Shown here in pieces: positions 1-64,000 of a DNA stretch of 64,000 nucleotides. Under the pieces are notes generated by a model that saw only the letters and a list, made by a program, of their open reading frames with translations, searched no databases and was not told where the DNA came from. The translations under genes and the position numbers were made by a program. This DNA is from Algihabitans albus (GTDB lineage: Bacteria > Pseudomonadota > Alphaproteobacteria > Kiloniellales > DSM-21159), in assembly GCF_003572205.1 (NCBI RefSeq), contig NZ_QXNY01000002.1, positions 62,001-126,000 of the forward strand. The letters run 5' to 3'. Numbering within the stretch: the stretch's first letter is position 1; every line of letters begins with the position of its first letter.

Positions 1-670
1 GCAGCGCCAGCACGAAGAGAGCTGCGAACATCACATCGGTCTGCATCCGGCCGTTTGCGTCCAGCATCATGCGGCCGAGGCCCGCGCCCGCGCCGACCCA
101 TTCGCCGACCACCGCCCCGATCGGGGCCGTGGCGGCCGCGACCCGCAGGCCCGACGTCAGGGCTGGAAGCGCCGCCGGCAGGCGCACGCGCAGCAGAATC
201 GAAAGGCGGCTTCCCCCCATCGTCTGAGCCAGGTCCAGCCAGCCGGGATCCGTCCGGCGGAGACCGTCGTAGAAGGCGGCGGTCACCGGGAAGTAGATGA
301 TCAAGGTGGCCATCGCGATCTTGGGGCCGAGGCCGTAGCCGAACCAGAGCACCAGGAGCGGGGCTATGGCGAAGACCGGGATCGCCTGGCTGACCACCAG
401 CAGCGGCAGAAGCCAGCGCCGCAGCGGCGGCAGCAGAGCCAGCGAGAGCGCCGAGAGGCATCCGAGCAGGGTGCCGAGCAGCAGCCCGAAGACGATCTCC
501 AACCCGGTCACCCAGGCATTCGCCAGCAGCTCCCGCCAGCGCTCGAGAAGCACGTCGCCGACACGCAGGGGACCCGGCAGCAGGAAATGCGGAACCCCGC
601 TCAACGTGACGCCCAGGTGCCAGACGACCAGCACGGCGAGAAAAACCAGCAAGGGACGCAGCAGCGTCAT
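1..670 (-). CDS. ABC transporter permease, thiamine-precursor (HMP) type, partial at window edge
   Basis: Inner-membrane permease of the ThiX/SsuC type, probably importing a pyrimidine precursor of thiamine together with the ATPase encoded upstream. The N-terminus is a hydrophobic segment. Later there is an EAA-loop-like stretch (AQTMGGSRLSILLRVRLPAA) that would contact the ATPase. The start ATG overlaps the ATPase stop by 4 bases (ATGA), so translation is coupled. The gene runs off the left edge, so the C-terminus and any ThiY binding protein are not visible. The substrate is inferred from the TPP riboswitch that heads the operon; from the protein alone a sulfonate or nitrate permease would look similar. 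Confidence 0.88.
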   Translation of the reverse strand, partial: MTLLRPLLVFLAVLVVWHLGVTLSGVPHFLLPGPLRVGDVLLERWRELLANAWVTGLEIVFGLLLGTLLGCLSALSLALLPPLRRWLLPLLVVSQAIPVFAIAPLLVLWFGYGLGPKIAMATLIIYFPVTAAFYDGLRRTDPGWLDLAQTMGGSRLSILLRVRLPAALPALTSGLRVAAATAPIGAVVGEWVGAGAGLGRMMLDANGRMQTDVMFAALFVLAL

Positions 671-1431
671 ACCGGGGTCCGGGCACGGCCGAGCCGGGCA
701 AGCAGGTCGGCCTGTCCGCGCAGCACCGCCGGATCGCTCGCCTCGCGCGGGGTCGGGCCTTCGGGGCGGCTTGGCCTTTCCAGGCGCGCGGGACGTCCCG
801 CCATGATCAGAAGGCCCTGGGCCAGCCGCAGGGCCTCCAGCGGATCGTGCGTCACCAGCAGAACCGTGCGGCCCGCCAGCTTCTCGGCGGCCAGGGATTG
901 AAGGTCGAGGCGGGTGATGGCGTCGAGCGCCCCGAAGGGCTCGTCCATCAGAACCACCGGCCGATTTTCGAAGAGCGTGCGGGCGAGCGCCACGCGCTGA
1001 CGCATGCCGCCCGAGAGGGCCGCCGGCTTGTCGTGCCGACGGTCGCCGAGACCGACCTCCGCCAACAGCGCTTCGGCACGGGCGAAATCCGGGGCGGTGC
1101 CGCGCAGGCGGTCGCCCAGCAGGACATTGCCGGTCAGATCGAGCCACGGCAGCAACAGGTCCTGCTGAGCCATGTAGGCGACACGGCCGGTCAGCGGCTG
1201 GCCGCTGCCGTCGTGCACCCGGCCTTCGGCGGCGGCTTCCAGGTCGGCGATCAGCCGCAGCAGGCTCGACTTGCCGACGCCGGAGGGGCCGAGCAGGGCG
1301 GTGATCTCGCCGGCCGGAAGGGTCAGATGCAGGTCGTCGAACAGCGGCAGGCCGTCATAGACCAGGCTGGCGGCCTCGACCGTCACGGTGGGTGCGGTCT
1401 GCTTCGGGGAGCCTAGCGGCGAGGCGTACAT
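667..1431 (-). CDS. ABC transporter ATP-binding protein, thiamine-precursor (HMP) type (ThiZ-like)
   Basis: Cytoplasmic ATPase that would energise the adjacent permease. Visible are Walker A (GPSGVGKS, near residue 48), a Q-loop (YMAQQD), the signature LSGGMRQR (near 139), Walker B (VVLMDEP) and the H-loop (LLVTHDP). The ATG at 1431 is preferred because a GGGAGG ribosome binding site, formed by the 3' end of the TPP riboswitch, lies 11 bases upstream. An in-frame GTG at 1443 would add four residues but abuts that site. It is the first gene of a leftward operon whose second gene overlaps it by 4 bases. The assignment to HMP or thiamine import rests on the riboswitch. Confidence 0.9.
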   Translation of the reverse strand: MYASPLGSPKQTAPTVTVEAASLVYDGLPLFDDLHLTLPAGEITALLGPSGVGKSSLLRLIADLEAAAEGRVHDGSGQPLTGRVAYMAQQDLLLPWLDLTGNVLLGDRLRGTAPDFARAEALLAEVGLGDRRHDKPAALSGGMRQRVALARTLFENRPVVLMDEPFGALDAITRLDLQSLAAEKLAGRTVLLVTHDPLEALRLAQGLLIMAGRPARLERPSRPEGPTPREASDPAVLRGQADLLARLGRARTPV

Positions 1432-1444
1432 GCGGCAGCCCACC

Positions 1445-1543
1445 TCCCTACGCCGGTGCGAACCGGATCAGGTTCTTGGGGTCGTCCCCCAGGATGCGCT
1501 CCTGGTTGCGGGACCTCTCAGCCGTCGAACGGCTCCCCCGGTG
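1445..1543 (-). promoter_or_regulatory. TPP riboswitch (THI element)
   Basis: Read on the minus strand, this leader carries the two conserved blocks of the thiamine pyrophosphate aptamer: GGCTGAGAGG near 1532-1523, and CTGATCCGG followed by a UUCG-type loop and CACCGGCGTAGGGA, ending near 1445. The closing GGGAGG is also the ribosome binding site of the ATPase gene. Folding with TPP bound would therefore hide the Shine-Dalgarno sequence, which fits the translational control known for this class in proteobacteria. It indicates repression of the transporter when thiamine pyrophosphate is plentiful. Confidence 0.93.
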
Positions 1544-1633
1544 AAAAGAGACGGCACTATGGCGCGGCTTGCCGCCGGATGCCAGCTTGCCGCACTGGAC
1601 AGACTTGGCGGGGGCCACCATACCCTCATTGCA

Positions 1634-2821
1634 ATGCCGGAAACGCTCGACCGTCCGTCTCCCTCAGCCGCAGCGCCCGCGCCCGCCAGACCCGCGGCGG
1701 CGCCGCGCATGATCGGGCATGAAATCTACCGCCGCTCGACCTATGGCCGGGCTCATCCGCTGGCGATCCCGCGCGTCTCCACCTGTATCGACCTCTGCCG
1801 CGTGCTCGGGTGGCTGCCGGACCGGCAGTATCTGGTCTCCCCGCAGGCAACGGCGGCCGAGTTGGCCCGCTTTCACCATCCCGACTACATCGCCGCCGTG
1901 CAGCGGGCGGAGCGGGACCAGCGCCTCGAAGCCGAGGTCAAGCGGCGTTTCCAACTCGGGTTGGCCGGCAACCCGATCTTTCCCGAAGTCTTCCGGCGTC
2001 CCGCCACGGCCTGCGGCGGTTCCATCCTGGCCGCCGACCTCTTGTTGGCGGAAGGCGGTCTGGTCCACTCGCCGGCGGGCGGGACCCATCACGGGCGGCC
2101 GGACCGCGCCAGCGGCTTCTGCTACTTCAACGACCCGGTGCTCGGAATTCTGAGATTGCTGGACGGCGGACTGACCCGCGTCTTCTATCTCGATATCGAC
2201 GCGCATCACGGCGACGGCGTTCAGGACGCCTTTCACGACGACCCGAGGGTCTTCACGCTGTCCTTGCACGAGGAGGGGCGCTGGCCCCTGTCCCGCGGCG
2301 AGACCGGGGGGCCGGGCAGCCTGGCGGATCGCGCCGGGGGTCTGGCGCGCAATCTGCCGCTGCCGCCAGGCGCCAACGACAGCGAAGCGCTCTTCCTGCT
2401 GGAAGCGGCGATCCTGCCGCTCATCGAGGCTTTCGAACCCGAAGCGATCGTCCTGCAATGCGGCGCCGATGCGCTGGAGGAAGATCCGCTGAGCAAACTC
2501 TCGCTTTCGAACGGCGCGCTCTGGCGGATCGCCGAGGCGATCAAACCTCTGGCACCGCGCCTGCTGGCGCTGGGCGGCGGCGGCTACAATCCCTGGTCGG
2601 TGGGGCGCGCCTGGGCCGGTCTCTGGGGCATCTTGAACGGGCGGGAGATTCCGGAACGCCTGCCGCCGGCGGCCGAATCGCTGCTGCGCGGCCTGCAGTG
2701 GCGCCACCGCCTGGGCCGCTCTCCGCCCGAGGCCTGGTTCACGACACTGGCCGACGCTCCGAGATCGGGGCCGATCCGGCCGGAAATCCGAGCCGCCGCC
2801 GCCGCCGTGCTCGCACCCTGA
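1634..2821 (+). CDS. Histone deacetylase family hydrolase (AcuC/HDAC-like)
   Basis: Zinc-dependent amidohydrolase of the arginase/deacetylase fold; bacterial members deacetylate proteins or small acylated amines. Family motifs in order: a GRAHPLAIPR-like N-terminus, THHGRP, GFCYFNDP, the metal-binding DIDAHHGDG near residue 190, LQCGAD, and the C-terminal GGGGYNPW glycine loop. The ATG at 1634 gives 395 residues. A later ATG at 1709 also precedes all conserved sequence and is a reasonable alternative. It is transcribed away from the riboswitch operon, and a DUF192 gene follows at once. The substrate cannot be told from sequence. Confidence 0.9.
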   Translation: MPETLDRPSPSAAAPAPARPAAAPRMIGHEIYRRSTYGRAHPLAIPRVSTCIDLCRVLGWLPDRQYLVSPQATAAELARFHHPDYIAAVQRAERDQRLEAEVKRRFQLGLAGNPIFPEVFRRPATACGGSILAADLLLAEGGLVHSPAGGTHHGRPDRASGFCYFNDPVLGILRLLDGGLTRVFYLDIDAHHGDGVQDAFHDDPRVFTLSLHEEGRWPLSRGETGGPGSLADRAGGLARNLPLPPGANDSEALFLLEAAILPLIEAFEPEAIVLQCGADALEEDPLSKLSLSNGALWRIAEAIKPLAPRLLALGGGGYNPWSVGRAWAGLWGILNGREIPERLPPAAESLLRGLQWRHRLGRSPPEAWFTTLADAPRSGPIRPEIRAAAAAVLAP

Positions 2822-2905
2822 CCGGCAAATCTCTCGACAGACGGAGTGAAGCTCTTGTCCCCGAAGTCCTTGCCTGGGCCGCTTCCGCGGGCTACAGCGT
2901 CGCTC

Positions 2906-3355
2906 ATGGTCCGCTTTCTGCTGTTCGTCTTTCTCTTCCAGGCTCCGCCATTGGTCTCGGCGGCGGCCTCGGACCTGCCGGTCGTGCCGCTGACCATCGC
3001 CACGGCCGACGGCAGCCAGCACGACTTTCGGGTCGAGCTGGCCCGGACGCCGGACGAACAGGCGCAGGGACTGATGTTTCGCGAGGAGTTGGCGGCCGAT
3101 GCCGGCATGCTCTTCGTGCATCGGCGGCCGAGGGTGTCCAGCTTCTGGATGAAGGATACCTACATCCCGCTTGACATGATCTGGATCGGGCCGGACTGGA
3201 CGATCCTGGGCGCGCATGAAAACGCCGTGCCGCATTCGACGGCGCCGATTTCCTCGAACGTCCCGGTGCGGGCGATCCTCGAGGTGCCGGGCGGAACCTT
3301 CGCGCGCCTCGGCCTGGCCCGTGGCGACCGGGTCAAGGTCAACGGCTTGAACTAG
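2906..3355 (+). CDS. DUF192 family exported protein
   Basis: Small periplasmic protein of the DUF192 family, whose biochemical role is not established. The N-terminus has a hydrophobic signal sequence ending near VSAAA. The family core is clear: RTPDEQAQGLMFRE, then SFWMKDTYIPLDMIW, then ILEVPGGT. I chose the ATG at 2906 because it gives a compact signal peptide. An in-frame GTG at 2846, with GACGGA just upstream, would add 20 residues and cannot be excluded. It follows the deacetylase-like gene closely and may be co-transcribed with it. Confidence 0.85.
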   Translation: MVRFLLFVFLFQAPPLVSAAASDLPVVPLTIATADGSQHDFRVELARTPDEQAQGLMFREELAADAGMLFVHRRPRVSSFWMKDTYIPLDMIWIGPDWTILGAHENAVPHSTAPISSNVPVRAILEVPGGTFARLGLARGDRVKVNGLN

Positions 3356-3415
3356 CGGCGGCCTGAACCGGCGGCGGCGCGGCTTCCGCCGCGCAGCCCG
3401 GTCAAGCTCGGACCG

Positions 3416-3730
3416 CTAGGCCTCGGGCGTGCCGCTCAGAACCTCTTCGAGCGGTCGCCAGCCTTCGCCGGCGGCCATCAGGCAGCTCAGACCCGTCGGG
3501 GAGGTGACGATGATCGTCCAGGTTCCGTCTTCACCGCTCGACAGAACTTCGACCAGACCCCCGGTGTTGGTCACGCCCAAGGCGACCGGAGCTTCCCGAT
3601 ACTTGCCGGCCAGATGCTTCAGCACGTCGTCCCGCTGTTGGCAGGCCGCCGGAGCCGCGTCGACCTTGGCACCGGCCAGTGCAGCAGCAAGGCCGGAAGC
3701 AAGAGCGACGAAGGTGAAAAATCGACGCAT
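3416..3730 (-). CDS. Small exported protein of unknown function
   Basis: A 104-residue protein with a typical signal peptide (basic MRRFF, a hydrophobic stretch rich in Ala/Leu, cleavage likely after VDA). The mature part has two cysteines, one near its start (AACQQR) and one in GLSCLMAAGEGW, which could form a disulfide in the periplasm. I recognise no named family, though short proteins of this pattern are common in alphaproteobacteria. It converges on the DUF192 gene. Confidence 0.7.
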   Translation of the reverse strand: MRRFFTFVALASGLAAALAGAKVDAAPAACQQRDDVLKHLAGKYREAPVALGVTNTGGLVEVLSSGEDGTWTIIVTSPTGLSCLMAAGEGWRPLEEVLSGTPEA

Positions 3731-3872
3731 TGCGGGTCCCCCTTAAAGACCGCGACTCGCTCCACCAGCAGAGCGATGCTCGAGTCTGCGTCAAAAAGGG
3801 TTAACTCCCACCTAAGAATATCGTAAACGCCGACAATTACATGAAAGTGCCGTTCGCCTTACTCCGGCTCTG

Positions 3873-3932
3873 CTAGAGCACGCCCGGGACGTGAATCGCT
3901 CTCTAAACATAAGAGAGGCCGGGATTTACGCT
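3873..3932 (+). repeat. Dispersed hairpin repeat, copy A
   Basis: Intergenic copy of a short dispersed element. A CTAGAG block is followed by a 39-base core at 3894-3932 that starts AATCGCTCTCT and ends GATTTACGCT. Inside it, CTCTCT and AGAGAG form a hairpin. The same core, with about 33 of 39 bases identical by eye, recurs at 41906-41944, and its left part recurs near 6984. Confidence 0.65.
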
Positions 3933-3951
3933 CCAGCGTGCCTTGGTTTTG

Positions 3952-4608
3952 CTAGCGCCGCCGCGCCAGAGTCAGACCGTCGCCGATCGGGACGAGCGAG
4001 AGGGACACGCGCGGGTCGCCCTGAAGCGCCGTGTTGAGCGCGCGGATGGCCAGGGTGTCGGCGTCCTGTTTGTCGGGATCCGCGACGCTGCCGCCCCAGA
4101 GGACGTTGTCGAACATCAGCAGTCCGCCGGGGCGCACCAGCTTCAGCCCGGCCTCGTAGTAGGCGCCGTAGTTTTCCTTGTCCGCATCGACGAACATGAG
4201 GTCGAACTGCCGCCCGTCGCCCTGCAGCGCCTCCAGGGTCTCGAGCGCCGGGGCGATCCGCAGGTTGATCCGATCCGCCACGCCGGCCTCGTCCCAGAAG
4301 CGGCGGGCCATGTTGGTGTAGTCCTCGCTGACGTCGCAGCAGACCAACTCCGCATCGGCCGGCAGGGCCAGGGCCATGGCCAGCGCCGAGTAGCCGGTGA
4401 AGGTGCCGACCTCCAGGTAACTCCGCGCGCCGGTCAGCTCCGCCAGCAGTTGCATGAACTGCCCCTGTTCCGGCGAGATCTGCATCGCGCCGCCGGGCCC
4501 CGCCGTCGTCTCCGCGCGCAGGCGCGCGAGAATCTCCGGCTCGCGCAGCGAGACCTTCAGAACGTAGTCGTAGAGGCTGTCGGACATACCGATGGTACGT
4601 GGGGACAT
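3952..4608 (-). CDS. SAM-dependent O-methyltransferase (class I, CCoAOMT-like family 3)
   Basis: Soluble methyltransferase of the caffeoyl-CoA/catechol O-methyltransferase group. The SAM-binding motif is YLEVGTFTGYSALAMA. Further landmarks are the acidic VCCDVSEDY, the metal-binding FVDADKENY and the DNVLWGG segment that is almost invariant in this family. At 218 residues it is full length. A second in-frame ATG at codon 7 is an alternative start. The acceptor substrate is unknown; bacterial members act on small phenolic or diol compounds. Confidence 0.92.
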   Translation of the reverse strand: MSPRTIGMSDSLYDYVLKVSLREPEILARLRAETTAGPGGAMQISPEQGQFMQLLAELTGARSYLEVGTFTGYSALAMALALPADAELVCCDVSEDYTNMARRFWDEAGVADRINLRIAPALETLEALQGDGRQFDLMFVDADKENYGAYYEAGLKLVRPGGLLMFDNVLWGGSVADPDKQDADTLAIRALNTALQGDPRVSLSLVPIGDGLTLARRR

Positions 4609-4631
4609 GCAGGGACTCCTCGGATCTGACG

Positions 4632-4735
4632 CTGCTTCGAGACGCCGCCGAGCGGCTCCTCAGCATGGCGGCGACTGGTTGATTGGAAGGACCACTTCAT
4701 CCTGAGGAGCGACCCTGAGGGGCGCGTGCCGAAGG
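4632..4735. repeat. Imperfect inverted repeat of the common alphaproteobacterial intergenic type
   Basis: Two arms face each other: the left contains TTCGAGACGCC and CTCCTCAGCATG, the right CATCCTGAGGAGCG and GTGCCGAAGGAT. The reverse complement of the right arm aligns with the left arm with scattered mismatches. Repeats of this CTTCGAGACGC/CTCAGGATGA kind are frequent between genes of many alphaproteobacteria. This copy lies in the 192-base gap between the methyltransferase start and the prfC stop and may terminate prfC transcription. I see no open reading frame here. Confidence 0.6.
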
Positions 4736-4800
4736 ATGCCGTGCCGGGCTAACTTCGCCGATCCGGGTTTGCACTCCAAACCGGCTTTTATCTGCGCATT

Positions 4801-6441
<1,641 letters not shown>

Positions 6442-6544
6442 GAAGCCTTGTCGCGTCGCGGGGGAAATCCTGCGCGCCTGATGTAGCCCGGAGCGCGGCG
6501 GGGTTAAAGGCCAGGGTGAAAGCCGGCGTGAAAGCCGGCGGCGG

Positions 6545-6910
6545 CTAGGGCAGGCGCTCCAGCACGCCGTCGGGCAGCCAGCCGGTCTCGCCGTCGGCTG
6601 TCGTCGCCAGGACGAAGCCGCTCTCGGCGAAGTGCAGCGTCACCTCCTCGCCCTCGGCGACGGTCAGCTCCAGGGCGTCGAAATCGCGGGTCAGGCGCCA
6701 GGGCTCGGCGCTGCGGTCGAGCCAGGCCAGCGGCGTCCAGCCGCCGCGTCCCTCCGGGTCCTCCGCCCAGATCCAGCCCTCGATATCGGTCTTCGGGCCG
6801 AAGTCCGGCCGTACGGCGGCACCCGCCTCGGCGCGGAAGGGGGCCTCGTAGGGGCGCCGGTAGGCCTGAACGACGCGGGCGCGACTGCCGTCGGGAAAGG
6901 GGGTGAACAA
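6545..6910 (-). CDS. Small SH3-like domain protein, function unknown
   Basis: A 121-residue protein with no signal peptide. Two SH3-like beta-barrel repeats seem present: one contains RVVQAYRRPYEAPF and ends in GWTPLAWL, the other contains LTVAEGEEVTL and ends in GETGWLPDGVLERLP. The ALY/GWLP pattern of bacterial variant-SH3 domains underlies this call. It lies just upstream of tRNA-Pro and downstream of prfC on the same strand. No specific ligand or pathway can be inferred. Confidence 0.72.
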   Translation of the reverse strand: MFTPFPDGSRARVVQAYRRPYEAPFRAEAGAAVRPDFGPKTDIEGWIWAEDPEGRGGWTPLAWLDRSAEPWRLTRDFDALELTVAEGEEVTLHFAESGFVLATTADGETGWLPDGVLERLP

Positions 6911-6983
6911 AGCGGCCTCCGATTGGGCGGGTTACGGCTACGAAATCTTCACGCGGCCGTGTTTGACTTCCAGTGCAACCGAT

Positions 6984-7007
6984 CCGGGGACGTGGGATCG
7001 CTCTCTA
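6984..7007 (+). repeat. Dispersed hairpin repeat, partial copy C
   Basis: The bases GGGGACGTGGGATCGCTCTC closely match the left part of copy A at 3883-3905 (GGGACGTGAATCGCTCTCTA), but the right arm is missing. It lies between the SH3-like gene and tRNA-Pro. It is probably a decayed member of the same family. Confidence 0.4.
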
Positions 7008-7070
7008 GGCGCTCCTACTTCGGAGTGCTATAAGCGCGCAAGCCTGCAGAGCGGCACGGCGGCGGGCGGG

Positions 7071-7148
<78 letters not shown>

Positions 7149-7224
7149 TATCTTTGACAGGACGACATCTTTGACAGCGCGGCACGAAAGCGCCAGTCGA
7201 CACCCGAGAGAACGAGAGACCGCC

Positions 7225-7530
7225 ATGCAGGTGCGGATTTACCGAAGCCCCAAGACGGCCACCCAGTCCGGCCGGGCCAACACCAAGCGCTGGGTGCTGG
7301 AGTTCGAGCCGCAGCAGCAGCGCAGCATCGAGCCGCTGATGGGCTGGACCGCCTCGGGCGACACGCGCCAGCAGCTCCGCCTCTTCTTCGACAGCGAGGA
7401 GGAGGCCGTGGACTACGCCAAGCGCCACGGCTACATGTACAGCGTGCAGCGGCCGAGCCAGCGCGAGGTCCGGCCCAAGGCCTACGCCGACAACTTCAAG
7501 TACGACCGCCGCCTGCGCTGGACGCACTAG
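7225..7530 (+). CDS. NADH dehydrogenase accessory subunit, NDUFS4-like (ETC complex I subunit)
   Basis: A 101-residue soluble protein of the ETC_C1_NDUFS4 family, an accessory subunit on the peripheral arm of Complex I in alphaproteobacteria and mitochondria. Diagnostic stretches are KRWVLEFEP, PLMGWTASGDT, EEAVDYAKRHGY and KAYADNFKYDR. The ATG at 7225 places the conserved MQVRIYRSPK at the N-terminus; longer in-frame readings run back into tRNA-Pro and are rejected. It sits between two tRNA genes, apart from any nuo operon. Confidence 0.92.
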   Translation: MQVRIYRSPKTATQSGRANTKRWVLEFEPQQQRSIEPLMGWTASGDTRQQLRLFFDSEEEAVDYAKRHGYMYSVQRPSQREVRPKAYADNFKYDRRLRWTH

Positions 7531-7560
7531 GCCCTCCCGGTCCATAACGACACCCGGTCA

Positions 7561-7637
7561 GCGCCCGTAGCTCAGCTGGATAGAGCAGGTGCCTTCTAAG
7601 CATCAGGCCGCAGGTTCGAATCCTGCCGGGCGCGCCA
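7561..7637 (+). tRNA. tRNA-Arg (anticodon TCT); island insertion site
   Basis: The acceptor GCGCCCG (7561-7567) pairs with CGGGCGC (7627-7633), followed by discriminator G and CCA. The anticodon stem GGTGC/GCATC encloses CTTCTAA with anticodon TCT. The T arm is GCAGGTTCGAATCCTGC. The gene looks functional. Its 3' half is also read on the other strand as the end of the recombinase gene, which makes it the likely attachment site of the island to its right. Confidence 0.96.
7596..7637. other. Probable attachment site: recombinase 3' end overlapping tRNA-Arg
   Basis: The last 13 codons and stop of the recombinase are antisense to the tRNA-Arg 3' half. The TAG stop complements bases within the anticodon loop, and the peptide RQDSNLRPDA is simply the reverse reading of the T arm and acceptor. 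An overlap this exact shows that the present recombinase 3' end was built at the integration junction or adapted to this tRNA. The exact crossover bases cannot be seen without the empty site. Confidence 0.55.
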
Positions 7638-9278
7638 TTTCGGTTCCAAAGTGGGCACGCCGCCTGCCGTCGTTTGTGCGCTGGCGGCAGTGAGTGTTTT
7701 CAGAAGCGCGGTTCGCGAGCCCATGATGCGCGCTTCGGTCTTGTCGATCACCTCGATGCGTTGAGCAACGGCGCGTAGGTGGTCGCGGCGATAGCTGCCG
7801 TCGCTCTTGCGCAGACGCTTGCGTGCGGCACTGGCGAACGCTTCTACCTTTTCTTCTGTGAGTTCCGGCCCCGCGCGCTCGATCGCGCCTGCCGCTCGTT
7901 CTGCATCAGCCTTTGCCTGATCGCGGATGGCGGAGAGTTCGGCGACACGCCCCTTCAAAGCGGGATCGCCGAGGTCCGCGATGCCGTTCTCGATCGCTTC
8001 ATAGAGCCGATTGAGCTTGGCGTCGGCCTCCGAAGCGCGCTTGCGCAGCTCGGTGATATGGCTCTGGCGTCGTGCGATATACTCTTCGCGCCGGTTTAGC
8101 ACTTCCGAAAGCAATGCCGTCAAACGTCGCGGATCGAGCAAGCGGTTTTCGATGTGGCTGGTTACCGCCTTGTCGAGCTTGCCCATCGGCACGGTCGTGC
8201 CACCGCAACCGGTGTTGCCTTGCCGTGCGCGGGTCGAACATGTGTAGTAGCGGTAACGCCCGCTCTTGCCGGTCCTCAGCGTCATCGCACCGCCGCAGGA
8301 CGCGCAGAAGGCGATACCGGTCAGAAGCGTCGGCCCGCTGACCGTGCGGGGCGGCGTCCACTTCGGATTGCGAGATTTGAGATGCGCCTGCACCGCCTGC
8401 CACTCTTCTTTTGGTACGATGGCCGGCACCTCCATAACGACATGCTCGGACTCGGGCTTCGGCCGCTTGGCTTTCGAGTCGTAGGTGTTGAAGCGATGCT
8501 CGCCGGCATAGGTCGTGCGGGTCAGGATTTGATGGACGGCGGCAATGCCCCAGCGGCCGCCATCACGGGTGCGGATGTCGCGTTCGTTGAGGTGCTTGGT
8601 GATGGATTTGAGCCCCATCGGCCCGCTGTCGCCATCGCCGCGTAGCGCCAGCCGGTAGATCAGCCGCACGGTCTCGGCATGGATCGGATCGATCTCCAGC
8701 TTTTTCTTGATCTTCGCTCCGCGCTTCTCGGCCTCAACGGTGCGATAGCCGATGGGAGGCAGCGCGCCGTTCCAGAAACCCTGGCGCGCATTCTCCTTCA
8801 TGGCGCGCAGGACGTGTTTGGCGTTCTCCTTCGACTGATACTCGTCGAACAGCGCCATGATCTGGCGGATCATGTTGCTCATCGGATCGTCGCCCAGGTC
8901 CTGGGTGATGGAGACGAGCCGGACATCCGCCTTCGCCAGTTTGCGGACATAGAACTCAAGCTGGAACTGGTCACGGAAGAAGCGCGAGAACGAATGGACG
9001 AGCACCACGTCGAAGGGCGTCCCGCCATGAAGCGCTGCGTCCATCATACGCTGGAACTCGGGACGTCTGTCGTCGGTCGCCGACTGGCCCGGCTCGAAAT
9101 ACTCCGCCACAATCTGCCAGCCCTTGGCGGTGCAATAGCGCTCGGCCTGCCGGCGCTGGTCCGGGATGGAGAGATCGTGTTCGGCCTGACGGTTCGTGGA
9201 GACGCGCAGATAGAGCGCGGCGCGAATGGCGGGGCTATCAGGCGCAGCCTCCGGTGAGCGAGAGGCTGCGTCAGTCAT
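7596..9278 (-). CDS. Large serine recombinase (resolvase/invertase family integrase)
   Basis: Site-specific recombinase expected to integrate and excise the island. The N-terminal resolvase domain begins AALYLRVSTNRQ, with the catalytic serine in RVS, and continues with the IPDQRRQAERY and VLVHSFSRFFRD motifs. Then comes the recombinase domain (GYRTVE, LTRTTYAGEHRFN), a zinc-ribbon with CASCGG and CSTRARQGNTGC cysteines, and a coiled-coil segment near residues 400-480. The 560-residue length is normal for the family. The start at 9278 lies 15 bases after the small ORF upstream. The C-terminus overlaps tRNA-Arg. Confidence 0.93.
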   Translation of the reverse strand: MTDAASRSPEAAPDSPAIRAALYLRVSTNRQAEHDLSIPDQRRQAERYCTAKGWQIVAEYFEPGQSATDDRRPEFQRMMDAALHGGTPFDVVLVHSFSRFFRDQFQLEFYVRKLAKADVRLVSITQDLGDDPMSNMIRQIMALFDEYQSKENAKHVLRAMKENARQGFWNGALPPIGYRTVEAEKRGAKIKKKLEIDPIHAETVRLIYRLALRGDGDSGPMGLKSITKHLNERDIRTRDGGRWGIAAVHQILTRTTYAGEHRFNTYDSKAKRPKPESEHVVMEVPAIVPKEEWQAVQAHLKSRNPKWTPPRTVSGPTLLTGIAFCASCGGAMTLRTGKSGRYRYYTCSTRARQGNTGCGGTTVPMGKLDKAVTSHIENRLLDPRRLTALLSEVLNRREEYIARRQSHITELRKRASEADAKLNRLYEAIENGIADLGDPALKGRVAELSAIRDQAKADAERAAGAIERAGPELTEEKVEAFASAARKRLRKSDGSYRRDHLRAVAQRIEVIDKTEARIMGSRTALLKTLTAASAQTTAGGVPTLEPKWRARQDSNLRPDA

Positions 9279-9293
9279 GGCTTGATCCTCGGA

Positions 9294-9542
9294 TTAGGGA
9301 AGCGGCCCGAACAGCTCGTCCAGGATGTCGCCGAAATAGGCTTCGACGATGCGCACTTCCGCCTCGGTGACCGGGACGACCTCTGGCCAGTCATCGGTGA
9401 TGCGGAAGGCTTGTCGTGCGTTCCTGCGGTGACGTGTCTGCGAACCGGGCACCGGAACATAGTCATAGAGATCGAGCGGAGCGGCCCCCATAGGCCGGCG
9501 ACGCTCGATCGGTTTGCCGCGATGATGCCGGGACTGCGCCAT
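9294..9542 (-). CDS. Small conserved protein encoded directly upstream of the recombinase
   Basis: An 82-residue soluble protein: a basic start (MAQSRHHRGK), an APLDLYDYVPVPGSQTRHRR segment and an acidic C-terminus (EVRIVEAYFGDILDELFG). My recollection is that similar short ORFs precede this recombinase type in other alphaproteobacteria, but I know no function. It could be a recombination accessory factor. The ATG at 9542 is preferred over a longer reading from 9662, whose extra residues look like out-of-frame sequence. It ends 15 bases before the recombinase start and is presumably co-transcribed. Confidence 0.6.
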   Translation of the reverse strand: MAQSRHHRGKPIERRRPMGAAPLDLYDYVPVPGSQTRHRRNARQAFRITDDWPEVVPVTEAEVRIVEAYFGDILDELFGPLP

Positions 9543-9672
9543 CCCGCCATGATCGGCGTCGAATAAGCATGGCGGAACCGGCCATGTGTACGCCAGGGCG
9601 CGACGCGCGTCTTGGCGTGCAAAGACAGGCGCACGGTGGGTGTAGCAACCCGTCTCGCACAAACGGCGATCA

Positions 9673-9984
9673 TCACGCCGCCTTCTTCAAAGGCTTGGCC
9701 CGGTCGATCCGCTTGCGCTTCTTCGGATCATGCATCGCTTGCCACAAATCGTTGCGGCGCTGGAGATTGAGCCAGAAGTCAGGACTGGTCCCAAACACCC
9801 GCGCCAGGATCAGCGCCGTAGCGGCTGTCACGTTGCGCCGGTCGTTGCACAGTTCGTTCACATGCTTGCGCTGCACGCCCATCGCCTCGGAGAGCGCCGC
9901 CTGGGTCAGTTCCATCGGCTTCATGAACTCCTCAATGAGGATTTCCGAAACGGGGGCCGGCTTGCGCTTGGTCATCAACATCAT
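9673..9984 (-). CDS. higA: HigA-type antitoxin, XRE helix-turn-helix
   Basis: A 103-residue antitoxin of the HigA/VapI group. A helix-turn-helix spans about residues 25-60 (LTQAALSEAMGVQRKHVNELCNDRR), followed by the characteristic ALILARVFGTSPDFWLNLQ. It should bind and neutralise the HigB toxin encoded just upstream (6-base gap) and repress the shared promoter through the palindrome at 10309-10331. The C-terminus is lysine/arginine-rich. Toxin-before-antitoxin order is typical of higBA. It probably helps retain the island. Confidence 0.9.
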   Translation of the reverse strand: MMLMTKRKPAPVSEILIEEFMKPMELTQAALSEAMGVQRKHVNELCNDRRNVTAATALILARVFGTSPDFWLNLQRRNDLWQAMHDPKKRKRIDRAKPLKKAA

Positions 9985-9990
9985 TTCACC

Positions 9991-10287
9991 TCATCGGTAG
10001 CTATGGTCGTCGAGATAGACGCCGCTGGCTTCGCCTTTGCCGCCATCCCAGGCGAAGATCAGCCGCCACTGTTTGTTGACGCGGATCGAATGCAGGCCGG
10101 CGAGATTGCCACGCAGCTTCTCGAAATGATTGCTTGGCGGCACGCGCAAATCCTGATCGGTCATCGCGTCGTCGATCATCTGGAGCTTACGGAACAATCG
10201 GCTTTCGAGATCGGCGGGAATGCCCCGCGAGCGCACGTCGTCGACGAAGAAGGCGCGCAGCCACTCATCCCGAAAGCTCGCAATCAT
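9991..10287 (-). CDS. higB: HigB/RelE-type toxin
   Basis: A 98-residue protein of the HigB family, ribosome-dependent mRNA interferases with the RelE fold. Family landmarks are LESRLFRKLQMIDDA, LRVPPSNHFEKLRGNLAGLHSIRVN and QWRLIFAWDGG, ending in DDHSYR. The basic residues and His of the expected active surface (Arg in SIRVN, Arg in WRLIF, terminal His) are present, so it looks intact. First gene of the higBA pair; a symmetric operator lies 22 bases upstream. Confidence 0.9.
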   Translation of the reverse strand: MIASFRDEWLRAFFVDDVRSRGIPADLESRLFRKLQMIDDAMTDQDLRVPPSNHFEKLRGNLAGLHSIRVNKQWRLIFAWDGGKGEASGVYLDDHSYR

Positions 10288-10308
10288 TCAACAACTCCAC
10301 AGGGAGAT

Positions 10309-10331
10309 TGTGTACCACTCTATGGTGCACA
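10309..10331. promoter_or_regulatory. Palindromic operator upstream of higB
   Basis: A 23-base dyad with arms TGTGNACCA and TGGTNCACA around a five-base centre. The arms are perfectly complementary apart from the N positions. It lies 22 bases upstream of the higB start, where a HigA dimer or HigBA complex would autorepress the operon. Confidence 0.6.
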
Positions 10332-10486
10332 TAGCAAGCGCAACCCAACCTATTGAGTGTTCTCAGGTGCCCAAGGATGTAGCGCCACTTTTCACATCGC
10401 CCCCAAGACAAAGGCGATGCTCGCTAACAAAATCAACAAATACCCCTATACTTCGGAGTTAGCGAACCCCGATTTCAAATAAAGCT

Positions 10487-11275
10487 CTAATCCTTCATTT
10501 CTAAGAAATCAGCCCCTTCAACTTTACGCTGACCCGGTGGAAGTATTTGCGCTGTGTCGTGCTTCTGGTCGAAGTGTATCATCGCTTTGTCGTGTAGCGT
10601 TCGTAGGACGTTTTTACGCAGCCTCGAACCGTTCTTGTATTCCGACCATCTGAGGAGGTTCGAAACCAAAACTGCCTTGTTCTCGGCATAGAGCAGGATG
10701 AGCACCTTATCTTCCGCCGATCTTCTGGGATCCAGAATACGTCGAATTTCACCGCTCTGCCAAATGATCTGGTGGGTTCTAGCGGTTACAGCTTCTACAA
10801 CTGCACGGGACTCCGCGACGGGAAGTTTCGAGAAAAATCTCACAAACTCAGCCACGATCCACTTCATGCCGCGAAGGTAAAACTCTGCGTCCATGTGGTT
10901 TGGATCGATCTCGCCACTCACGTGTCCTATCGCCCGATTGTTGCGCAATTCATAAAGGCCTATGAGGACGCGAGGAATCTGTATGCAAAGAGGCCTTCCG
11001 CGAGTCTTATTGTGCTGTTCTAGCTTCTGGCAGTCATGAAACATACTTTTTGGTTTACTCGGAGACGCCGCAAATGTGCCTGTCGCGTGTCCTTCGCATA
11101 TCGTGTAAGCGATCTCGCAGAACTTGCCTGCTTTCGTTCCGACCTTCTCCCAGTCCCCGGCGCGATATTCTGACACTGCCTCCTCAAACTGATCGAGGAG
11201 CGGGTCGAGTAACGCCGCAGGGATCGCTGAGAGGGCAGCTTTAATGTCGATCGGGTTCAATGGAAGTTTCCTCAA
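10487..11275 (-). CDS. HEPN-domain protein, putative RNase effector
   Basis: A 262-residue soluble protein. Residues about 20-150 look like an all-alpha HEPN domain: a helix with EYRAGDWEKVGTKAGKFCE resembles the first HEPN helices, and RNNRAIGH (residues 111-118) fits the Rx4-6H motif with an asparagine after the arginine, the usual metal-independent RNase signature. The C-terminal 80 residues (LLRWSEYKNGSRLRKNVLRTLHDK) look like a winged helix. The only clear in-frame start near the domain is TTG at 11275, 19 bases after the upstream partner gene. I recognise no named family; toxin or abortive-infection activity is inferred from the motif and island context. Confidence 0.6.
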   Translation of the reverse strand: MRKLPLNPIDIKAALSAIPAALLDPLLDQFEEAVSEYRAGDWEKVGTKAGKFCEIAYTICEGHATGTFAASPSKPKSMFHDCQKLEQHNKTRGRPLCIQIPRVLIGLYELRNNRAIGHVSGEIDPNHMDAEFYLRGMKWIVAEFVRFFSKLPVAESRAVVEAVTARTHQIIWQSGEIRRILDPRRSAEDKVLILLYAENKAVLVSNLLRWSEYKNGSRLRKNVLRTLHDKAMIHFDQKHDTAQILPPGQRKVEGADFLEMKD

Positions 11276-11294
11276 AGAGCTTCATCGGCTCGAG

Positions 11295-12023
11295 CTAGGC
11301 GGTCTGGTAGACCCACAGGTCTTTGTTCCCCACCTTCTTCTTCGTCCGTTTGAGTTTTCCAACTCGAACAGCCTTTAAGAGGAATTGGGGGATGCTTGTG
11401 CGTGCGATGATGACGCCGACTTCATGAAATCGGTCTTGAACATCTTTTAGCGTTCTCTCGTCATCAAAGAAGCCGTCCTCGATCCAAGCCGAAAATCGCT
11501 CGCCGGCCCCGTTGTTCGCACTTTTCGACGCCTTCTTTGCAGCCTTTGGCTTTGTACCGCTGTCTGCATCGCCAGATGACGTATCCACCGTCTTCTTAGC
11601 TTTGTTGCGCTTCCGTGCCTTCGGCTTTGGCGTTGTGCCACCGCCACTGAGCTCGGATTTGATCGCCTCCAAGCTGCCAGCTCGAGCCGAATACTCACCG
11701 CCCTTCGACGTAATCAGATGCCGATCTTTGAGGTCTTTCAGGGTCGGGCGAAGGGTGCCGCCAGGTATCCCCAAATGCTCTTCCAACTCAGCCGGTTTCA
11801 AGGCAGTGGTCACCGTTTCATCAACTACGAACTGCCAACCTACCTGCGCCGTCAGAAAGACGAGAATCTTCGCCTTGTTTGATAGTCCGGCGAAAGCAGG
11901 CGTGAATATGATTTCCCGAGCATCTGCATCATAACGAATATAGTCCGCTATAACTTCTTCGATTGCGGCCTCAGTCAGAGCTGCCTTCTGCGCAACCAGG
12001 TCTTTCAGTGCCACCAGCCTCAT
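11295..12023 (-). CDS. Winged-helix protein paired with the HEPN gene
   Basis: A 242-residue protein in three parts. The first (about 1-118) is a winged-helix-like domain with LSNKAKILVFLTAQ and LKPAELEEHLGIPGGTLRPTLKDLKDRHLI. A Lys/Ala/Ser/Thr-rich flexible linker spans about 125-170. The third (about 172-242) is a second compact domain (ERFSAWIEDGFFDDERTLKDVQDRF) that may be another winged helix. It precedes the HEPN gene by 19 bases, so the two form an operon. It could be antitoxin, sensor or repressor. Three 8-base repeats sit immediately upstream. Confidence 0.6.
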   Translation of the reverse strand: MRLVALKDLVAQKAALTEAAIEEVIADYIRYDADAREIIFTPAFAGLSNKAKILVFLTAQVGWQFVVDETVTTALKPAELEEHLGIPGGTLRPTLKDLKDRHLITSKGGEYSARAGSLEAIKSELSGGGTTPKPKARKRNKAKKTVDTSSGDADSGTKPKAAKKASKSANNGAGERFSAWIEDGFFDDERTLKDVQDRFHEVGVIIARTSIPQFLLKAVRVGKLKRTKKKVGNKDLWVYQTA

Positions 12024-12047
12024 CCTTCGATTCGTTTCAGTCTATAA

Positions 12048-12071
12048 ACGAATACACAAATACACGAATAC
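12048..12071 (-). promoter_or_regulatory. Three tandem 8-base repeats (operator candidate) upstream of the HEPN operon
   Basis: On the minus strand GTATTCGT, GTATTTGT and GTATTCGT follow one another without a gap and lead into TTATAGA, a plausible -10 element. The array ends about 25 bases upstream of the winged-helix start. Direct repeats in this position suggest cooperative binding, possibly by the winged-helix protein itself. The remaining bases to 12261 hold no gene I can support. Confidence 0.5.
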
Positions 12072-12261
12072 CACAACCGATTTCTCAAAAACGGGGATAG
12101 AGGACTGTCGGGACCTGAATGGGCGCTAATTAACTCGCGGTTTTTGGTGAATTTGGTCTGGCGAGTTTCAAGCTCGGTGGCTTCGTGATTGAAGGGCTGT
12201 TCTCAGATAGCTCAGCTTATCACTTTGCAGCGGAGGACGACCGCTTCCTCCTCCGGTTTCC

Positions 12262-14346
12262 TCAAAGCCCCAGTCCCCGCTGTCGTCCGAAGTCCCAATC
12301 CACCCCGCCGCTGGACATGGCGATGCCGGTGATATGCTTGCCGAGCTGCTTCTCTAGTGGCTGGCTCCAGGGCACGAGGCTGAACCCGAGCCCGTCGTCG
12401 ATCATGGCGAAGCGCCCACTGGCGAGTTGGGTCGAGCCGACCAGCGTGCCCGCGACATAGTTGCCGGTCTGCGCAGGCTCCCATACGCGCCCGCGCTCGG
12501 CGGCGCGCGCCTTTCCGATGCGCTCGACCTCCTGGCGTTCCAGCACCGCGACGGTTTTGTGCGGAATGTTGATGTAGCCATCCTTCGCTGTGGCGTAACC
12601 CATATCGACGAGACGCTGAGCGCGCCGGTCGAGTGCATCATTGACCTCCCGGCCAAACCCATGTGCCGCGACCGAGAGAGGCCGGCGTGCCGTCAGCTCG
12701 CGATCGAGCCAGGTCGCGCCGTCATGCGTGACCTGCTGGCTGAGCGGAATGGGTGAGAGGAGCTTGAGGCGGGCATCGCGGCCGTCGCGCTTGAGATCAT
12801 GGGCGAGACCGCGCTCAGGCAGGTCGGCGGGAATGGTCCAGTGTTCGGCGTGGATGCGCTCGACGATCCCAGCGCGCCGCAGCGCCTCCAGTCGCCGGAC
12901 ATGGGCTTTGACGAACATCTCGGGATCAGTGCGAAGGTCCTTCGCCTGGACGCGCGCCACCTCAAGATGCTCCGACGGGCTGTAGACGCCATCGGCGCCG
13001 GTGACGGCCAGGATGTTGCGATCGGCGGCGCGGGGCGTGCGCGGGGGCGGCGTGGCTTCGACGATCACGCCGCGCCCGATCTCCTCGGTACGAGACGCAC
13101 CCACCTCCATGTGGTGGATACGGCCATCGACGCCGTCGATGACGAGATGCAGGCGCTCGCCCAGCTCATCGCTGCCGAGGCCCTTCGACAGGACGCGCCC
13201 GGTCACCGGCTCGGCCAGTTCCGCGCCATGCATCACATAGCGTGCGCCACGCCGCGGTTCGGCAAGGCCGGCCTCGTTCAACGCCCTTTGCATGGTCTTG
13301 ATGATGTCATTGCGCGTGCCGAGTTCCCGCAGGGTGCCCTCAGCCTCCGGGGCGATCGTCCACCGGCCCGGCGTCACTTCGGTCGCTAAACCCATGCGCT
13401 CCAGATGGCGCGCCCGGTCGATGAGCAGCGCCCGGTTCTTCCGGAATAGGACGCGCATGTCCTTGTCGGGCCGCAGATCGGCGAACTCGCTGCGCGCCTC
13501 CTGCTCGGCGATCAGCATCCGGTCGAGCCGGGTGAAGCGCTCGGCATGAACTTCGCTCTGAAGCTGCTGCGATACCTCCTGCTCAGCCTGACGGCCCAGC
13601 TCCCGCGTGACGATCTCGCTCGCCCGCTCGCGGATGCCGTGGGCGATATAGTCGCCGGCGATGTTGAGCGCCTTGCCCTGATCGGTGACGCCGCGCAGCA
13701 GGACATGGGTATGCGGATGACCGGTGTTGTGGTGATCGACCGCGATCCAGTCGAGCTTGGTGTCGAGATCGGCTTCCATCTGCTGCATCAGATCACGAGT
13801 GGTCTCGCGCAGGTCGGACAGTTCGACGCCGTCCTCGGCTGACACGATGAAGCGGAACTGGTGTCGGTCCTCGCGACCCCGTTCCAGGAAGGCGCGGCCG
13901 TCCTCGACATCGCGCCCGGCGGAGTAGACCTGGCCCTTCTCGTCGTCGCGGGTCATGCCATCGCGCTCCAGATAGCGCAGATGCGCGTCCACTGCCTTGG
14001 CGCTGACGAACTGTCTTCCGCGCCGGCCGCCGCGCTGCGGGTTGAGCTTCACGATCCGAGCCTTCACCGCCACGCGGCGCGACCTTGTGCGCTCGCCGGT
14101 GAGGCTCCGGCTCCAACCGTTCCGGCCCTTCAAACCCGCCGCGACCTTCGCGCCCCGGCCGCTCGCATTGAACCGGCCGCTGCGCTTCCCCCTTCCGGGC
14201 AATCGGTTCGGATCGCCGCCCGCCCGGCGGATCGCCTGATGCACCTCGCCCATAAAGGTCGCCGGGTGGTGGCGCACCGGGCGCGACACGCCCCGATCGC
14301 GGACCCTACCGGGACGGATGCGAATGCTGTCGTGGTCCTGTGCCAT
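12262..14346 (-). CDS. DUF3363-type relaxase (VirD2/TraI-like mobilization protein)
   Basis: A 694-residue conjugative relaxase of the kind found on alphaproteobacterial plasmids and integrative elements. The nuclease domain has the metal-binding three-histidine motif in DHHNTGHPHTHVLLRG (near residue 205), preceded by RHQFRFIVSAEDG and a DLMQQMEADL helix. The large DUF3363 region follows (MGLATEVTPGRW, YSPSEHL). It should nick the transfer origin and pilot DNA. No coupling protein or mating-pore genes follow, so transfer would need a helper element. The N-terminus is Arg/Gly-rich. Confidence 0.92.
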   Translation of the reverse strand: MAQDHDSIRIRPGRVRDRGVSRPVRHHPATFMGEVHQAIRRAGGDPNRLPGRGKRSGRFNASGRGAKVAAGLKGRNGWSRSLTGERTRSRRVAVKARIVKLNPQRGGRRGRQFVSAKAVDAHLRYLERDGMTRDDEKGQVYSAGRDVEDGRAFLERGREDRHQFRFIVSAEDGVELSDLRETTRDLMQQMEADLDTKLDWIAVDHHNTGHPHTHVLLRGVTDQGKALNIAGDYIAHGIRERASEIVTRELGRQAEQEVSQQLQSEVHAERFTRLDRMLIAEQEARSEFADLRPDKDMRVLFRKNRALLIDRARHLERMGLATEVTPGRWTIAPEAEGTLRELGTRNDIIKTMQRALNEAGLAEPRRGARYVMHGAELAEPVTGRVLSKGLGSDELGERLHLVIDGVDGRIHHMEVGASRTEEIGRGVIVEATPPPRTPRAADRNILAVTGADGVYSPSEHLEVARVQAKDLRTDPEMFVKAHVRRLEALRRAGIVERIHAEHWTIPADLPERGLAHDLKRDGRDARLKLLSPIPLSQQVTHDGATWLDRELTARRPLSVAAHGFGREVNDALDRRAQRLVDMGYATAKDGYINIPHKTVAVLERQEVERIGKARAAERGRVWEPAQTGNYVAGTLVGSTQLASGRFAMIDDGLGFSLVPWSQPLEKQLGKHITGIAMSSGGVDWDFGRQRGLGL

Positions 14347-14694
14347 GGAAAGACGATCGGGCGAAGAAATCAGCGGTTCAAGAGGATGAAAGCGTCGAGC
14401 GCAGCGTGGCGAAGAAAGACAGGTGCAATCGCAGAAACGGCGATCTGTCGATCACCGCACCTCGCAGACAGCACCGTTAAAGGCATTGAAATTAAAGGAA
14501 AATCGCAAGCATGCGGCACCGCCGCACATTGCGGCCTCTGAAGGGCGAGGCGCAAAAACCATGTGCAGACAGATGGCTAGGAACGAAATTCCGGCAGCGA
14601 GGCAACTCGCTTTATCTTGCCATCCCCTTCCTTCCCTCCGCTGTCGCTCTCAATCCCTGACGTACAGCAAAATGCCATCGGACTGAACTGCAAC
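14347..14694. other. Intergenic stretch between relaxase and LysR gene; no gene supported
   Basis: About 350 bases upstream of the relaxase start. Short frames on both strands show no recognisable protein. An origin of transfer is often near the relaxase gene, so this is where I would look for one, but I see no clear inverted repeat with a nick-site motif. Confidence 0.4.
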
Positions 14695-15591
14695 TTACTG
14701 CGCTTGAAAAGTGGTAACAGCCGCGCTCGCGGTGCGCAGAAACTGCGCTACGATGCCTTGCATATCGCCCTCAGGATATGCCGCCGCGACGCACATTCGA
14801 TGCCCTTCGGACGACAGTGGGCGTGTCATGATACCGTCCATTGCAACGCCAGAAAACGCACCCGGAACCAGCGTCACGCCCGCCCCGGATTGCACCAGCA
14901 TCGCCATCGTCAGCCTGCGAAACGCTCGGGCAACAATGCGCGGCTGAATGCCCGCCGCGACGAAAATATCCTGACTCTGGGCATGGCAGCCGGGGCCAAA
15001 CTCGGGATGCGCGGTGATGAAATTCTCGCCCGCCAAATCGCCTATGGAGACGGTTTCCATGTCCACGAAGCGGTGATCGCTCGGCATGGCGACCAACCAG
15101 TCCTCACGCCACAGTTCATCAAGCTGAATTCCATCCCGACGCACTGGCGGCAGCAAGAGACCGGCATCGATTTCGCCACGCCGAAGTGCCGCCGGCTGCA
15201 TAGCGTTCGGTATCTCGAACAGGTCTAATGTGACAGCTGGGCAGCGTTCCCGGTGAGCGGCAATGATCGCCGCGAATGTCGGTGTCGTGGCATCTTCGCA
15301 GATTGCCAGCCGCAATCGGCCTTCAGTGCCGAACGCCACCGCCGCAATTGTTTCGCGCGCCCGGTCAACATCCGCGACGATCCTCCGCGCGTCCGCGAGA
15401 AACACGCGCCCGACTTCTGTCAGGCGCGCGCCCGTGCTTCTGCGTTCGAAGAGCGTGACGCCGAGTTCGTCTTCCAGGGCCGCAATCTGACGCGACACCG
15501 CCGACTGATTGACGCCGACAACATCGGCCGCGCGGCGAAAACTCAGCTCATCGGCCGCTGCCAGAAAATAGCGAAGGCGGCTCAGTTCCAA
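14695..15591 (-). CDS. LysR-family transcriptional regulator
   Basis: A 298-residue LysR-type regulator. The N-terminal winged helix-turn-helix starts at MELSRLRYFLAAADELSFRRAADVV and ends near LEDELGVTLFERRSTGARLTEVG. A two-lobed effector domain with RLRLAICEDATTPTF follows. It lies downstream of, and on the same strand as, the MFS exporter gene with a 120-base gap, and may be read with it. The inducer is unknown. It belongs to the island's cargo block. Confidence 0.92.
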   Translation of the reverse strand: MELSRLRYFLAAADELSFRRAADVVGVNQSAVSRQIAALEDELGVTLFERRSTGARLTEVGRVFLADARRIVADVDRARETIAAVAFGTEGRLRLAICEDATTPTFAAIIAAHRERCPAVTLDLFEIPNAMQPAALRRGEIDAGLLLPPVRRDGIQLDELWREDWLVAMPSDHRFVDMETVSIGDLAGENFITAHPEFGPGCHAQSQDIFVAAGIQPRIVARAFRRLTMAMLVQSGAGVTLVPGAFSGVAMDGIMTRPLSSEGHRMCVAAAYPEGDMQGIVAQFLRTASAAVTTFQAQ

Positions 15592-15711
15592 TTAGAATTC
15601 CCACTTTTTCTGCGAGAATTGCATCTGTTCTCTTGGCTTCACCGGTCTCCAAAAATGCAACGATGTCATCGACGAGACGGCAAGGCGCCGCATAACTTGT
15701 GAAGCGCAGCT

Positions 15712-17229
15712 TCAACCATTTCTGTCCGCTAGAGCGATCGAAGGCTGTATTTCAGTAGGCCGATCCTTGCGAATGAGCGCAAACGCCAACACCGCTCCAA
15801 CTGCGGCGATGCCGGCCGCAACGAAGCAAATCGTGCTGAACGCATTTATGAACGCGGTGTCGGCTGCGATCCGTGCGGCGTCGGCATTCGATAGTCCAGC
15901 CACTGCAGCCTCGATATCGCCGGAAGCCACCCGTTCTGCAAAATCGCGTCCTTGGTCAGCCAGCGCGGAGACAACCATCCCGCCGAATAGCGCGCCCAAA
16001 CCAGCGATTCCGATCCCGTAACCGAACTGGCGCATAGTGTTGTTGATGCCCGACGCCATGCCGCTGCGCTCCGGCTCAACGACACTGATCGCGACGTTGG
16101 AAAGCTCCCCATTGATAAGTCCAGCGCCGATTCCGGCGATGAACATACCGGCATAAACCGCACCTATTCCGAACTGAGGCATCAAAGCGATGCAGGCTGC
16201 CCCGCTTGCAATGATGAGGAGGCCGAGCGGGAGGAAAAGCTTTGGGGATACGACTGCGGCAAGACGACCACTGACCGGTCCCATCAGCAGAAGCGGTACG
16301 CCGAGCGGCAGCAGAGCCAGGCCCGCCTCCGTGGGTCCGTAATTCACCACACCCTGAAAGTAGAGCGGCAAATAGACGATCAGCGTAAAGAACGCGGCGG
16401 CAATGACCACCGCCACGATCGACGCGCCAGTGAAGGTCCTGTCCGTGAAGAGCGACAGATCAAACATCGGCCGCGACTGACGTAGCTGCCCAGTAATGAA
16501 GATTACTGTCAGCACAACGGTGGCCGCAAGCAAAGCGAGGACGATGGGACTGGTCCAGCCAAGTGCGTTGCCTTCGATCAGGACGTACATCAGCACGAAG
16601 AACATCGCCGTAAAGCTGCCGAGGCCGAGCCAGTCCAGTTTCTGCGACAGCGGATCGCGCGATTCCGGAGTGCTCCAATGCGTCAGCAGAAGCAGCGGCA
16701 AGCATACCGGCACCATGGAGAGAAATATCCATCGCCAGCCAAAAGCATCGGTGATCAACCCGCCGATCAAGGGACCGAAGACTGCTCCGGCACATACAAT
16801 CACACCCCAGATTGCGAAGGCTCGGACGCGCTCGCGACCATGGAAATCCTGAACGATGAGCGCGAGACCGGCGCTGAGCATGAATGCCGATCCGAGCCCG
16901 GCGATACCCCGCCCGATGCTGAGTGCAATCGGGATATTGGCGAGTCCGCACATGATCGAGCCGGCAAGGAAGGCCAGAAGGCCAAGCTGGAACACCAATT
17001 TGCGGCCAAAACGATCTGCCAGAGCGCCGCCGGTCAGCACCAAGGCGGCGAAGGTCAGAACATACGCGTTCACGATCCATTGCAGGTCGGCAAAAGTAGC
17101 ATCTGTCGCTTGCTGAATTGCGGGAAGCGCAACCACGACTACGGTGGTTGCCAAGGGTTCGAGAAAACTCGCTATGCAGATTGCGATCAGCATAGCTGTC
17201 CGGCGGTCGATCAGAGTCATCGTGATCAT
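15712..17229 (-). CDS. MFS transporter, DHA2 (EmrB/QacA) drug-efflux type
   Basis: A 505-residue inner-membrane exporter with about 14 hydrophobic segments, the DHA2 pattern. The loop 2-3 motif ALADRFGRKLVFQLG is clear, as are the early FLEPLATTVVVVALPAI segment and a PLIGGLITD motif C-like stretch. Such proteins expel hydrophobic or cationic compounds with proton antiport. Divergent from the LysR gene at 17343, which is its most likely regulator. A second in-frame ATG at 17220 is an alternative start. The substrate is unknown. Confidence 0.9.
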   Translation of the reverse strand: MITMTLIDRRTAMLIAICIASFLEPLATTVVVVALPAIQQATDATFADLQWIVNAYVLTFAALVLTGGALADRFGRKLVFQLGLLAFLAGSIMCGLANIPIALSIGRGIAGLGSAFMLSAGLALIVQDFHGRERVRAFAIWGVIVCAGAVFGPLIGGLITDAFGWRWIFLSMVPVCLPLLLLTHWSTPESRDPLSQKLDWLGLGSFTAMFFVLMYVLIEGNALGWTSPIVLALLAATVVLTVIFITGQLRQSRPMFDLSLFTDRTFTGASIVAVVIAAAFFTLIVYLPLYFQGVVNYGPTEAGLALLPLGVPLLLMGPVSGRLAAVVSPKLFLPLGLLIIASGAACIALMPQFGIGAVYAGMFIAGIGAGLINGELSNVAISVVEPERSGMASGINNTMRQFGYGIGIAGLGALFGGMVVSALADQGRDFAERVASGDIEAAVAGLSNADAARIAADTAFINAFSTICFVAAGIAAVGAVLAFALIRKDRPTEIQPSIALADRNG

Positions 17230-17342
17230 CTTTCACATCAGGGCACATTGATTTTGAAAGACGATAATTGGCGCGCACGGCAACACAAACAGTTCATTCG
17301 TGACTTCACTTGGGACATAAGGTGTGCAATCAGTGTTCCGCT

Positions 17343-18314
17343 ATGGCCATTGACCGCATCACAGACCTTGCCGCATTCGTTCGTGTCTCCGACGCTCGAA
17401 GTTTCACGATTGCTGCGCAGCAGCTGGGCCTGTCTCGCTCGGCCGTAGGCAAATGCGTGGTGCGGCTCGAGGATAGCCTTGGTGTGCGCCTGCTTCAGCG
17501 TACGACCCGCAGCGTTACCCTCACACACGAAGGCGAGGCCTTCTACGCGCGTTGCGTGAGGGTTCTGGCCGACCTCGAAGAAATCGAACTCGATATGGCA
17601 AGCCGGACGGAGCAACCGCGCGGACGGCTCCGGCTCGATCTGCCGGTGTCCTTCGGTCGCCTTCATGTATTGCCGGTACTTCACCGCTTCATGGAGATGT
17701 GGCCCGAGGTCGTGGTGAACGTCACCTTCACGGATCGCTATGTCGATCTCATTGAGGAAGGCATTGACGTCGCCATCCGAATTGGAGGCGAGGAAGACAG
17801 TCAGCTTGTCGGCCGCACTCTGGCTCGGCATCGTCTGGTCACCTGCGCGTCGCCTGAATATCTGGCATCGCATGATGCTCCGATGACGCCGACTGATTTG
17901 GGCGATCACAGTTGCCTCGCCTTTACTCATGGCGGTCGTCCGACAGAGTGGCGCTTTCGATCTCAAGTCCCGGCGGATGGGGCCGAAACAGCAGTAAATG
18001 AGCAGTTTGTTCGGGTGCACGGGCGGTTTTGTACGAGTAACTCGGAGTCGCTGCGAGATGCAGTGCTCGCCGGATATGGCATCGGGCAACTCGCGACTTT
18101 TCTTATCGGCGCTGATCTTCGCGCTGGCCGACTGCAACCCATTCTTGAAGACCATGCTCTGGACGGGCCACCGATCCGCGTCGTTTATCCGACCGGTCGG
18201 CACTTATCGCCCAAGGTCCGCCATTTTATTGATCTGTTGGCCGAGACCTGGCGACCCGAGCCGCCTTGGGACGAGGCGGCTGATGTGAGCCGCAATAGTC
18301 CCACCGTCCCCTGA
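17343..18314 (+). CDS. LysR-family transcriptional regulator, divergent to the MFS gene
   Basis: A 323-residue regulator. The helix-turn-helix begins ITDLAAFVRVSDARSFTIAAQQLGLSRSAVGKCVVRLED and is followed by GVRLLQRTTRSVTLT, the wording typical of the DsdC/AaeR-like LysR branch. The effector domain contains GRLRLDLPVSFGR and IDVAIRIGG. The ATG at 17343 gives the canonical N-terminus. An in-frame ATG 33 bases upstream would add non-conserved residues. The shared 113-base gap with the MFS gene suggests it controls that gene and perhaps the reductase downstream. Confidence 0.92.
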   Translation: MAIDRITDLAAFVRVSDARSFTIAAQQLGLSRSAVGKCVVRLEDSLGVRLLQRTTRSVTLTHEGEAFYARCVRVLADLEEIELDMASRTEQPRGRLRLDLPVSFGRLHVLPVLHRFMEMWPEVVVNVTFTDRYVDLIEEGIDVAIRIGGEEDSQLVGRTLARHRLVTCASPEYLASHDAPMTPTDLGDHSCLAFTHGGRPTEWRFRSQVPADGAETAVNEQFVRVHGRFCTSNSESLRDAVLAGYGIGQLATFLIGADLRAGRLQPILEDHALDGPPIRVVYPTGRHLSPKVRHFIDLLAETWRPEPPWDEAADVSRNSPTVP

Positions 18315-18482
18315 GAGGGGACGCACATTCCCCAAAATAACTCCCATCTCCAAAGCCGGAAATGAACTGGAGAACAGGAGAACCCCTTGCCAAACGCCAC
18401 ACAGCTCTGCTCGAAGACTATAGCTGCCGAGCAAATGGCGCCGTCATTCGATCGCGTACGCATAGAAGTCCAGGCGCGATAA

Positions 18483-19574
18483 GTGCGTTACACCGCCTTA
18501 GTCGTCGGTTCGACCGGAATGGCCGGTAGCAACCTTTCAAGACTCCTAATCGACAGGGGCTGGCGCGTGGTGACGCTCGCACTTGAAAGAATAGAGACGG
18601 AAGGTTCGGTCAGCCATGTCGCCTTGGACCTAAGGGATCGGGCTGCGACGAAGTCTGTGCTGGGAAAACTGCCCTGTATAGACAAGCTTTTCTATTGCAC
18701 TTGGTCGCCGCAACCGACGGAAGCCGAGAACTGCATCGTCAACCGCGCGATGATCCGCAACGTGTTGGACGGGCTCGCCAATTCGTCGCTTTCCCATGTC
18801 GCGCTGGTTACCGGTCTCAAGCACTATCTCGGTTCTTTCGAGGCCTACGCTACCGGGTTGCCTTACACCCCGTTTCAGGAGGACCAGCCACGGTTGCCCG
18901 CTCCCAACTTCTATTATGACCAAGAGGACGAATTGCTCGATGCGGCCGAACGGCGGGGATTTTCGTGGAGTGTGCACCGCCCCCACACGCTTATCGGTTA
19001 TGCCCTCGGCAACGCAATGAATATGGGCGTGACACTTGCGGTCTATGCGTCAATCTGCCGGGAGACGAAGCGCCCCTTCGTCTTTCCCGGTTCCGCCGCG
19101 CAATATGGGGCCGTGACAGATATCACCGATGCCCGGCTGCTGGCGAACCATCTGGCTTGGGCAGCGACCGAACCGATTGCGGCAAACACCGCATTCAATG
19201 TCGCGAATGGCGACCTGTTTCGTTGGGAAAGGATGTGGTCGCGTATCGCCAGCTATTTCGGCCTGACACCTGCGCCATTGCCTGAAGAGCCTCGACCGCT
19301 CGCCCATCAGATGGCGAATGCCGATGCGGTCTGGAAAGACATCGTCGACAAGCACGAATTGGCCCCACATGTGGCGACCCATCTGACCTCATGGTGGCAC
19401 ACCGATTCCGATCTCGGCCGCGAGATCGAATGCTTTACCGACATGAGCAACAGCCGCGAGCGCGGGTTCCTTAGCTGGCAGAGAAGCGAGGCGTCATTCT
19501 TCGACCTCTTCGATCGATTGATCGAAGAGCGTGTTATTCCTGATTTCCGAAGTGATTGGGCGCGACTTAGGTGA
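18483..19574 (+). CDS. PRISE-type NAD(P)-dependent reductase (SDR family)
   Basis: A 363-residue extended SDR oxidoreductase related to progesterone 5-beta-reductase/iridoid synthase (PRISE), enzymes that reduce activated C=C bonds in enones. The nucleotide-binding motif VVGSTGMAGSNLSRLL is at the N-terminus. The PRISE markers are TGLKHYLGSFEAY, NFYYDQEDEL and SVHRPHTLIGYA, in place of the usual SDR YxxxK. The start codon is GTG at 18483. It follows the LysR gene at 17343 by 168 bases and is probably regulated with it. It may act in detoxifying enones, but the substrate is not known. Confidence 0.88.
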   Translation: MRYTALVVGSTGMAGSNLSRLLIDRGWRVVTLALERIETEGSVSHVALDLRDRAATKSVLGKLPCIDKLFYCTWSPQPTEAENCIVNRAMIRNVLDGLANSSLSHVALVTGLKHYLGSFEAYATGLPYTPFQEDQPRLPAPNFYYDQEDELLDAAERRGFSWSVHRPHTLIGYALGNAMNMGVTLAVYASICRETKRPFVFPGSAAQYGAVTDITDARLLANHLAWAATEPIAANTAFNVANGDLFRWERMWSRIASYFGLTPAPLPEEPRPLAHQMANADAVWKDIVDKHELAPHVATHLTSWWHTDSDLGREIECFTDMSNSRERGFLSWQRSEASFFDLFDRLIEERVIPDFRSDWARLR

Positions 19575-20081
19575 GGCTGTTGATCTGAGCTAGATGAAAG
19601 GATCTCTTCGTACGAATACTCGAATATCTGATGCTGGCCTCCCGCCGCACGACGCAGCACGGCTGCATTGTCGCCTCCACATGTCTCAAATGCCGAAAGC
19701 CTCAACTATCATAGTGCTATGGCGAAGACGTAGTTCTCTTGTTCATCCAAAGCTGCGCGCCATTTTTCATCGAAGACATGGCGACCGACGTTTGCCTTTG
19801 ACGGCGGCCGAATGTACCCAGCGGGATCGCGACAACCTCGATCTGACTGCGACGCTGGGCCTTGCAGTCCGCAAGTCTTCTCTGCTCGCCGGCTTCTGCG
19901 ATTACCTTCCGTTTGTTCAAGGAAAGGTCGCCTGGGTCGTCGGGGCGAAGAAATCCAGCGTGCCGCCCAGCGGGGTTGCAGAGAAGCCGGAAAAATACAA
20001 TCATAGACTGATTGAATGCACGCGGACGCATGAGTTCAAGACCAAGGCAGATTAGAAACGCGATGTTTAGCGGAGAAGCAG
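19575..20081. other. Gene-free stretch between PRISE reductase and GHKL gene
   Basis: About 500 bases with frames on both strands (123 codons minus, 153 codons plus), neither resembling a known protein nor showing consistent codon use. It probably holds the promoter of the nuclease module. It also marks a change in base composition, from about island average to clearly AT-rich on the right. Confidence 0.4.
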
Positions 20082-22061
20082 GTGCCAAACTTACATACCG
20101 ATGTCATTGGGCAGGTTGCGCGCCTTCCGCTCAAGCCGTCAGAGACCAGCGCGCTATTGCCTCTCTATGAGGCCGTCAGCAATTCTTTGTACGCGATCAG
20201 TGAGCGGTTTGGGGATGACAGACTTGCTGAAAAAGGCCGAATCGACATCGATATTCATCGCGATACGCTTGAAGACGGCAGCACCCCCGTCGCTGGTTTC
20301 ATGATACGCGACAACGGAATTGGTCTGAATGAGGAAAACTTCGCCTCTTTTTGCACACCCTTCACCCAGCACAAGATAAGCAAAGGCGGTAAGGGCATCG
20401 GTCGTCTCGGCTGGCTAAAAGTTTTCGGGAACATCACCGTCAGTTCATCTTTTCTCAACGGTGACACTCTGAAGCAGGTTGAATTCAATTTCGTTCTGCG
20501 CGAAAGCAACCAGGTCGATACCAAAGAGCCCTCAGACATCGCGCCAAAGGAACCCGGAACAACAGTCACATTGAGTGAATTCTTGGACTCTTACGGAGCA
20601 AGGTGTCCGGTTAAAACAGATACAATTGTTCAGCGAGTTATCGCTCACTTCCTACCTGTTTTTGCTGGCGATAACTCTCCTCTTATCTATTTACACGACA
20701 ACGGCGTCATTGATCTTCAAAAAGAGTTCAAAGAAAAGATTAATGAATCAGTTGAGCAGATTATTGAAGTCGAGATAGAGAATAAAAATCAACCCATTAT
20801 TGTTCGTCATATGAAGTGTGACAAAAGTATCCGCCCTCGTGGTTCGGTCAACAACTGGATGTGCTTTTGCGCCAATGATCGTGGCGTAAAGGAGTACGGC
20901 ATTGACGATCAGATTGGCCTGGGCTCTCTTGACGGCGAACAGATTTACGTTGGAACCGTCACAGGTGACTATCTCGATACCCACGTCAATCCACAACGCA
21001 CCGACTTCATTTTCGATCCTGAAGAGGGACGTTTGATACGGCGTCAGGTTGCGTCTAGCGTCAAAGAATTTCTGAAGGAGTACGTTGAACAGGCGCTTGC
21101 ACAAAAGAAATCGATTGCATTCGAAATTATTAGAAAACACCCGCAATATATTTATGTTCAAGATGAAATTGACCAATTTGTAGATAACCTTCAAGCCAAC
21201 AGCAATAACGAAGAAAGAATATACGTAGAAATGGCGCAGAATCGCTATCGCAGGCAACGCCGTTTTGATGGCGTAAAGCGCGATATTGATGCTGCGCAGA
21301 AATATGATGAAGCTATTGCCGGTAAAATCGACGAGTATAAAGGATATATATTAGATGATAAAAAGGGTTCACTTTCTGAATACGTTATAAAGAGAAAAGC
21401 TGTTCTGGATTTACTCGATAATTTTCGTGGTTTTGCTGAAGCGGATGACGAAAAACATCATCTTGAGGAAGCGATTCACCAACTCATATGTCCGATGCGA
21501 ATTGAATCGAGTGAGATTCATATCGACGACAATAATCTATGGATCCTAGATGACCGGCTCGCTTTCTTTAATTTTTTTGCTTCCGATAGACCGATCAAAA
21601 GCTACACGGAGTCAGACTCAGGTCGTGAGCCGGACATTGCCTTTTTCTATGATAGTTGCGTTGCCTGGAGAGAAAGTGAACGTTCCTGCGATACCGTCAT
21701 ACTAGTCGAGTTCAAAAGGCCTGGCCTCGAGGACTATACGGACAAGAATGATCCTCTAATGCAGCTTATGGACTACGTTACGCTGTTTAAGTCCAGTAAG
21801 ACCATACGCGACAGAAAAGGCAATGTGATTTCGGGGATTGGCGCGAACACATCATTCCATTGCTATATAGTTGCAGATATTACTGCCGGACTCACAAAGC
21901 GTCTGAGGGGTAGATTCAATTCAACGCCAGACGGCAAGGGGCTTTTTGGTTACACCCTAAACCCTGACACCTACGCCGAAGTCATTCCGTACGACAAATT
22001 GCTGCTCGACGCACAGGCGCGGAATTCAATTTTCTTTGATAAACTCGGTCTGAGTGAGTGA
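20082..22061 (+). CDS. GHKL (MORC/Hsp90-like) ATPase fused to a RecB-like PD-(D/E)xK nuclease domain
   Basis: A 659-residue protein. Residues 1-200 form a GHKL ATPase: N-box EAVSNS (30-35), G1 DNGIG (77-81), G2 GKGIGRLG (103-110). The middle (about 330-470) is helical and charged, probably partly coiled-coil. The C-terminus carries a nuclease core: EPD (516-518) after a strand, E543-x-K545 in VEFKRPG, and Q561/Y565 in QLMDY, the order seen in RecB-family PD-(D/E)xK nucleases. A DpnI-like nuclease gene starts 41 bases downstream. The gene is strongly AT-rich against its surroundings. By analogy with GHKL ATPases in prokaryotic conflict loci it may sense and cut foreign DNA. The motifs are seen; the defence role is inferred. 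Confidence 0.75.
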   Translation: MPNLHTDVIGQVARLPLKPSETSALLPLYEAVSNSLYAISERFGDDRLAEKGRIDIDIHRDTLEDGSTPVAGFMIRDNGIGLNEENFASFCTPFTQHKISKGGKGIGRLGWLKVFGNITVSSSFLNGDTLKQVEFNFVLRESNQVDTKEPSDIAPKEPGTTVTLSEFLDSYGARCPVKTDTIVQRVIAHFLPVFAGDNSPLIYLHDNGVIDLQKEFKEKINESVEQIIEVEIENKNQPIIVRHMKCDKSIRPRGSVNNWMCFCANDRGVKEYGIDDQIGLGSLDGEQIYVGTVTGDYLDTHVNPQRTDFIFDPEEGRLIRRQVASSVKEFLKEYVEQALAQKKSIAFEIIRKHPQYIYVQDEIDQFVDNLQANSNNEERIYVEMAQNRYRRQRRFDGVKRDIDAAQKYDEAIAGKIDEYKGYILDDKKGSLSEYVIKRKAVLDLLDNFRGFAEADDEKHHLEEAIHQLICPMRIESSEIHIDDNNLWILDDRLAFFNFFASDRPIKSYTESDSGREPDIAFFYDSCVAWRESERSCDTVILVEFKRPGLEDYTDKNDPLMQLMDYVTLFKSSKTIRDRKGNVISGIGANTSFHCYIVADITAGLTKRLRGRFNSTPDGKGLFGYTLNPDTYAEVIPYDKLLLDAQARNSIFFDKLGLSE

Positions 22062-22102
22062 TGTGTATTTGTCTTTTTAGTGTAATTTGATCGGTTTCTC
22101 TA

Positions 22103-22558
22103 ATGCCAACTCAGCACCAACAGTTGGGAGAGAGCGGCGAAAATGCCGTTTGTAAACTCTGCTCCTGTCCATCTTGTAAAAGAGCAAAAACTCTTAAACG
22201 GCTCCCAAGAAATTTCAAATGCGCTGACGTAATATGTGATTTTTGCGGCTTCTTAGCGCAGGTCAAGGCAACAAGGTCTAAGAAGAGATGTGAAATTCCG
22301 GATAAAGTATTGGGTGCTGCGTGGGCGCCTCAGAAAGAAAGAATGGACGCTGGTATCTATTTTCCGCTGTTTCTCGTTATTTTTAATGATGATTATTTTA
22401 ATTTTTCAATCTATTATTTATCGGCTGATCTTCAAGAGCAGTCAATCTTCGAACCTCGCAAACCTCTTCGGGAAACTGCAAGAAGGGCCGGGTGGCAAGG
22501 GTTTCTATATAATCTTCGAACAGCAAAAGACCGATTTGTTCGAGTTTATGGTAGTTAG
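22103..22558 (+). CDS. DpnI-like catalytic-domain nuclease, lacking the winged-helix reader
   Basis: A 151-residue protein resembling the N-terminal catalytic domain of DpnI, the endonuclease that cuts methylated GATC. A zinc ribbon is formed by CPSC (22-25) and CDFC (45-48). The nuclease residues are E13, D42 and Q53-x-K55, where DpnI has D...ExK, so the central glutamate is glutamine. The downstream KPLRETARRAGWQGF closely matches the DpnI stretch KPLAPTARRAGWIG. The C-terminal methyladenine-reading winged helix of the 254-residue DpnI is absent. It lies 41 bases after the GHKL-nuclease gene on the same strand, is AT-rich, and is the last gene of the island. Confidence 0.72.
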   Translation: MPTQHQQLGESGENAVCKLCSCPSCKRAKTLKRLPRNFKCADVICDFCGFLAQVKATRSKKRCEIPDKVLGAAWAPQKERMDAGIYFPLFLVIFNDDYFNFSIYYLSADLQEQSIFEPRKPLRETARRAGWQGFLYNLRTAKDRFVRVYGS

Positions 22559-22633
22559 AAGCCTATTCGAGTGTCGCTGTATGCACTTGCCTTGATCTGA
22601 GTTTCCGTCGACGAAGCTGTGTTTGTTTAGTCA

Positions 22634-23305
22634 TCACGGCAGCGGCGAAACGCCGAAGAGCTGCGGGTGCAGGAGCAGTAGCAGAATGTAGAGCAGCGCC
22701 GCCGCACTGAGGCGCCAGGCCAGATCCACCGTCAGGTCGGCGCCTGTCGGTTTCGGACTCTCTCTTACCCGCTCGACCAGGTCCTCCCAATCCTCCCCCA
22801 TCTGCCGGCGTTTGCGGCGGTCGATCAGGCGCATGCCGAGCAGGGCGAAGGCGGCGAAGCTTCCGAAGAGCAGCAGGTGGGCGAGATCGCCGTTGGGCGG
22901 CATGTGCGCGGCGGCCCAGATCGCCAGGGCCAGCAGCAAGGGGTGGCGCGTCCAGCGGACCAGGCCAGGCCGGGCGGGGTCGAAGGTCTCGTTCTTCAGG
23001 CCGCCGAAGGAAAAGGGGTTTGGGCGGCCGAGGCCGAGCGCCACCAGCAGGCAGACGGCGGCCATGGCGGTCAGCGGGATGGTGGCCTGCCAGGGCGCCC
23101 AGCCCCAGAGCGGCAGAAAGGGCGCGCGCCCGGCCGCCGCGATCAGCCAGGCGAGCAGGGCCAGGGACAGCAGGGAGTAGCCGAGCGTGAAGCCCTGCGG
23201 CCCGAGCCCGGCGACGAGCCGCCTCTTGACCGGCGGCCTGACCGGCAGCGCGTGGGAGAGGAAGAAGGCCAGAAAGGCCAGGGCGTACTCGGTCCAGCCG
23301 GCCAC
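22634..23305 (-). CDS. nnrU: NnrU family membrane protein
   Basis: A 223-residue inner-membrane protein with five or six hydrophobic segments, of the NnrU family linked to nitric-oxide and denitrification metabolism. Family signs are FFLSHALPVRPPVKRRLV near the start, NPFSFGG, VRWTRHPLLLAL and the WEDLVERV tail. It begins directly after nnrS on the same strand (start and stop adjacent), so they are co-transcribed. NnrU relatives overlap isoprenylcysteine methyltransferase-like folds. The precise role is unknown. Confidence 0.9.
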   Translation of the reverse strand: MAGWTEYALAFLAFFLSHALPVRPPVKRRLVAGLGPQGFTLGYSLLSLALLAWLIAAAGRAPFLPLWGWAPWQATIPLTAMAAVCLLVALGLGRPNPFSFGGLKNETFDPARPGLVRWTRHPLLLALAIWAAAHMPPNGDLAHLLLFGSFAAFALLGMRLIDRRKRRQMGEDWEDLVERVRESPKPTGADLTVDLAWRLSAAALLYILLLLLHPQLFGVSPLP

Positions 23306-24541
23306 CTAGCGCGGCTCCCTCCGCCGGCGGATCAGCAAGGGCCCGTAAAGCAGCGCGAAGCCCGCGAAGCCGGCGCACCAGAGGGCGGCGGAGAGGGCGT
23401 AGAGTGTCGACGCCCAGTCGGGGAGCAGGCCGCCGAGCAGACGCGCGATCACCGAGGCGATGACCAGCAGATAGAGCCGGGTCGTCCAGGCGTCGGCCGT
23501 CAGGTCGCGCCCGCTGTGGCCGAGGGTCGCGCGGGTCATGACCGCCAGCGTCATGACGCCGATCCCGCCGGCCATCCAGAGGTGCTGGGCGGCGACGTTC
23601 GTCAGCGCGCCGGGCCAGAGGATCGCCGTGCCCAGGGCGAACATCCCGAGCGGCAGGAAGGCGTAGCCGACATGGAGGATCCAGACCAGCGGCTCGGCCC
23701 CGGTCCGCAGACCCTGCCAGCGGCCCAAGCGCAAGGAGAGCGCCAGGCCGGCCGCCAGCAGGGCGATCCCGCTGCCCGGCCAGGCGGGGGCCGCCACCCA
23801 GCAGAGCAGCGCGAAGAGACTGATCAGCAGGACGACCTTGTCGAAGGCGCCGAAGGGCGCGGGGAAGGGCCCTTTCGGTTGGCAGGAGCAGGCGGTCGAG
23901 GAGGTGGCGCCGCGCCTCACCAGCCAGTTCCGGGTGAAGGAGGGCACGATGCGGCCGCCGATCACCGCGATCATCATGACGGCGGCGGCCAGACCGAGGC
24001 GCAGCCCGAGTCCGGAGGCCGCGTGGCCGTCCTGCCCGGCGGCCTCCCAATGGAACAGGACGTTGCCGGCGATCAGGGCGCCGAGCAACAGCAGCACGAT
24101 CAGGTTGCGCCAGTTCTTGCCGGCGAGGATCTCGCGCAGGATGACGGCGGCGAGCAGGCCCAGGAAGGCGAGATCGACCAGCCCCACCGTCCAGGCCGGC
24201 AGCAAGGCGGAGACGGCCACCGCGACGCGCCCCAGCAGCCAAAGGGCGAAGAGGCCGAAGAGCGGCCAGCCGACCAGCGGCAGCCGGCCGGTCCAGTTGG
24301 GCACGGCGGTCAGCAGGAAGCCGGCGACGACGGCGCCGAGATATCCGAAGAGCGCTTCATGGGCATGCCAGGACAGGGGATCGAAGGCGGTCGGCAGGCT
24401 CAGCCGGCCCGACAGCATCGGGATCCAGAGGGCCATGATCAGCGCGGCCCAGAGTCCCGCGGAGAGGAAGAAAGGCCGGAACCCGAAGGACAGGATCGCC
24501 GGTCCCGACCAGGCCCGAAGCTGCTCCGCGGAGGACGTCAT
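23306..24541 (-). CDS. nnrS: NnrS family haem/copper membrane protein
   Basis: A 411-residue protein with about twelve hydrophobic segments. The family signature WHAHEALFGYLGAVVAGFLLTAVPNWTGR is seen near residue 57 (positions H58-H60 region), with later histidines in LFHWEAAGQ and HLWMAGGIGVMTLAVMTRATLGH. NnrS binds haem and copper and eases nitrosative stress. The gene stands between the DUF6522 gene (stop adjacent to the start) and nnrU, downstream of an NsrR-type regulator, which fits induction by nitric oxide. Confidence 0.94.
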   Translation of the reverse strand: MTSSAEQLRAWSGPAILSFGFRPFFLSAGLWAALIMALWIPMLSGRLSLPTAFDPLSWHAHEALFGYLGAVVAGFLLTAVPNWTGRLPLVGWPLFGLFALWLLGRVAVAVSALLPAWTVGLVDLAFLGLLAAVILREILAGKNWRNLIVLLLLGALIAGNVLFHWEAAGQDGHAASGLGLRLGLAAAVMMIAVIGGRIVPSFTRNWLVRRGATSSTACSCQPKGPFPAPFGAFDKVVLLISLFALLCWVAAPAWPGSGIALLAAGLALSLRLGRWQGLRTGAEPLVWILHVGYAFLPLGMFALGTAILWPGALTNVAAQHLWMAGGIGVMTLAVMTRATLGHSGRDLTADAWTTRLYLLVIASVIARLLGGLLPDWASTLYALSAALWCAGFAGFALLYGPLLIRRRREPR

Positions 24542-24542
24542 G

Positions 24543-24794
24543 TCAGCGGACCGTCTGCGTGTGAAACCGGCCCAGAACGGTCCCGTCCGCGGCGCAGGTA
24601 AAGCGAACGCTGGCCCCCCGGTACTTGAAGGTCAGACGGAAGCGGCCCGCGTCCGCACCTTCGCCGCGCTCGTAAAAGGTGGTGAGAGCGCCCTTGCGCA
24701 GAAGCTCCGGTACGGCGGCGGGCGCAAGATCCAGATAGGGGGCGATGTCTTCGGCGGACACGATCGCGCCGTCCTCCGTCAACTCGACTTTCAT
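24543..24794 (-). CDS. DUF6522 family small protein
   Basis: An 83-residue soluble protein with the pattern MKVELTEDGAIVSAEDIAPYL, LLRKGALTTFYERGEG and FTCAADGTVLGRF, which I place in DUF6522, a family seen beside nitrosative-stress genes. Function is unknown. It lies between the NsrR-like regulator (40-base gap) and nnrS, all on the minus strand, so it is likely part of the NO-responsive operon. Confidence 0.75.
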   Translation of the reverse strand: MKVELTEDGAIVSAEDIAPYLDLAPAAVPELLRKGALTTFYERGEGADAGRFRLTFKYRGASVRFTCAADGTVLGRFHTQTVR

Positions 24795-24834
24795 GGGCGG
24801 GTTCTCCCTCCGGCCTCGAGGCGAACAGGGCGGG

Positions 24835-25248
24835 TCATGCCGCGAGGGGTTCCAGCGCGCAGTCGGCCAGGGTGTAGCGGTTCAAGCGACCGATGAAGGC
24901 CTCCTCGGCCTCGGCCAGCATCCTTCGCAGCCGGCAATTCGGCGTAATCGCACAGGCGCCGCCGTCGGACTGGAAGCATTCCACCAGCGCCTGATCCCGC
25001 TCCAGAAACCGCAGGACCTCGCCGATCCGGATGTCTTCCGGCCGGCGGGCCAGGACCGCCCCGCCGCCCGTCCCGCGACGGGTCCGGACAAGGCCGGCAC
25101 TGGACAGCGCGGCCATCACCTTCGTGAGATGGTGACGCGATATGCCGAACTCCTCGGCGATCTCGGCGGTCGAGAAGGCGCGGCTGGGCTCGCTCGCGAT
25201 CCGCATCAGCGCGCGCAGACCGAAGTCCGTGAAGGAGGTGAGGCGCAT
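24835..25248 (-). CDS. nsrR: Rrf2-family NO-sensing repressor (NsrR-like)
   Basis: A 137-residue Rrf2 regulator. The N-terminal winged helix starts MRLTSFTDFGLRALM, with recognition helix EFGISRHHLTKVMAAL. The cluster-binding loop has three cysteines in ECFQSDGGACAITPNC, the spacing used by NsrR to hold an iron-sulfur cluster that reacts with nitric oxide. It heads the operon with DUF6522, nnrS and nnrU. Two NsrR-type boxes lie 25 and 75 bases upstream, consistent with autoregulation. Confidence 0.92.
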   Translation of the reverse strand: MRLTSFTDFGLRALMRIASEPSRAFSTAEIAEEFGISRHHLTKVMAALSSAGLVRTRRGTGGGAVLARRPEDIRIGEVLRFLERDQALVECFQSDGGACAITPNCRLRRMLAEAEEAFIGRLNRYTLADCALEPLAA

Positions 25249-25272
25249 GGTCTTCTCCGGCTCCGCCGTTTA

Positions 25273-25292
25273 AATCAGCATTTGAAATACCA
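25273..25292. promoter_or_regulatory. NsrR-type operator, proximal
   Basis: The core GCATTTGAAATAC resembles the NsrR consensus ATGCATTTnAAATGCAT in its dyad and AT-rich centre. It lies about 25 bases upstream of the nsrR-like start. Repression of the operon in the absence of nitric oxide is the expected effect. Confidence 0.6.
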
Positions 25293-25322
25293 CTATACGG
25301 CTATAAACCACTCCAGGCCCAT

Positions 25323-25345
25323 AATATGTATTTCAAATACCTATT
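25323..25345. promoter_or_regulatory. NsrR-type operator, distal
   Basis: The core GTATTTCAAATAC is symmetric except for its central base and matches the proximal box at 25280-25292. Two boxes 50 bases apart, close to five helical turns, could be occupied on one face. The region beyond (25395-25460) is very AT-rich, and I see no gene between 25249 and 25583. Confidence 0.6.
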
Positions 25346-25583
25346 TAGAGAAGCGGAGGCGACTCCTCGTCGAGCGGCGTCTGTCGCGGCCGGGTTTTCA
25401 CGATTTTAAATGATATAAAACAATACATTAATCTAGTAATATAATCTAATTTCACAAGTTTGATCGTGAATCGGGGCGGAGGTCGCGCCGGCTCCGGAAC
25501 CGGTGGACTCTTGCAGCTTGGCCAAGAGGCCGCCGGTCTCTCGTCCTTGGTTTTTCGTCCCCCGGTCTCTCGTTTCCCGGTCG

Positions 25584-26195
25584 CTAGTCTCCGCCGGCAG
25601 TGGCCTTCAGGGCTTCGGTCTTCGGACTTTCCTCCGCGGTTGCGGCCGGTCGGCCGGGGATCCGGCAGAAGCCTTGCGGCGGCACGGCAAGCGCGCTGTT
25701 GAACTTGCTCGAAAGATTCTGAAAGGCGATCAGCCCGGTCAGTTCGACGAGGGCATCTTCGTCGAAATGGCGTCGCAAGGCGGCCATCATGCCGTCGTCG
25801 ACCTCGCCGTCCGACCGGGTCATCGCCTCCGCGTAGGCCAGCGCCGCCTTTTCCGTCTCGTCGAACAGCGGGCTGTCCCGCCAGCTGGGCAGAGCCTCGA
25901 CCTTCTCGAGGGAGACCCCACGCTTCATCAGCGTGGCGGAGTTGAGGTCGACGCAGAAGCTGCAGTGGTTGATCTGCGAGACGCGCACGGTCAAGAGCGA
26001 GCGCAAAGGCGGAGACAGCGGCGACGACCTGCGGTCGATCATGCCGTAAAGCAGGGCGACCCCCAGAAACAGGCGGGGCGCCCGGGCCCAGAGCAACGCG
26101 GCCTGCAGGTGCGAGCCGTACTTGCGGCGCTGATTCCAGAAGAAGGGGCGCAGATACCAGGCGACGCGATCGATCGGCTTCGGCTCTAGTCTCAC
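25584..26195 (-). CDS. Carboxymuconolactone decarboxylase (AhpD-like) family protein
   Basis: A 203-residue all-alpha protein of the CMD/AhpD family. The redox motif CSFC lies in QINHCSFCVDLN near residue 77, following SPLRSLLTVRVS-type sequence. A DALVELTGLIAFQNL helix and an Ala/Thr-rich tail come after. Members with CxxC reduce peroxides or act as alkylhydroperoxidase-like proteins. It is transcribed toward the nsrR region; the distance and lack of shared strand signals make regulation by NsrR uncertain. Confidence 0.85.
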   Translation of the reverse strand: MRLEPKPIDRVAWYLRPFFWNQRRKYGSHLQAALLWARAPRLFLGVALLYGMIDRRSSPLSPPLRSLLTVRVSQINHCSFCVDLNSATLMKRGVSLEKVEALPSWRDSPLFDETEKAALAYAEAMTRSDGEVDDGMMAALRRHFDEDALVELTGLIAFQNLSSKFNSALAVPPQGFCRIPGRPAATAEESPKTEALKATAGGD

Positions 26196-26602
26196 AAACT
26201 GACTCCCCTCGGTGGCGGGTCCGTGGGCTTGCGAACAGACTATCGCGCTAAAGCCGCTTCAAGGGTCCGCAAGGTTGTCGAAGCCGAGGACGATGTCCCT
26301 CGTCGCATCCGTCTCGGGCCTCCGTGATTCACTTGCATCTAGAGGTGTGGTCGATGGGGCGGGACCACAACGGCTGGACAGTCGCAGCTCGCGAAATCGT
26401 GCGGGGTTGCAGGACTCGGACGGTCTTCCGACTCTCGGCGGATCGCGGGGCGGGAGGGGGGAGATCTCCGGAGTGATACGGTCGACTCACGGCATCGCCG
26501 CCTGGAATCGGATCGTGGGAACTGCCGGCACATCCAGACGGACTGAAGAACTGGAGGCGACGACCAGGCCGTCGCCGCTCTCCGTCCAGGCGGTGTCGGC
26601 GC
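26196..26602. other. Intergenic stretch, nothing recognised
   Basis: About 400 bases between the CMD-family gene and the membrane-protein gene. Frames exist on both strands, but their translations are Arg/Ser/Gly-rich without family resemblance, as expected of chance frames in GC-rich DNA. I see no clear hairpin or tRNA. Confidence 0.4.
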
Positions 26603-27430
26603 CTACTGACCGAGCCCCGGAACGAGCACGATCGGCCAGAAGATCGGAAGAACGGCCAGCGCGGCGGTCTTTCCCCACTGGGTGAAGACGATCCCCCGCT
26701 GGGCCGCATAGGAGAGCCAGAGGGCGGCGAGCAGCGCTATGGTCGTGATCGCACCGAACTCGCCGGCCGACACGAAGCCGACCGCACCGCCGGGCAGGAC
26801 GACCGCGCCGGGTTCTATGCCGAGCCCCTTGAAGGACGCGATCACGAGCCGGCCGAGTGAGATATTCGATATGGCGATCAGTGCGAAGAGCACGTGATCC
26901 ATATGGAGGGCGATATCACCTTTGCGGGCGGCCTGCCAGGCGAGTGCGAAGTAGATGGCGCTTGCCCCGACGAGGACCGTGATCTGAAGCGTACTCGCCA
27001 GAGACGCCACCCCGCGCCCGACCACGGAGGAATCCCAAAGCATCACCATGCCCGTGGCGACGTAAGCGAGGTACAGCGCGACGACGAAACTGCCTTGCCG
27101 CCGATGCCAGGTGCGCTTGGCGCTCCCTCTCTGCGCGGCACTGCGCTTTCCGGTTATCTTCAGTCCCAGCAGCGCTTGCAGAGGAAAAGCAACGAGAAGA
27201 AGGACGCCGACCAGGGCGTGGGTGGCATGGGCGACGGGCGCGACATCCTGATAGGCGGTGCGGACCGCCCATTCGCCGGTCACGGCAAAGATCGCGTAGG
27301 ACAGCAAGAACGGCACGACCAGCAGGAAGAGCGCCGCGATCAGATAGCGGGTGAACAGCCGCCGGGGAGGGGAGGCGGAACGCTCCGCGGCCGAGACCGC
27401 AGGGTGCCGAACGGAGACAGCATCGCTCAT
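26603..27430 (-). CDS. Multi-pass membrane protein, DUF2306-like
   Basis: A 275-residue inner-membrane protein with seven hydrophobic segments. Histidines lie at or near membrane segments (HATHALVGV, TWHRRQGS, HMDHVLFALIAISN), a pattern seen in DUF2306 and cytochrome-b-like proteins, so haem binding is possible but not shown. The ATG at 27430 is preferred; an upstream ATG at 27526 would add 32 basic, non-hydrophobic residues. The neighbours give no firm clue to its role. Confidence 0.72.
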   Translation of the reverse strand: MSDAVSVRHPAVSAAERSASPPRRLFTRYLIAALFLLVVPFLLSYAIFAVTGEWAVRTAYQDVAPVAHATHALVGVLLLVAFPLQALLGLKITGKRSAAQRGSAKRTWHRRQGSFVVALYLAYVATGMVMLWDSSVVGRGVASLASTLQITVLVGASAIYFALAWQAARKGDIALHMDHVLFALIAISNISLGRLVIASFKGLGIEPGAVVLPGGAVGFVSAGEFGAITTIALLAALWLSYAAQRGIVFTQWGKTAALAVLPIFWPIVLVPGLGQ

Positions 27431-27610
27431 CAGTCGACCTCGAGGCAGCCTGGACCCATGCGGCGAAGGCCTCACGTTCCGCAATCGTTCGTTGACCTGT
27501 CTCGCGACATAGGAGATTGCAGCCAAATCGGCAAGCGAGTCGGAAGATTCCGCGTAGGACCCCTGTTATATCTCTGTGGCCAGCCCTGCCGACCGCGCGA
27601 CACGACCGCT

Positions 27611-28282
27611 CTAGATGCGCAGGGCGGCGGCGAAGCACTCGCCGTAGCGCGGGTCGAGCGCTTCTTCGAGCTTCAGCCCGCAGTCCGCCATGCCCCGGCA
27701 GACTTGGAAGTTCAGGATGACGTCTACGGTGTGGCCATCGCCGGCGAGCGGCAGGTACAGCCGTTCGGTGAGAACATCCAGGCTGTGGGTGGGTAAGGGA
27801 ACCCGGCTGCGGCTGTAGAGCGGGCGGCGCCGGGCGAAGACCCATCGATAGAGCCCAAGCTGATAGGCGCGATAGGCGGGATTCTCGAAAAACGCCGAAA
27901 ACCGCAGGCCGGTTGGATTGATGTGGTCGGTGTCGACGAGATGACTTCCAACCAGCCGGAATCGGAAGTCCTCACCGCCGTCCAGCACCTCCGACAACTC
28001 GATGTAGGGGAGCAGGCGGGGAACCTCCGTCGGGTCGAGATCCCCGCGCGCGGGGAGATGATCGGGCTGAAGCTTCGACGACCAGTAGCGCAGGCCCTCA
28101 CGCAAGATCTCCTCGGCGATCTCTTCGGGGGCTATCTCTGGAGGATCGATTTCCGGCGCCGCGCTCTCCGCGGCGATACCTGCCGAATCGTTTGCTGTCG
28201 TTGGGATCGTTCCCGCCGCCATCGCGGTCGCCGCGGTATCTCCAGATGTATCTCCCGGTGGAGCCTTCGTGTGCTCAGGCAT
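27611..28282 (-). CDS. PAS_5-family protein
   Basis: A 223-residue cytoplasmic protein. The first 55 residues are Ala/Thr/Pro/Glu-rich and probably disordered. A PAS_5-type domain follows: LRYWSSKL, LPARGDLDPTEVPRLLPYIEL, DFRFRLVGSHL and a final FQVCRGMAD strand. Such proteins are abundant in Rhodospirillales, and their ligands are unknown. No output domain is attached. It stands alone and is divergent from the small secreted protein at 28464. Confidence 0.82.
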   Translation of the reverse strand: MPEHTKAPPGDTSGDTAATAMAAGTIPTTANDSAGIAAESAAPEIDPPEIAPEEIAEEILREGLRYWSSKLQPDHLPARGDLDPTEVPRLLPYIELSEVLDGGEDFRFRLVGSHLVDTDHINPTGLRFSAFFENPAYRAYQLGLYRWVFARRRPLYSRSRVPLPTHSLDVLTERLYLPLAGDGHTVDVILNFQVCRGMADCGLKLEEALDPRYGECFAAALRI

Positions 28283-28463
28283 GTTTTCCCCCTCCTCCCG
28301 TCCCCGTCATGCCTCCGCGCTCGCTTTGCGTTCGTAGCTTCGGCAGAGCTTCCCAGCAGCGCTTCCTGCTTGTACGACGAGGGCTTTTTGCCCTACCACG
28401 AACAGGAAATCGACCTTGTTCGGTTGCATTAACATAAAAATAGACAGTTAGAGGGTGAAGCGA

Positions 28464-28826
28464 ATGGGTGAGTGCACGATGTGCCGCTGGCTGGGTGGCA
28501 CGGTCTTGGGGGGTATTGCGCTCGTTGCTGTGACACTTGCGGCGGTCGACGGCAGATCGGCATGGGCGGCAAGCGATCTGCCGGAGGTCGAGGCGCCGGA
28601 CTTCGCCGAAGCCGGCGAGGTGATCGACTCCCTGGAAACGATGATGGACGCGATCGAAGAGGTGAAAGAGGCGGAGGGGTGGCGCGCGCTGCGGGCGATC
28701 GATCAGTGCGATACCGCCATCGACATCATCGAGGACAAGGTCACGGCGGCGGCCTACGACGCGGAAGCCGGCGAACGCAGTTGGCAGCTTTGTCACCATC
28801 GCTACCAGGTCTTGAAGCTGCATTAG
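28464..28826 (+). CDS. Small exported protein, function unknown
   Basis: A 120-residue protein with a signal peptide (a hydrophobic run TVLGGIALVAVTLAAV, cleavage near AWAAS). The mature part is acidic and helical (EVIDSLETMMDAIEEVKEAEG), with two cysteines, one in IDQCDTAID and one in WQLCHHRYQ. I know no family. The ATG at 28464 has GAGGG eight bases upstream and is preferred over an in-frame GTG at 28455. Confidence 0.7.
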   Translation: MGECTMCRWLGGTVLGGIALVAVTLAAVDGRSAWAASDLPEVEAPDFAEAGEVIDSLETMMDAIEEVKEAEGWRALRAIDQCDTAIDIIEDKVTAAAYDAEAGERSWQLCHHRYQVLKLH

Positions 28827-28876
28827 ACCAGATAGCGACCGGTCGGGCCGACTGGTTCGGCCAACCTCATTCCGGC

Positions 28877-30028
28877 TCAGTTCCCCTGCGGATCGGTCTC
28901 GCTTTGGGCAGGCCCCATGAAGCGGCCGCCGGCGGTCGGGCGGCCGCCGAGAGCGTGGCGGTCGATCGCGGCTGACTTGACCAGAGCGTAGACGCTGGAG
29001 CCGGGCGCCAATTCCAGTTGTCGTCTGGCGCGGCCGGTGATGCGGGCCCAAAGCGGCGCGCCGCCGACGTCCAGGCGCACGTCGACTTGAGCACCGCCTT
29101 CATCGCTGAGGTCCATCACTCTTGCTGGGAAGATGTTCTGGATCGAGAGCCCTTCCGGGCGATCGCGGGAGAGAGCGACGTCGCGCGCTCTGATCCGCAA
29201 CCGCAGCTCCGTGCCCGCCGGAGCGTCCAGGCGCGGCACGACCAGCCGCCCGCCGGCGAAGTCCAGTTCGCTGAGATCGTCGTCGAAATCGTGCCGTGCC
29301 AGATTGGCGACGATCACCGCGCCCGCCTCGTAGCGTCCGGTCAAGGGACGCAGGTCCAGCCGGCTGGTGAGATCTTCCAGGGGCCCGTTCGCCACAACCT
29401 GCCCATCGGAGATCAGGATTAGCGTATCGGCCAGGCGTACGATCTCTTCCATCGCGTGGCTGACGTAGACGATCGGCAGTCTGAGTTCGTCCCGCAAGCG
29501 CTCGACGAAGGGCAGGATCTCCAGTTTGCGAGTCTGGTCCAGGTTGGCCAGAGGCTCGTCCATCAGGAGCAGGCGCGGGTTGGCCAGCAATGCCCGGCCC
29601 AGGGCGACGCGCTGTTTCTCGCCGCCGGACAGCGTCCCGGGGCGTCTGTCCAGCAGCGCGGTCAGACCGAGCAGATCGACCACTTCGACAAGCCCCGTCC
29701 GCCGCTCCTTCGCCGGGGCGCGGCGCCAGCCGTAGAGCAGGTTGTCCTGCACGGTCAGGTGTGGAAACAGCCTGCTTTCTTGGAACACGTAGCCGATGCG
29801 CCGGCGATGAGCCGGCAGGTCGATCCCCTTTGCGCTGTCGAACAAGGTCTCTCCGCGCAGCACGATGCGGCCGCGGTCGGGACGCAGCAGGCCCGCCAGC
29901 ATGTTGACGAGCGAAGTCTTGCCGGCGCCGGAGCGACCGAAGAGGGCGACCACGCCCTCGGCGGGACAGGCGAGGTCCGCTTGCAGCCTGAGATTACCGA
30001 GGCGTTTTTCGATGGAAATCTCGAGCAT
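28877..30028 (-). CDS. modC: Molybdate ABC transporter ATP-binding protein
   Basis: A 383-residue ATPase of the molybdate importer. Walker A GRSGAGKTS is near residue 31, signature LSGGEKQRV near 128, Walker B LLLMDEPLANLD, and H-loop VSHAMEE. The C-terminal part is a TOBE/Mop-type regulatory domain (SIQNIFPARV...ARITGRARRQL). The ATG at 30028 overlaps the modB stop by one base (TGATG), which fixes the start. A longer frame to 30319 is only read-through into modB sequence. Confidence 0.95.
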   Translation of the reverse strand: MLEISIEKRLGNLRLQADLACPAEGVVALFGRSGAGKTSLVNMLAGLLRPDRGRIVLRGETLFDSAKGIDLPAHRRRIGYVFQESRLFPHLTVQDNLLYGWRRAPAKERRTGLVEVVDLLGLTALLDRRPGTLSGGEKQRVALGRALLANPRLLLMDEPLANLDQTRKLEILPFVERLRDELRLPIVYVSHAMEEIVRLADTLILISDGQVVANGPLEDLTSRLDLRPLTGRYEAGAVIVANLARHDFDDDLSELDFAGGRLVVPRLDAPAGTELRLRIRARDVALSRDRPEGLSIQNIFPARVMDLSDEGGAQVDVRLDVGGAPLWARITGRARRQLELAPGSSVYALVKSAAIDRHALGGRPTAGGRFMGPAQSETDPQGN

Positions 30029-30720
30029 CAGCCGGCAAGGCGTCTCTGGAGCCTGCGGGCCAGAAACTCCGAACCCGCAAGGGCCGCCAGAGCCAGCAGG
30101 ACGGAAACAACCGCCAGTCGAAGGGCTCCTGACTCGCCGCCGGGCGTTTGTGTGAAGGTGTAGAGCGCCAGCGGCAGGGTCCGGGTTTCGCCGGGAATGT
30201 TCGAGACGAAGGTGATGGTGGCGCCGAACTCGCCGAGCGAGCGAGCGAAGCCGAGCAGGAGCGCGGCGAGCAGGCCCGGTGCCATCAAAGGCAGGGTGAC
30301 GGTGGCGAAGACCTGCCACGGGGGCGCCCCGAGCGTGCGCGCTGCGGCCTCGAGCTTGCGGTCGACGGCCTCGAGCGACAGCCGCATCGCCCGCACCATC
30401 AAGGGAAAGGCCATCACGGCCGAGGCGACGGCCGCGCCTTGCCAGGTGAAGGCGACCGTGATGCCGAACCAGTCGTCGAGGACCTGACCGAGCGGTCCGC
30501 TGCGACCCAGCAGCACGAGCAGCAGATAGCCTATGACGACGGGGGGTACGACCAGCGGCAGATGGACCAGGCCGTCGAAGACGAGCTTGCCGGGGAAATC
30601 GCAGCGCGCGAGCAGCCAGGCTGCCGCCAGGGCCGGAAGCAGGCCGCCGGCCACGCTCCAGAGACCGACGCGCAGGGACAGGTCGATGGCGGCGATCTCG
30701 CTCGCCGAGAGATCGAACAT
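30028..30720 (-). CDS. modB: Molybdate ABC transporter permease
   Basis: A 230-residue inner-membrane permease with five or six hydrophobic helices. The ATPase-contact loop EAAARTLGAPPWQVFATVTLP and the preceding AFPLMVRAMRLSLEAVD are typical of ModB. It lies three bases after modA and overlaps modC, so modABC is a tight operon transcribed leftward. Confidence 0.95.
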   Translation of the reverse strand: MFDLSASEIAAIDLSLRVGLWSVAGGLLPALAAAWLLARCDFPGKLVFDGLVHLPLVVPPVVIGYLLLVLLGRSGPLGQVLDDWFGITVAFTWQGAAVASAVMAFPLMVRAMRLSLEAVDRKLEAAARTLGAPPWQVFATVTLPLMAPGLLAALLLGFARSLGEFGATITFVSNIPGETRTLPLALYTFTQTPGGESGALRLAVVSVLLALAALAGSEFLARRLQRRLAG

Positions 30721-30723
30721 CCG

Positions 30724-31518
30724 TTAGCCGGCCGGTTGCGGCGTCGGAGGAGCGACGACGGTGAAGCCATGGCGGATCAAGATCGCGCGTGCCTGCGGTC
30801 CCGCCAGATAGCGCAGGAAGGCCGGCGCCGCGGGATGTTCGCTCCGTGCGGTCAGGGCGACCGGATAGAGGATGGGACTATGGCTCTCGACGGGCAGAGT
30901 CGAGACGACCCGAACGTCCGACAGCAAAGCGGCGTCGGTTTGGTAGACGATCCCGGCCGGGGTCTCGCCGCGCGCCACCAGTGCCAGCGCGCCCCGCACG
31001 TCCGAGGTAGGCGCCAGTTTCGGTTCCAGGTCGTCCCACTGGCCGAGGCTCTGCAGTGCCTCCTTGGCATAGAGACCGGCGGGAACATGATCCGGATCGC
31101 CGACGGCCAGCCGCTCGTCCTGCAGTGCCGCCGCCAGGTCGCAGGGTGCAGCGGACCCGCAGATGAAGTCGCTGTCGCGGGAGCTGACCACGACCAGACT
31201 GTTGCCGAGCAGGTCGACCCTGGTCTCCGCGCGGATCGCCTGCCGCGCCTCCAGGTGATCCATCCACGTCACGTTGGCGGAGATGAAAAGGTCGGCCGGG
31301 GCTCCGGCTTCGATCTGTTTGGCCAGCGTCGAGGAGGAGGCGAAGGAGGCGACGCTTTCGACCCCGGTTTTCGCCTTGAACTGCTCCAGCACTTCGGCAA
31401 CGGCATCCGTCGTGCTGGCCGCTGCGAAGACCGTCAGCCGCTCGCTCGCCTGCGCAGGCGTGATTTGCCCAGGACTGGCCAGGGTCAACACGAGCAGGGC
31501 AAGCAGGCTTCGGAGCAT
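30724..31518 (-). CDS. modA: Molybdate-binding periplasmic protein
   Basis: A 264-residue substrate-binding protein with signal peptide (MLRSLLALLVLTLASP, cleavage near AQASE). The oxyanion-binding stretch LTVFAAASTTDAVAEVL, then SFASSSTLAKQIEAGAPADLFISA and GDPDHVPAGLYAKEAL, are hallmarks of ModA. First gene of modABC, feeding molybdenum to cofactor synthesis. Confidence 0.95.
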   Translation of the reverse strand: MLRSLLALLVLTLASPGQITPAQASERLTVFAAASTTDAVAEVLEQFKAKTGVESVASFASSSTLAKQIEAGAPADLFISANVTWMDHLEARQAIRAETRVDLLGNSLVVVSSRDSDFICGSAAPCDLAAALQDERLAVGDPDHVPAGLYAKEALQSLGQWDDLEPKLAPTSDVRGALALVARGETPAGIVYQTDAALLSDVRVVSTLPVESHSPILYPVALTARSEHPAAPAFLRYLAGPQARAILIRHGFTVVAPPTPQPAG

Positions 31519-31672
31519 CGCGCGCCTCCGGCGACGGGTCGGGGATATGTACCGCCATATATGACGCCCGTTATAGTCGGAGAAACATAGCGCTGCTGCA
31601 AGCGATAACCGGGGAGGCCGTGGCGATCACGCTCCAACACGGCGACTCAGGTCATCCGTGGAGAGACCGGCT

Positions 31673-32167
31673 CTATTTTTCGTGAATGAAGGTCCGGAGC
31701 GCTTCGATCAGACGTCGGTCGGCGAAAGGCGCGATGGTCTTGGCGTTCATCGCGCCGCTTCCGGCCACCAGCGTGTCGAGCAGCCCCGGAAGCTCCTCCT
31801 CGCTGTGCGCGACCATCAGGCCGGGGCGGTTGCCGAGGCGTTTTGCAGTGGCCTGCTGGTGATCGTTGCGATGCTCCTTGAGCTGGGCGCTCCGCGGCAG
31901 GATTGCGATCGGCTTGCCGTAGGTCAGTGCAGTGATGATCGAGCCCATGCCGGCGTGGGATACGATGAAGTCCGCTTGCTGGCAGTGGGCCTGAAAAACC
32001 TCGGGAGTCACGCTCGACACCCACTCGAAGTGCTTCGGTTTGTACTCGGCCCGCTCGGTGATTTGGCCGAAGAGATCGCCGCCCTTTCCGGCTGAGGCGC
32101 ACCAGGCGTCGACGGTCCTGACCAAGCGGTCGAAGGGTTCCTGCGTGCCGATCGTCAGGAAGATCAC
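31673..32167 (-). CDS. Alg13/PssE-like glycosyltransferase subunit, copy 1
   Basis: A 164-residue protein matching the C-terminal GT28 half (Alg13, EpsF/PssE type) that supplies nucleotide-sugar binding. Landmarks are IFLTIGTQEPFDRLVR, FIVSHAGMGSIITAL (HAGMGS being the UDP-sugar site) and LKEHRNDHQ. The GTG at 32167 overlaps the partner stop by 4 bases (GTGA), so I prefer it to longer readings. With the Alg14-like partner it should form a split transferase at the membrane for polysaccharide synthesis. Confidence 0.88.
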   Translation of the reverse strand: MIFLTIGTQEPFDRLVRTVDAWCASAGKGGDLFGQITERAEYKPKHFEWVSSVTPEVFQAHCQQADFIVSHAGMGSIITALTYGKPIAILPRSAQLKEHRNDHQQATAKRLGNRPGLMVAHSEEELPGLLDTLVAGSGAMNAKTIAPFADRRLIEALRTFIHEK

Positions 32168-32646
32168 AGGACGGTCCCCCGATAATCCGGGCCGCCTGGC
32201 TGGGCGACGTTTTCCCACTGGGTCAGCCAAAGATTCGCGTGGGGACCGACCTTACGTCCGGAGAGCGATAGCTCCTCTGCGTTGGCGATGCTGTCTACCC
32301 AGGCTGTCCGCGCTCCCAACAGCCGGCCAAGTCGTAAGGCAAAGTATCCGGGCGCCGCACCTGTAGAGAGCACGATCTGGGGGCGGACGCGTAGCACAAT
32401 CAGAGTCAGTCCAAGCAGAGACTTGAGCAGTCGCCACTTCTGCCAGCGGTTCCCGTCGACAATCACATGAAAGGCGGGTTCGGGCTGGCCGCGCGCCTTG
32501 GCGTCGGCCATCACTTCCGATCGGTAACCCGGCTCGGTGGTGACGTAGGTGACCTGGCAGCCGTCCCACGCGGGGCGCATCCGGCAGAGCTGCACCCAGT
32601 GGCCGCCGCCGGAAGCGACGACGAGCATTCGAATGGTTTTCGTCAT
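32164..32646 (-). CDS. Alg14/PssD-like glycosyltransferase subunit, copy 1
   Basis: A 160-residue protein of the Alg14/PssD family, the acceptor-binding, membrane-associated half of a split GT28 enzyme. Visible are VVASGGGHWVQLCRMRPAW, VTYVTTEPGY, STGAAPGYFALRLGRLLGARTAWVDSIAN and LSLSGR. A hydrophobic stretch LLGLTLIVLRV may lie along the membrane. It is followed with overlap by its Alg13-like partner. A close paralogue of the pair lies 650 bases upstream on the same strand. Confidence 0.88.
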   Translation of the reverse strand: MTKTIRMLVVASGGGHWVQLCRMRPAWDGCQVTYVTTEPGYRSEVMADAKARGQPEPAFHVIVDGNRWQKWRLLKSLLGLTLIVLRVRPQIVLSTGAAPGYFALRLGRLLGARTAWVDSIANAEELSLSGRKVGPHANLWLTQWENVAQPGGPDYRGTVL

Positions 32647-33295
32647 GCTGGCAACTCGACAACCAAACTGCAGCGGCTGACGGCCTGATACCCCAAAGAC
32701 CGACAGCTGAGAAAGAGTTGTGGAAAAAGTATCCGATCACCCAACCGTTCGCGGAGACGCCATGGGAATTCTAACCTGTGAACGATCACTATGGAGTTCC
32801 GGTTGCTGATGATCATCGCTACCACATCGCAGGAGGTGATGTGGAATCACCGCCAAGCAAGCCTCCAGTTGGCAGCTCCTCAATTTTTGACTCTAAATAC
32901 TTGAACAGTTTTTTGCTGTCTATACTGGTTGCGGTTCTCATTCCGGCGAGTGTCACCCGACACCTAACCAGTCAACCGCACGTGCATTTAAAGAGAGAGG
33001 AGTTAAGCCTTCGTAACGCAGCCCTTAGATAAGCCTCTGCAAGCGAAGGCGTTTCAGGTAATGGCACCTGGAATTCGAGTTCAGCTGAAGTTTCGTAACC
33101 GACCGCATCACCGTTGTTGGCTATCGGAACTGCGTTGTAGCTCCGCTCCGCGGTCTCCTCAGCAGGCAGGCACTCGTAGCCGTGTGATCGGGGGTTCGCA
33201 CGCATCTTGAGAATGCAGCAGGGCTCATGCGGGTCGTGGCGGCATCTGCACGCCGTCTATCGTCATCGCGGCATGAAGCACTGAAGTCTGCGTGG
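32647..33295. other. Spacer between the two glycosyltransferase pairs
   Basis: About 650 bases. The longest frame is 77 codons on the minus strand (32972-33205) and has no recognisable family or convincing ribosome site, so I do not call it. The stretch is a little more AT-rich than the genes and may hold the promoter for copy 1. Confidence 0.4.
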
Positions 33296-33796
33296 TTAGT
33301 TGGCGCTCCTGTCAATCAAGCTCCGCAGCATATCGGTCAGACGTGGATCGGCGAAAGATCCGATCGTCCCTGTACTTTCCCAGCCGCCACGTGCAACGGC
33401 GAAGTCAAGAATTCTCGGGAGCTCGGTCTCAGACAGTGCAACCATAAGACCTGAGTGTCCGCGGAGGCGAATAGCTGTAGCGTACTGGTGATCGTTGCGG
33501 GTTTCCTTTAAATGGCCTCGCCTCGGCAGGACGACGATCGGCCTGCCGTATGTCATGGCTGTAATGATCGACCCCATCCCAGCATGAGATATGATGAACT
33601 CTGCTGCGCGGCAGTGCTCTCGATAAGCGTCTGGTGGAAGGCTGGGGATCCAGTCGAAGTTCTTCGGCACGTAGCGGCCCCGGTCCGTGATCTGACCAAA
33701 CACTTCGCACTTTCGTCTCGTCGGATCGCACCACTCGTCGACGGCCCTAACGAGCCGGTCGAAAGGCTCATGAGTGCCGATCGTCAAGAAGATCAT
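33296..33796 (-). CDS. Alg13/PssE-like glycosyltransferase subunit, copy 2
   Basis: A 166-residue paralogue of the gene at 31673 with the same landmarks: IFLTIGTHEPFDRLVRAVD, FIISHAGMGSIITAM, LKETRNDHQ and a final DPRLTDMLRSLID. The ATG at 33796 overlaps the stop of its Alg14-like partner (ATGA). Roughly 60 percent of residues look identical to copy 1. It closes the operon that begins with the deacetylase gene at 34997. Confidence 0.88.
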   Translation of the reverse strand: MIFLTIGTHEPFDRLVRAVDEWCDPTRRKCEVFGQITDRGRYVPKNFDWIPSLPPDAYREHCRAAEFIISHAGMGSIITAMTYGRPIVVLPRRGHLKETRNDHQYATAIRLRGHSGLMVALSETELPRILDFAVARGGWESTGTIGSFADPRLTDMLRSLIDRSAN

Positions 33797-34278
33797 AGCA
33801 CCGAACCTCGATACTGCGGTCCTCTGGCGGAGGCTAGATCCTCCCACTGGGTCAGCCAAACATCCGCATGATTACCGGCCTTGCGTCCGGACAGCGAGAG
33901 CTCTTCTGCATTCGCAATACTGTCCACCCATGCTGTCCGAGCGCCCATCAGCCGGCCCAGCCGCAAGGCAAGGTACCCGGGGGCGGCACCGGTGGTTATA
34001 ATGGTGTGCGGACGAACCCTCAGCAGAATCGCGAATAGTTTAAGCAGCGCCCAGAGAAGGCGAAGTTTCTGCCAGCGATTGGCGTCAGAGATCGCATAAA
34101 AACGCGGCTTCGGCTGCCTGCGTGCGGCTGCATCGGCTTCGACTTCCGGACCAAATTCAGGGTTGGTGGTGACATAAGTCACCTCGCATCCGTCCCATGC
34201 AGGCCGCAACCGGTACAGCTGGACCCAATGTCCTCCGCCAGATGCGACCGCAAGAACGCGCGGAGGTCCCCCCGTCAT
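33793..34278 (-). CDS. Alg14/PssD-like glycosyltransferase subunit, copy 2
   Basis: A 161-residue paralogue of copy 1: AVASGGGHWVQLYRLRPAW, VTYVTTNPEF, TTGAAPGYLALRLGRLMGARTAWVDSIAN and LSLSGRKAG. Its start overlaps the stop of the polysaccharide deacetylase gene by 4 bases, and its own stop overlaps the Alg13-like start. The three genes are thus translationally coupled and likely act on one glycan. Confidence 0.88.
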   Translation of the reverse strand: MTGGPPRVLAVASGGGHWVQLYRLRPAWDGCEVTYVTTNPEFGPEVEADAAARRQPKPRFYAISDANRWQKLRLLWALLKLFAILLRVRPHTIITTGAAPGYLALRLGRLMGARTAWVDSIANAEELSLSGRKAGNHADVWLTQWEDLASARGPQYRGSVL

Positions 34279-34997
34279 CCCCGTTGCTCCGCGGCCGTCT
34301 TGTAGACATCAGTGAGCCGGCGGACCCGGTAGCCACTCCGCTCGGCGCAGTCGAGAAGCCCTTTGGTGAGGGCCAAAACGTGATCGATATGGCTGACGCC
34401 ATTGGACGGAGGGCCGTAGCGATCAAAGTCGTGCATCAGAACGACGCCACCGCCTTTTGCCGCGACCTCGGCAACAACGTCCTCGACTGGGCGGCGGTCC
34501 CAGCTGTCGCGGCTGTCAACGGTCCACCAACCGAAGCGTAGGGCACCTGCCAGACCGTCAAGCAATCCGACGATCGTCAGCTTGCCGTAGGGCGGACGGA
34601 AAAGCTTGGCATCGCCACCGAGGGTCTCGACTGTCCTAATTCCGGAGCGAAGATCTCGAGCTACGCGCCAAGGTTCAGTTTTCCACGCATTCGAGTGGTC
34701 CTGTGTATGGCTGCCGATCTCATGTCCTTCTGAGATCAGGCGCTGCGCGATGTCCGTCTTTCCTTCAACATTGCGACCAAGAAAGAAGAAAGTCGCCTGC
34801 GCACGGTGTTCGAGCAGGAGGTCTAGCAGTAACGGCGTCAGAGTCTCTCCAGGTCCGTCGTCGTAGCTCAGGACAATGGTCTTTTGATCCCGACAAAGGC
34901 GTGCGAGACGATTTTCTTCGTACTTTCGGTAAGCAAAGGGGACCAGGAACCAGATGAAGGTAAGTGCAGCAACTGCTGCAAGACCCGCCCAAACCAT
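34275..34997 (-). CDS. Polysaccharide deacetylase (NodB domain), membrane-anchored
   Basis: A 240-residue carbohydrate esterase family 4 enzyme with an N-terminal membrane anchor (about residues 2-23). The NodB motifs are present: SYDDGPGE (catalytic and metal Asp), SHTQDH (metal His residues), RPPYGK, WWTVDSRDSWDR and the catalytic-His motif VLMHD. It should remove N-acetyl groups from a sugar at the periplasmic face. It leads the operon with glycosyltransferase copy 2, which suggests modification of an exported polysaccharide. Confidence 0.92.
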   Translation of the reverse strand: MVWAGLAAVAALTFIWFLVPFAYRKYEENRLARLCRDQKTIVLSYDDGPGETLTPLLLDLLLEHRAQATFFFLGRNVEGKTDIAQRLISEGHEIGSHTQDHSNAWKTEPWRVARDLRSGIRTVETLGGDAKLFRPPYGKLTIVGLLDGLAGALRFGWWTVDSRDSWDRRPVEDVVAEVAAKGGGVVLMHDFDRYGPPSNGVSHIDHVLALTKGLLDCAERSGYRVRRLTDVYKTAAEQRG

Positions 34998-35203
34998 GTC
35001 CTCGCGCCTTCCCTATCACACAAAGTCAATGGTGATTCGTATGCATATAAGTTTAGATAAAAGCTATCTGACTCAAAATTATCACGCAAGCGCTTATCTG
35101 CGACTATGGCGCGTACAATGATATGCATTGTACACTCGGCTAAGGCGTGGGGCGGCGTCGCTTGCCGGTCTCCGGCAAGGCCTCGTGACTGTGCAGAGCC
35201 GTT

Positions 35204-35614
35204 CTACCGCTCTGTTCCGCTATGGCGGGTTCGGGCGGTCTCCACAAGAAGAGGTGTGAAGGCTTCCAGGTCTTCCGCGATAGCCGCTGCAGCCTTTTCC
35301 TCGAGAGCGCGATAGCGGTCCAGGACATCACGGCCGGTGTCAGTCAGGCCACTGCCGCCGCCGCCGCTGCCGCCGCGAGACGCCTCCACCAGCGGCGCCT
35401 TGAAGCAGGCATTCATCGTCTCCACCAGCAGCCAGGCCCGGCGGTAGGACATTCCCATCACCTTGGCTGCGCGTGTGATCGAGCCTTCCCTGTCTATGGC
35501 AGCTAGAAGATCCGCCTTGCCGGGCCCGATGGCGATCGATTGGCCGAGCAGAACGCGCAGGCGCGGACCATCGTTCGACCTGTCGCTTTTGTTGGCGGGG
35601 ACTTTCTCGTCCAT
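35204..35614 (-). CDS. ModE N-terminal-type winged-helix regulator
   Basis: A 136-residue DNA-binding protein matching only the N-terminal domain of ModE: LLAAIDREGSITRAAKVMGMSYRRAWLLVETMN, then a glycine-rich GGSGGGGSGLTDTG wing. The molybdate-binding Mop domains of full ModE are absent, so it may not sense molybdate directly. It lies 4 bases after the metC-like gene on the same strand, 3.7 kb from modABC. Confidence 0.85.
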   Translation of the reverse strand: MDEKVPANKSDRSNDGPRLRVLLGQSIAIGPGKADLLAAIDREGSITRAAKVMGMSYRRAWLLVETMNACFKAPLVEASRGGSGGGGSGLTDTGRDVLDRYRALEEKAAAAIAEDLEAFTPLLVETARTRHSGTER

Positions 35615-35618
35615 GGCT

Positions 35619-36842
35619 CTACTCGGCAGCCTGGGCTGTGGCGCTCAAACGCTTGAAGCCGCTGGCCAGATCGTCGATCAGATCGCTGGGGTCTTCCAGT
35701 CCGATATGAATCCGCAGAGTCCGATCGACAGCTTCCCAGCCGGTGGCCGTGCGCATCTTCTCGATCGGGCTTGGGACGATCAGGCTTTCGTAACCGCCCC
35801 AGGAGTACCCGAGGCCGAAGTAGGTAAAGCCATCCACCATCGCTTCGATTGCCGCGGCTGGAAAACCCGGCTTCAACACCAGGCCGAACAGACCGGAGGC
35901 ACCATCGAAGTCTCTTGCAAAAAGGTCGTGTCGAGGATGATCCGGCAAAGCCGGATGCAGCACGCGCTCGACCTCCGGCCGCTCCCTTAACCAGCGCGCC
36001 ACCTGTAGCGCGCTGGCCTCGTGCCGGCGCAGACGCACCTCCAGGGTTCGGAAGCCGCGCAGGGCGAGGTAGGCGTCGTCGGCCGCAACGCTGTAGCCCA
36101 GGAGGTCCGACTTGCTGCGAAGCTGCTGAACCGTCTCGCCGTTGGCCGCCACCAAACCCAGCATGACGTCCGAGTGTCCTCCCAGGTACTTGGTGCCAGC
36201 CTGGATCGAGACGTCGATCCCTTGTTCCAAGGGGCGATAGAACAGGGGCGTCGCCCAGGTATTGTCGAGCGCGGTCTTGAGGCCGTGCCGTCGGGCAACC
36301 TCCACGTAGGCGGGAACGTCACAGAGGTCGAAGGAATGGGAGCCGGGTGTCTCCAGGTAGATCAGCTTGCTGTTCGGACGTATCAGCTCTTCGATCGCTG
36401 CGCCGATCTGCGGGTCGAAGTAAGTCGTCTCGACGCCCAGCGGCCGAAGCAGGCCGTCGCAGACCCCTCGTGTCGGTGCGTAGACGTTGTCGATCATCAG
36501 CAGGTGGTCGCCGCTTTCGACGAAGGCCAGCAGTGCGAGCACGTTGGCGGCCAGTCCGCAGGGCAGCAGCAGAGTGTCGTCGGAACCCTCCAGATCCGAC
36601 CAGGCCCGGCGCAGCGCGATGTGGGTTTCCGTTCCGAACCGGCCGTACTGCACGAAGTCCGGTTTGCTGTGCCCCGTCGCGCCCGCGCGCAAGCTGGCCA
36701 GGTCGTCGAACAGGATGGTGGAGGCGCGCGACACTGGCGGATTGACGGTCTTTCCCCCGTAGATGCGCACGTCGCGTCCTTGATGAGCGAGGCGCGTTGC
36801 GCGCGCTGCGGTGCGTCCGGTGCTTCTGGTCTGCTCAGCCAT
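35619..36842 (-). CDS. metC: Cystathionine beta-lyase
   Basis: A 407-residue PLP enzyme of the Cys/Met metabolism family that cleaves cystathionine to homocysteine, pyruvate and ammonia. The PLP lysine is K218 in IQAGTKYLGGHSD. YGRFGTETH (about 67-75), LLLPCGLAAN, YLETPGSHSFD, LDNTWATP and the late GLGYSWGGYESL, typical of beta-lyases, are visible. It is divergent from the aapJ transporter gene and followed by the ModE-N regulator. Confidence 0.92.
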   Translation of the reverse strand: MAEQTRSTGRTAARATRLAHQGRDVRIYGGKTVNPPVSRASTILFDDLASLRAGATGHSKPDFVQYGRFGTETHIALRRAWSDLEGSDDTLLLPCGLAANVLALLAFVESGDHLLMIDNVYAPTRGVCDGLLRPLGVETTYFDPQIGAAIEELIRPNSKLIYLETPGSHSFDLCDVPAYVEVARRHGLKTALDNTWATPLFYRPLEQGIDVSIQAGTKYLGGHSDVMLGLVAANGETVQQLRSKSDLLGYSVAADDAYLALRGFRTLEVRLRRHEASALQVARWLRERPEVERVLHPALPDHPRHDLFARDFDGASGLFGLVLKPGFPAAAIEAMVDGFTYFGLGYSWGGYESLIVPSPIEKMRTATGWEAVDRTLRIHIGLEDPSDLIDDLASGFKRLSATAQAAE

Positions 36843-37279
36843 CTATGTCCGCTCGTTCCTTGGAAAGAATCCCTCGCGACCCGGTCGGGCATCCGGGCTT
36901 CTCGTAAAGCCGGGATCTGGCGGGCGCCTGGAAGCAATCAACTTATTGTGCATTCCCGCCGCTATCGGAACGGCCCTCATCCGACTGCATGCCGGCCCGA
37001 CGAAGCCACGGGTCCGATATCAGCCTATCGCCTTCGCGAAAGCAATCGCGGTGACGGCAGAAAAGACCGCACTCTTTAAGGAGAGAATGCATTCACGGGT
37101 ACTTTGGATACAGTGTGAACAATTGCCTTGTGCGGTCGAATGTTTCATCTTGACTGCACGCAGTCGGCACGAAAGGATATTTGCCTGTTGTGCGGTGCAA
37201 TATCGACGGAAGGTCGGCCGCTCAACCAATGAATGCAAAGACTGCAATGAACAGGACGAACAGGGAAGGTCCTCTACCC
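36843..37279. promoter_or_regulatory. Divergent control region between metC and aapJ
   Basis: A 437-base gap with no supported gene. A perfect dyad GACTGC-AC-GCAGTC lies at 37152-37165 and overlaps TTGACT at 37150, a good -35 hexamer; GATATT near 37176 is a possible -10 with long spacing. This is the likely aapJ promoter with an operator on it. An AGGGAAGGT ribosome site at 37262-37270 sets the aapJ start. Confidence 0.45.
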
Positions 37280-38296
37280 ATGACTCTGATCAAAATGATG
37301 ACGACCGTTGCGGCGGTTGGAATCCTGACGGCTGGCGCCGCTTCGGCCCAGACGTTGGATGCCGTGAAGGAACGCGGTTCCGTTCAGTGCGGTGTCACGA
37401 CGGGATTGGCCGGTTTTGCCGCCCCCAACGACGTGGGCGAGTGGCAAGGCTTCGACGTCGACTTTTGCCGCGCCATGGCTGCGGCGGTGTTCGGCGACCC
37501 GGATATGGTCAACTACACCCCGACCACGGCCAAGGAGCGTTTCACCGCGCTGCAGTCGGGCGAGATCGATCTGCTGGCCCGCAACACGACCTGGACGTTC
37601 AGCCGTGACGTGAACCTCGGGTTCGAATTCGTCGGCATCAACTACTACGACGGCCAGGGTTTCATGGTCCGCACCGATCTGGGCGTGGATTCGGCGCTCG
37701 ACCTCGACGGTGCCAGTGTCTGCATTCAGACCGGCACCACGACGGAGCTCAACCTGGCGGACTACTTCCGGACCAACGGCATGAGTTTCGAGCCGGTCAC
37801 CGTCGACACCGACAGCCAGGCTCGCGAGGCCTACGAAGCCGGGCGCTGCGACGTCTACACGACGGATGCCTCCGGTCTGGCTGCACAGCGTTCCGCCGTC
37901 AGCGATCCGTCGGCGCACAAGATCCTGCCGGAGATCATTTCCAAGGAGCCCCTGGGTCCGCTGGTTCGCCACGGCGACAACCAGTGGGGCGATGTTGCGC
38001 GCTGGGTGCTGAACGCCATGATCACGGCGGAAGAGCTGGGCGTCACCTCCGAGAATGCCAGCGAAATGATGGAGTCCGAGAATCCGGAAATCCGGCGCTT
38101 GCTCGGCGCCGAGGGTGAGCTGGGCGCGATGCTCGGCCTGTCCAACGACTTCGCCTACAACGTCGTGACCATGGTCGGTAACTATGCCGAGGTCTACGAG
38201 CGCAACATCGGCGTTGATACGCCGCTCGGTCTCGAGCGCGGTCTGAATGCCCTCTGGAACGACGGGGGCGTCCTCTACTCGCCGCCGTTCCGGTGA
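37280..38296 (+). CDS. aapJ: General L-amino acid ABC transporter substrate-binding protein
   Basis: A 338-residue periplasmic binding protein with a signal peptide (MTLIKMMTTVAAVGILTAGAASAQ region). Typical AapJ sequence: RGSVQCGVTTGLAGFA, GFDVDFCRAMAAAVFGD, LLARNTTWTFSRD and YYDGQGFMV. The ATG at 37280 has a ribosome site 10 bases upstream, so frames starting earlier are not needed. It binds a broad range of L-amino acids for AapQMP. A strong hairpin follows the stop. Confidence 0.95.
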   Translation: MTLIKMMTTVAAVGILTAGAASAQTLDAVKERGSVQCGVTTGLAGFAAPNDVGEWQGFDVDFCRAMAAAVFGDPDMVNYTPTTAKERFTALQSGEIDLLARNTTWTFSRDVNLGFEFVGINYYDGQGFMVRTDLGVDSALDLDGASVCIQTGTTTELNLADYFRTNGMSFEPVTVDTDSQAREAYEAGRCDVYTTDASGLAAQRSAVSDPSAHKILPEIISKEPLGPLVRHGDNQWGDVARWVLNAMITAEELGVTSENASEMMESENPEIRRLLGAEGELGAMLGLSNDFAYNVVTMVGNYAEVYERNIGVDTPLGLERGLNALWNDGGVLYSPPFR

Positions 38297-38302
38297 TCCT
38301 CT

Positions 38303-38332
38303 CGGCCCGCAACCCCAACAGGTTGCGGGCCG
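38303..38332 (+). terminator. Strong hairpin between aapJ and aapQ
   Basis: A perfect 12-base-pair stem, CGGCCCGCAACC with GGTTGCGGGCCG, around loop CCAACA, starting six bases after the aapJ stop. There is no run of T after it (ATTACCTTTC). It probably acts as a partial terminator or protects the aapJ transcript end, letting the binding protein be made in excess over the permeases. The rest of the gap to 38668 holds no gene I can support. Confidence 0.7.
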
Positions 38333-38668
38333 ATTACCTTTCGAGGAGGCCGTTTGCCCCTGTGGCTGTTGCTTGGGACGCCGGCGTCGTGAATACGTGA
38401 GCGCTTATGTTTAGGTCGTCCTCGTCGCCAGAGCGAAGCGGCGGCTAGGACGATTGGGACGAAAGGTCTGCCGGTCGGTTTGGGAACGGCCGCATCATAA
38501 TAGGACCTCGTCCATGACTCAGCTTGGCAAGTCGGGAAGGCGCAGGACGGCGATGCGGGAACAACCCGTGCGTCGGTCCAGTTCGATCCGCCTTTTTTCG
38601 ACATTAGGTCGCAGCTTCGGATGCAGAACCGTTGAGGTTTGATCCTGGATCTGCGGGGGGTGGCAAGG

Positions 38669-39856
38669 ATGGCTGTCGAGACGGCCGGTCAAGATCAGAA
38701 GTCGCTGAGTTCGCTTTGGACCGATCAGCGCTTTCGCGCGGTTTTGTTCCAGGCCCTGACCCTGGGGGTGACCGGGACGTTTCTGGCCTTCATCATTCAG
38801 AACACCGCGGTCAATCTCGAAAATCGGGGCATTGCCACCGGCTTCGGGTTCCTCTGGAGCCAGGCGGGCTACGAACTCGACAACACGCTGATCGAGTACG
38901 GGCCGACCAACACCCACGGCCGCGCCTTCATCGTGGGGCTGTTGAACACGCTGCTGGTCGCCGCGGTCGGTGTCGTGATCGCCACCATTCTGGGTTTCAT
39001 TCTCGGTGTACTGCGGCTGACGCCGAACTGGCTGCTGAGCAAGGCGGTCTATTGGTACATCGAGATCGTGCGCAACGTGCCGCTGCTGCTGCAGATCTAT
39101 TTCTGGTACGCGGTGATGCTGGCGCTGCCGACGGTTCGGGAGTCCATCGACCTCGGCTTCGGCGCCTTCATCAACAATCGCGGCATGCAGGCGCCGGCAC
39201 CGATTTTCGAACCCGGCTTCATAGCCATTCCGATCGCCATGCTGACCGCAGTGATCGCTACGGTGGTTCTGAAGCGCTGGGCGAAGAAGCGACAGGAGAC
39301 GACAGGCCAGATCTTTCCGGTCTTCTGGGTCGGTACGGCCCTGATCCTGGGGCTTCCGGTCCTGACCTACTTCGCTGCCGGGATGCCTCTGGACTTCGAA
39401 ACACCTGAGCTCGGGCGCTTCCGCTTCATTGGCGGCTTTACGGTCTCACCGGAGTTCGTGGCCCTGCTGCTCGCGCTCTCGACCTATACGGCCGCCTTCA
39501 TCGCGGAGATCGTACGCGCCGGAATTCTGGCGATCAGCCATGGTCAGACCGAGGCCGCCTACGCTTTGGGGATCAAGCCGAGCTGGACCATGCGCCTGAT
39601 CATCATTCCGCAGGCGCTGCGGGTGGTCGTGCCGCCGCTGACGAGTCAGTATCTGAACCTGACTAAGAATTCCTCGCTCGGCGTCGCCATCGGCTATCCC
39701 GAGCTGGTTGCCACCCTCAGCGGCATCACGCTGAACCAAACGGGGCAGGCGGTGGAGTGCATCGCCATCACGATGGCGGTCTACCTGACCATCTCGCTGC
39801 TGATTTCGTTCTTCATGAACATCTACAACCGCCGCATCGCCCTGGTGGAGCGCTGA
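38669..39856 (+). CDS. aapQ: General L-amino acid ABC transporter permease AapQ
   Basis: A 395-residue inner-membrane permease. It has the two-part AapQ layout: a first transmembrane helix and a long periplasmic segment, then the His/Glu-type permease domain with [38 protein letters not shown] and the [22 protein letters not shown] ATPase-contact loop. The ATG at 38669 has AAGG just upstream; a TTG at 38639 is less likely. aapM begins 5 bases after its stop. Confidence 0.93.
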
Positions 39857-39860
39857 TGCC

Positions 39861-41858
39861 ATGGTGATGTCGGAAAGCCAGGTTCCCCAAGACGACGGCC
39901 AAGTCTACGAGCTAGGTCAGCATCCCGATCTACCGCCGCCGGCGGGTACCGTCGGCCTGATCGGCTGGTTGCGCGGGAACCTCTTCTCGAGCCCCGTCAA
40001 CGCCATCGCCACCTTGATCGCGGCCCTGGTGATCTATTCGGTGGTCGTCCCCATCGCCAACTGGGTGGCTGTCGATGCAGTGGTCAGCGGCGAGGATCGG
40101 CGGCTTTGCGATCTGGGGCGCACGGCCGGCCTGATCGGGTCCAACATCGCCGCCTTCAGTGCCGAAGACTTCGCCCTGGATCCGGACGCACCGGGCCTGA
40201 GCGAGGAAGCTGCGGCGGCCGCGACGGTGAGCAAGCGCCTCGCGGAAAGCGCCTTCGGCAACATCGCTGGATTGCTGGCTGTCTTCGTCCAGCGCTATGA
40301 AGGCATGCCGCCGGAGTTGATCCCGGCCTCGCTGGGGCCGGTAATGACGGAGGTTGGTCCCGCCGATCTGCTGCCCGAACTGCAAGCGGCGATCTCTGCC
40401 GGCAGCGTGGCTGCCGCCGAGCCGCTGTTCACCCAGTTGCAGCCGCTGATCGACTGGGGCGGCTCCTATGACGGCGCCTGTTGGGTCGTGATCAAGCAGC
40501 GCTCTCTGCTGTTCATGACCGGCTTCTACGATCGCTCGGAGAACTGGCGTCCGCTGTTGGCCGGGATCGGGTTGGTGTTCGCCGTGGCGCCGCTGCTGTT
40601 TACCGGCCTGCCGTACCGCAAGCCGTTGCTTTACTTCGCCGCGGCTTATCCTTTCTTCGCCTATTACCTCCTGACGGGCGTGAATCTGGCAGCCTCGCCG
40701 ATGCGTCTGGTCCTTGCCGTTATCATCTTGATCTCGGCTGGCGCCATTGTCTGGATGCGTGATATTTCCGGCCGACCACGTCTGCTGCCCTTCGCCTATG
40801 TCGCGCCTGTGCTGGCCATGCTGGTGCTTTTCGGCTTCAGCGGCGACCGCCCAATGGTCGACTTCGAGTCCGTCGCCAGTCAGGTGCGGGCAACGGCGGA
40901 GATGGCCGCGCAGCGCGACGACCTACGGCAGGGCGATCGCATCTTGATAACGGAAGGCCCGGTCAGTCAGTTCATAAACGGCCGGCTCTTTCTCGTCGGG
41001 TTCGGACTGGCCCCGCTCTGGTGGCTTGTCTGCGTCGGGATCTTCGGTTTCGGTCTGACCAAGGTCCTGAAGCATGCGGCCGGCCGGGCCAGCGAAGTGG
41101 AATGGCGGGTCTGGGCACCGCTCGCCGCGACCTGCAGCCTTGTCGCGGCGTTCCTGCTCTTTCTCGCGGGGCAGGCAATCTTCGAAGGCGTTGTCCTGAT
41201 CATCGAGTCCACGGACAAGTGGGGCGGTCTGCTGGCGACCCTGGTGTCGGGTATCGTCGGCATCACGGCCTCCCTGCCGATCGGTGTTGTACTGGCGCTC
41301 GGCCGGCGTTCGAAAATGCCGATCGTGCGCATGCTCTGCGTGTCCTTCATCGAGCTGGTGCGCGGCGTTCCCTTGATCACCATTCTCTTCATGAGTTCGG
41401 TGATGCTGCCCCTCTTCCTCCCCGAGGGCGTGAACTTCGACAAGTTTCTGCGGGCGCTCATCGGGGTCGCGCTCTTCGCTTCGGCCTACATGGCCGAAGT
41501 CGTGCGCGGCGGTCTGCAGGCGATCCCCAAGGGGCAGTACGAGGCCGCCGACGCGATCGGGCTGACCTACGCCAAATCGATGCGGCTGATCGTTCTGCCG
41601 CAGGCGTTGAAGATCGTCATTCCCGGCATCGTCAACACCTTCATCGGCCTGTTCAAGGACACCACTCTGCTCGGGATCATCGGTATCCTCGATCTCTTGC
41701 AGGTGGCCCGCTCGACCAACACCGATGCCGCCTGGATCGGCTTCTTCGAGGAGACCTACGCCTTCGTCGGTATCTGCTTCTTCATCTTCTGTTTCGGCAT
41801 GTCGCGTTACTCGATCTACCTGGAGGGCAAGCTCGAAACGGGGTACGGACGACGCTAG
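39861..41858 (+). CDS. aapM: General L-amino acid ABC transporter permease AapM, enlarged
   Basis: A 665-residue permease, much longer than the roughly 380-430 usual for AapM. The C-terminal domain is standard: [16 protein letters not shown] and [22 protein letters not shown]. The N-terminal TM1 (about 47-70), the CDLGR region and [10 protein letters not shown] (205-214) match AapM. But about 120 extra residues lie between them (84-203), and another 120-150 with extra hydrophobic helices (about 255-400) lie before the core. There is no frameshift, so the extra segments are translated. It works with AapQ, AapJ and AapP. Confidence 0.9.
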
Positions 41859-41948
41859 AGCGCAATCGTCATAGGTGGACGCGAACCCGCTTCCTCCATG
41901 ATATCAATCGCTCTCTGACCGTAAGAGAGAGCGAGATTTACGCTTTGG
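41855..41948 (+). repeat. Dispersed hairpin repeat, copy B
   Basis: Fills most of the 115-base gap between aapM and aapP. GCTAGAGCG is followed by the 39-base core at 41906-41944, which starts AATCGCTCTCT and ends GATTTACGCT. CTCTCT and AGAGAG form a hairpin, extended by GCTCTC/GAGAGC. It is related to copy A at 3873-3932. Inside this operon it could modulate aapP expression. Confidence 0.65.
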
Positions 41949-41973
41949 CCGCACAACGCTGGAGTACAGGTTA

Positions 41974-42798
41974 ATGAGTGATGCACAGGTCTCGACCCAA
42001 GGGTCGAGTGACAAGACAGCCGACGGGCGGAACATCGACCGCTCGAAGCTGCAGATCGGCGACGAGATCGCGATCGAGATCGCCGGTATGCACAAGTGGT
42101 TCGGCGAATTCCACGTGCTCAAGAACATCAACCTGACGATCAACAAGGGCGAACGGATCGTGGTCTGCGGGCCTTCGGGCTCCGGCAAGTCCACTCTGAT
42201 CCGCTGCATCAACCGTCTCGAGGAGCATCAGCGCGGAGATATCGTCGTCAACGGCGTGGAGCTGACCAGCGACGTCAAGAACATCGCCGAGGTACGGCGC
42301 GAGGTCGGTATGGTCTTCCAGCACTTCAATCTCTTCCCTCATCTGACGGTGCTGGAGAACTGCACGCTGGCGCCCATGTGGGTGCGCCGCCTGCCGAAGC
42401 GTGAGGCCGAAGAGATCGCCATGCAGTACCTGACCCGGGTGAAAATCCCCGAACAAGCACTGAAGTATCCGGGGCAGCTCTCCGGCGGTCAGCAGCAACG
42501 CGTGGCGATCGCCCGGTCTCTTTGCATGAATCCGGCGATCATGCTGTTCGACGAGCCGACGTCGGCCCTCGACCCCGAGATGATTTCCGAGGTGCTGGAC
42601 GTCATGATCGGCCTCGCCGAATCAGGCATGACCATGATCTGCGTGACGCACGAGATGGGCTTCGCACGCAAGGTGGCCAACCGCGTCATCTTCATGGACG
42701 GCGGCGAGATCATCGAGCAGAACGAGCCGGAAGAATTCTTCAACAATCCGCAGTCCGACCGCACCAAGCTCTTCCTCAGCCAGATCCTGAGCCACTAA
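41974..42798 (+). CDS. aapP: General L-amino acid ABC transporter ATP-binding protein
   Basis: A 274-residue ATPase. Walker [10 protein letters not shown] near residue 65, Q-loop [14 protein letters not shown], signature LSGGQQQRV, Walker [15 protein letters not shown] and H-loop CVTHEMGF are all intact. The first 30 residues are a polar, non-conserved extension. Last gene of aapJQMP; separated from aapM by the copy-B repeat rather than by overlap. Confidence 0.96.
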
Positions 42799-42908
42799 GA
42801 TCTGCCGGTGCGGGCTGGCGCGCGATCGTCGCTATCGGACGCGGCTTGCCTCGTCCGCTCTCTGTCGGTCCCATCTGCCGGGGCGAGTGAGGAGTGGGGT
42901 AACGTGCA

Positions 42909-43811
42909 GTGCGGGTTCGGCTGATCGTCTCGCCCTACGATTCCGGGCAGCATCTCCAGCGCATGGGCTGCGGGCCGGACCGCCTGCTGGACCGCGGCCT
43001 CGTCTCGGCGCTCGAAGCCGCCGGGCATGTTCTCCAGTTGTATCGCATTGAATTGGATGACGGATTTCCCAGCGAGATCGCGGGGGGCTTCGCCGCCATG
43101 CGTGCCGTGGCGAGAGAGGTCCGGTCGGCCGTCGAGTCAGGCGCATTCCCGGTCGTTCTCGCCGGCAACTGCAATACGACGGTCGGTGCCGTCGCTGGTC
43201 TCGGCGTGGAACGAACGGGGGTTCTGTGGCTCGACGCGCACGGCGATATCAATACGCCGGACAGCACTGCGACCGGTTTCCTGGACGGTATGGGCGTCGC
43301 CATCCTGACGGGGCATGCCTGGACCACCGTCGCACGGTCCATTCCCGGTTTCGCGCCCCTGCGCGAGGACTGCATGATCCTGGCCGGGACGCGGGATCTG
43401 GATGCCGAGGAAGAAGCGCTGCTGGCGCGTTCGGGCGTGATCCAGGTCGGCGAGGCCGCGATCCGGGTTGCCGGAGCGGAAGCGGCGCTCGGCACGGCGC
43501 TTGCGGATTTGGCGGGGCGCGTCGGAACCTTGCATCTGCATTTGGATCTGGACGTGCACGATCCGGACTTCGCGCCGGCCAATCACTTTCGGCCGCCGGG
43601 CGGTCTCTCAACGGCCGAGGTCGCCGCCTGCATCGAGACCGCCGTGGATCTTCTGCCGCTGGGATCTCTGGCCGTGACAGCCTACGATCCCTCGGTGGAT
43701 CCGACCGGGATCACCGCAGATGCCGCGGTCACCTACATCTGCCGGAGTGTCGAGGCCGCGGCTCGACCCTCGGCGACGGGCGTTCACACGGCGTTATCTG
43801 AACGTGAGTAA
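42909..43811 (+). CDS. Arginase-like hydrolase
   Basis: A 300-residue member of the arginase/agmatinase fold. Metal motifs: LDAHGD (D109, H111, D113) and HLDLDVHDP (D213, D215). The first motif is AGNCNTT (C88) where classical arginases have GGDH, so a metal-binding histidine is replaced by cysteine, as in a known arginase-like subgroup. The start is GTG at 42909 behind a G-rich ribosome site. It follows aapP by 110 bases and may act on amino acids or guanidino compounds brought in by Aap. The substrate is unknown. Confidence 0.82.
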   Translation: MRVRLIVSPYDSGQHLQRMGCGPDRLLDRGLVSALEAAGHVLQLYRIELDDGFPSEIAGGFAAMRAVAREVRSAVESGAFPVVLAGNCNTTVGAVAGLGVERTGVLWLDAHGDINTPDSTATGFLDGMGVAILTGHAWTTVARSIPGFAPLREDCMILAGTRDLDAEEEALLARSGVIQVGEAAIRVAGAEAALGTALADLAGRVGTLHLHLDLDVHDPDFAPANHFRPPGGLSTAEVAACIETAVDLLPLGSLAVTAYDPSVDPTGITADAAVTYICRSVEAAARPSATGVHTALSERE

Positions 43812-43969
43812 GACCGCTTGCTCTGGCGCCGACGCCGATAGTCCGAGGGCGTGCGGTCGAAGCGTTGGCGGAACAGCTTCGAGAAGTGTGGGAAGTTCAC
43901 GAAGCCGTTGCGTAAGGCGATTTCGCTGACCGAGGTCTTGGGGAACTCCTCGAGGACGGCGGCGGTCAT
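43784..43969 (-). pseudogene. AraC-family regulator, 3' fragment
   Basis: Only the last helix-turn-helix of an AraC regulator survives: SVSEIALRNGFVNFPHFSKLFRQRFDRTPSDYRRR, then a basic tail. A complete AraC protein has about 300 residues; here about 60 remain. The frame continues to 44713, but that part translates to sequence without family resemblance because it is antisense to nitrilase and aldoxime-dehydratase fragments. The 3' end overlaps the arginase-like gene by 28 bases. Homology stops at about 43966, where the nitrilase fragment begins on the other strand. Confidence 0.8.
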
Positions 43970-43975
43970 GCGCGC

Positions 43976-44206
43976 ATCTACGGTCCCGACGGTGCGCCTC
44001 TGGCCGAAGATGCGGAAGGGCTGATCGTCGCGGATGTCGATCTCGCCATGATCGCCTACGCGAAGTCCTCGGCGGATCCGGTCGGTCACCATTCCCGTCC
44101 GGATGTCGTTCGGCTCCTGTTCAACGCCAATCCGGCTCCTATTGTAATGCCGTTTCCCGAGGGCCTGGACCTTGCGGCCTCGGGAAACGGCGGCGCCTGG
44201 CGATGA
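43976..44206 (+). pseudogene. Nitrilase, 3' fragment
   Basis: Read from 43976, the plus strand gives IYGPDGAPLAEDAEG, LIVADVDLAMIAYAKSSADP and VGHHSRPDVVRLLFNANPAP, ending at a TGA at 44204-44206. This is the C-terminal part of an aliphatic-type nitrilase; the catalytic Glu-Lys-Cys region and about three quarters of the protein are missing. Too short and start-less to be functional. It abuts the AraC fragment head to head. Confidence 0.78.
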
Positions 44207-44254
44207 CAGCGTCGAGGAGGCGGAGAATGCCGCTAGGCCCGAGGACCCGGCTCG

Positions 44255-44764
44255 ATGGTACCCTTGCGCATGCCTCCCGACTGGAATTCTCCGATTCCGG
44301 CCTGGAGCTCGACCTTTGCGGATGCCGTCGAACAGGTGTCCCTCTGCATCATCAGGTCCGGACAGGACTGGAGCTCTACAGAAGGGTTGCAACGCAGAGA
44401 GTATCTCGAGCGGATGGAGCCGGTGCTCGAAGCCGGTATGGCCTTCCTGCGCGACAGGGGCCAGGAGGTAAACTGCCACGCCGGCCGGTACATGCGGGAA
44501 ATCGGCCGTGACGGTGCCGGCACCGACCGCAGCCTCGGCCCCGCCTACTTCCGTACCATGGCGGACCTGGAAGGTTGGGCGGAGACCCATCCGACGCACC
44601 TGGCCATCTTCAAGACCTTTCTGGGCATCGCGCCGAAGTACGGGGCGAACCTGCAACTGCGGCCGTGGCACGAGGTATCGCTGCTGCCGGCGGGCAACCA
44701 GTTCGGCGAACATGCGAATTGCGCTGCCGGGACGGGGCTTCTGGGTGGTCTCGCGAGTGGCTGA
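44255..44764 (+). pseudogene. Aldoxime dehydratase, internally deleted
   Basis: The 169-codon frame starts with a segment like the N-terminus of haem aldoxime dehydratases (RMPPDWNSPIPAW). It then jumps to the C-terminal half: CIIRSGQDW, GMAFLRDRGQEVNCHAGRYMR, THPTHLAIFKTF and WHEVSLLPAGNQ. H115 corresponds to the haem-ligand His and H139 to the catalytic His of OxdA, but the central part with the catalytic Arg is gone. The family length is about 350. It may still be translated from the ATG at 44255, but is unlikely to be an active enzyme. Confidence 0.75.
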
Positions 44765-44791
44765 GGTCTTCTTGTTTGTGACCGGGTTGCC

Positions 44792-46297
44792 TTAACCCGC
44801 CCGCGCGAACCTCAAGGCCTCTTCGGCGGCGCGCATCAGGGCGCGCGCCTTGGCCACGGATTCCTGATGCTCGGCTTCCGGGTCGCTGTCTGCCACCACG
44901 CCGCCGCCGGCCTGGACGTACATGGTGCCGTCCTTGATCAGGGCGGTGCGCAGGGCGATGCAGGTGTCCATGTCGCCGCCGGCGCCGAAGTAGCCGACCG
45001 CGCCGGCGTAGAGGCCGCGCCGTTCCGGCTCCAGTTCGTCGATGATCTCCATCGCCCGGACCTTCGGGGCGCCCGATACCGTCCCGGCCGGAAAGCCGGC
45101 GACCAGCGCGTCCAGTGCGTCCAGGCCGGGGCGCAGTTTGCCCTCAACGGTGGAGCTGATGTGCATGACGTGGCTGTAGTTCTCGATCACGAACTTGGCC
45201 GGCACCTCCATCGTGCCGATCTGCGCCACTCGGCCGACGTCGTTCCGTCCCAGGTCGAGCAGCATCAGATGTTCGGCCAGTTCCTTGGGATCGTTCAGCA
45301 GATCTTCGGCGAGGTCCCGGTCTTCGTCCGGCGTGGCGCCGCGCCGGCGTGTCCCGGCGAGGGGCCTCAGCGTGACCGTCTCGCCGCGCAGCCGGACCAG
45401 CACTTCCGGCGAGGAGCCGACGGCGGCGAAGTCGCCCAGATCCATGAAGAAGAGAAAGGGCGAGGGGTTGAGGCGGCGCAGCGCACGATAGAGTGCGAAA
45501 GGCGGCAGCTTGAACGGCAGGTGAAAGCGCTGCGAGGGGACCACCTGGAAAATGTCGCCCGCCGCGATGTAGTCCTTGGCCCGCGCGACCATGTCGCGGA
45601 AGGCCTCCGGCGCCATGTTCGACTGCGGCGCCGGCAGTACGTCCGCCGTTTCGGCGCGTTCGCGGCGATAGGGCAGGGAGCGGCCGAAGTCTTCGACCGC
45701 TTCGGCCAGGCGTTCGCGCGCCAGATCGTAGGCGGCCGACGCGTCGACGCCCGGACGTGGCCAGACCGGCGTGATGACGGTGACCACGTCCTCGACCCGG
45801 TCGAACACCGCCGTCACGGTCGGTCGCACGAAAAGGGCATCGGGGATGCCCAGCACGTCTTTGTTGTCGTCGGGCAGCCGTTCCATCAGTCGGACGGCAT
45901 CGTAGCCCATGTAGCCGATCAGGTTGGACGCCATCGGCGGCAATTCGGGCGGCAGATCGATCCGGCTTTCCTCGATCAGCGCACGCAGAGAGTCCAGCGG
46001 CGCTCCCTCGAGGGGGACGAAGGCGGTCGGATCGCTGCGGGCCTGACGATTGATTTCCGTCGCATCGCGCCGGCAGCGCCAGATGACGTCCGGCTTCATG
46101 GTGATAAAGGAGTAGCGTCCGATGGTGGCGCCACCCTCGACCGATTCGAACAGGAAGGAGAAAGGGCGATTGTCGGTCAGCTTCAGAAAGGCCGAAACCG
46201 GCGTTTCGAGATCGGCGATCAGCCGGGTAAAGACCACCTGCGGCCGATTGGCCCGATAGGCGCTGCGAAAGACGTCGGCCTCTGGCGTGCAGAGCAT
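44792..46297 (-). CDS. trpE: Anthranilate synthase component I
   Basis: A 501-residue chorismate-utilising enzyme that makes anthranilate with the TrpG amidotransferase. The N-terminal regulatory domain has ETPVSAFLKL and FLFESVEGG. The catalytic domain contains FQVVPSQRF, PSPFLFFMDLGDFAAVGSSPEVLV, RPLAGTRRRG, LGRNDVGRV, SHVMHISSTVEGKL and AGAVGYF. It starts 5 bases after the ppiD stop. No trpG follows in this window; a decayed aldoxime/nitrilase region lies downstream instead. Confidence 0.96.
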   Translation of the reverse strand: MLCTPEADVFRSAYRANRPQVVFTRLIADLETPVSAFLKLTDNRPFSFLFESVEGGATIGRYSFITMKPDVIWRCRRDATEINRQARSDPTAFVPLEGAPLDSLRALIEESRIDLPPELPPMASNLIGYMGYDAVRLMERLPDDNKDVLGIPDALFVRPTVTAVFDRVEDVVTVITPVWPRPGVDASAAYDLARERLAEAVEDFGRSLPYRRERAETADVLPAPQSNMAPEAFRDMVARAKDYIAAGDIFQVVPSQRFHLPFKLPPFALYRALRRLNPSPFLFFMDLGDFAAVGSSPEVLVRLRGETVTLRPLAGTRRRGATPDEDRDLAEDLLNDPKELAEHLMLLDLGRNDVGRVAQIGTMEVPAKFVIENYSHVMHISSTVEGKLRPGLDALDALVAGFPAGTVSGAPKVRAMEIIDELEPERRGLYAGAVGYFGAGGDMDTCIALRTALIKDGTMYVQAGGGVVADSDPEAEHQESVAKARALMRAAEEALRFARAG

Positions 46298-46302
46298 GGC
46301 CC

Positions 46303-48186
46303 TTAGAAGTCCGCGAGAATACGGTCGATCACCGCCTGATCGACGGAAACGCCGTACTCGCGCTCGAGAGAGGTTGCGTAAAGGTTCAGGACATCGCCGG
46401 CCAGCGCGCCTTGCAACTGGCTGCGCAGTGCCGTCACCTCCGCCTCGGCGGTTGCCGGATCGGCCTCCACGATCTCGCGCAGGACGGCGACGATCTGCCC
46501 CGCCGTCGCGTCGGCGATGGTGGGCTGGCCGACCTCCAGTCGAAACAGCTGGCTGGGCAGGCGCTCCGAGGGCGTGACGTTGGGGTCGGACTCGTCGCGG
46601 GTCATCGGCGGGGTCGTCCTGATCTGCAGGCCTTCCGCTTCCGCGACACGCTGCAAGGTTTGCCCTTCCTCCAGCCGAGCGACCAGGTCGCTGGCGCGCT
46701 CCAACTGCTGGCTGTCGCGCTGATCGATCTTCCAGTCGGTCACCACCTGCTCGCGGATCTCCTCCAACGGGCGAGGTGTCGGCGGTATCACGCCGTCGAC
46801 CCGAAGGATGAAGTAGCCGCCATCGTCGGTCTCCAGCAGCAGGGAGGTGTCGCCGGCCTCGGTTCTGAAGGCCGCTTCGCTGAAGCTCTGGGTCTGCGGC
46901 AAGCCCTCGATCAATCCGCCCTCCGAATCCCGTCCTTCGCGCCCGTAGGCGTCCAGGTTGCTCACCGGCAGATTCAGGGTCTGCGCGGCTTCTTCCAGTG
47001 TCGCGCCGCCGGCCAGTTCATCGTCCAATTGGTTGGCGATCGAGATCAGCTCGTCGATCGCCCGGCCGAACAGAAGGTCTTCGCGGACCTGATCGCGGAC
47101 AGCTTCGAAACTGGGAGTCTCACCCTCCTGGATCTCCGCGACATGCAGGAGATGCCAGCCGAAGCTGGTTTCCACCGGTTGGCTGCTTTCCCCGTTTTCG
47201 AGCGCGAAGGCCGCCTCCGCGAGATCGCCGGGCAGGTCCGACCGGACGACCGAACCGAAGTCGACCGGCGCTTGACCGGTAAGCTCCTCGGCCAGGCTCG
47301 CGAAATCCGCACCTGTCTGGAGGCGTTGGACTGCGGCTGCGGCTGCGGCTTCGTCGTCGAAGATCATCTGAGACACGCTGCGGCGTTCCGGCGTGCCCAG
47401 AGTCGTGCGCTGTTCCTCGTAGGCGGTGCGCAGTTCGTCTTCGCTGACCGCCATCTCGGCGATAAAAGCCTGCGGGCTGAGGTCGATATAGGTCAGCGTC
47501 CGGAACTCCGGCGCCATGTAGGTGTCCTGCGTCGCGTCGTAGAAGCTCTGCAGCTCTGCCGCGTCCGGCTCGGCAATCTCTTCCAGGCTGCCGAAGGGCA
47601 GTTCGACGTAGTCTGCGATCCGTGCTTGAGCCTGGAAGCGGTAAAGCCCCTCGGCCAGAATCCGGGGTGCCTCCACGCCCAGGCCGATGGCGCCGACCAC
47701 CCGGTCGCGCACCACTTGGGCGGAGAGGCGCTCCAGGAACTGGGCTTCCGAAATTCGCTGGCTTCTCAGAAAGGCTTGGAAGCGGTTGCGATCGAAGGTG
47801 TTGAGCGCATCGCGAAAGCTGGGGTCTCCGACAATCTCCGACCGAAGGGTGTCTTCCGTAACGGCCAGATCGAGGTCGTCGGCTTGCTGGATGAACAGCG
47901 CCTCGACCACCAGCCGGTTAAGGGCTTGCTGCGGCAGGCCGATGGCGCGCGCCATTTCCGGGTCGACCTGTTGGCCGATCCGTTGGCGCAGGAGGCTATA
48001 GTCCTGCGCCAGATTGCTGCGGAACGCGGCTTCGGAAATCTCCTGTTCGCCCACCGTCGCGACCGTCTGGGAATGGCCGCCGCCACGGAAGATGTCGCCC
48101 ACGCCCCAGATCGCGAAGCTGGCGATCAGCAGGCCGAACAGCGTGTAGACGAAAACCTTGGCAACGATGCCGCGCAAAAAGTTCAT
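46303..48186 (-). CDS. ppiD: Peptidyl-prolyl isomerase / periplasmic chaperone PpiD
   Basis: A 627-residue protein anchored in the inner membrane by one helix (VFVYTLFGLLIASFAIWGVG, near residues 12-31). It then carries a SurA_N-type chaperone region (EISEAAFRSNLAQDY, LVVEALFIQQAD) and a central parvulin domain (RRSVSQMIF, FASLAEELTGQ, FGWHLLHVAEI). It helps fold outer-membrane and secreted proteins as they leave the Sec channel. The ATG at 48186 puts the anchor at the N-terminus; an upstream ATG would add 17 Gln/Thr-rich residues. trpE follows directly. Confidence 0.93.
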   Translation of the reverse strand: MNFLRGIVAKVFVYTLFGLLIASFAIWGVGDIFRGGGHSQTVATVGEQEISEAAFRSNLAQDYSLLRQRIGQQVDPEMARAIGLPQQALNRLVVEALFIQQADDLDLAVTEDTLRSEIVGDPSFRDALNTFDRNRFQAFLRSQRISEAQFLERLSAQVVRDRVVGAIGLGVEAPRILAEGLYRFQAQARIADYVELPFGSLEEIAEPDAAELQSFYDATQDTYMAPEFRTLTYIDLSPQAFIAEMAVSEDELRTAYEEQRTTLGTPERRSVSQMIFDDEAAAAAAVQRLQTGADFASLAEELTGQAPVDFGSVVRSDLPGDLAEAAFALENGESSQPVETSFGWHLLHVAEIQEGETPSFEAVRDQVREDLLFGRAIDELISIANQLDDELAGGATLEEAAQTLNLPVSNLDAYGREGRDSEGGLIEGLPQTQSFSEAAFRTEAGDTSLLLETDDGGYFILRVDGVIPPTPRPLEEIREQVVTDWKIDQRDSQQLERASDLVARLEEGQTLQRVAEAEGLQIRTTPPMTRDESDPNVTPSERLPSQLFRLEVGQPTIADATAGQIVAVLREIVEADPATAEAEVTALRSQLQGALAGDVLNLYATSLEREYGVSVDQAVIDRILADF

Positions 48187-48521
48187 GAGTCCCGAATTCC
48201 GTTGAGTCTGCGTCTGGATCTGCGCCGTTTGGCGCATGCGATCCCGAAGCAGCGCATCCTAGTGCAGGAACGCGGCGGAGGGAATTGCTAAGGCGGTCCT
48301 CGGGTTTGCCCGAATTTCTATTGCAATCAGATGTTTAGTGCTTTTGCCCAGGCTTGACCGAACCTCTGCTCGCTCCCGGTGTCTGAAACCGGGGGATCCG
48401 GCGAAGCTCAGGCCGGACTAAGTCCGACCGACGACTGGCCGGACCGTTCCGCTCGTGCTAAGGCCTCTGCGCACCGAGGCCTGTGGCTGCGCGAGCCGAG
48501 GTATGTCCGTGGAGGGGATCG
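48187..48521. promoter_or_regulatory. Divergent gap between ppiD and tpiA
   Basis: A 335-base gap holding the promoters of both genes. A small hairpin CCCGGT/ACCGGG (48375-48393) is seen, and GGAGGGG at 48511-48517 is the tpiA ribosome site. No gene or RNA is recognised. Confidence 0.4.
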
Positions 48522-49307
48522 ATGCGGCGTAAACTGATTGCCGGAAACTGGAAGATGAACGGCCTCACGGCCGACGGCCTGAAGCTGGCGGAGTCGCTTG
48601 CCCAGCGGGCCCAGCAAGCGGCCGACTACGGTGATCCGAAGCCGCCGGCCTGCGACCTTCTCGTCTGCCCGCCTTTCACGCTGCTGTGGCCGGTCCGCGA
48701 CGCCATCGTCGGCGGCGGTATCGCGCTCGGCGGCCAGGACTGTCATGCGGTGCAGTCGGGCGCGCACACGGGCGATGTCTCGGCGGCGATGCTGAGGGAT
48801 CTCGGCTGCGACTTCGTCATTCTGGGGCACTCGGAGCGCCGCCAGAACCATGGCGAAGACGATGCGACAGTCCGCGCCAAGGCTGAAGCGGCCCTGGATA
48901 GCGGTCTCACACCGATCGTTTGCGTCGGCGAAACCGAGGCGGAGCGTGACGCCGGCGAGACCCTCGCAGTGATTGCGCGGCAGATCGAGAGGGCCTTGCC
49001 GATTTCGGCCTTGGCGCAGGAAGAGACCGGCCTCGTGATCGCCTATGAGCCCGTCTGGGCTATCGGGACTGGCCGAACCGCGACGCCGGATCAGGTTCAA
49101 GAAGTCCACGCGGCTCTGCGCCGCCACTTGGCCGACCTGCTCGGCGCGGGGCGCGCCGACGCGACGCGGTTGCTCTACGGTGGCTCGGTGAAGCCCGAGA
49201 ACGCGCAGGAGTTGATGGTTCTGGCGGACGTGGATGGGGCCCTGGTTGGCGGTGCCAGCTTGAAAACCGAAGATTTTTGGGCGATTGCGACGGCCTGTCC
49301 GCTTTGA
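48522..49307 (+). CDS. tpiA: Triosephosphate isomerase
   Basis: A 261-residue glycolytic enzyme interconverting dihydroxyacetone phosphate and glyceraldehyde 3-phosphate. Active-site residues are in place: N and K of AGNWKMNG, the His of LGHSERR, the catalytic Glu of AYEPVWAIGTG, and the phosphate loop YGGSVKPEN. The ATG at 48522, five bases after GGAGGGG, is the start. First gene of the tpiA-secG-pyrG series. Confidence 0.97.
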   Translation: MRRKLIAGNWKMNGLTADGLKLAESLAQRAQQAADYGDPKPPACDLLVCPPFTLLWPVRDAIVGGGIALGGQDCHAVQSGAHTGDVSAAMLRDLGCDFVILGHSERRQNHGEDDATVRAKAEAALDSGLTPIVCVGETEAERDAGETLAVIARQIERALPISALAQEETGLVIAYEPVWAIGTGRTATPDQVQEVHAALRRHLADLLGAGRADATRLLYGGSVKPENAQELMVLADVDGALVGGASLKTEDFWAIATACPL

Positions 49308-49473
49308 TCCGGCTCCATCGATGCGGCGGCGATGATCGGCCCTAGCCATTGCGGCGCCGATCCCTTACATAGCGCCGAAGCTATGAAATCTTGGCTGCGC
49401 ATCCCAAGCGATCGCGCAACCTAGCCGCCGGGACCGGGCTCGCGCGGCTACCTTGGTGTTTCAGGTTGGGACT

Positions 49474-49833
49474 ATGGAACAGATACTTCTTGTCGTTCAC
49501 TTGCTGATCGCGGTCGTCTTGATCGGGGTGGTGCTGATGCAGCGGAGCGAAGGCGGCGGCCTGGGCATCGGCGGTGGCGGCGGTGGCGGCGGTGGCGGCA
49601 TGAGCGGTTTCATGACCGGCCGCGGAACCGCGAACTTCCTGACCCGGACCACGGCGATTCTCGCGGCCTGCTTCATGGCGACCTCCATCACCTTGGCGAT
49701 CCTGGCCGGGGGCCATCGCGAGGGCGGTTCGATCCTCGATCAGCCTGTCGGCGATACCTTCACGCCGCCTGCGCCGGTCTTGCCGGATTCCAGTCCGGCG
49801 GAGCCGGCCGAGCCCAGCGTGCCGCTACAGTGA
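49474..49833 (+). CDS. secG: Preprotein translocase subunit SecG
   Basis: A 119-residue inner-membrane protein with two helices (LLVVHLLIAVVLIGVVLMQ and TTAILAACFMATSITLAIL). These flank the SecG-typical cytoplasmic loop RSEGGGLGIGGGG...MSGFMTGRGTANFLTRTT. The loop has an unusually long run of glycines from a GGCGGT-type repeat. The C-terminus is Pro-rich. It sits between tpiA and pyrG as in many alphaproteobacteria. The ATG at 49474 is chosen; a frame from 49453 adds seven residues. Confidence 0.93.
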   Translation: MEQILLVVHLLIAVVLIGVVLMQRSEGGGLGIGGGGGGGGGGMSGFMTGRGTANFLTRTTAILAACFMATSITLAILAGGHREGGSILDQPVGDTFTPPAPVLPDSSPAEPAEPSVPLQ

Positions 49834-50003
49834 ACCTGTTTCGCGGCTGCGGGCTGGTCGCGACTCCGAACTGACCCCTATTCCTGTCACGACCGTTGTG
49901 CGTTCGCCGCGCCGGTTTTCCGTACGTTCAAATCTACAGGATACTCATGCCGGTCCAGCACCTCGGCTTCGGCTCTTGCCGTGCGCGCCTTCAGCAGGGA
50001 TAG

Positions 50004-51638
<1,635 letters not shown>

Positions 51639-51647
51639 GGGCCGGCA

Positions 51648-52394
51648 ATGACTGTCGGCAGCCAGGAAGATCTGGAACAGCTCAAGGCGGTCGGACAGAT
51701 CGTCGCCCAGGTTCTGCGGGACATGGGCGCGGCCCTGGAGCCCGGCATGACGACCGGCGAGTTGGACGGCCTCGGCCGTCAGGGGCTGGAGGCGCGGGGC
51801 GCCCGCTCGGCCCCGGAGACCACCTACGGTTTTCCGGGCGCGACCTGCATCAGCGTCAACAACGAGATCGCACACGGCATCCCAGGCGAGCGTCGGATCG
51901 CCGCCGGCGATCTGGTGAACATCGACGTGTCCGCCGAACGCAACGGCTTCTTCGCGGATACCGGTGCGAGCTTTGCGGTGCCGCCCACCACGGCGGCGCA
52001 GCGTCGGCTCTGCCAAACGACGCGGAAGGCACTGGAGCGTGCCGTGGGAGTGGTGCGCGCCGGTACGCCGATGAATCGCATTGGCAAGGCGGTGGAGAAG
52101 ATGGCGCGTCAGCAAGGCTATACGATCATCCGCAACCTCCAGAGTCACGGTGTCGGCGGGGCGCTGCACGAGGAACCGGGCTATATCCCATCCTATTACG
52201 ACCCGGCGGACCGTCGTGTTCTACATGACGGCATGGTGATCACTATCGAACCTTTCCTCTCGACCGGCGCCGAATGGGCGGAAGAGACCGGCGACGGCTG
52301 GACCTTGGCGACGCCGGCGCACTACATGACGGCACAGTATGAACACAGCCTGGTGGTAACGCGCGGCGGCGCGATCGTTCTTACGGTCCCGTAA
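51648..52394 (+). CDS. map: Type I methionine aminopeptidase
   Basis: A 248-residue metalloprotease that removes N-terminal methionine. The metal ligands are all visible: NIDVS (Asp), ADTGASF (Asp), [12 protein letters not shown] (His), TIEPF (Glu) and QYEHSLVV (Glu), preceded by [16 protein letters not shown] replaces the more usual GHGIG. Its place between pyrG and kdsA is not the common order, so it may be a second map copy. It is probably co-transcribed with pyrG. Confidence 0.93.
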
Positions 52395-52438
52395 CCCGTC
52401 CGAACGCTGCCTTGGCGCCGCAGGCAAAAGGACTGACC

Positions 52439-53269
52439 ATGACGGAACCTAGATCCGTGCGCGTCGGCGATCTCGAACTCGCCAACGACATGCCTTTCAC
52501 GCTCATCGCGGGGCCTTGCGCCCTGGAATCCCGCCAGCATGCGCTGGAGATGTCCTATGCCATCAAGGAAGTTGCCGACCGGCTGGATATCGGGCTGATC
52601 TACAAGACCTCCTTCGACAAGGCCAACCGGACCTCGCTCGGCTCCAATCGCGGCTTAGGGCTGGAGGAGGCCTTGCCGATCCTGGCCGAGGTCCGTGAGA
52701 GCGTCGGCTGCCCCGTGCTGACCGATGTGCACAGGCCCGAGCAGTGCGCGCCCGTGGCGGAAGCGGTGGATGTTCTGCAGATCCCGGCTTTCCTCTGCCG
52801 TCAGACCGATCTGCTCGTGGCCGCGGCGGAAACCGGCAAGGTGGTCAACGTCAAGAAGGGGCAGTTCCTGGCCCCCTGGGACATGCGCAACGTCGCGGAG
52901 AAGGTTGCGCTGTCCGGCAACGACCGCATCCTGCTGACCGAGCGCGGGGCCTCCTTCGGTTACAACACGCTGGTCACCGATTTCCGCAGCCTGCCGATCA
53001 TGGCCGAGACCGGCTATCCGGTGGTGTTCGATGCGACCCACTCGGTGCAGCAGCCGGGCGGGCAGGGCGCGACGTCGGGCGGTCAGCGGGAGTTCGTGCC
53101 GGTCCTGGCACGCGCCGCCGTCGCGGTCGGCGTGGCCGCGGTTTTCATGGAGACCCACCAGGATCCGGACAGCGCGCCCTCGGATGGACCGAACATGGTG
53201 CCGCTGCGCGAGCTCGAGGCACTCTTGAGCCAACTCGTCGCCTTGGACCGTGTCGCCAAGGCGGGCTAA
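52439..53269 (+). CDS. kdsA: 3-deoxy-8-phosphooctulonate (Kdo-8-P) synthase
   Basis: A 276-residue TIM-barrel enzyme condensing phosphoenolpyruvate with arabinose 5-phosphate, the first committed step of Kdo for lipopolysaccharide. Landmarks are [77 protein letters not shown] and [16 protein letters not shown]. The start is the ATG at 52439. It indicates a Kdo-containing outer membrane. Confidence 0.97.
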
Positions 53270-53281
53270 CCGATCCCATGA

Positions 53282-54661
<1,380 letters not shown>

Positions 54662-54746
54662 AGCGCCGTCTTGCGGTTTGGCGCCGATGGAAGGGGCCCT
54701 GTGAGTCCTTCGCGCCACAGGTCACGGGGATTGTCTCGATTTTCTT

Positions 54747-54768
54747 GACTCCGGATTTGACCGGAGTC
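54747..54768 (+). terminator. Hairpin between eno and ftsB
   Basis: A perfect 8-base stem, GACTCCGG with CCGGAGTC, around ATTTGA, 85 bases after the eno stop and 24 bases before the ftsB start. It has no T-run, so termination would be weak. Confidence 0.4.
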
Positions 54769-54791
54769 GCCGGGCGTGATTCTCTGCGGTC

Positions 54792-55121
54792 ATGCAGCTC
54801 GCCTCGGAAATTCGTCGTCGCCTCAAGACTATCCTGCCGCAGGTTCTCGCCGTCGGCGTGATCGGCTATTTCGCCTATCACGCTGTTCAGGGCGAGCGCG
54901 GTTTTCTCGCTTATCTACATCTTTCCCAGGAACTGGCCGAGGCCGAAGCCGTGGCGGCGGCCGTGGCCTCCGAACGCAGAGAGCTGTCGGGCAAGGTGGA
55001 CCGTCTGCGGGACGGCAGCATCGATCCGGATTTGCTGGAGGAGCGCGCCCGCGCGCTCCTGAACTACGGCTATGCCGAGGAGACGATGGTTCTGCGGAGA
55101 TCTGATCGAAACATAAATTAA
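54792..55121 (+). CDS. ftsB: Septum formation initiator FtsB/DivIC-like
   Basis: A 109-residue bitopic membrane protein: one helix (VLAVGVIGYFAYHAVQG, about 17-33), then a periplasmic coiled coil (LAEAEAVAAAVASERRELSGKV) and a DPDLLEERARALLNY motif characteristic of the DivIC family. It joins FtsL and FtsQ in the division complex. Its place between eno and pdhA is standard for alphaproteobacteria. Confidence 0.9.
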   Translation: MQLASEIRRRLKTILPQVLAVGVIGYFAYHAVQGERGFLAYLHLSQELAEAEAVAAAVASERRELSGKVDRLRDGSIDPDLLEERARALLNYGYAEETMVLRRSDRNIN

Positions 55122-55271
55122 TCCAAATTCAGTTAATTTTCATTTTTGTTTTATATTACAAATATTTACCCTGTTTCTTGCATTTCCCTTTTGGCGCCTT
55201 TACCTTAACGCCGTGGTCGTAGCGGGGGCAACGCTCGCATGGTCGCGCAATAGGGAGAGCGCTGGAAATCA
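55122..55271 (+). promoter_or_regulatory. AT-rich promoter region upstream of pdhA
   Basis: The gap starts with a stretch of some 75 bases (about 55110-55185) that is mostly A and T, in sharp contrast to its surroundings. This is the expected position of the pdhABC promoter. I cannot pick the hexamers with certainty. Confidence 0.45.
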
Positions 55272-56435
55272 ATGGCTAACAGAGCATCGGGAAGTGGCAA
55301 GGCGTCCGCTTCCAAGCCTTCGACCAAGGCCGCACGCGGCGCTTCCTCCGGGGCGACCCGCGGCGATGGCAAGCCCAAGTCCGCCAAGTCGCCGTCGAAA
55401 GCTGCGGCGGCCAGCGCGGCGAGCGCCACCAAGCGGCAGGCCGAGCGGGCCAAGAAGCACGACAAGACGACCCTCCTGGAACTCTACCGCGAGATGCTGT
55501 TGGCGCGCCGTTTCGAGGAGAAGGCCGGCCAGATGTATGGCATGGGCCTGATCGGCGGCTTTTGCCATCTCTACATCGGCCAGGAAGCGGTGGTGGTCGG
55601 CCTGCAGACGGCGATCACCGAGAAGGACACGGTCGTCACGTCCTACCGCGACCACGCCCACATGCTTGCCTGCGGCATGGACCCGAAGGGCGTGATGGCC
55701 GAACTGACAGGCCGCCGTACGGGCTACTCCAAGGGCAAGGGCGGCTCCATGCACATGTTCAGCCGCGAGAAGAATTTCTTCGGCGGCCACGGCATCGTCG
55801 GCGCCCAGGTGCCGATCGGAACCGGCATCGCCTTCGGCCACAGATACCTGGAGGAAGAGGCCGTCTGCCTGACCTATCTGGGCGACGGGGCCGTCAACCA
55901 GGGACAGGTCTACGAGGCCTTCAACATGGCGGCGCTCTGGAGCCTTCCGGTCATCTACGTGATCGAGAACAACAAGTACGGCATGGGTACCTCGAGCGAG
56001 CGGTCCTCCGCCAAGGCTCAGGAGCTCTACAACCGCGGCCAAGCCTATGGCATTCCGGGTCTGCAGGTCGACGGGATGGACGTTCTGGCCGTACGCGAGG
56101 CTGCCGACAAGGTCGTGGCGCATGTACGTGCCGGGAAGGGCCCGTACATCATGGAGATGCTGACCTACCGCTATCGCGGCCACTCGATGTCCGACCCGGC
56201 GAAGTACCGCTCGAAGGAGGAGGTGCAGAAGATGCGCACCGAGCGGGACCCGATCGATCGGTTGAAGCATACGCTGATCGAAGAGGGGTACTGCAGCGAG
56301 GACGAACTGAAGGCCATCGACCGCAAGGTCAAGGAAATCATCTCCGAGGCAGCCGAGTTCGCCCAGAACTCGCCCGAACCCGACGAGGCCGAGCTGTGGA
56401 CCGAGGTCTACACCGAGGCCGAGGCGGCGGAGTAA
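55272..56435 (+). CDS. pdhA: Pyruvate dehydrogenase E1 component, alpha subunit
   Basis: A 387-residue thiamine-diphosphate enzyme subunit that decarboxylates pyruvate with PdhB. Landmarks are GFCHLYIGQEAVVVGL, SYRDHAHML, KGKGGSMHMF, the ThDP motif GDGAVNQGQVYEAFNMAALW...ENNKYGMGT, and the phosphorylation-loop-like YRYRGHSMSDP. The first 65 residues form a Lys/Ala/Ser-rich tail not needed for the fold, longer than usual. First gene of pdhABC. Confidence 0.97.
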   Translation: MANRASGSGKASASKPSTKAARGASSGATRGDGKPKSAKSPSKAAAASAASATKRQAERAKKHDKTTLLELYREMLLARRFEEKAGQMYGMGLIGGFCHLYIGQEAVVVGLQTAITEKDTVVTSYRDHAHMLACGMDPKGVMAELTGRRTGYSKGKGGSMHMFSREKNFFGGHGIVGAQVPIGTGIAFGHRYLEEEAVCLTYLGDGAVNQGQVYEAFNMAALWSLPVIYVIENNKYGMGTSSERSSAKAQELYNRGQAYGIPGLQVDGMDVLAVREAADKVVAHVRAGKGPYIMEMLTYRYRGHSMSDPAKYRSKEEVQKMRTERDPIDRLKHTLIEEGYCSEDELKAIDRKVKEIISEAAEFAQNSPEPDEAELWTEVYTEAEAAE

Positions 56436-56462
56436 GCGGGCGGCGACGGGAGGACAGAAACG

Positions 56463-57860
56463 ATGCCGATTGAAGTGCTGATGCCGGCGCTCTCGCCGAC
56501 CATGACCGAGGGCAAGCTGGCCAAGTGGCTCAAGCAGGAGGGCGAGGAGATCGCCTCCGGCGACGTACTGGCGGAGATCGAGACCGACAAGGCGACCATG
56601 GAGGTCGAGGCGGTCGAGGAGGGAACGCTCGGCCGCATTCTGATTTCCGAAGGCACCGACAACGTGGCCGTCAATACGCCCATCGCCCTGCTGCTCGAGG
56701 AGGGCGAGGATTCGGCGGCCTTGGACGGTGCTGCGGCTGCGCCCGCCGTCCAAGCCTCGCAGCCGTCCGAGTCCGCGACGGCGGCAGCGGCCGCAGAAAA
56801 CACCTCAGAAGCCGCCGCCAGCCCGGCTCCGAGCGCCCAAGCGGCGCCTGAGCCGGAACCGGACTGGACCGGCCCGACCAAGACCCTGACGGTGCGCGAC
56901 GCCCTGCGCGACGCCATGGCCGAGGAATTGCGCCGCGACGCCAAGGTCTTCGTCATGGGTGAGGAGGTCGCCGAGTACCAGGGCGCCTACAAGGTGACCC
57001 AGGGACTGCTGGCGGAGTTCGGCGAAAAGCGGATCATCGATACCCCGATTACGGAACATGGCTTCACCGGTCTTGCGGCCGGCGCCGCCATGTACGGCCT
57101 GCGGCCGGTCGTGGAGTTCATGACCTTCAACTTCGCCATGCAGGCGATCGATCAGATCATCAACTCCTCCGCTAAGACGCTCTACATGTCGGGCGGTCAG
57201 ATCCAGAACCCTATCGTCTTTCGCGGGCCGAACGGCGCCGCCTCGCGCGTCGCGGCCCAGCACAGCCAGTGCTATGCCTCCTGGTACGGTCATGTGCCGG
57301 GCCTGAAGGTGGTGTCGCCCTGGTCGGCGGCCGATGCCAAGGGCCTGCTGAAGTCGGCGATCCGCGACCCCAATCCGGTGATCTTCCTGGAGAACGAGAT
57401 TCTCTACGGGCAGTCCTTCGAGGTGCCGGACAGCGAGGACTGGCTGGTGCCGATCGGCAAGGCGAAGATCGTGCGGTCGGGCAGCGATGTGACCCTTGTC
57501 GCCCATTCGATCATGGTCGGACGCTGTCTGGAGGCCGCCGAACAGTTGGCCGGGGAGGGCATCGACGCCGAGGTCATCGACCTGCGCACGATCCGCCCTA
57601 TGGACACGGCGACGGTCGTCGAGTCCGTCAAGAAGACCAATCGTCTGGTTACCGCCGAGGAAGGCTGGCCCTTCGCCGGCATCGGCTCGGAGTTGGCGGC
57701 CGTCATGATGGAGCAGGCCTTCGATCACCTGGATGCGCCGGTGGCGCGTGTGACCGGTGCGGATGTGCCCTTGCCCTATGCCGCCAATCTGGAAAAGCTC
57801 GCACTGCCGCAGGCCGACAAGGTCGTGGCGGCGGCCAAGCAGGTTTGCTATCGCGACTGA
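56463..57860 (+). CDS. pdhB: Pyruvate dehydrogenase E1 component, beta subunit with lipoyl domain
   Basis: A 465-residue subunit. Residues 1-78 are a biotinyl/lipoyl domain with the lipoylated lysine in ETDKATME (K43). An Ala/Pro/Ser linker (about 85-135) leads to the E1-beta transketolase domain ([48 protein letters not shown]). An N-terminal lipoyl domain on E1-beta is typical of alphaproteobacteria. pdhC follows by 63 bases. Confidence 0.97.
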
Positions 57861-57923
57861 CCGCCGGCCGTCCCGCAAGAGGGCGGTCGTCCGTCGCGCG
57901 TTCTGGAAGGAATTGGAAGCGTC

Positions 57924-59282
57924 ATGCCGATCAACGTCCTGATGCCGGCGCTCTCGCCCACCATGACCGAGGGCACTCTGGCCAAGTGGCACGTCAAGGA
58001 GGGTGACGAGGTCAGCTCCGGCGACGTGATCGCCGAGATCGAGACCGACAAGGCCACCATGGAGGTCGAAGCCGTCGAGGAAGGCAAGATCGGTAAGATC
58101 GTCGTCGGCGAAGGAACCGAGGCCGTCGCCGTGAACGCCGTCATCGCCATCCTGCTCGAAGAGGGCGAGAACGAGGGCGACATCGACATCTCGGTCGCTC
58201 AGTCGAAGGCACCGCCGGCACCCGGCGGCGGCACCAACGGCAGCGGTGGCGGCGAGACTCCCGCAGCCGGTCGAGCCGAGGCGCCGAGCCCCGCGACCTC
58301 CGGCAAGCCGGAGGCCGCGACTGCTTCTTCGGACGGCCGGATCTTCGCATCTCCCTTGGCGCGCCGAATGGCGCAGCAGGCCGGCCTCGATCTTGGCCAG
58401 TTGAAGGGTTCGGGTCCGCATGGCCGGATCGTCAAGGCCGATATCGAGGGCGCGCTTGCCGGTGGAGCGACGGCCGCGGCCAAGTCGCCTGCGGCCGCTG
58501 CCACGGCGCCTGCGCCAGCGGCGACATCCGCCGGTACGGCCATGCCTCAGGGCGTATCCGGCAAGGCTTTCGCCGATGCTTTCGGCATTCCCTACAAGCA
58601 GGACCCCCTCTCCGGCATGCGCAAGGTCATCGCGCAGCGCCTGACCGAGTCGAAGCAGACCGTTCCGCACTTCTATCTCACCGTCGACTGCGAGCTGGAT
58701 GCCTTGCTGAAGGTTCGCAAGGACCTCAATAGCCGCGCGCCAGAGGGCGAGGGCGCCTACAAGCTGTCGGTCAACGACTTCGTGATCCGCGCCGCCGCTC
58801 TGGCCTTGCGGCAGGTTCCCGAGGCCAACGCGGCCTTCGATCCCTCCGGCTTGCTGTTTTTCGAACGCGCGGACATCTCCGTCGCGGTGGCGACACCGGC
58901 CGGCCTGATCACCCCGATCGTGAAGCAGGCCGACGGCAAGGGCCTCGCGCAGATCTCCGCGGAGATGCGCACGCTCGCCGGCAAGGCGCGCGACGGTAAG
59001 CTGATGCCCGAGGAGTACCAGGGCGGAACCTTCTCGATCTCGAATCTGGGCATGTTCGGGGTCAAGCAGTTCGAGGCGGTCATCAATCCGCCGCAGGGCT
59101 GCATCCTCGCGGTCGGCGCGGGCGAGCAGCGCCCGGTCGTCAAGGAGGGCGCGCTCTCCGTCGCGACCGTGATGTCCTGCACCTTGTCGGTCGACCACCG
59201 GGTGGTCGACGGCGCGGTGGGTGCGCAGTTCCTGGCGGCCTTCAAGAAGCTGATCGAAGACCCGCTTTCGATGCTGCTTTAG
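57924..59282 (+). CDS. pdhC: Pyruvate dehydrogenase E2 component (dihydrolipoamide acetyltransferase)
   Basis: A 452-residue core enzyme. In order: a lipoyl domain (K43 in ETDKATME), a Gly/Ala/Pro linker, a peripheral-subunit-binding domain (FASPLARRMAQQAGLDL...GPHGRIVKADIE, about 135-172), a second linker, and the catalytic acetyltransferase domain with FSISNLGMFGVKQF and the active-site His in SVDHRVVDGAVGAQF. It transfers acetyl groups to coenzyme A. Single lipoyl domain. Confidence 0.97.
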   Translation: MPINVLMPALSPTMTEGTLAKWHVKEGDEVSSGDVIAEIETDKATMEVEAVEEGKIGKIVVGEGTEAVAVNAVIAILLEEGENEGDIDISVAQSKAPPAPGGGTNGSGGGETPAAGRAEAPSPATSGKPEAATASSDGRIFASPLARRMAQQAGLDLGQLKGSGPHGRIVKADIEGALAGGATAAAKSPAAAATAPAPAATSAGTAMPQGVSGKAFADAFGIPYKQDPLSGMRKVIAQRLTESKQTVPHFYLTVDCELDALLKVRKDLNSRAPEGEGAYKLSVNDFVIRAAALALRQVPEANAAFDPSGLLFFERADISVAVATPAGLITPIVKQADGKGLAQISAEMRTLAGKARDGKLMPEEYQGGTFSISNLGMFGVKQFEAVINPPQGCILAVGAGEQRPVVKEGALSVATVMSCTLSVDHRVVDGAVGAQFLAAFKKLIEDPLSMLL

Positions 59283-59403
59283 GCCTCGCCGGACCGGGAC
59301 GCCTGCGCGGCGATGCCTTCTTGTGGCGCCGGGCGGATAGAAGATCGAGACGGCCTTCTCGTCTGCGGAGGCCGCGCGTCAACTGAGCACGGGATGGCGA
59401 AGC

Positions 59404-60825
59404 ATGGCCGAGAGCGATTTCGATCTGGTCGTCGTGGGCGGCGGCCCCGGCGGTTACGTCGCGGCGATCCGCGCGGCGCAGCTGGGCATGAAGGCGGCTG
59501 TGGTGGAGCGCGAGCATCTGGGTGGGATCTGCCTCAACTGGGGCTGCATTCCGACCAAAGCCCTGCTCCGCACCAGCGAGATCTACCACTACTTCCAGAA
59601 CGCCAAGACCTATGGCCTGAAGGCCGATAACATCGGGTTCGACATGGCGGCGGTGGTCAAGCGCTCGCGCCAGGTGGCCGGACAGCTCAGCGGCGGCGTC
59701 AAGCATCTGCTCAAGAAGAACAAGGTCGCGGTCTTCGACGGGCACGGCAAGCTGAACGGCAGTGCCGGCGGGAAGCGTAAGATTCACGTCGAGAAGGACG
59801 GCAAGGCGGTCGCCGAACTGACGGCCAAGCACGTGATCCTGGCGACCGGCGCGCGCGCGCGCCAGCTCCCGGGGTTGGAGGCCGACGGCAGCACCGTCTG
59901 GACCTACAAGGAAGCCATGGTGCCCGAGACCATGCCGAAATCGATCCTGGTGGTCGGCTCCGGCGCCATCGGCATCGAATTCGCCAGCTTCTACCGCACC
60001 ATGGGCGCCGAGGTGACGGTGGTCGAGCTGGTCGAGCGCATCCTGCCGGCCGAGGATCCCGAAATTTCGGCCTTCGCGCGCAAGACCTTCGAGAAGCAGG
60101 GCATCAAGATTCTGACCGGGGCCAAGGTGACCAAGGTCGAGCGGCCGAAGAACGGTTCGGGCTTGGCCAAGGCGACGGTCGAGCAGGGCGGCAAGACCCA
60201 GGTGCTCGACGTGGAGAAGGTGATCTCCGCGGTCGGCATCGTCGGCAACACGGAAAGTATCGGTCTGGACGGCACCAAGGTGAAGGTCGAGCGCGGCCAC
60301 ATCGTGATCGACGAGTGGATGCAGACCGGCGAGCAGGGCGTCTATGCCATCGGCGACGTCTGCGGCCCGCCCTGGCTGGCCCACAAGGCCAGCCACGAAG
60401 GCGTGATCTGCGTCGAGAAGATCGCCGGCAAGAACGACGTTCATCCCTTGAACCTGCGCCGCATTCCCGGCTGCACCTACTGTCAGCCGCAGATCGCCTC
60501 GGTCGGCCTGACCGAGGAAAAGGCCAAGGCCGCCGGCTACAAGCTCAAGGTCGGCCGTTTCCCCTTCATGGGCAACGGCAAGGCCATCGCGCTCGGCGAG
60601 CCGGAAGGGCTGGTCAAGACGGTCTTCGACGCGGACACCGGCGAGTTGCTGGGCGCCCATATGATCGGCGCCGAGGTGACCGAGCTGATCCAGGGCTATG
60701 CGGTCGCCATGCAGCTCGAGACCACCGAGACCGACCTGATGCACTCTGTCTTCCCGCATCCGACCCTGTCGGAAATGATGCACGAGTCGGTGCTTGATGC
60801 CTACGGGCGGGCGGTCCATTTCTAG
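59404..60825 (+). CDS. lpd: Dihydrolipoyl dehydrogenase (E3)
   Basis: A 473-residue FAD flavoprotein that reoxidises dihydrolipoyl groups with NAD. The FAD site is [18 protein letters not shown]. The redox disulfide is C43/C48 in [13 protein letters not shown]. The NAD site is [17 protein letters not shown], and [16 protein letters not shown] and the C-terminal active-site His-Glu in [12 protein letters not shown] are present. It follows pdhC by 121 bases and precedes lipA. Confidence 0.97.
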
Positions 60826-60829
60826 GGAC

Positions 60830-61786
60830 ATGACGGACATGACCGAGAAGCCTCGCCTGCGTCATCCCGAGAAGGCGCATAAGCCCGACAATCCCGTGCA
60901 GCGGAACAAACCCGCCTGGTTGCGGGTCAAGGCGCCGGTCAGCCGCGAGTATCACGCGACCCGGCAGGTGGTGCGCGAGCACAAGCTGCACACGGTCTGC
61001 GAGGAGGCGGCTTGCCCCAACATCGGCGAATGCTGGGCCAAGAAGCACGCCACCATGATGATCATGGGCGACATCTGCACCCGCGCCTGCAGCTTCTGCA
61101 ATGTGGCCACCGGCAAGCCGGGCGCCCTCGATCCCTTCGAGCCTTACCGGGTCGGCGAGGCGGTCAAGAAGCTGGGTCTGCAGCACGTGGTCATCACCTC
61201 GGTCGATCGCGACGACCTGGAGGACGGCGGTGCCGAGCACTTCGCCAAGGTGATCGGGGCCATCCGCGAGGCGACGCCCACGACCACCGTCGAGATCCTG
61301 ACGCCGGATTTCCTGCGGAAGGAGGGGGCGCTGGAGGTCGTGGTCGCGGCCAAGCCGGACGTCTTCAACCACAACCTGGAGACCGTGCCCCGGCTCTACC
61401 CCACGGTGCGGCCGGGCGCGCGCTACTTTCATTCCTTGCGCCTGCTCGACCGGGTCAAGCAGCTCGACCCGACGATCTTCACCAAGTCCGGCCTGATGGT
61501 CGGCCTGGGGGAGGAGAAGAGTGAGGTGCAGCAGGTGATGGACGATCTGCGCTCGGCGGAGGTCGACTTCCTGACCATCGGACAGTACCTGCAACCGACG
61601 CCGAAGCATCACGTGGTCGAGCGTTTCGTTACGCCCGACGACTTCAAGGCCTACGAGACGGCGGCCTTCGCCAAAGGCTTCCTGCTGGTCTCCGCGAGTC
61701 CCCTGACCCGCAGTTCCTATCATGCCGACGAGGATTTCGCCCGCCTGCGCCTTGCGCGTGAGAAGCAGGTCGCTGCCGCCGGCTGA
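60830..61786 (+). CDS. lipA: Lipoyl synthase
   Basis: A 318-residue radical-SAM enzyme that inserts two sulfurs into octanoyl groups on lipoyl domains. The auxiliary cluster cysteines are in [12 protein letters not shown] and the SAM cluster in [10 protein letters not shown]. The conserved C-terminal serine lies in [10 protein letters not shown]. The ATG at 60830, four bases after the lpd stop, is preferred; another ATG at 60839 is possible. Placement after pdhABC-lpd links cofactor supply to the enzyme that needs it. Confidence 0.96.
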
Positions 61787-61977
61787 CGCCTGTCGCAAGG
61801 CGGGTCTCCGCAACAGCGGTTCTGGCAGCTCTCACAGAAACTTAACTTCGACATCTTATCTTTTTCTCCGGCGCGAGGCGGCGTTACAGACGCCTTGCCG
61901 GGACGACCTCTGCGTCCTACCGTCCGGCCCGTCCGAAACGCTCGACTTGCCCGAAACCATCGAATCGTATCCAGATC

Positions 61978-62424
61978 ATGCCCACCCATGCCGAGCAGCG
62001 TCTGCTACCCTACCAGCCGCAAGAACTCTTCGATCTGGTCGCCGACGTGGAGCGCTATCCCGAGTTCCTGCCCTGGTGCAAGGCGGCGCGCGTGCGTCAG
62101 CGGGAATCCGAGGAGCGGCAGATCGTAGCGGACCTGGTCGTCGGGTTTCGCATGATTCGCGAGCGTTTCACCAGCCGGGTGGATCTCGAGCCCGAGGAGC
62201 GCGTGATCCGCGTTCAGTACGTCGACGGCCCCTTCCGGTACCTGAACAACACATGGCAGTTCATCGAGCATAGCGACGGGTGCATGATCGATTTCTACGT
62301 CGATTTCGAATTTCGGTCGCGCGTTCTGCAGAAGGTGCTGCAGCCCTTGTTCAACGAAGCCGTCCGCCGGATGGTTGCTGCCTTCGAAGGTCGCGCGCAG
62401 GACCTCTACGGTCCGTCGAAGTAA
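61978..62424 (+). CDS. RatA/COQ10-family START-like protein
   Basis: A 148-residue SRPBCC-fold protein. Family landmarks are LPYQPQELFDLVADVERYPEFLPWCKAARV, LVVGFRMIRERFTSRV, GPFRYLNNTWQF, and a final FNEAVRRMVAAFEGRA helix. Mitochondrial COQ10 binds ubiquinone and is needed for respiration. The E. coli homologue was described as the RatA toxin, but no antitoxin partner is seen here, so a ubiquinone role is more likely. Confidence 0.92.
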   Translation: MPTHAEQRLLPYQPQELFDLVADVERYPEFLPWCKAARVRQRESEERQIVADLVVGFRMIRERFTSRVDLEPEERVIRVQYVDGPFRYLNNTWQFIEHSDGCMIDFYVDFEFRSRVLQKVLQPLFNEAVRRMVAAFEGRAQDLYGPSK

Positions 62425-62436
62425 ACGATCGCGGCC

Positions 62437-63264
62437 TCAAAGCGCCTGCGTCGGGTCCGTGCCCATCGAGTCCGCGCCGACCGAGAGCGCGGCGAACATA
62501 ATCATCGTCATAACGGCGTTGAAGGCGCCGTGCATGGCGACGCAGGGCCAAAGGCTGTCCTCCAGTTCGCGCAGCCGCGCCAGCAGAAGACCGACCAGAA
62601 GCAGTGCGGGGATCAGTTGAGGAATGCCGTGGGCGACCGAAAAGACCGCCGCGGAGACCGCCATCGCGAGACCCGGTTTAAGGTGGTGGCGCAGCCAGCC
62701 GTAGAGCACGCCCCGGAAGGCCACCTCCTCGACAAAAGGCACGAGGATCGACACCAACGGTAGAACCAGCAGGAACCCCCAGAGCGAAGGGCCCGCAGGT
62801 GCCAGCATCTCGACCTGCGGATTGGTCTGATCGACGCCGAAGAGTACGAAAGTGACGGCATTGACCGCGATCGCCGGTAGCACGGCCCCGACGCCCCAGA
62901 GGATGCCGCGCTTCAACCAGCCGGGCGGCATGGGACCGAGACCGAGCAGCCGGAGCGAGAGGCCTCGGCCGTGCCAGAGGACGACCATGAACACCGCGAG
63001 AAAGACCGCCGCCTGGCTGGCAAGCACCAAGGGGACGAGCACGGCGCTGGCCCGCCCGCCGGCGCTTGCGAGCCCCAGAGCACCCGCGACGACGATGACC
63101 AGGTAGCCCGCCCCCAGGAAACAGGCGACGGTCACCAGCACGTCGATCAGGTCCGGGCGCGCCGCGGGCCGTTGCGGTTTCGGCAAGCGGTCTGACGCCG
63201 GGCCATCGTCCGGCGGGAGGCGCTCGTGATCCAGTTGGCGTTGGGGCAGGCGGCTAGAAGGCAT
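62437..63264 (-). CDS. CPBP-family intramembrane glutamic protease
   Basis: A 275-residue inner-membrane protein with seven or eight hydrophobic segments. The CPBP (Abi, Rce1-like) motifs are present: EEVAFRGVLYGWL (the EExxxR motif), FSVAHGIPQLIPALLLVGLLLARLRE (second motif with His) and a final HGAFNAVM. The substrate is unknown. The ATG at 63264 is chosen and overlaps the cinA-like stop by 11 bases; the longer frame from 63354 reads cinA sequence. It converges on the RatA/COQ10 gene. Confidence 0.88.
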   Translation of the reverse strand: MPSSRLPQRQLDHERLPPDDGPASDRLPKPQRPAARPDLIDVLVTVACFLGAGYLVIVVAGALGLASAGGRASAVLVPLVLASQAAVFLAVFMVVLWHGRGLSLRLLGLGPMPPGWLKRGILWGVGAVLPAIAVNAVTFVLFGVDQTNPQVEMLAPAGPSLWGFLLVLPLVSILVPFVEEVAFRGVLYGWLRHHLKPGLAMAVSAAVFSVAHGIPQLIPALLLVGLLLARLRELEDSLWPCVAMHGAFNAVMTMIMFAALSVGADSMGTDPTQAL

Positions 63265-63742
63265 GGGCGAGGAGATGGAGCCCATGGCGCAGGGATGCCA
63301 GGCGCACGGCGGTGCGATCGCCCGAAAAAAGCTGGCGGTCGCTCTGGGCCGCATCCTCGCCCCGAAGGGCCAGTCCGAACCAGACGAGTCCCACCGGCTT
63401 CTCGACGCTGCCGCCGCCCGGTCCGGCGATCCCGGTCACAGACAGCGCGACCTGGGCATGGCTGGCCGCAAGCGCACCTTCGGCCATGGCTTGCGCCGTC
63501 TCGCCGCTGACCGCACCGAATCTGGAAAGCGTCGTTTCAGGCACACCCAGAAGCTCGGTCTTGGCGGCGTTGGAGTAGGTGACGAACCCCCGCTCGACCA
63601 CGTCGGAGGAGCCGGCGACTTCCGTCAGGGCGCCGGCGATCAGACCGCCGGTGCAGCTCTCCGCCGTCGCCAGCAGCTTGCCGGCGCTGCGATACCGCGA
63701 CAGCAGGGCCTCGGCGGTCTCTAGTACGTCCAGGGGAAACAT
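63254..63742 (-). CDS. CinA-family nicotinamide-nucleotide amidohydrolase (PncC type)
   Basis: A 162-residue protein corresponding to the C-terminal domain of CinA, which deamidates nicotinamide mononucleotide in NAD recycling. Landmarks are LLATAESCTGGLIAGALTEV, VVERGFVTYSNAAKTELLGV, FGAVSGETAQAMAEGAL and SVTGIAGPGGG, followed by KPVGLVWFGLA. The ATG at 63742 overlaps the upstream pgpA 3' end by 22 bases, so the two are coupled. Confidence 0.93.
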   Translation of the reverse strand: MFPLDVLETAEALLSRYRSAGKLLATAESCTGGLIAGALTEVAGSSDVVERGFVTYSNAAKTELLGVPETTLSRFGAVSGETAQAMAEGALAASHAQVALSVTGIAGPGGGSVEKPVGLVWFGLALRGEDAAQSDRQLFSGDRTAVRLASLRHGLHLLAHAF

Positions 63743-64000
63743 GAATGTCTTCCTAGCCAAACCCAGGCGGCGTAACAGACGATCATGGCGTAGGGCGCGG
63801 CCAGGATGTCGTCCAGCATGATGCCCAGCCCGCCCTTGATGCGTCGATCCGCCCAGTTCGCCGGCCAGGGTTTCAGTATGTCGGCGACACGGAACGCCAC
63901 GAAGGCCAATAGATAGAGTTTCAGGTCGAGGGCCACCGGGAAGATCACCAGCCACTGGGCGACCACTTCGTCGACCACGACTTCCCCCGGGTCGGCCCGC
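63721..64000 (-). CDS. pgpA: Phosphatidylglycerophosphatase A, 3' part (cut by window edge)
   Basis: The last 92 codons of a membrane phosphatase that makes phosphatidylglycerol from its phosphate precursor. The conserved DPGEVVVDEVVAQW, AFRVADILKPWPANWADRRIKGGLGIMLDDILAAPYA stretches and a final hydrophobic helix are visible. The 5' part lies outside the window. Order pgpA then cinA-like is common in alphaproteobacteria. Confidence 0.92.
   Translation of the reverse strand, partial: RADPGEVVVDEVVAQWLVIFPVALDLKLYLLAFVAFRVADILKPWPANWADRRIKGGLGIMLDDILAAPYAMIVCYAAWVWLGRHSCFPWTY

Follow-up and report, generated by a model that had tools for sequence, protein, structure and literature searches.

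We find that positions 43784 to 44764 of the analyzed stretch of Algihabitans albus DNA (64,000 nucleotides in all, hereafter the window) are very likely a pseudogene remnant of a cluster in which an AraC-family regulator gene (araC) faces away from a nitrilase-aldoxime dehydratase (oxd) gene pair, shaped by one deletion of about 1.7 to 1.8 kb and another of about 0.5 kb. We observe directly the identities of the pieces, the divergent arrangement of the genes in intact relatives, the junction at which the AraC and nitrilase pieces abut, and the missing middle of oxd. The join between araC and the nitrilase gene is most simply explained by a single deletion, with the locus as a whole needing at least two large deletions, since oxd carries a separate internal one.

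Gene remnants between two intact flanking genes

The locus lies on a contig of 1.11 Mb in a draft genome of 4.68 Mb and 19 contigs. The remnant sits between two convergent, intact genes: on the left, an arginase-family gene on the plus strand (42909 to 43811; PF00491 positions 3 to 275 of 280, E = 2.4e-29) and, on the right, a minus-strand open reading frame (ORF; 44792 to 46297) that we take, from its sequence, to be trpE. The last 28 bases of the arginase gene overlap the AraC piece, tail to tail. Within the window, intact AraC, nitrilase, and aldoxime dehydratase (Oxd) queries match only the stretches described here. Internal stops are absent from the three gene pieces; recent or GC-rich decay would explain this, and so would some remaining constraint.

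The AraC piece (43784 to 43945, minus strand) comprises the second half of the helix-turn-helix (HTH) region and the C-terminal tail of the regulator. Instead of a complete regulator, we observe PF12833 (HTH_18) positions 40 to 80 of 80 (E = 2.7e-10; PF00165, E = 8e-7) as all that remains of that domain. The nitrilase piece (43943 to 44206, plus strand) holds 87 codons and a stop, compared with about 340 codons in a full gene; read from 43943, it matches the solved nitrilase 6zby from residue 1 (phmmer, E = 4.8e-20), and it shows 61% identity to the nitrilase of a related locus, L028 (E = 1.25e-28, in a small database). Its first residues, ELLEDGGGHARIYGPDG at 43943, correspond to EFLKAGGGHARIYGPDG in two Sneathiella loci. 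Judged by these alignments, the matches of both the AraC and the nitrilase pieces are beyond chance. The outer bounds given in the earlier note on this DNA hold, with the AraC frame ending at 43784 on the minus strand in the ORF listing and the nitrilase frame stopping at 44206 on the plus strand.

The nitrilase remnant begins at the equivalent of residue 241 in a protein of about 342, and the catalytic N-terminal part is absent. The CCWEHLQP stretch, present in most aligned relatives and presumably the site of the catalytic Cys, falls in the missing part. In addition, the remnant lacks four residues near 43994 to 44000 that are present in all seven aligned relatives, with the 6zby alignment showing the same gap. 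A 12-bp slippage loss is possible there, because the nitrilase of Sneathiella locus L030 carries a PLAE-PLAE tandem at this site.

Gene order in intact relatives

A scan of genome contigs with two short peptide patterns and an Oxd alignment gave 14 named oxd loci, which are a sample and not a full census. In 11 of these, AraC lies upstream of and divergent from the nitrilase-oxd pair, at a spacing of 157 to 284 bp from the nitrilase gene (between match ends) and with oxd following the nitrilase gene; the order and orientation of the remnant agree with all 11. The divergent ancestral pair that the earlier note had proposed is therefore well founded, and the comparison that it had called for, a search for relatives with another order or orientation, returned none among the AraC-bearing loci. 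The other three loci (L026, L032, and L035), in which no AraC match was found, all begin at a contig edge and are less informative: L026 has the nitrilase-oxd pair, with 1.48 kb upstream of the nitrilase gene free of an AraC match, L032 starts inside the nitrilase gene, and L035 shows only oxd. In Grimontia celer (L025), about 1 kb separates the nitrilase gene from oxd (L025:3341-4410).

The closest Oxd found is that of Nitratireductor sp. XY-223 (L024), with 68% identity over residues 29 to 167 of the window ORF. This locus has the divergent order and supplies the top match of the AraC piece, but unlike the remnant it is intact, retaining 1707 bp at the araC-nitrilase join and 483 bp of oxd that are lost here. 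Searches with the Oxd piece recovered no close intact copy from 61 genomes of the order or from a class sample of 385 genomes, each with four matching genomes (host included), and a distant DNA search of a plasmid collection with the remnant gave two weak matches, covering 9% and 13% of the query.

This arrangement is in line with published aldoxime-nitrile clusters of Bacillus sp. OxB-1 and Bradyrhizobium, for which excerpts of two papers describe an AraC-type regulator (NitR), a nitrilase, and Oxd (PMC8955678, PMC4342420). The three gene families are alike, and in both cases the regulator and the nitrilase gene lie upstream of oxd; in the window, by contrast, each of the three genes is truncated and nothing is left of the intergenic region. 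Regulator orientation is not given in the excerpted text of these papers, and the divergence is taken from the 11 loci above.

The araC-nitrilase junction

Nitrilase homology extends left to 43943. AraC homology is certain to 43933 and plausible to 43945, a limit set by a phenylalanine that stands four positions ahead of S-[IV]-S-E and that the Sneathiella AraCs also have, and local matches to cluster AraCs start at fragment residues 7 to 14, which puts the farthest reach at 43957. Given these limits, the two homologies meet or overlap slightly, with no foreign DNA between them, and the junction is best placed at 43934 to 43945, with an outer bound at 43957. The earlier note had described a minus-strand AraC 3' fragment abutting a plus-strand nitrilase 3' fragment at 43967 to 43976; the abutting fragments stand, but the homologies meet to the left of that position. 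The locus thus has the features of a deletion remnant, with homologous ends that abut, no foreign insert, and intact copies in relatives.

Between equivalent points, 1707 to 1816 bp are absent at this junction relative to 7 of the 11 AraC-bearing loci (alignments and deletion sizes refer to L024, L025, and L027 to L031, with the more distant L033, L034, L036, and L037 excluded). Most of AraC, the between-gene region, and about 240 nitrilase codons are lost. One deletion of about 1.7 to 1.8 kb, with its ends inside araC and the nitrilase gene, would have removed the 5' part of each together with the promoter region that separated them. This is the reading of the earlier note, and it is supported; that the loss came in a single deletion is an argument from parsimony. 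Neither an intermediate nor a close intact copy is known, and nested deletions would leave an identical junction.

A second deletion in oxd

We observe that oxd is broken as well, which was absent from the earlier reading of the sequence. An N-terminal leader (44264 to 44341, plus strand), recognized in alignments and by a separate Oxd query match, is fused in frame to the C-terminal half (44342 to 44764, plus strand). The leader LRMPPDWNSPIPAWSSTFADAVEQVS (LRMPPDWNSPIPAWSS...VS) lines up with the beginning of intact Oxds, and LCIIRSGQDW, with which the C-terminal half begins, follows it directly. Of the PF13816 domain, positions 173 to 310 of 310 alone are present (E = 1.5e-40; 3a15, E = 7.4e-33). 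When the L024 Oxd is used as a query in the host genome, only its residues 6 to 34 (59% identity, E = 1.8e-5) and 194 to 331 are matched, adjacent and in one frame, with no match to the middle of the protein anywhere in that genome. The internal loss amounts to 483 to 504 bp against seven loci, and the leader would have been fused to the C-terminal half by a second deletion, in frame and about 0.5 kb long.

Recombination between similar stretches is only weakly suggested as the source of this deletion. The break points are alike in some relatives (VSMCIIGCQ versus ENLCIIRSGQ in Grimontia, L025), with 13 to 22 of 42 bases matching at the break ends across seven loci (most in L025), a count taken on intact copies that have diverged. 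Ranked by end-to-end similarity among 229 to 243 positions, the true break comes 2nd to 13th in these seven loci.

The nitrilase-oxd spacer (44207 to 44263, plus strand) holds a probable frame break ahead of the conserved leader. An in-frame stop at 44234 to 44236 stands just before the first in-frame start of the Oxd ORF, ATG at 44255, and, with the spacer read against relatives, the leader appears to be frame-broken from the preceding sequence.

One deletion or several at the araC-nitrilase join

Loss at this locus was evidently repeated, since it bears further lesions, and smaller losses would have occurred besides the two large deletions. The internal loss in oxd, the four missing nitrilase residues, and the probable frame break accordingly lend some credit to a less likely but serious alternative, namely, that successive deletions removed the 5' regions of araC and the nitrilase gene and that the present junction marks only the last of them. 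Against this, there is one junction, no island of araC or nitrilase 5' sequence is left over in the window, and a single event suffices.

Origin of the AraC piece and integrity of the locus

The AraC piece was used as a query in nine genomes, seven with the cluster and two of congeners. In all seven cluster-bearing genomes the AraC of the cluster itself comes out as the top match (E = 9.4e-11 to 8.3e-8), which assigns the piece to the aldoxime-nitrile cluster; an unrelated AraC neighbour was rejected on this ground. Top and runner-up E values are 9.4e-11 and 1.4e-8 in G441, 8.7e-9 and 8.3e-8 in G443, and 1.4e-8 and 1.5e-7 in G444, and in three of the seven genomes the runner-up trails by only one to two orders of magnitude, the piece being a short query. 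The top matches in the two congeners, in neither of which Oxd was found, have E values of 2.4e-5 and 3.8e-5.

These comparisons bear on the possibility that an inversion, translocation, or insertion placed an unrelated AraC fragment beside the nitrilase fragment, which we consider very improbable. AraC-family genes are common, with several paralogues matching the piece per genome, and the contents of the arginase-trpE slot vary within the genus; the piece nevertheless has the cluster AraC as its nearest match in every cluster-bearing genome searched and lies at the expected place and in the expected orientation. Furthermore, the missing part of AraC, represented by a 277-residue L024 query, has no match in the host genome. 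The same query matches all four of the other cluster-bearing genomes searched at 46 to 60% identity, and among the congeners it matches nothing in G002 and two sequences in G001 at 24 to 25% identity, which we take as paralogues. A nitrilase 5' query finds only matches of 42% and 34% in the host genome, in other open frames and likewise taken as paralogues. On the basis of the host genome queries with the AraC, nitrilase 5', and Oxd parts, a move of the 5' halves to another site was rejected. The host genome holds another nitrilase-like open frame (356 aa) that is 42% identical to the N-terminal part of the cluster nitrilase (G000:C2:234940-235506).

An assembly artefact at the junction is most unlikely: the genome is a draft, but the locus lies inside its long contig and is damaged at several places besides the junction.

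Coding potential of the remaining reading frames

It is equally hard to credit that the stretch still yields a product, either from a 309-codon minus-strand ORF (43784 to 44713) or from a shortened Oxd (169-codon ORF, 44255 to 44764). Both frames are open, and third-position GC is nearly equal in the antisense portion of the 309-codon ORF (0.69) and in the nitrilase piece (0.70), so that it does not tell the two apart. However, of the 49 window ORFs with 300 or more codons, 17 have 80% or more of their length within a longer ORF (the 309-codon ORF is not among these 17), the 309-codon ORF runs, in its upstream part, antisense to the pieces of oxd and the nitrilase gene, an in-frame stop stands just ahead of the Oxd ORF start, and the intergenic region of the cluster is absent. 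Expression of the antisense ORF was rejected, its open frame being weak evidence of a gene where long spurious ORFs are common; codon-position GC spoke neither way. This ORF runs into the AraC HTH and could be miscalled as an AraC gene.

There is also a very slim chance that the join in oxd (...VS|LCIIRSGQ...), between look-alike points near the beginnings of the enzyme's two parts, yields a mini-Oxd, in frame and about 166 residues long, still capable of folding and heme binding; if true, this would be a natural removal of half an enzyme and not pure decay.

Variability of the slot and significance of the remnant

Among the points in favour of decay of the cluster by deletion is that the arginase-trpE slot differs within the genus. 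In congener G001 the slot is empty, since the arginase and trpE ORF ends overlap by four bases (L022:6935-6938). In congener G002 it is filled by three other ORFs (L023:4235-9072), which from their sequences we take to be a LuxR-like gene, a long gene for a repetitive surface-like protein, and one smaller ORF. The arginase match in G002 (L023:9072-9943) is split over two open frames, pointing to either a frame-broken gene or an assembly error. Since slot contents differ and Oxd is found in 4 of 58 relatives (host genome included), we infer that the cluster was either gained in the host lineage or lost in the congeners, with its patchiness favouring gain.

The between-gene region and the regulator are gone, as are about 240 of some 340 nitrilase codons, which leaves the pathway encoded at the locus, on sequence grounds, very probably dead. 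The remnant resembles pseudogenes of the ordinary bacterial kind that deletion has shortened: it has suffered several losses, with small damage to the frame, and its slot is variable. It differs from them only in that a divergent pair has neatly lost its two 5' portions. It is ordinary decay of a known cluster type, and its wider consequence is small. For annotators, neither the 309-codon minus-strand ORF nor the 169-codon Oxd ORF should be taken as a functional gene without further evidence. For the organism, the remnant shows that an accessory pathway for aldoximes and nitriles was lost from the variable slot that two housekeeping genes enclose, with a divergent regulator-operon pair probably silenced in one step.
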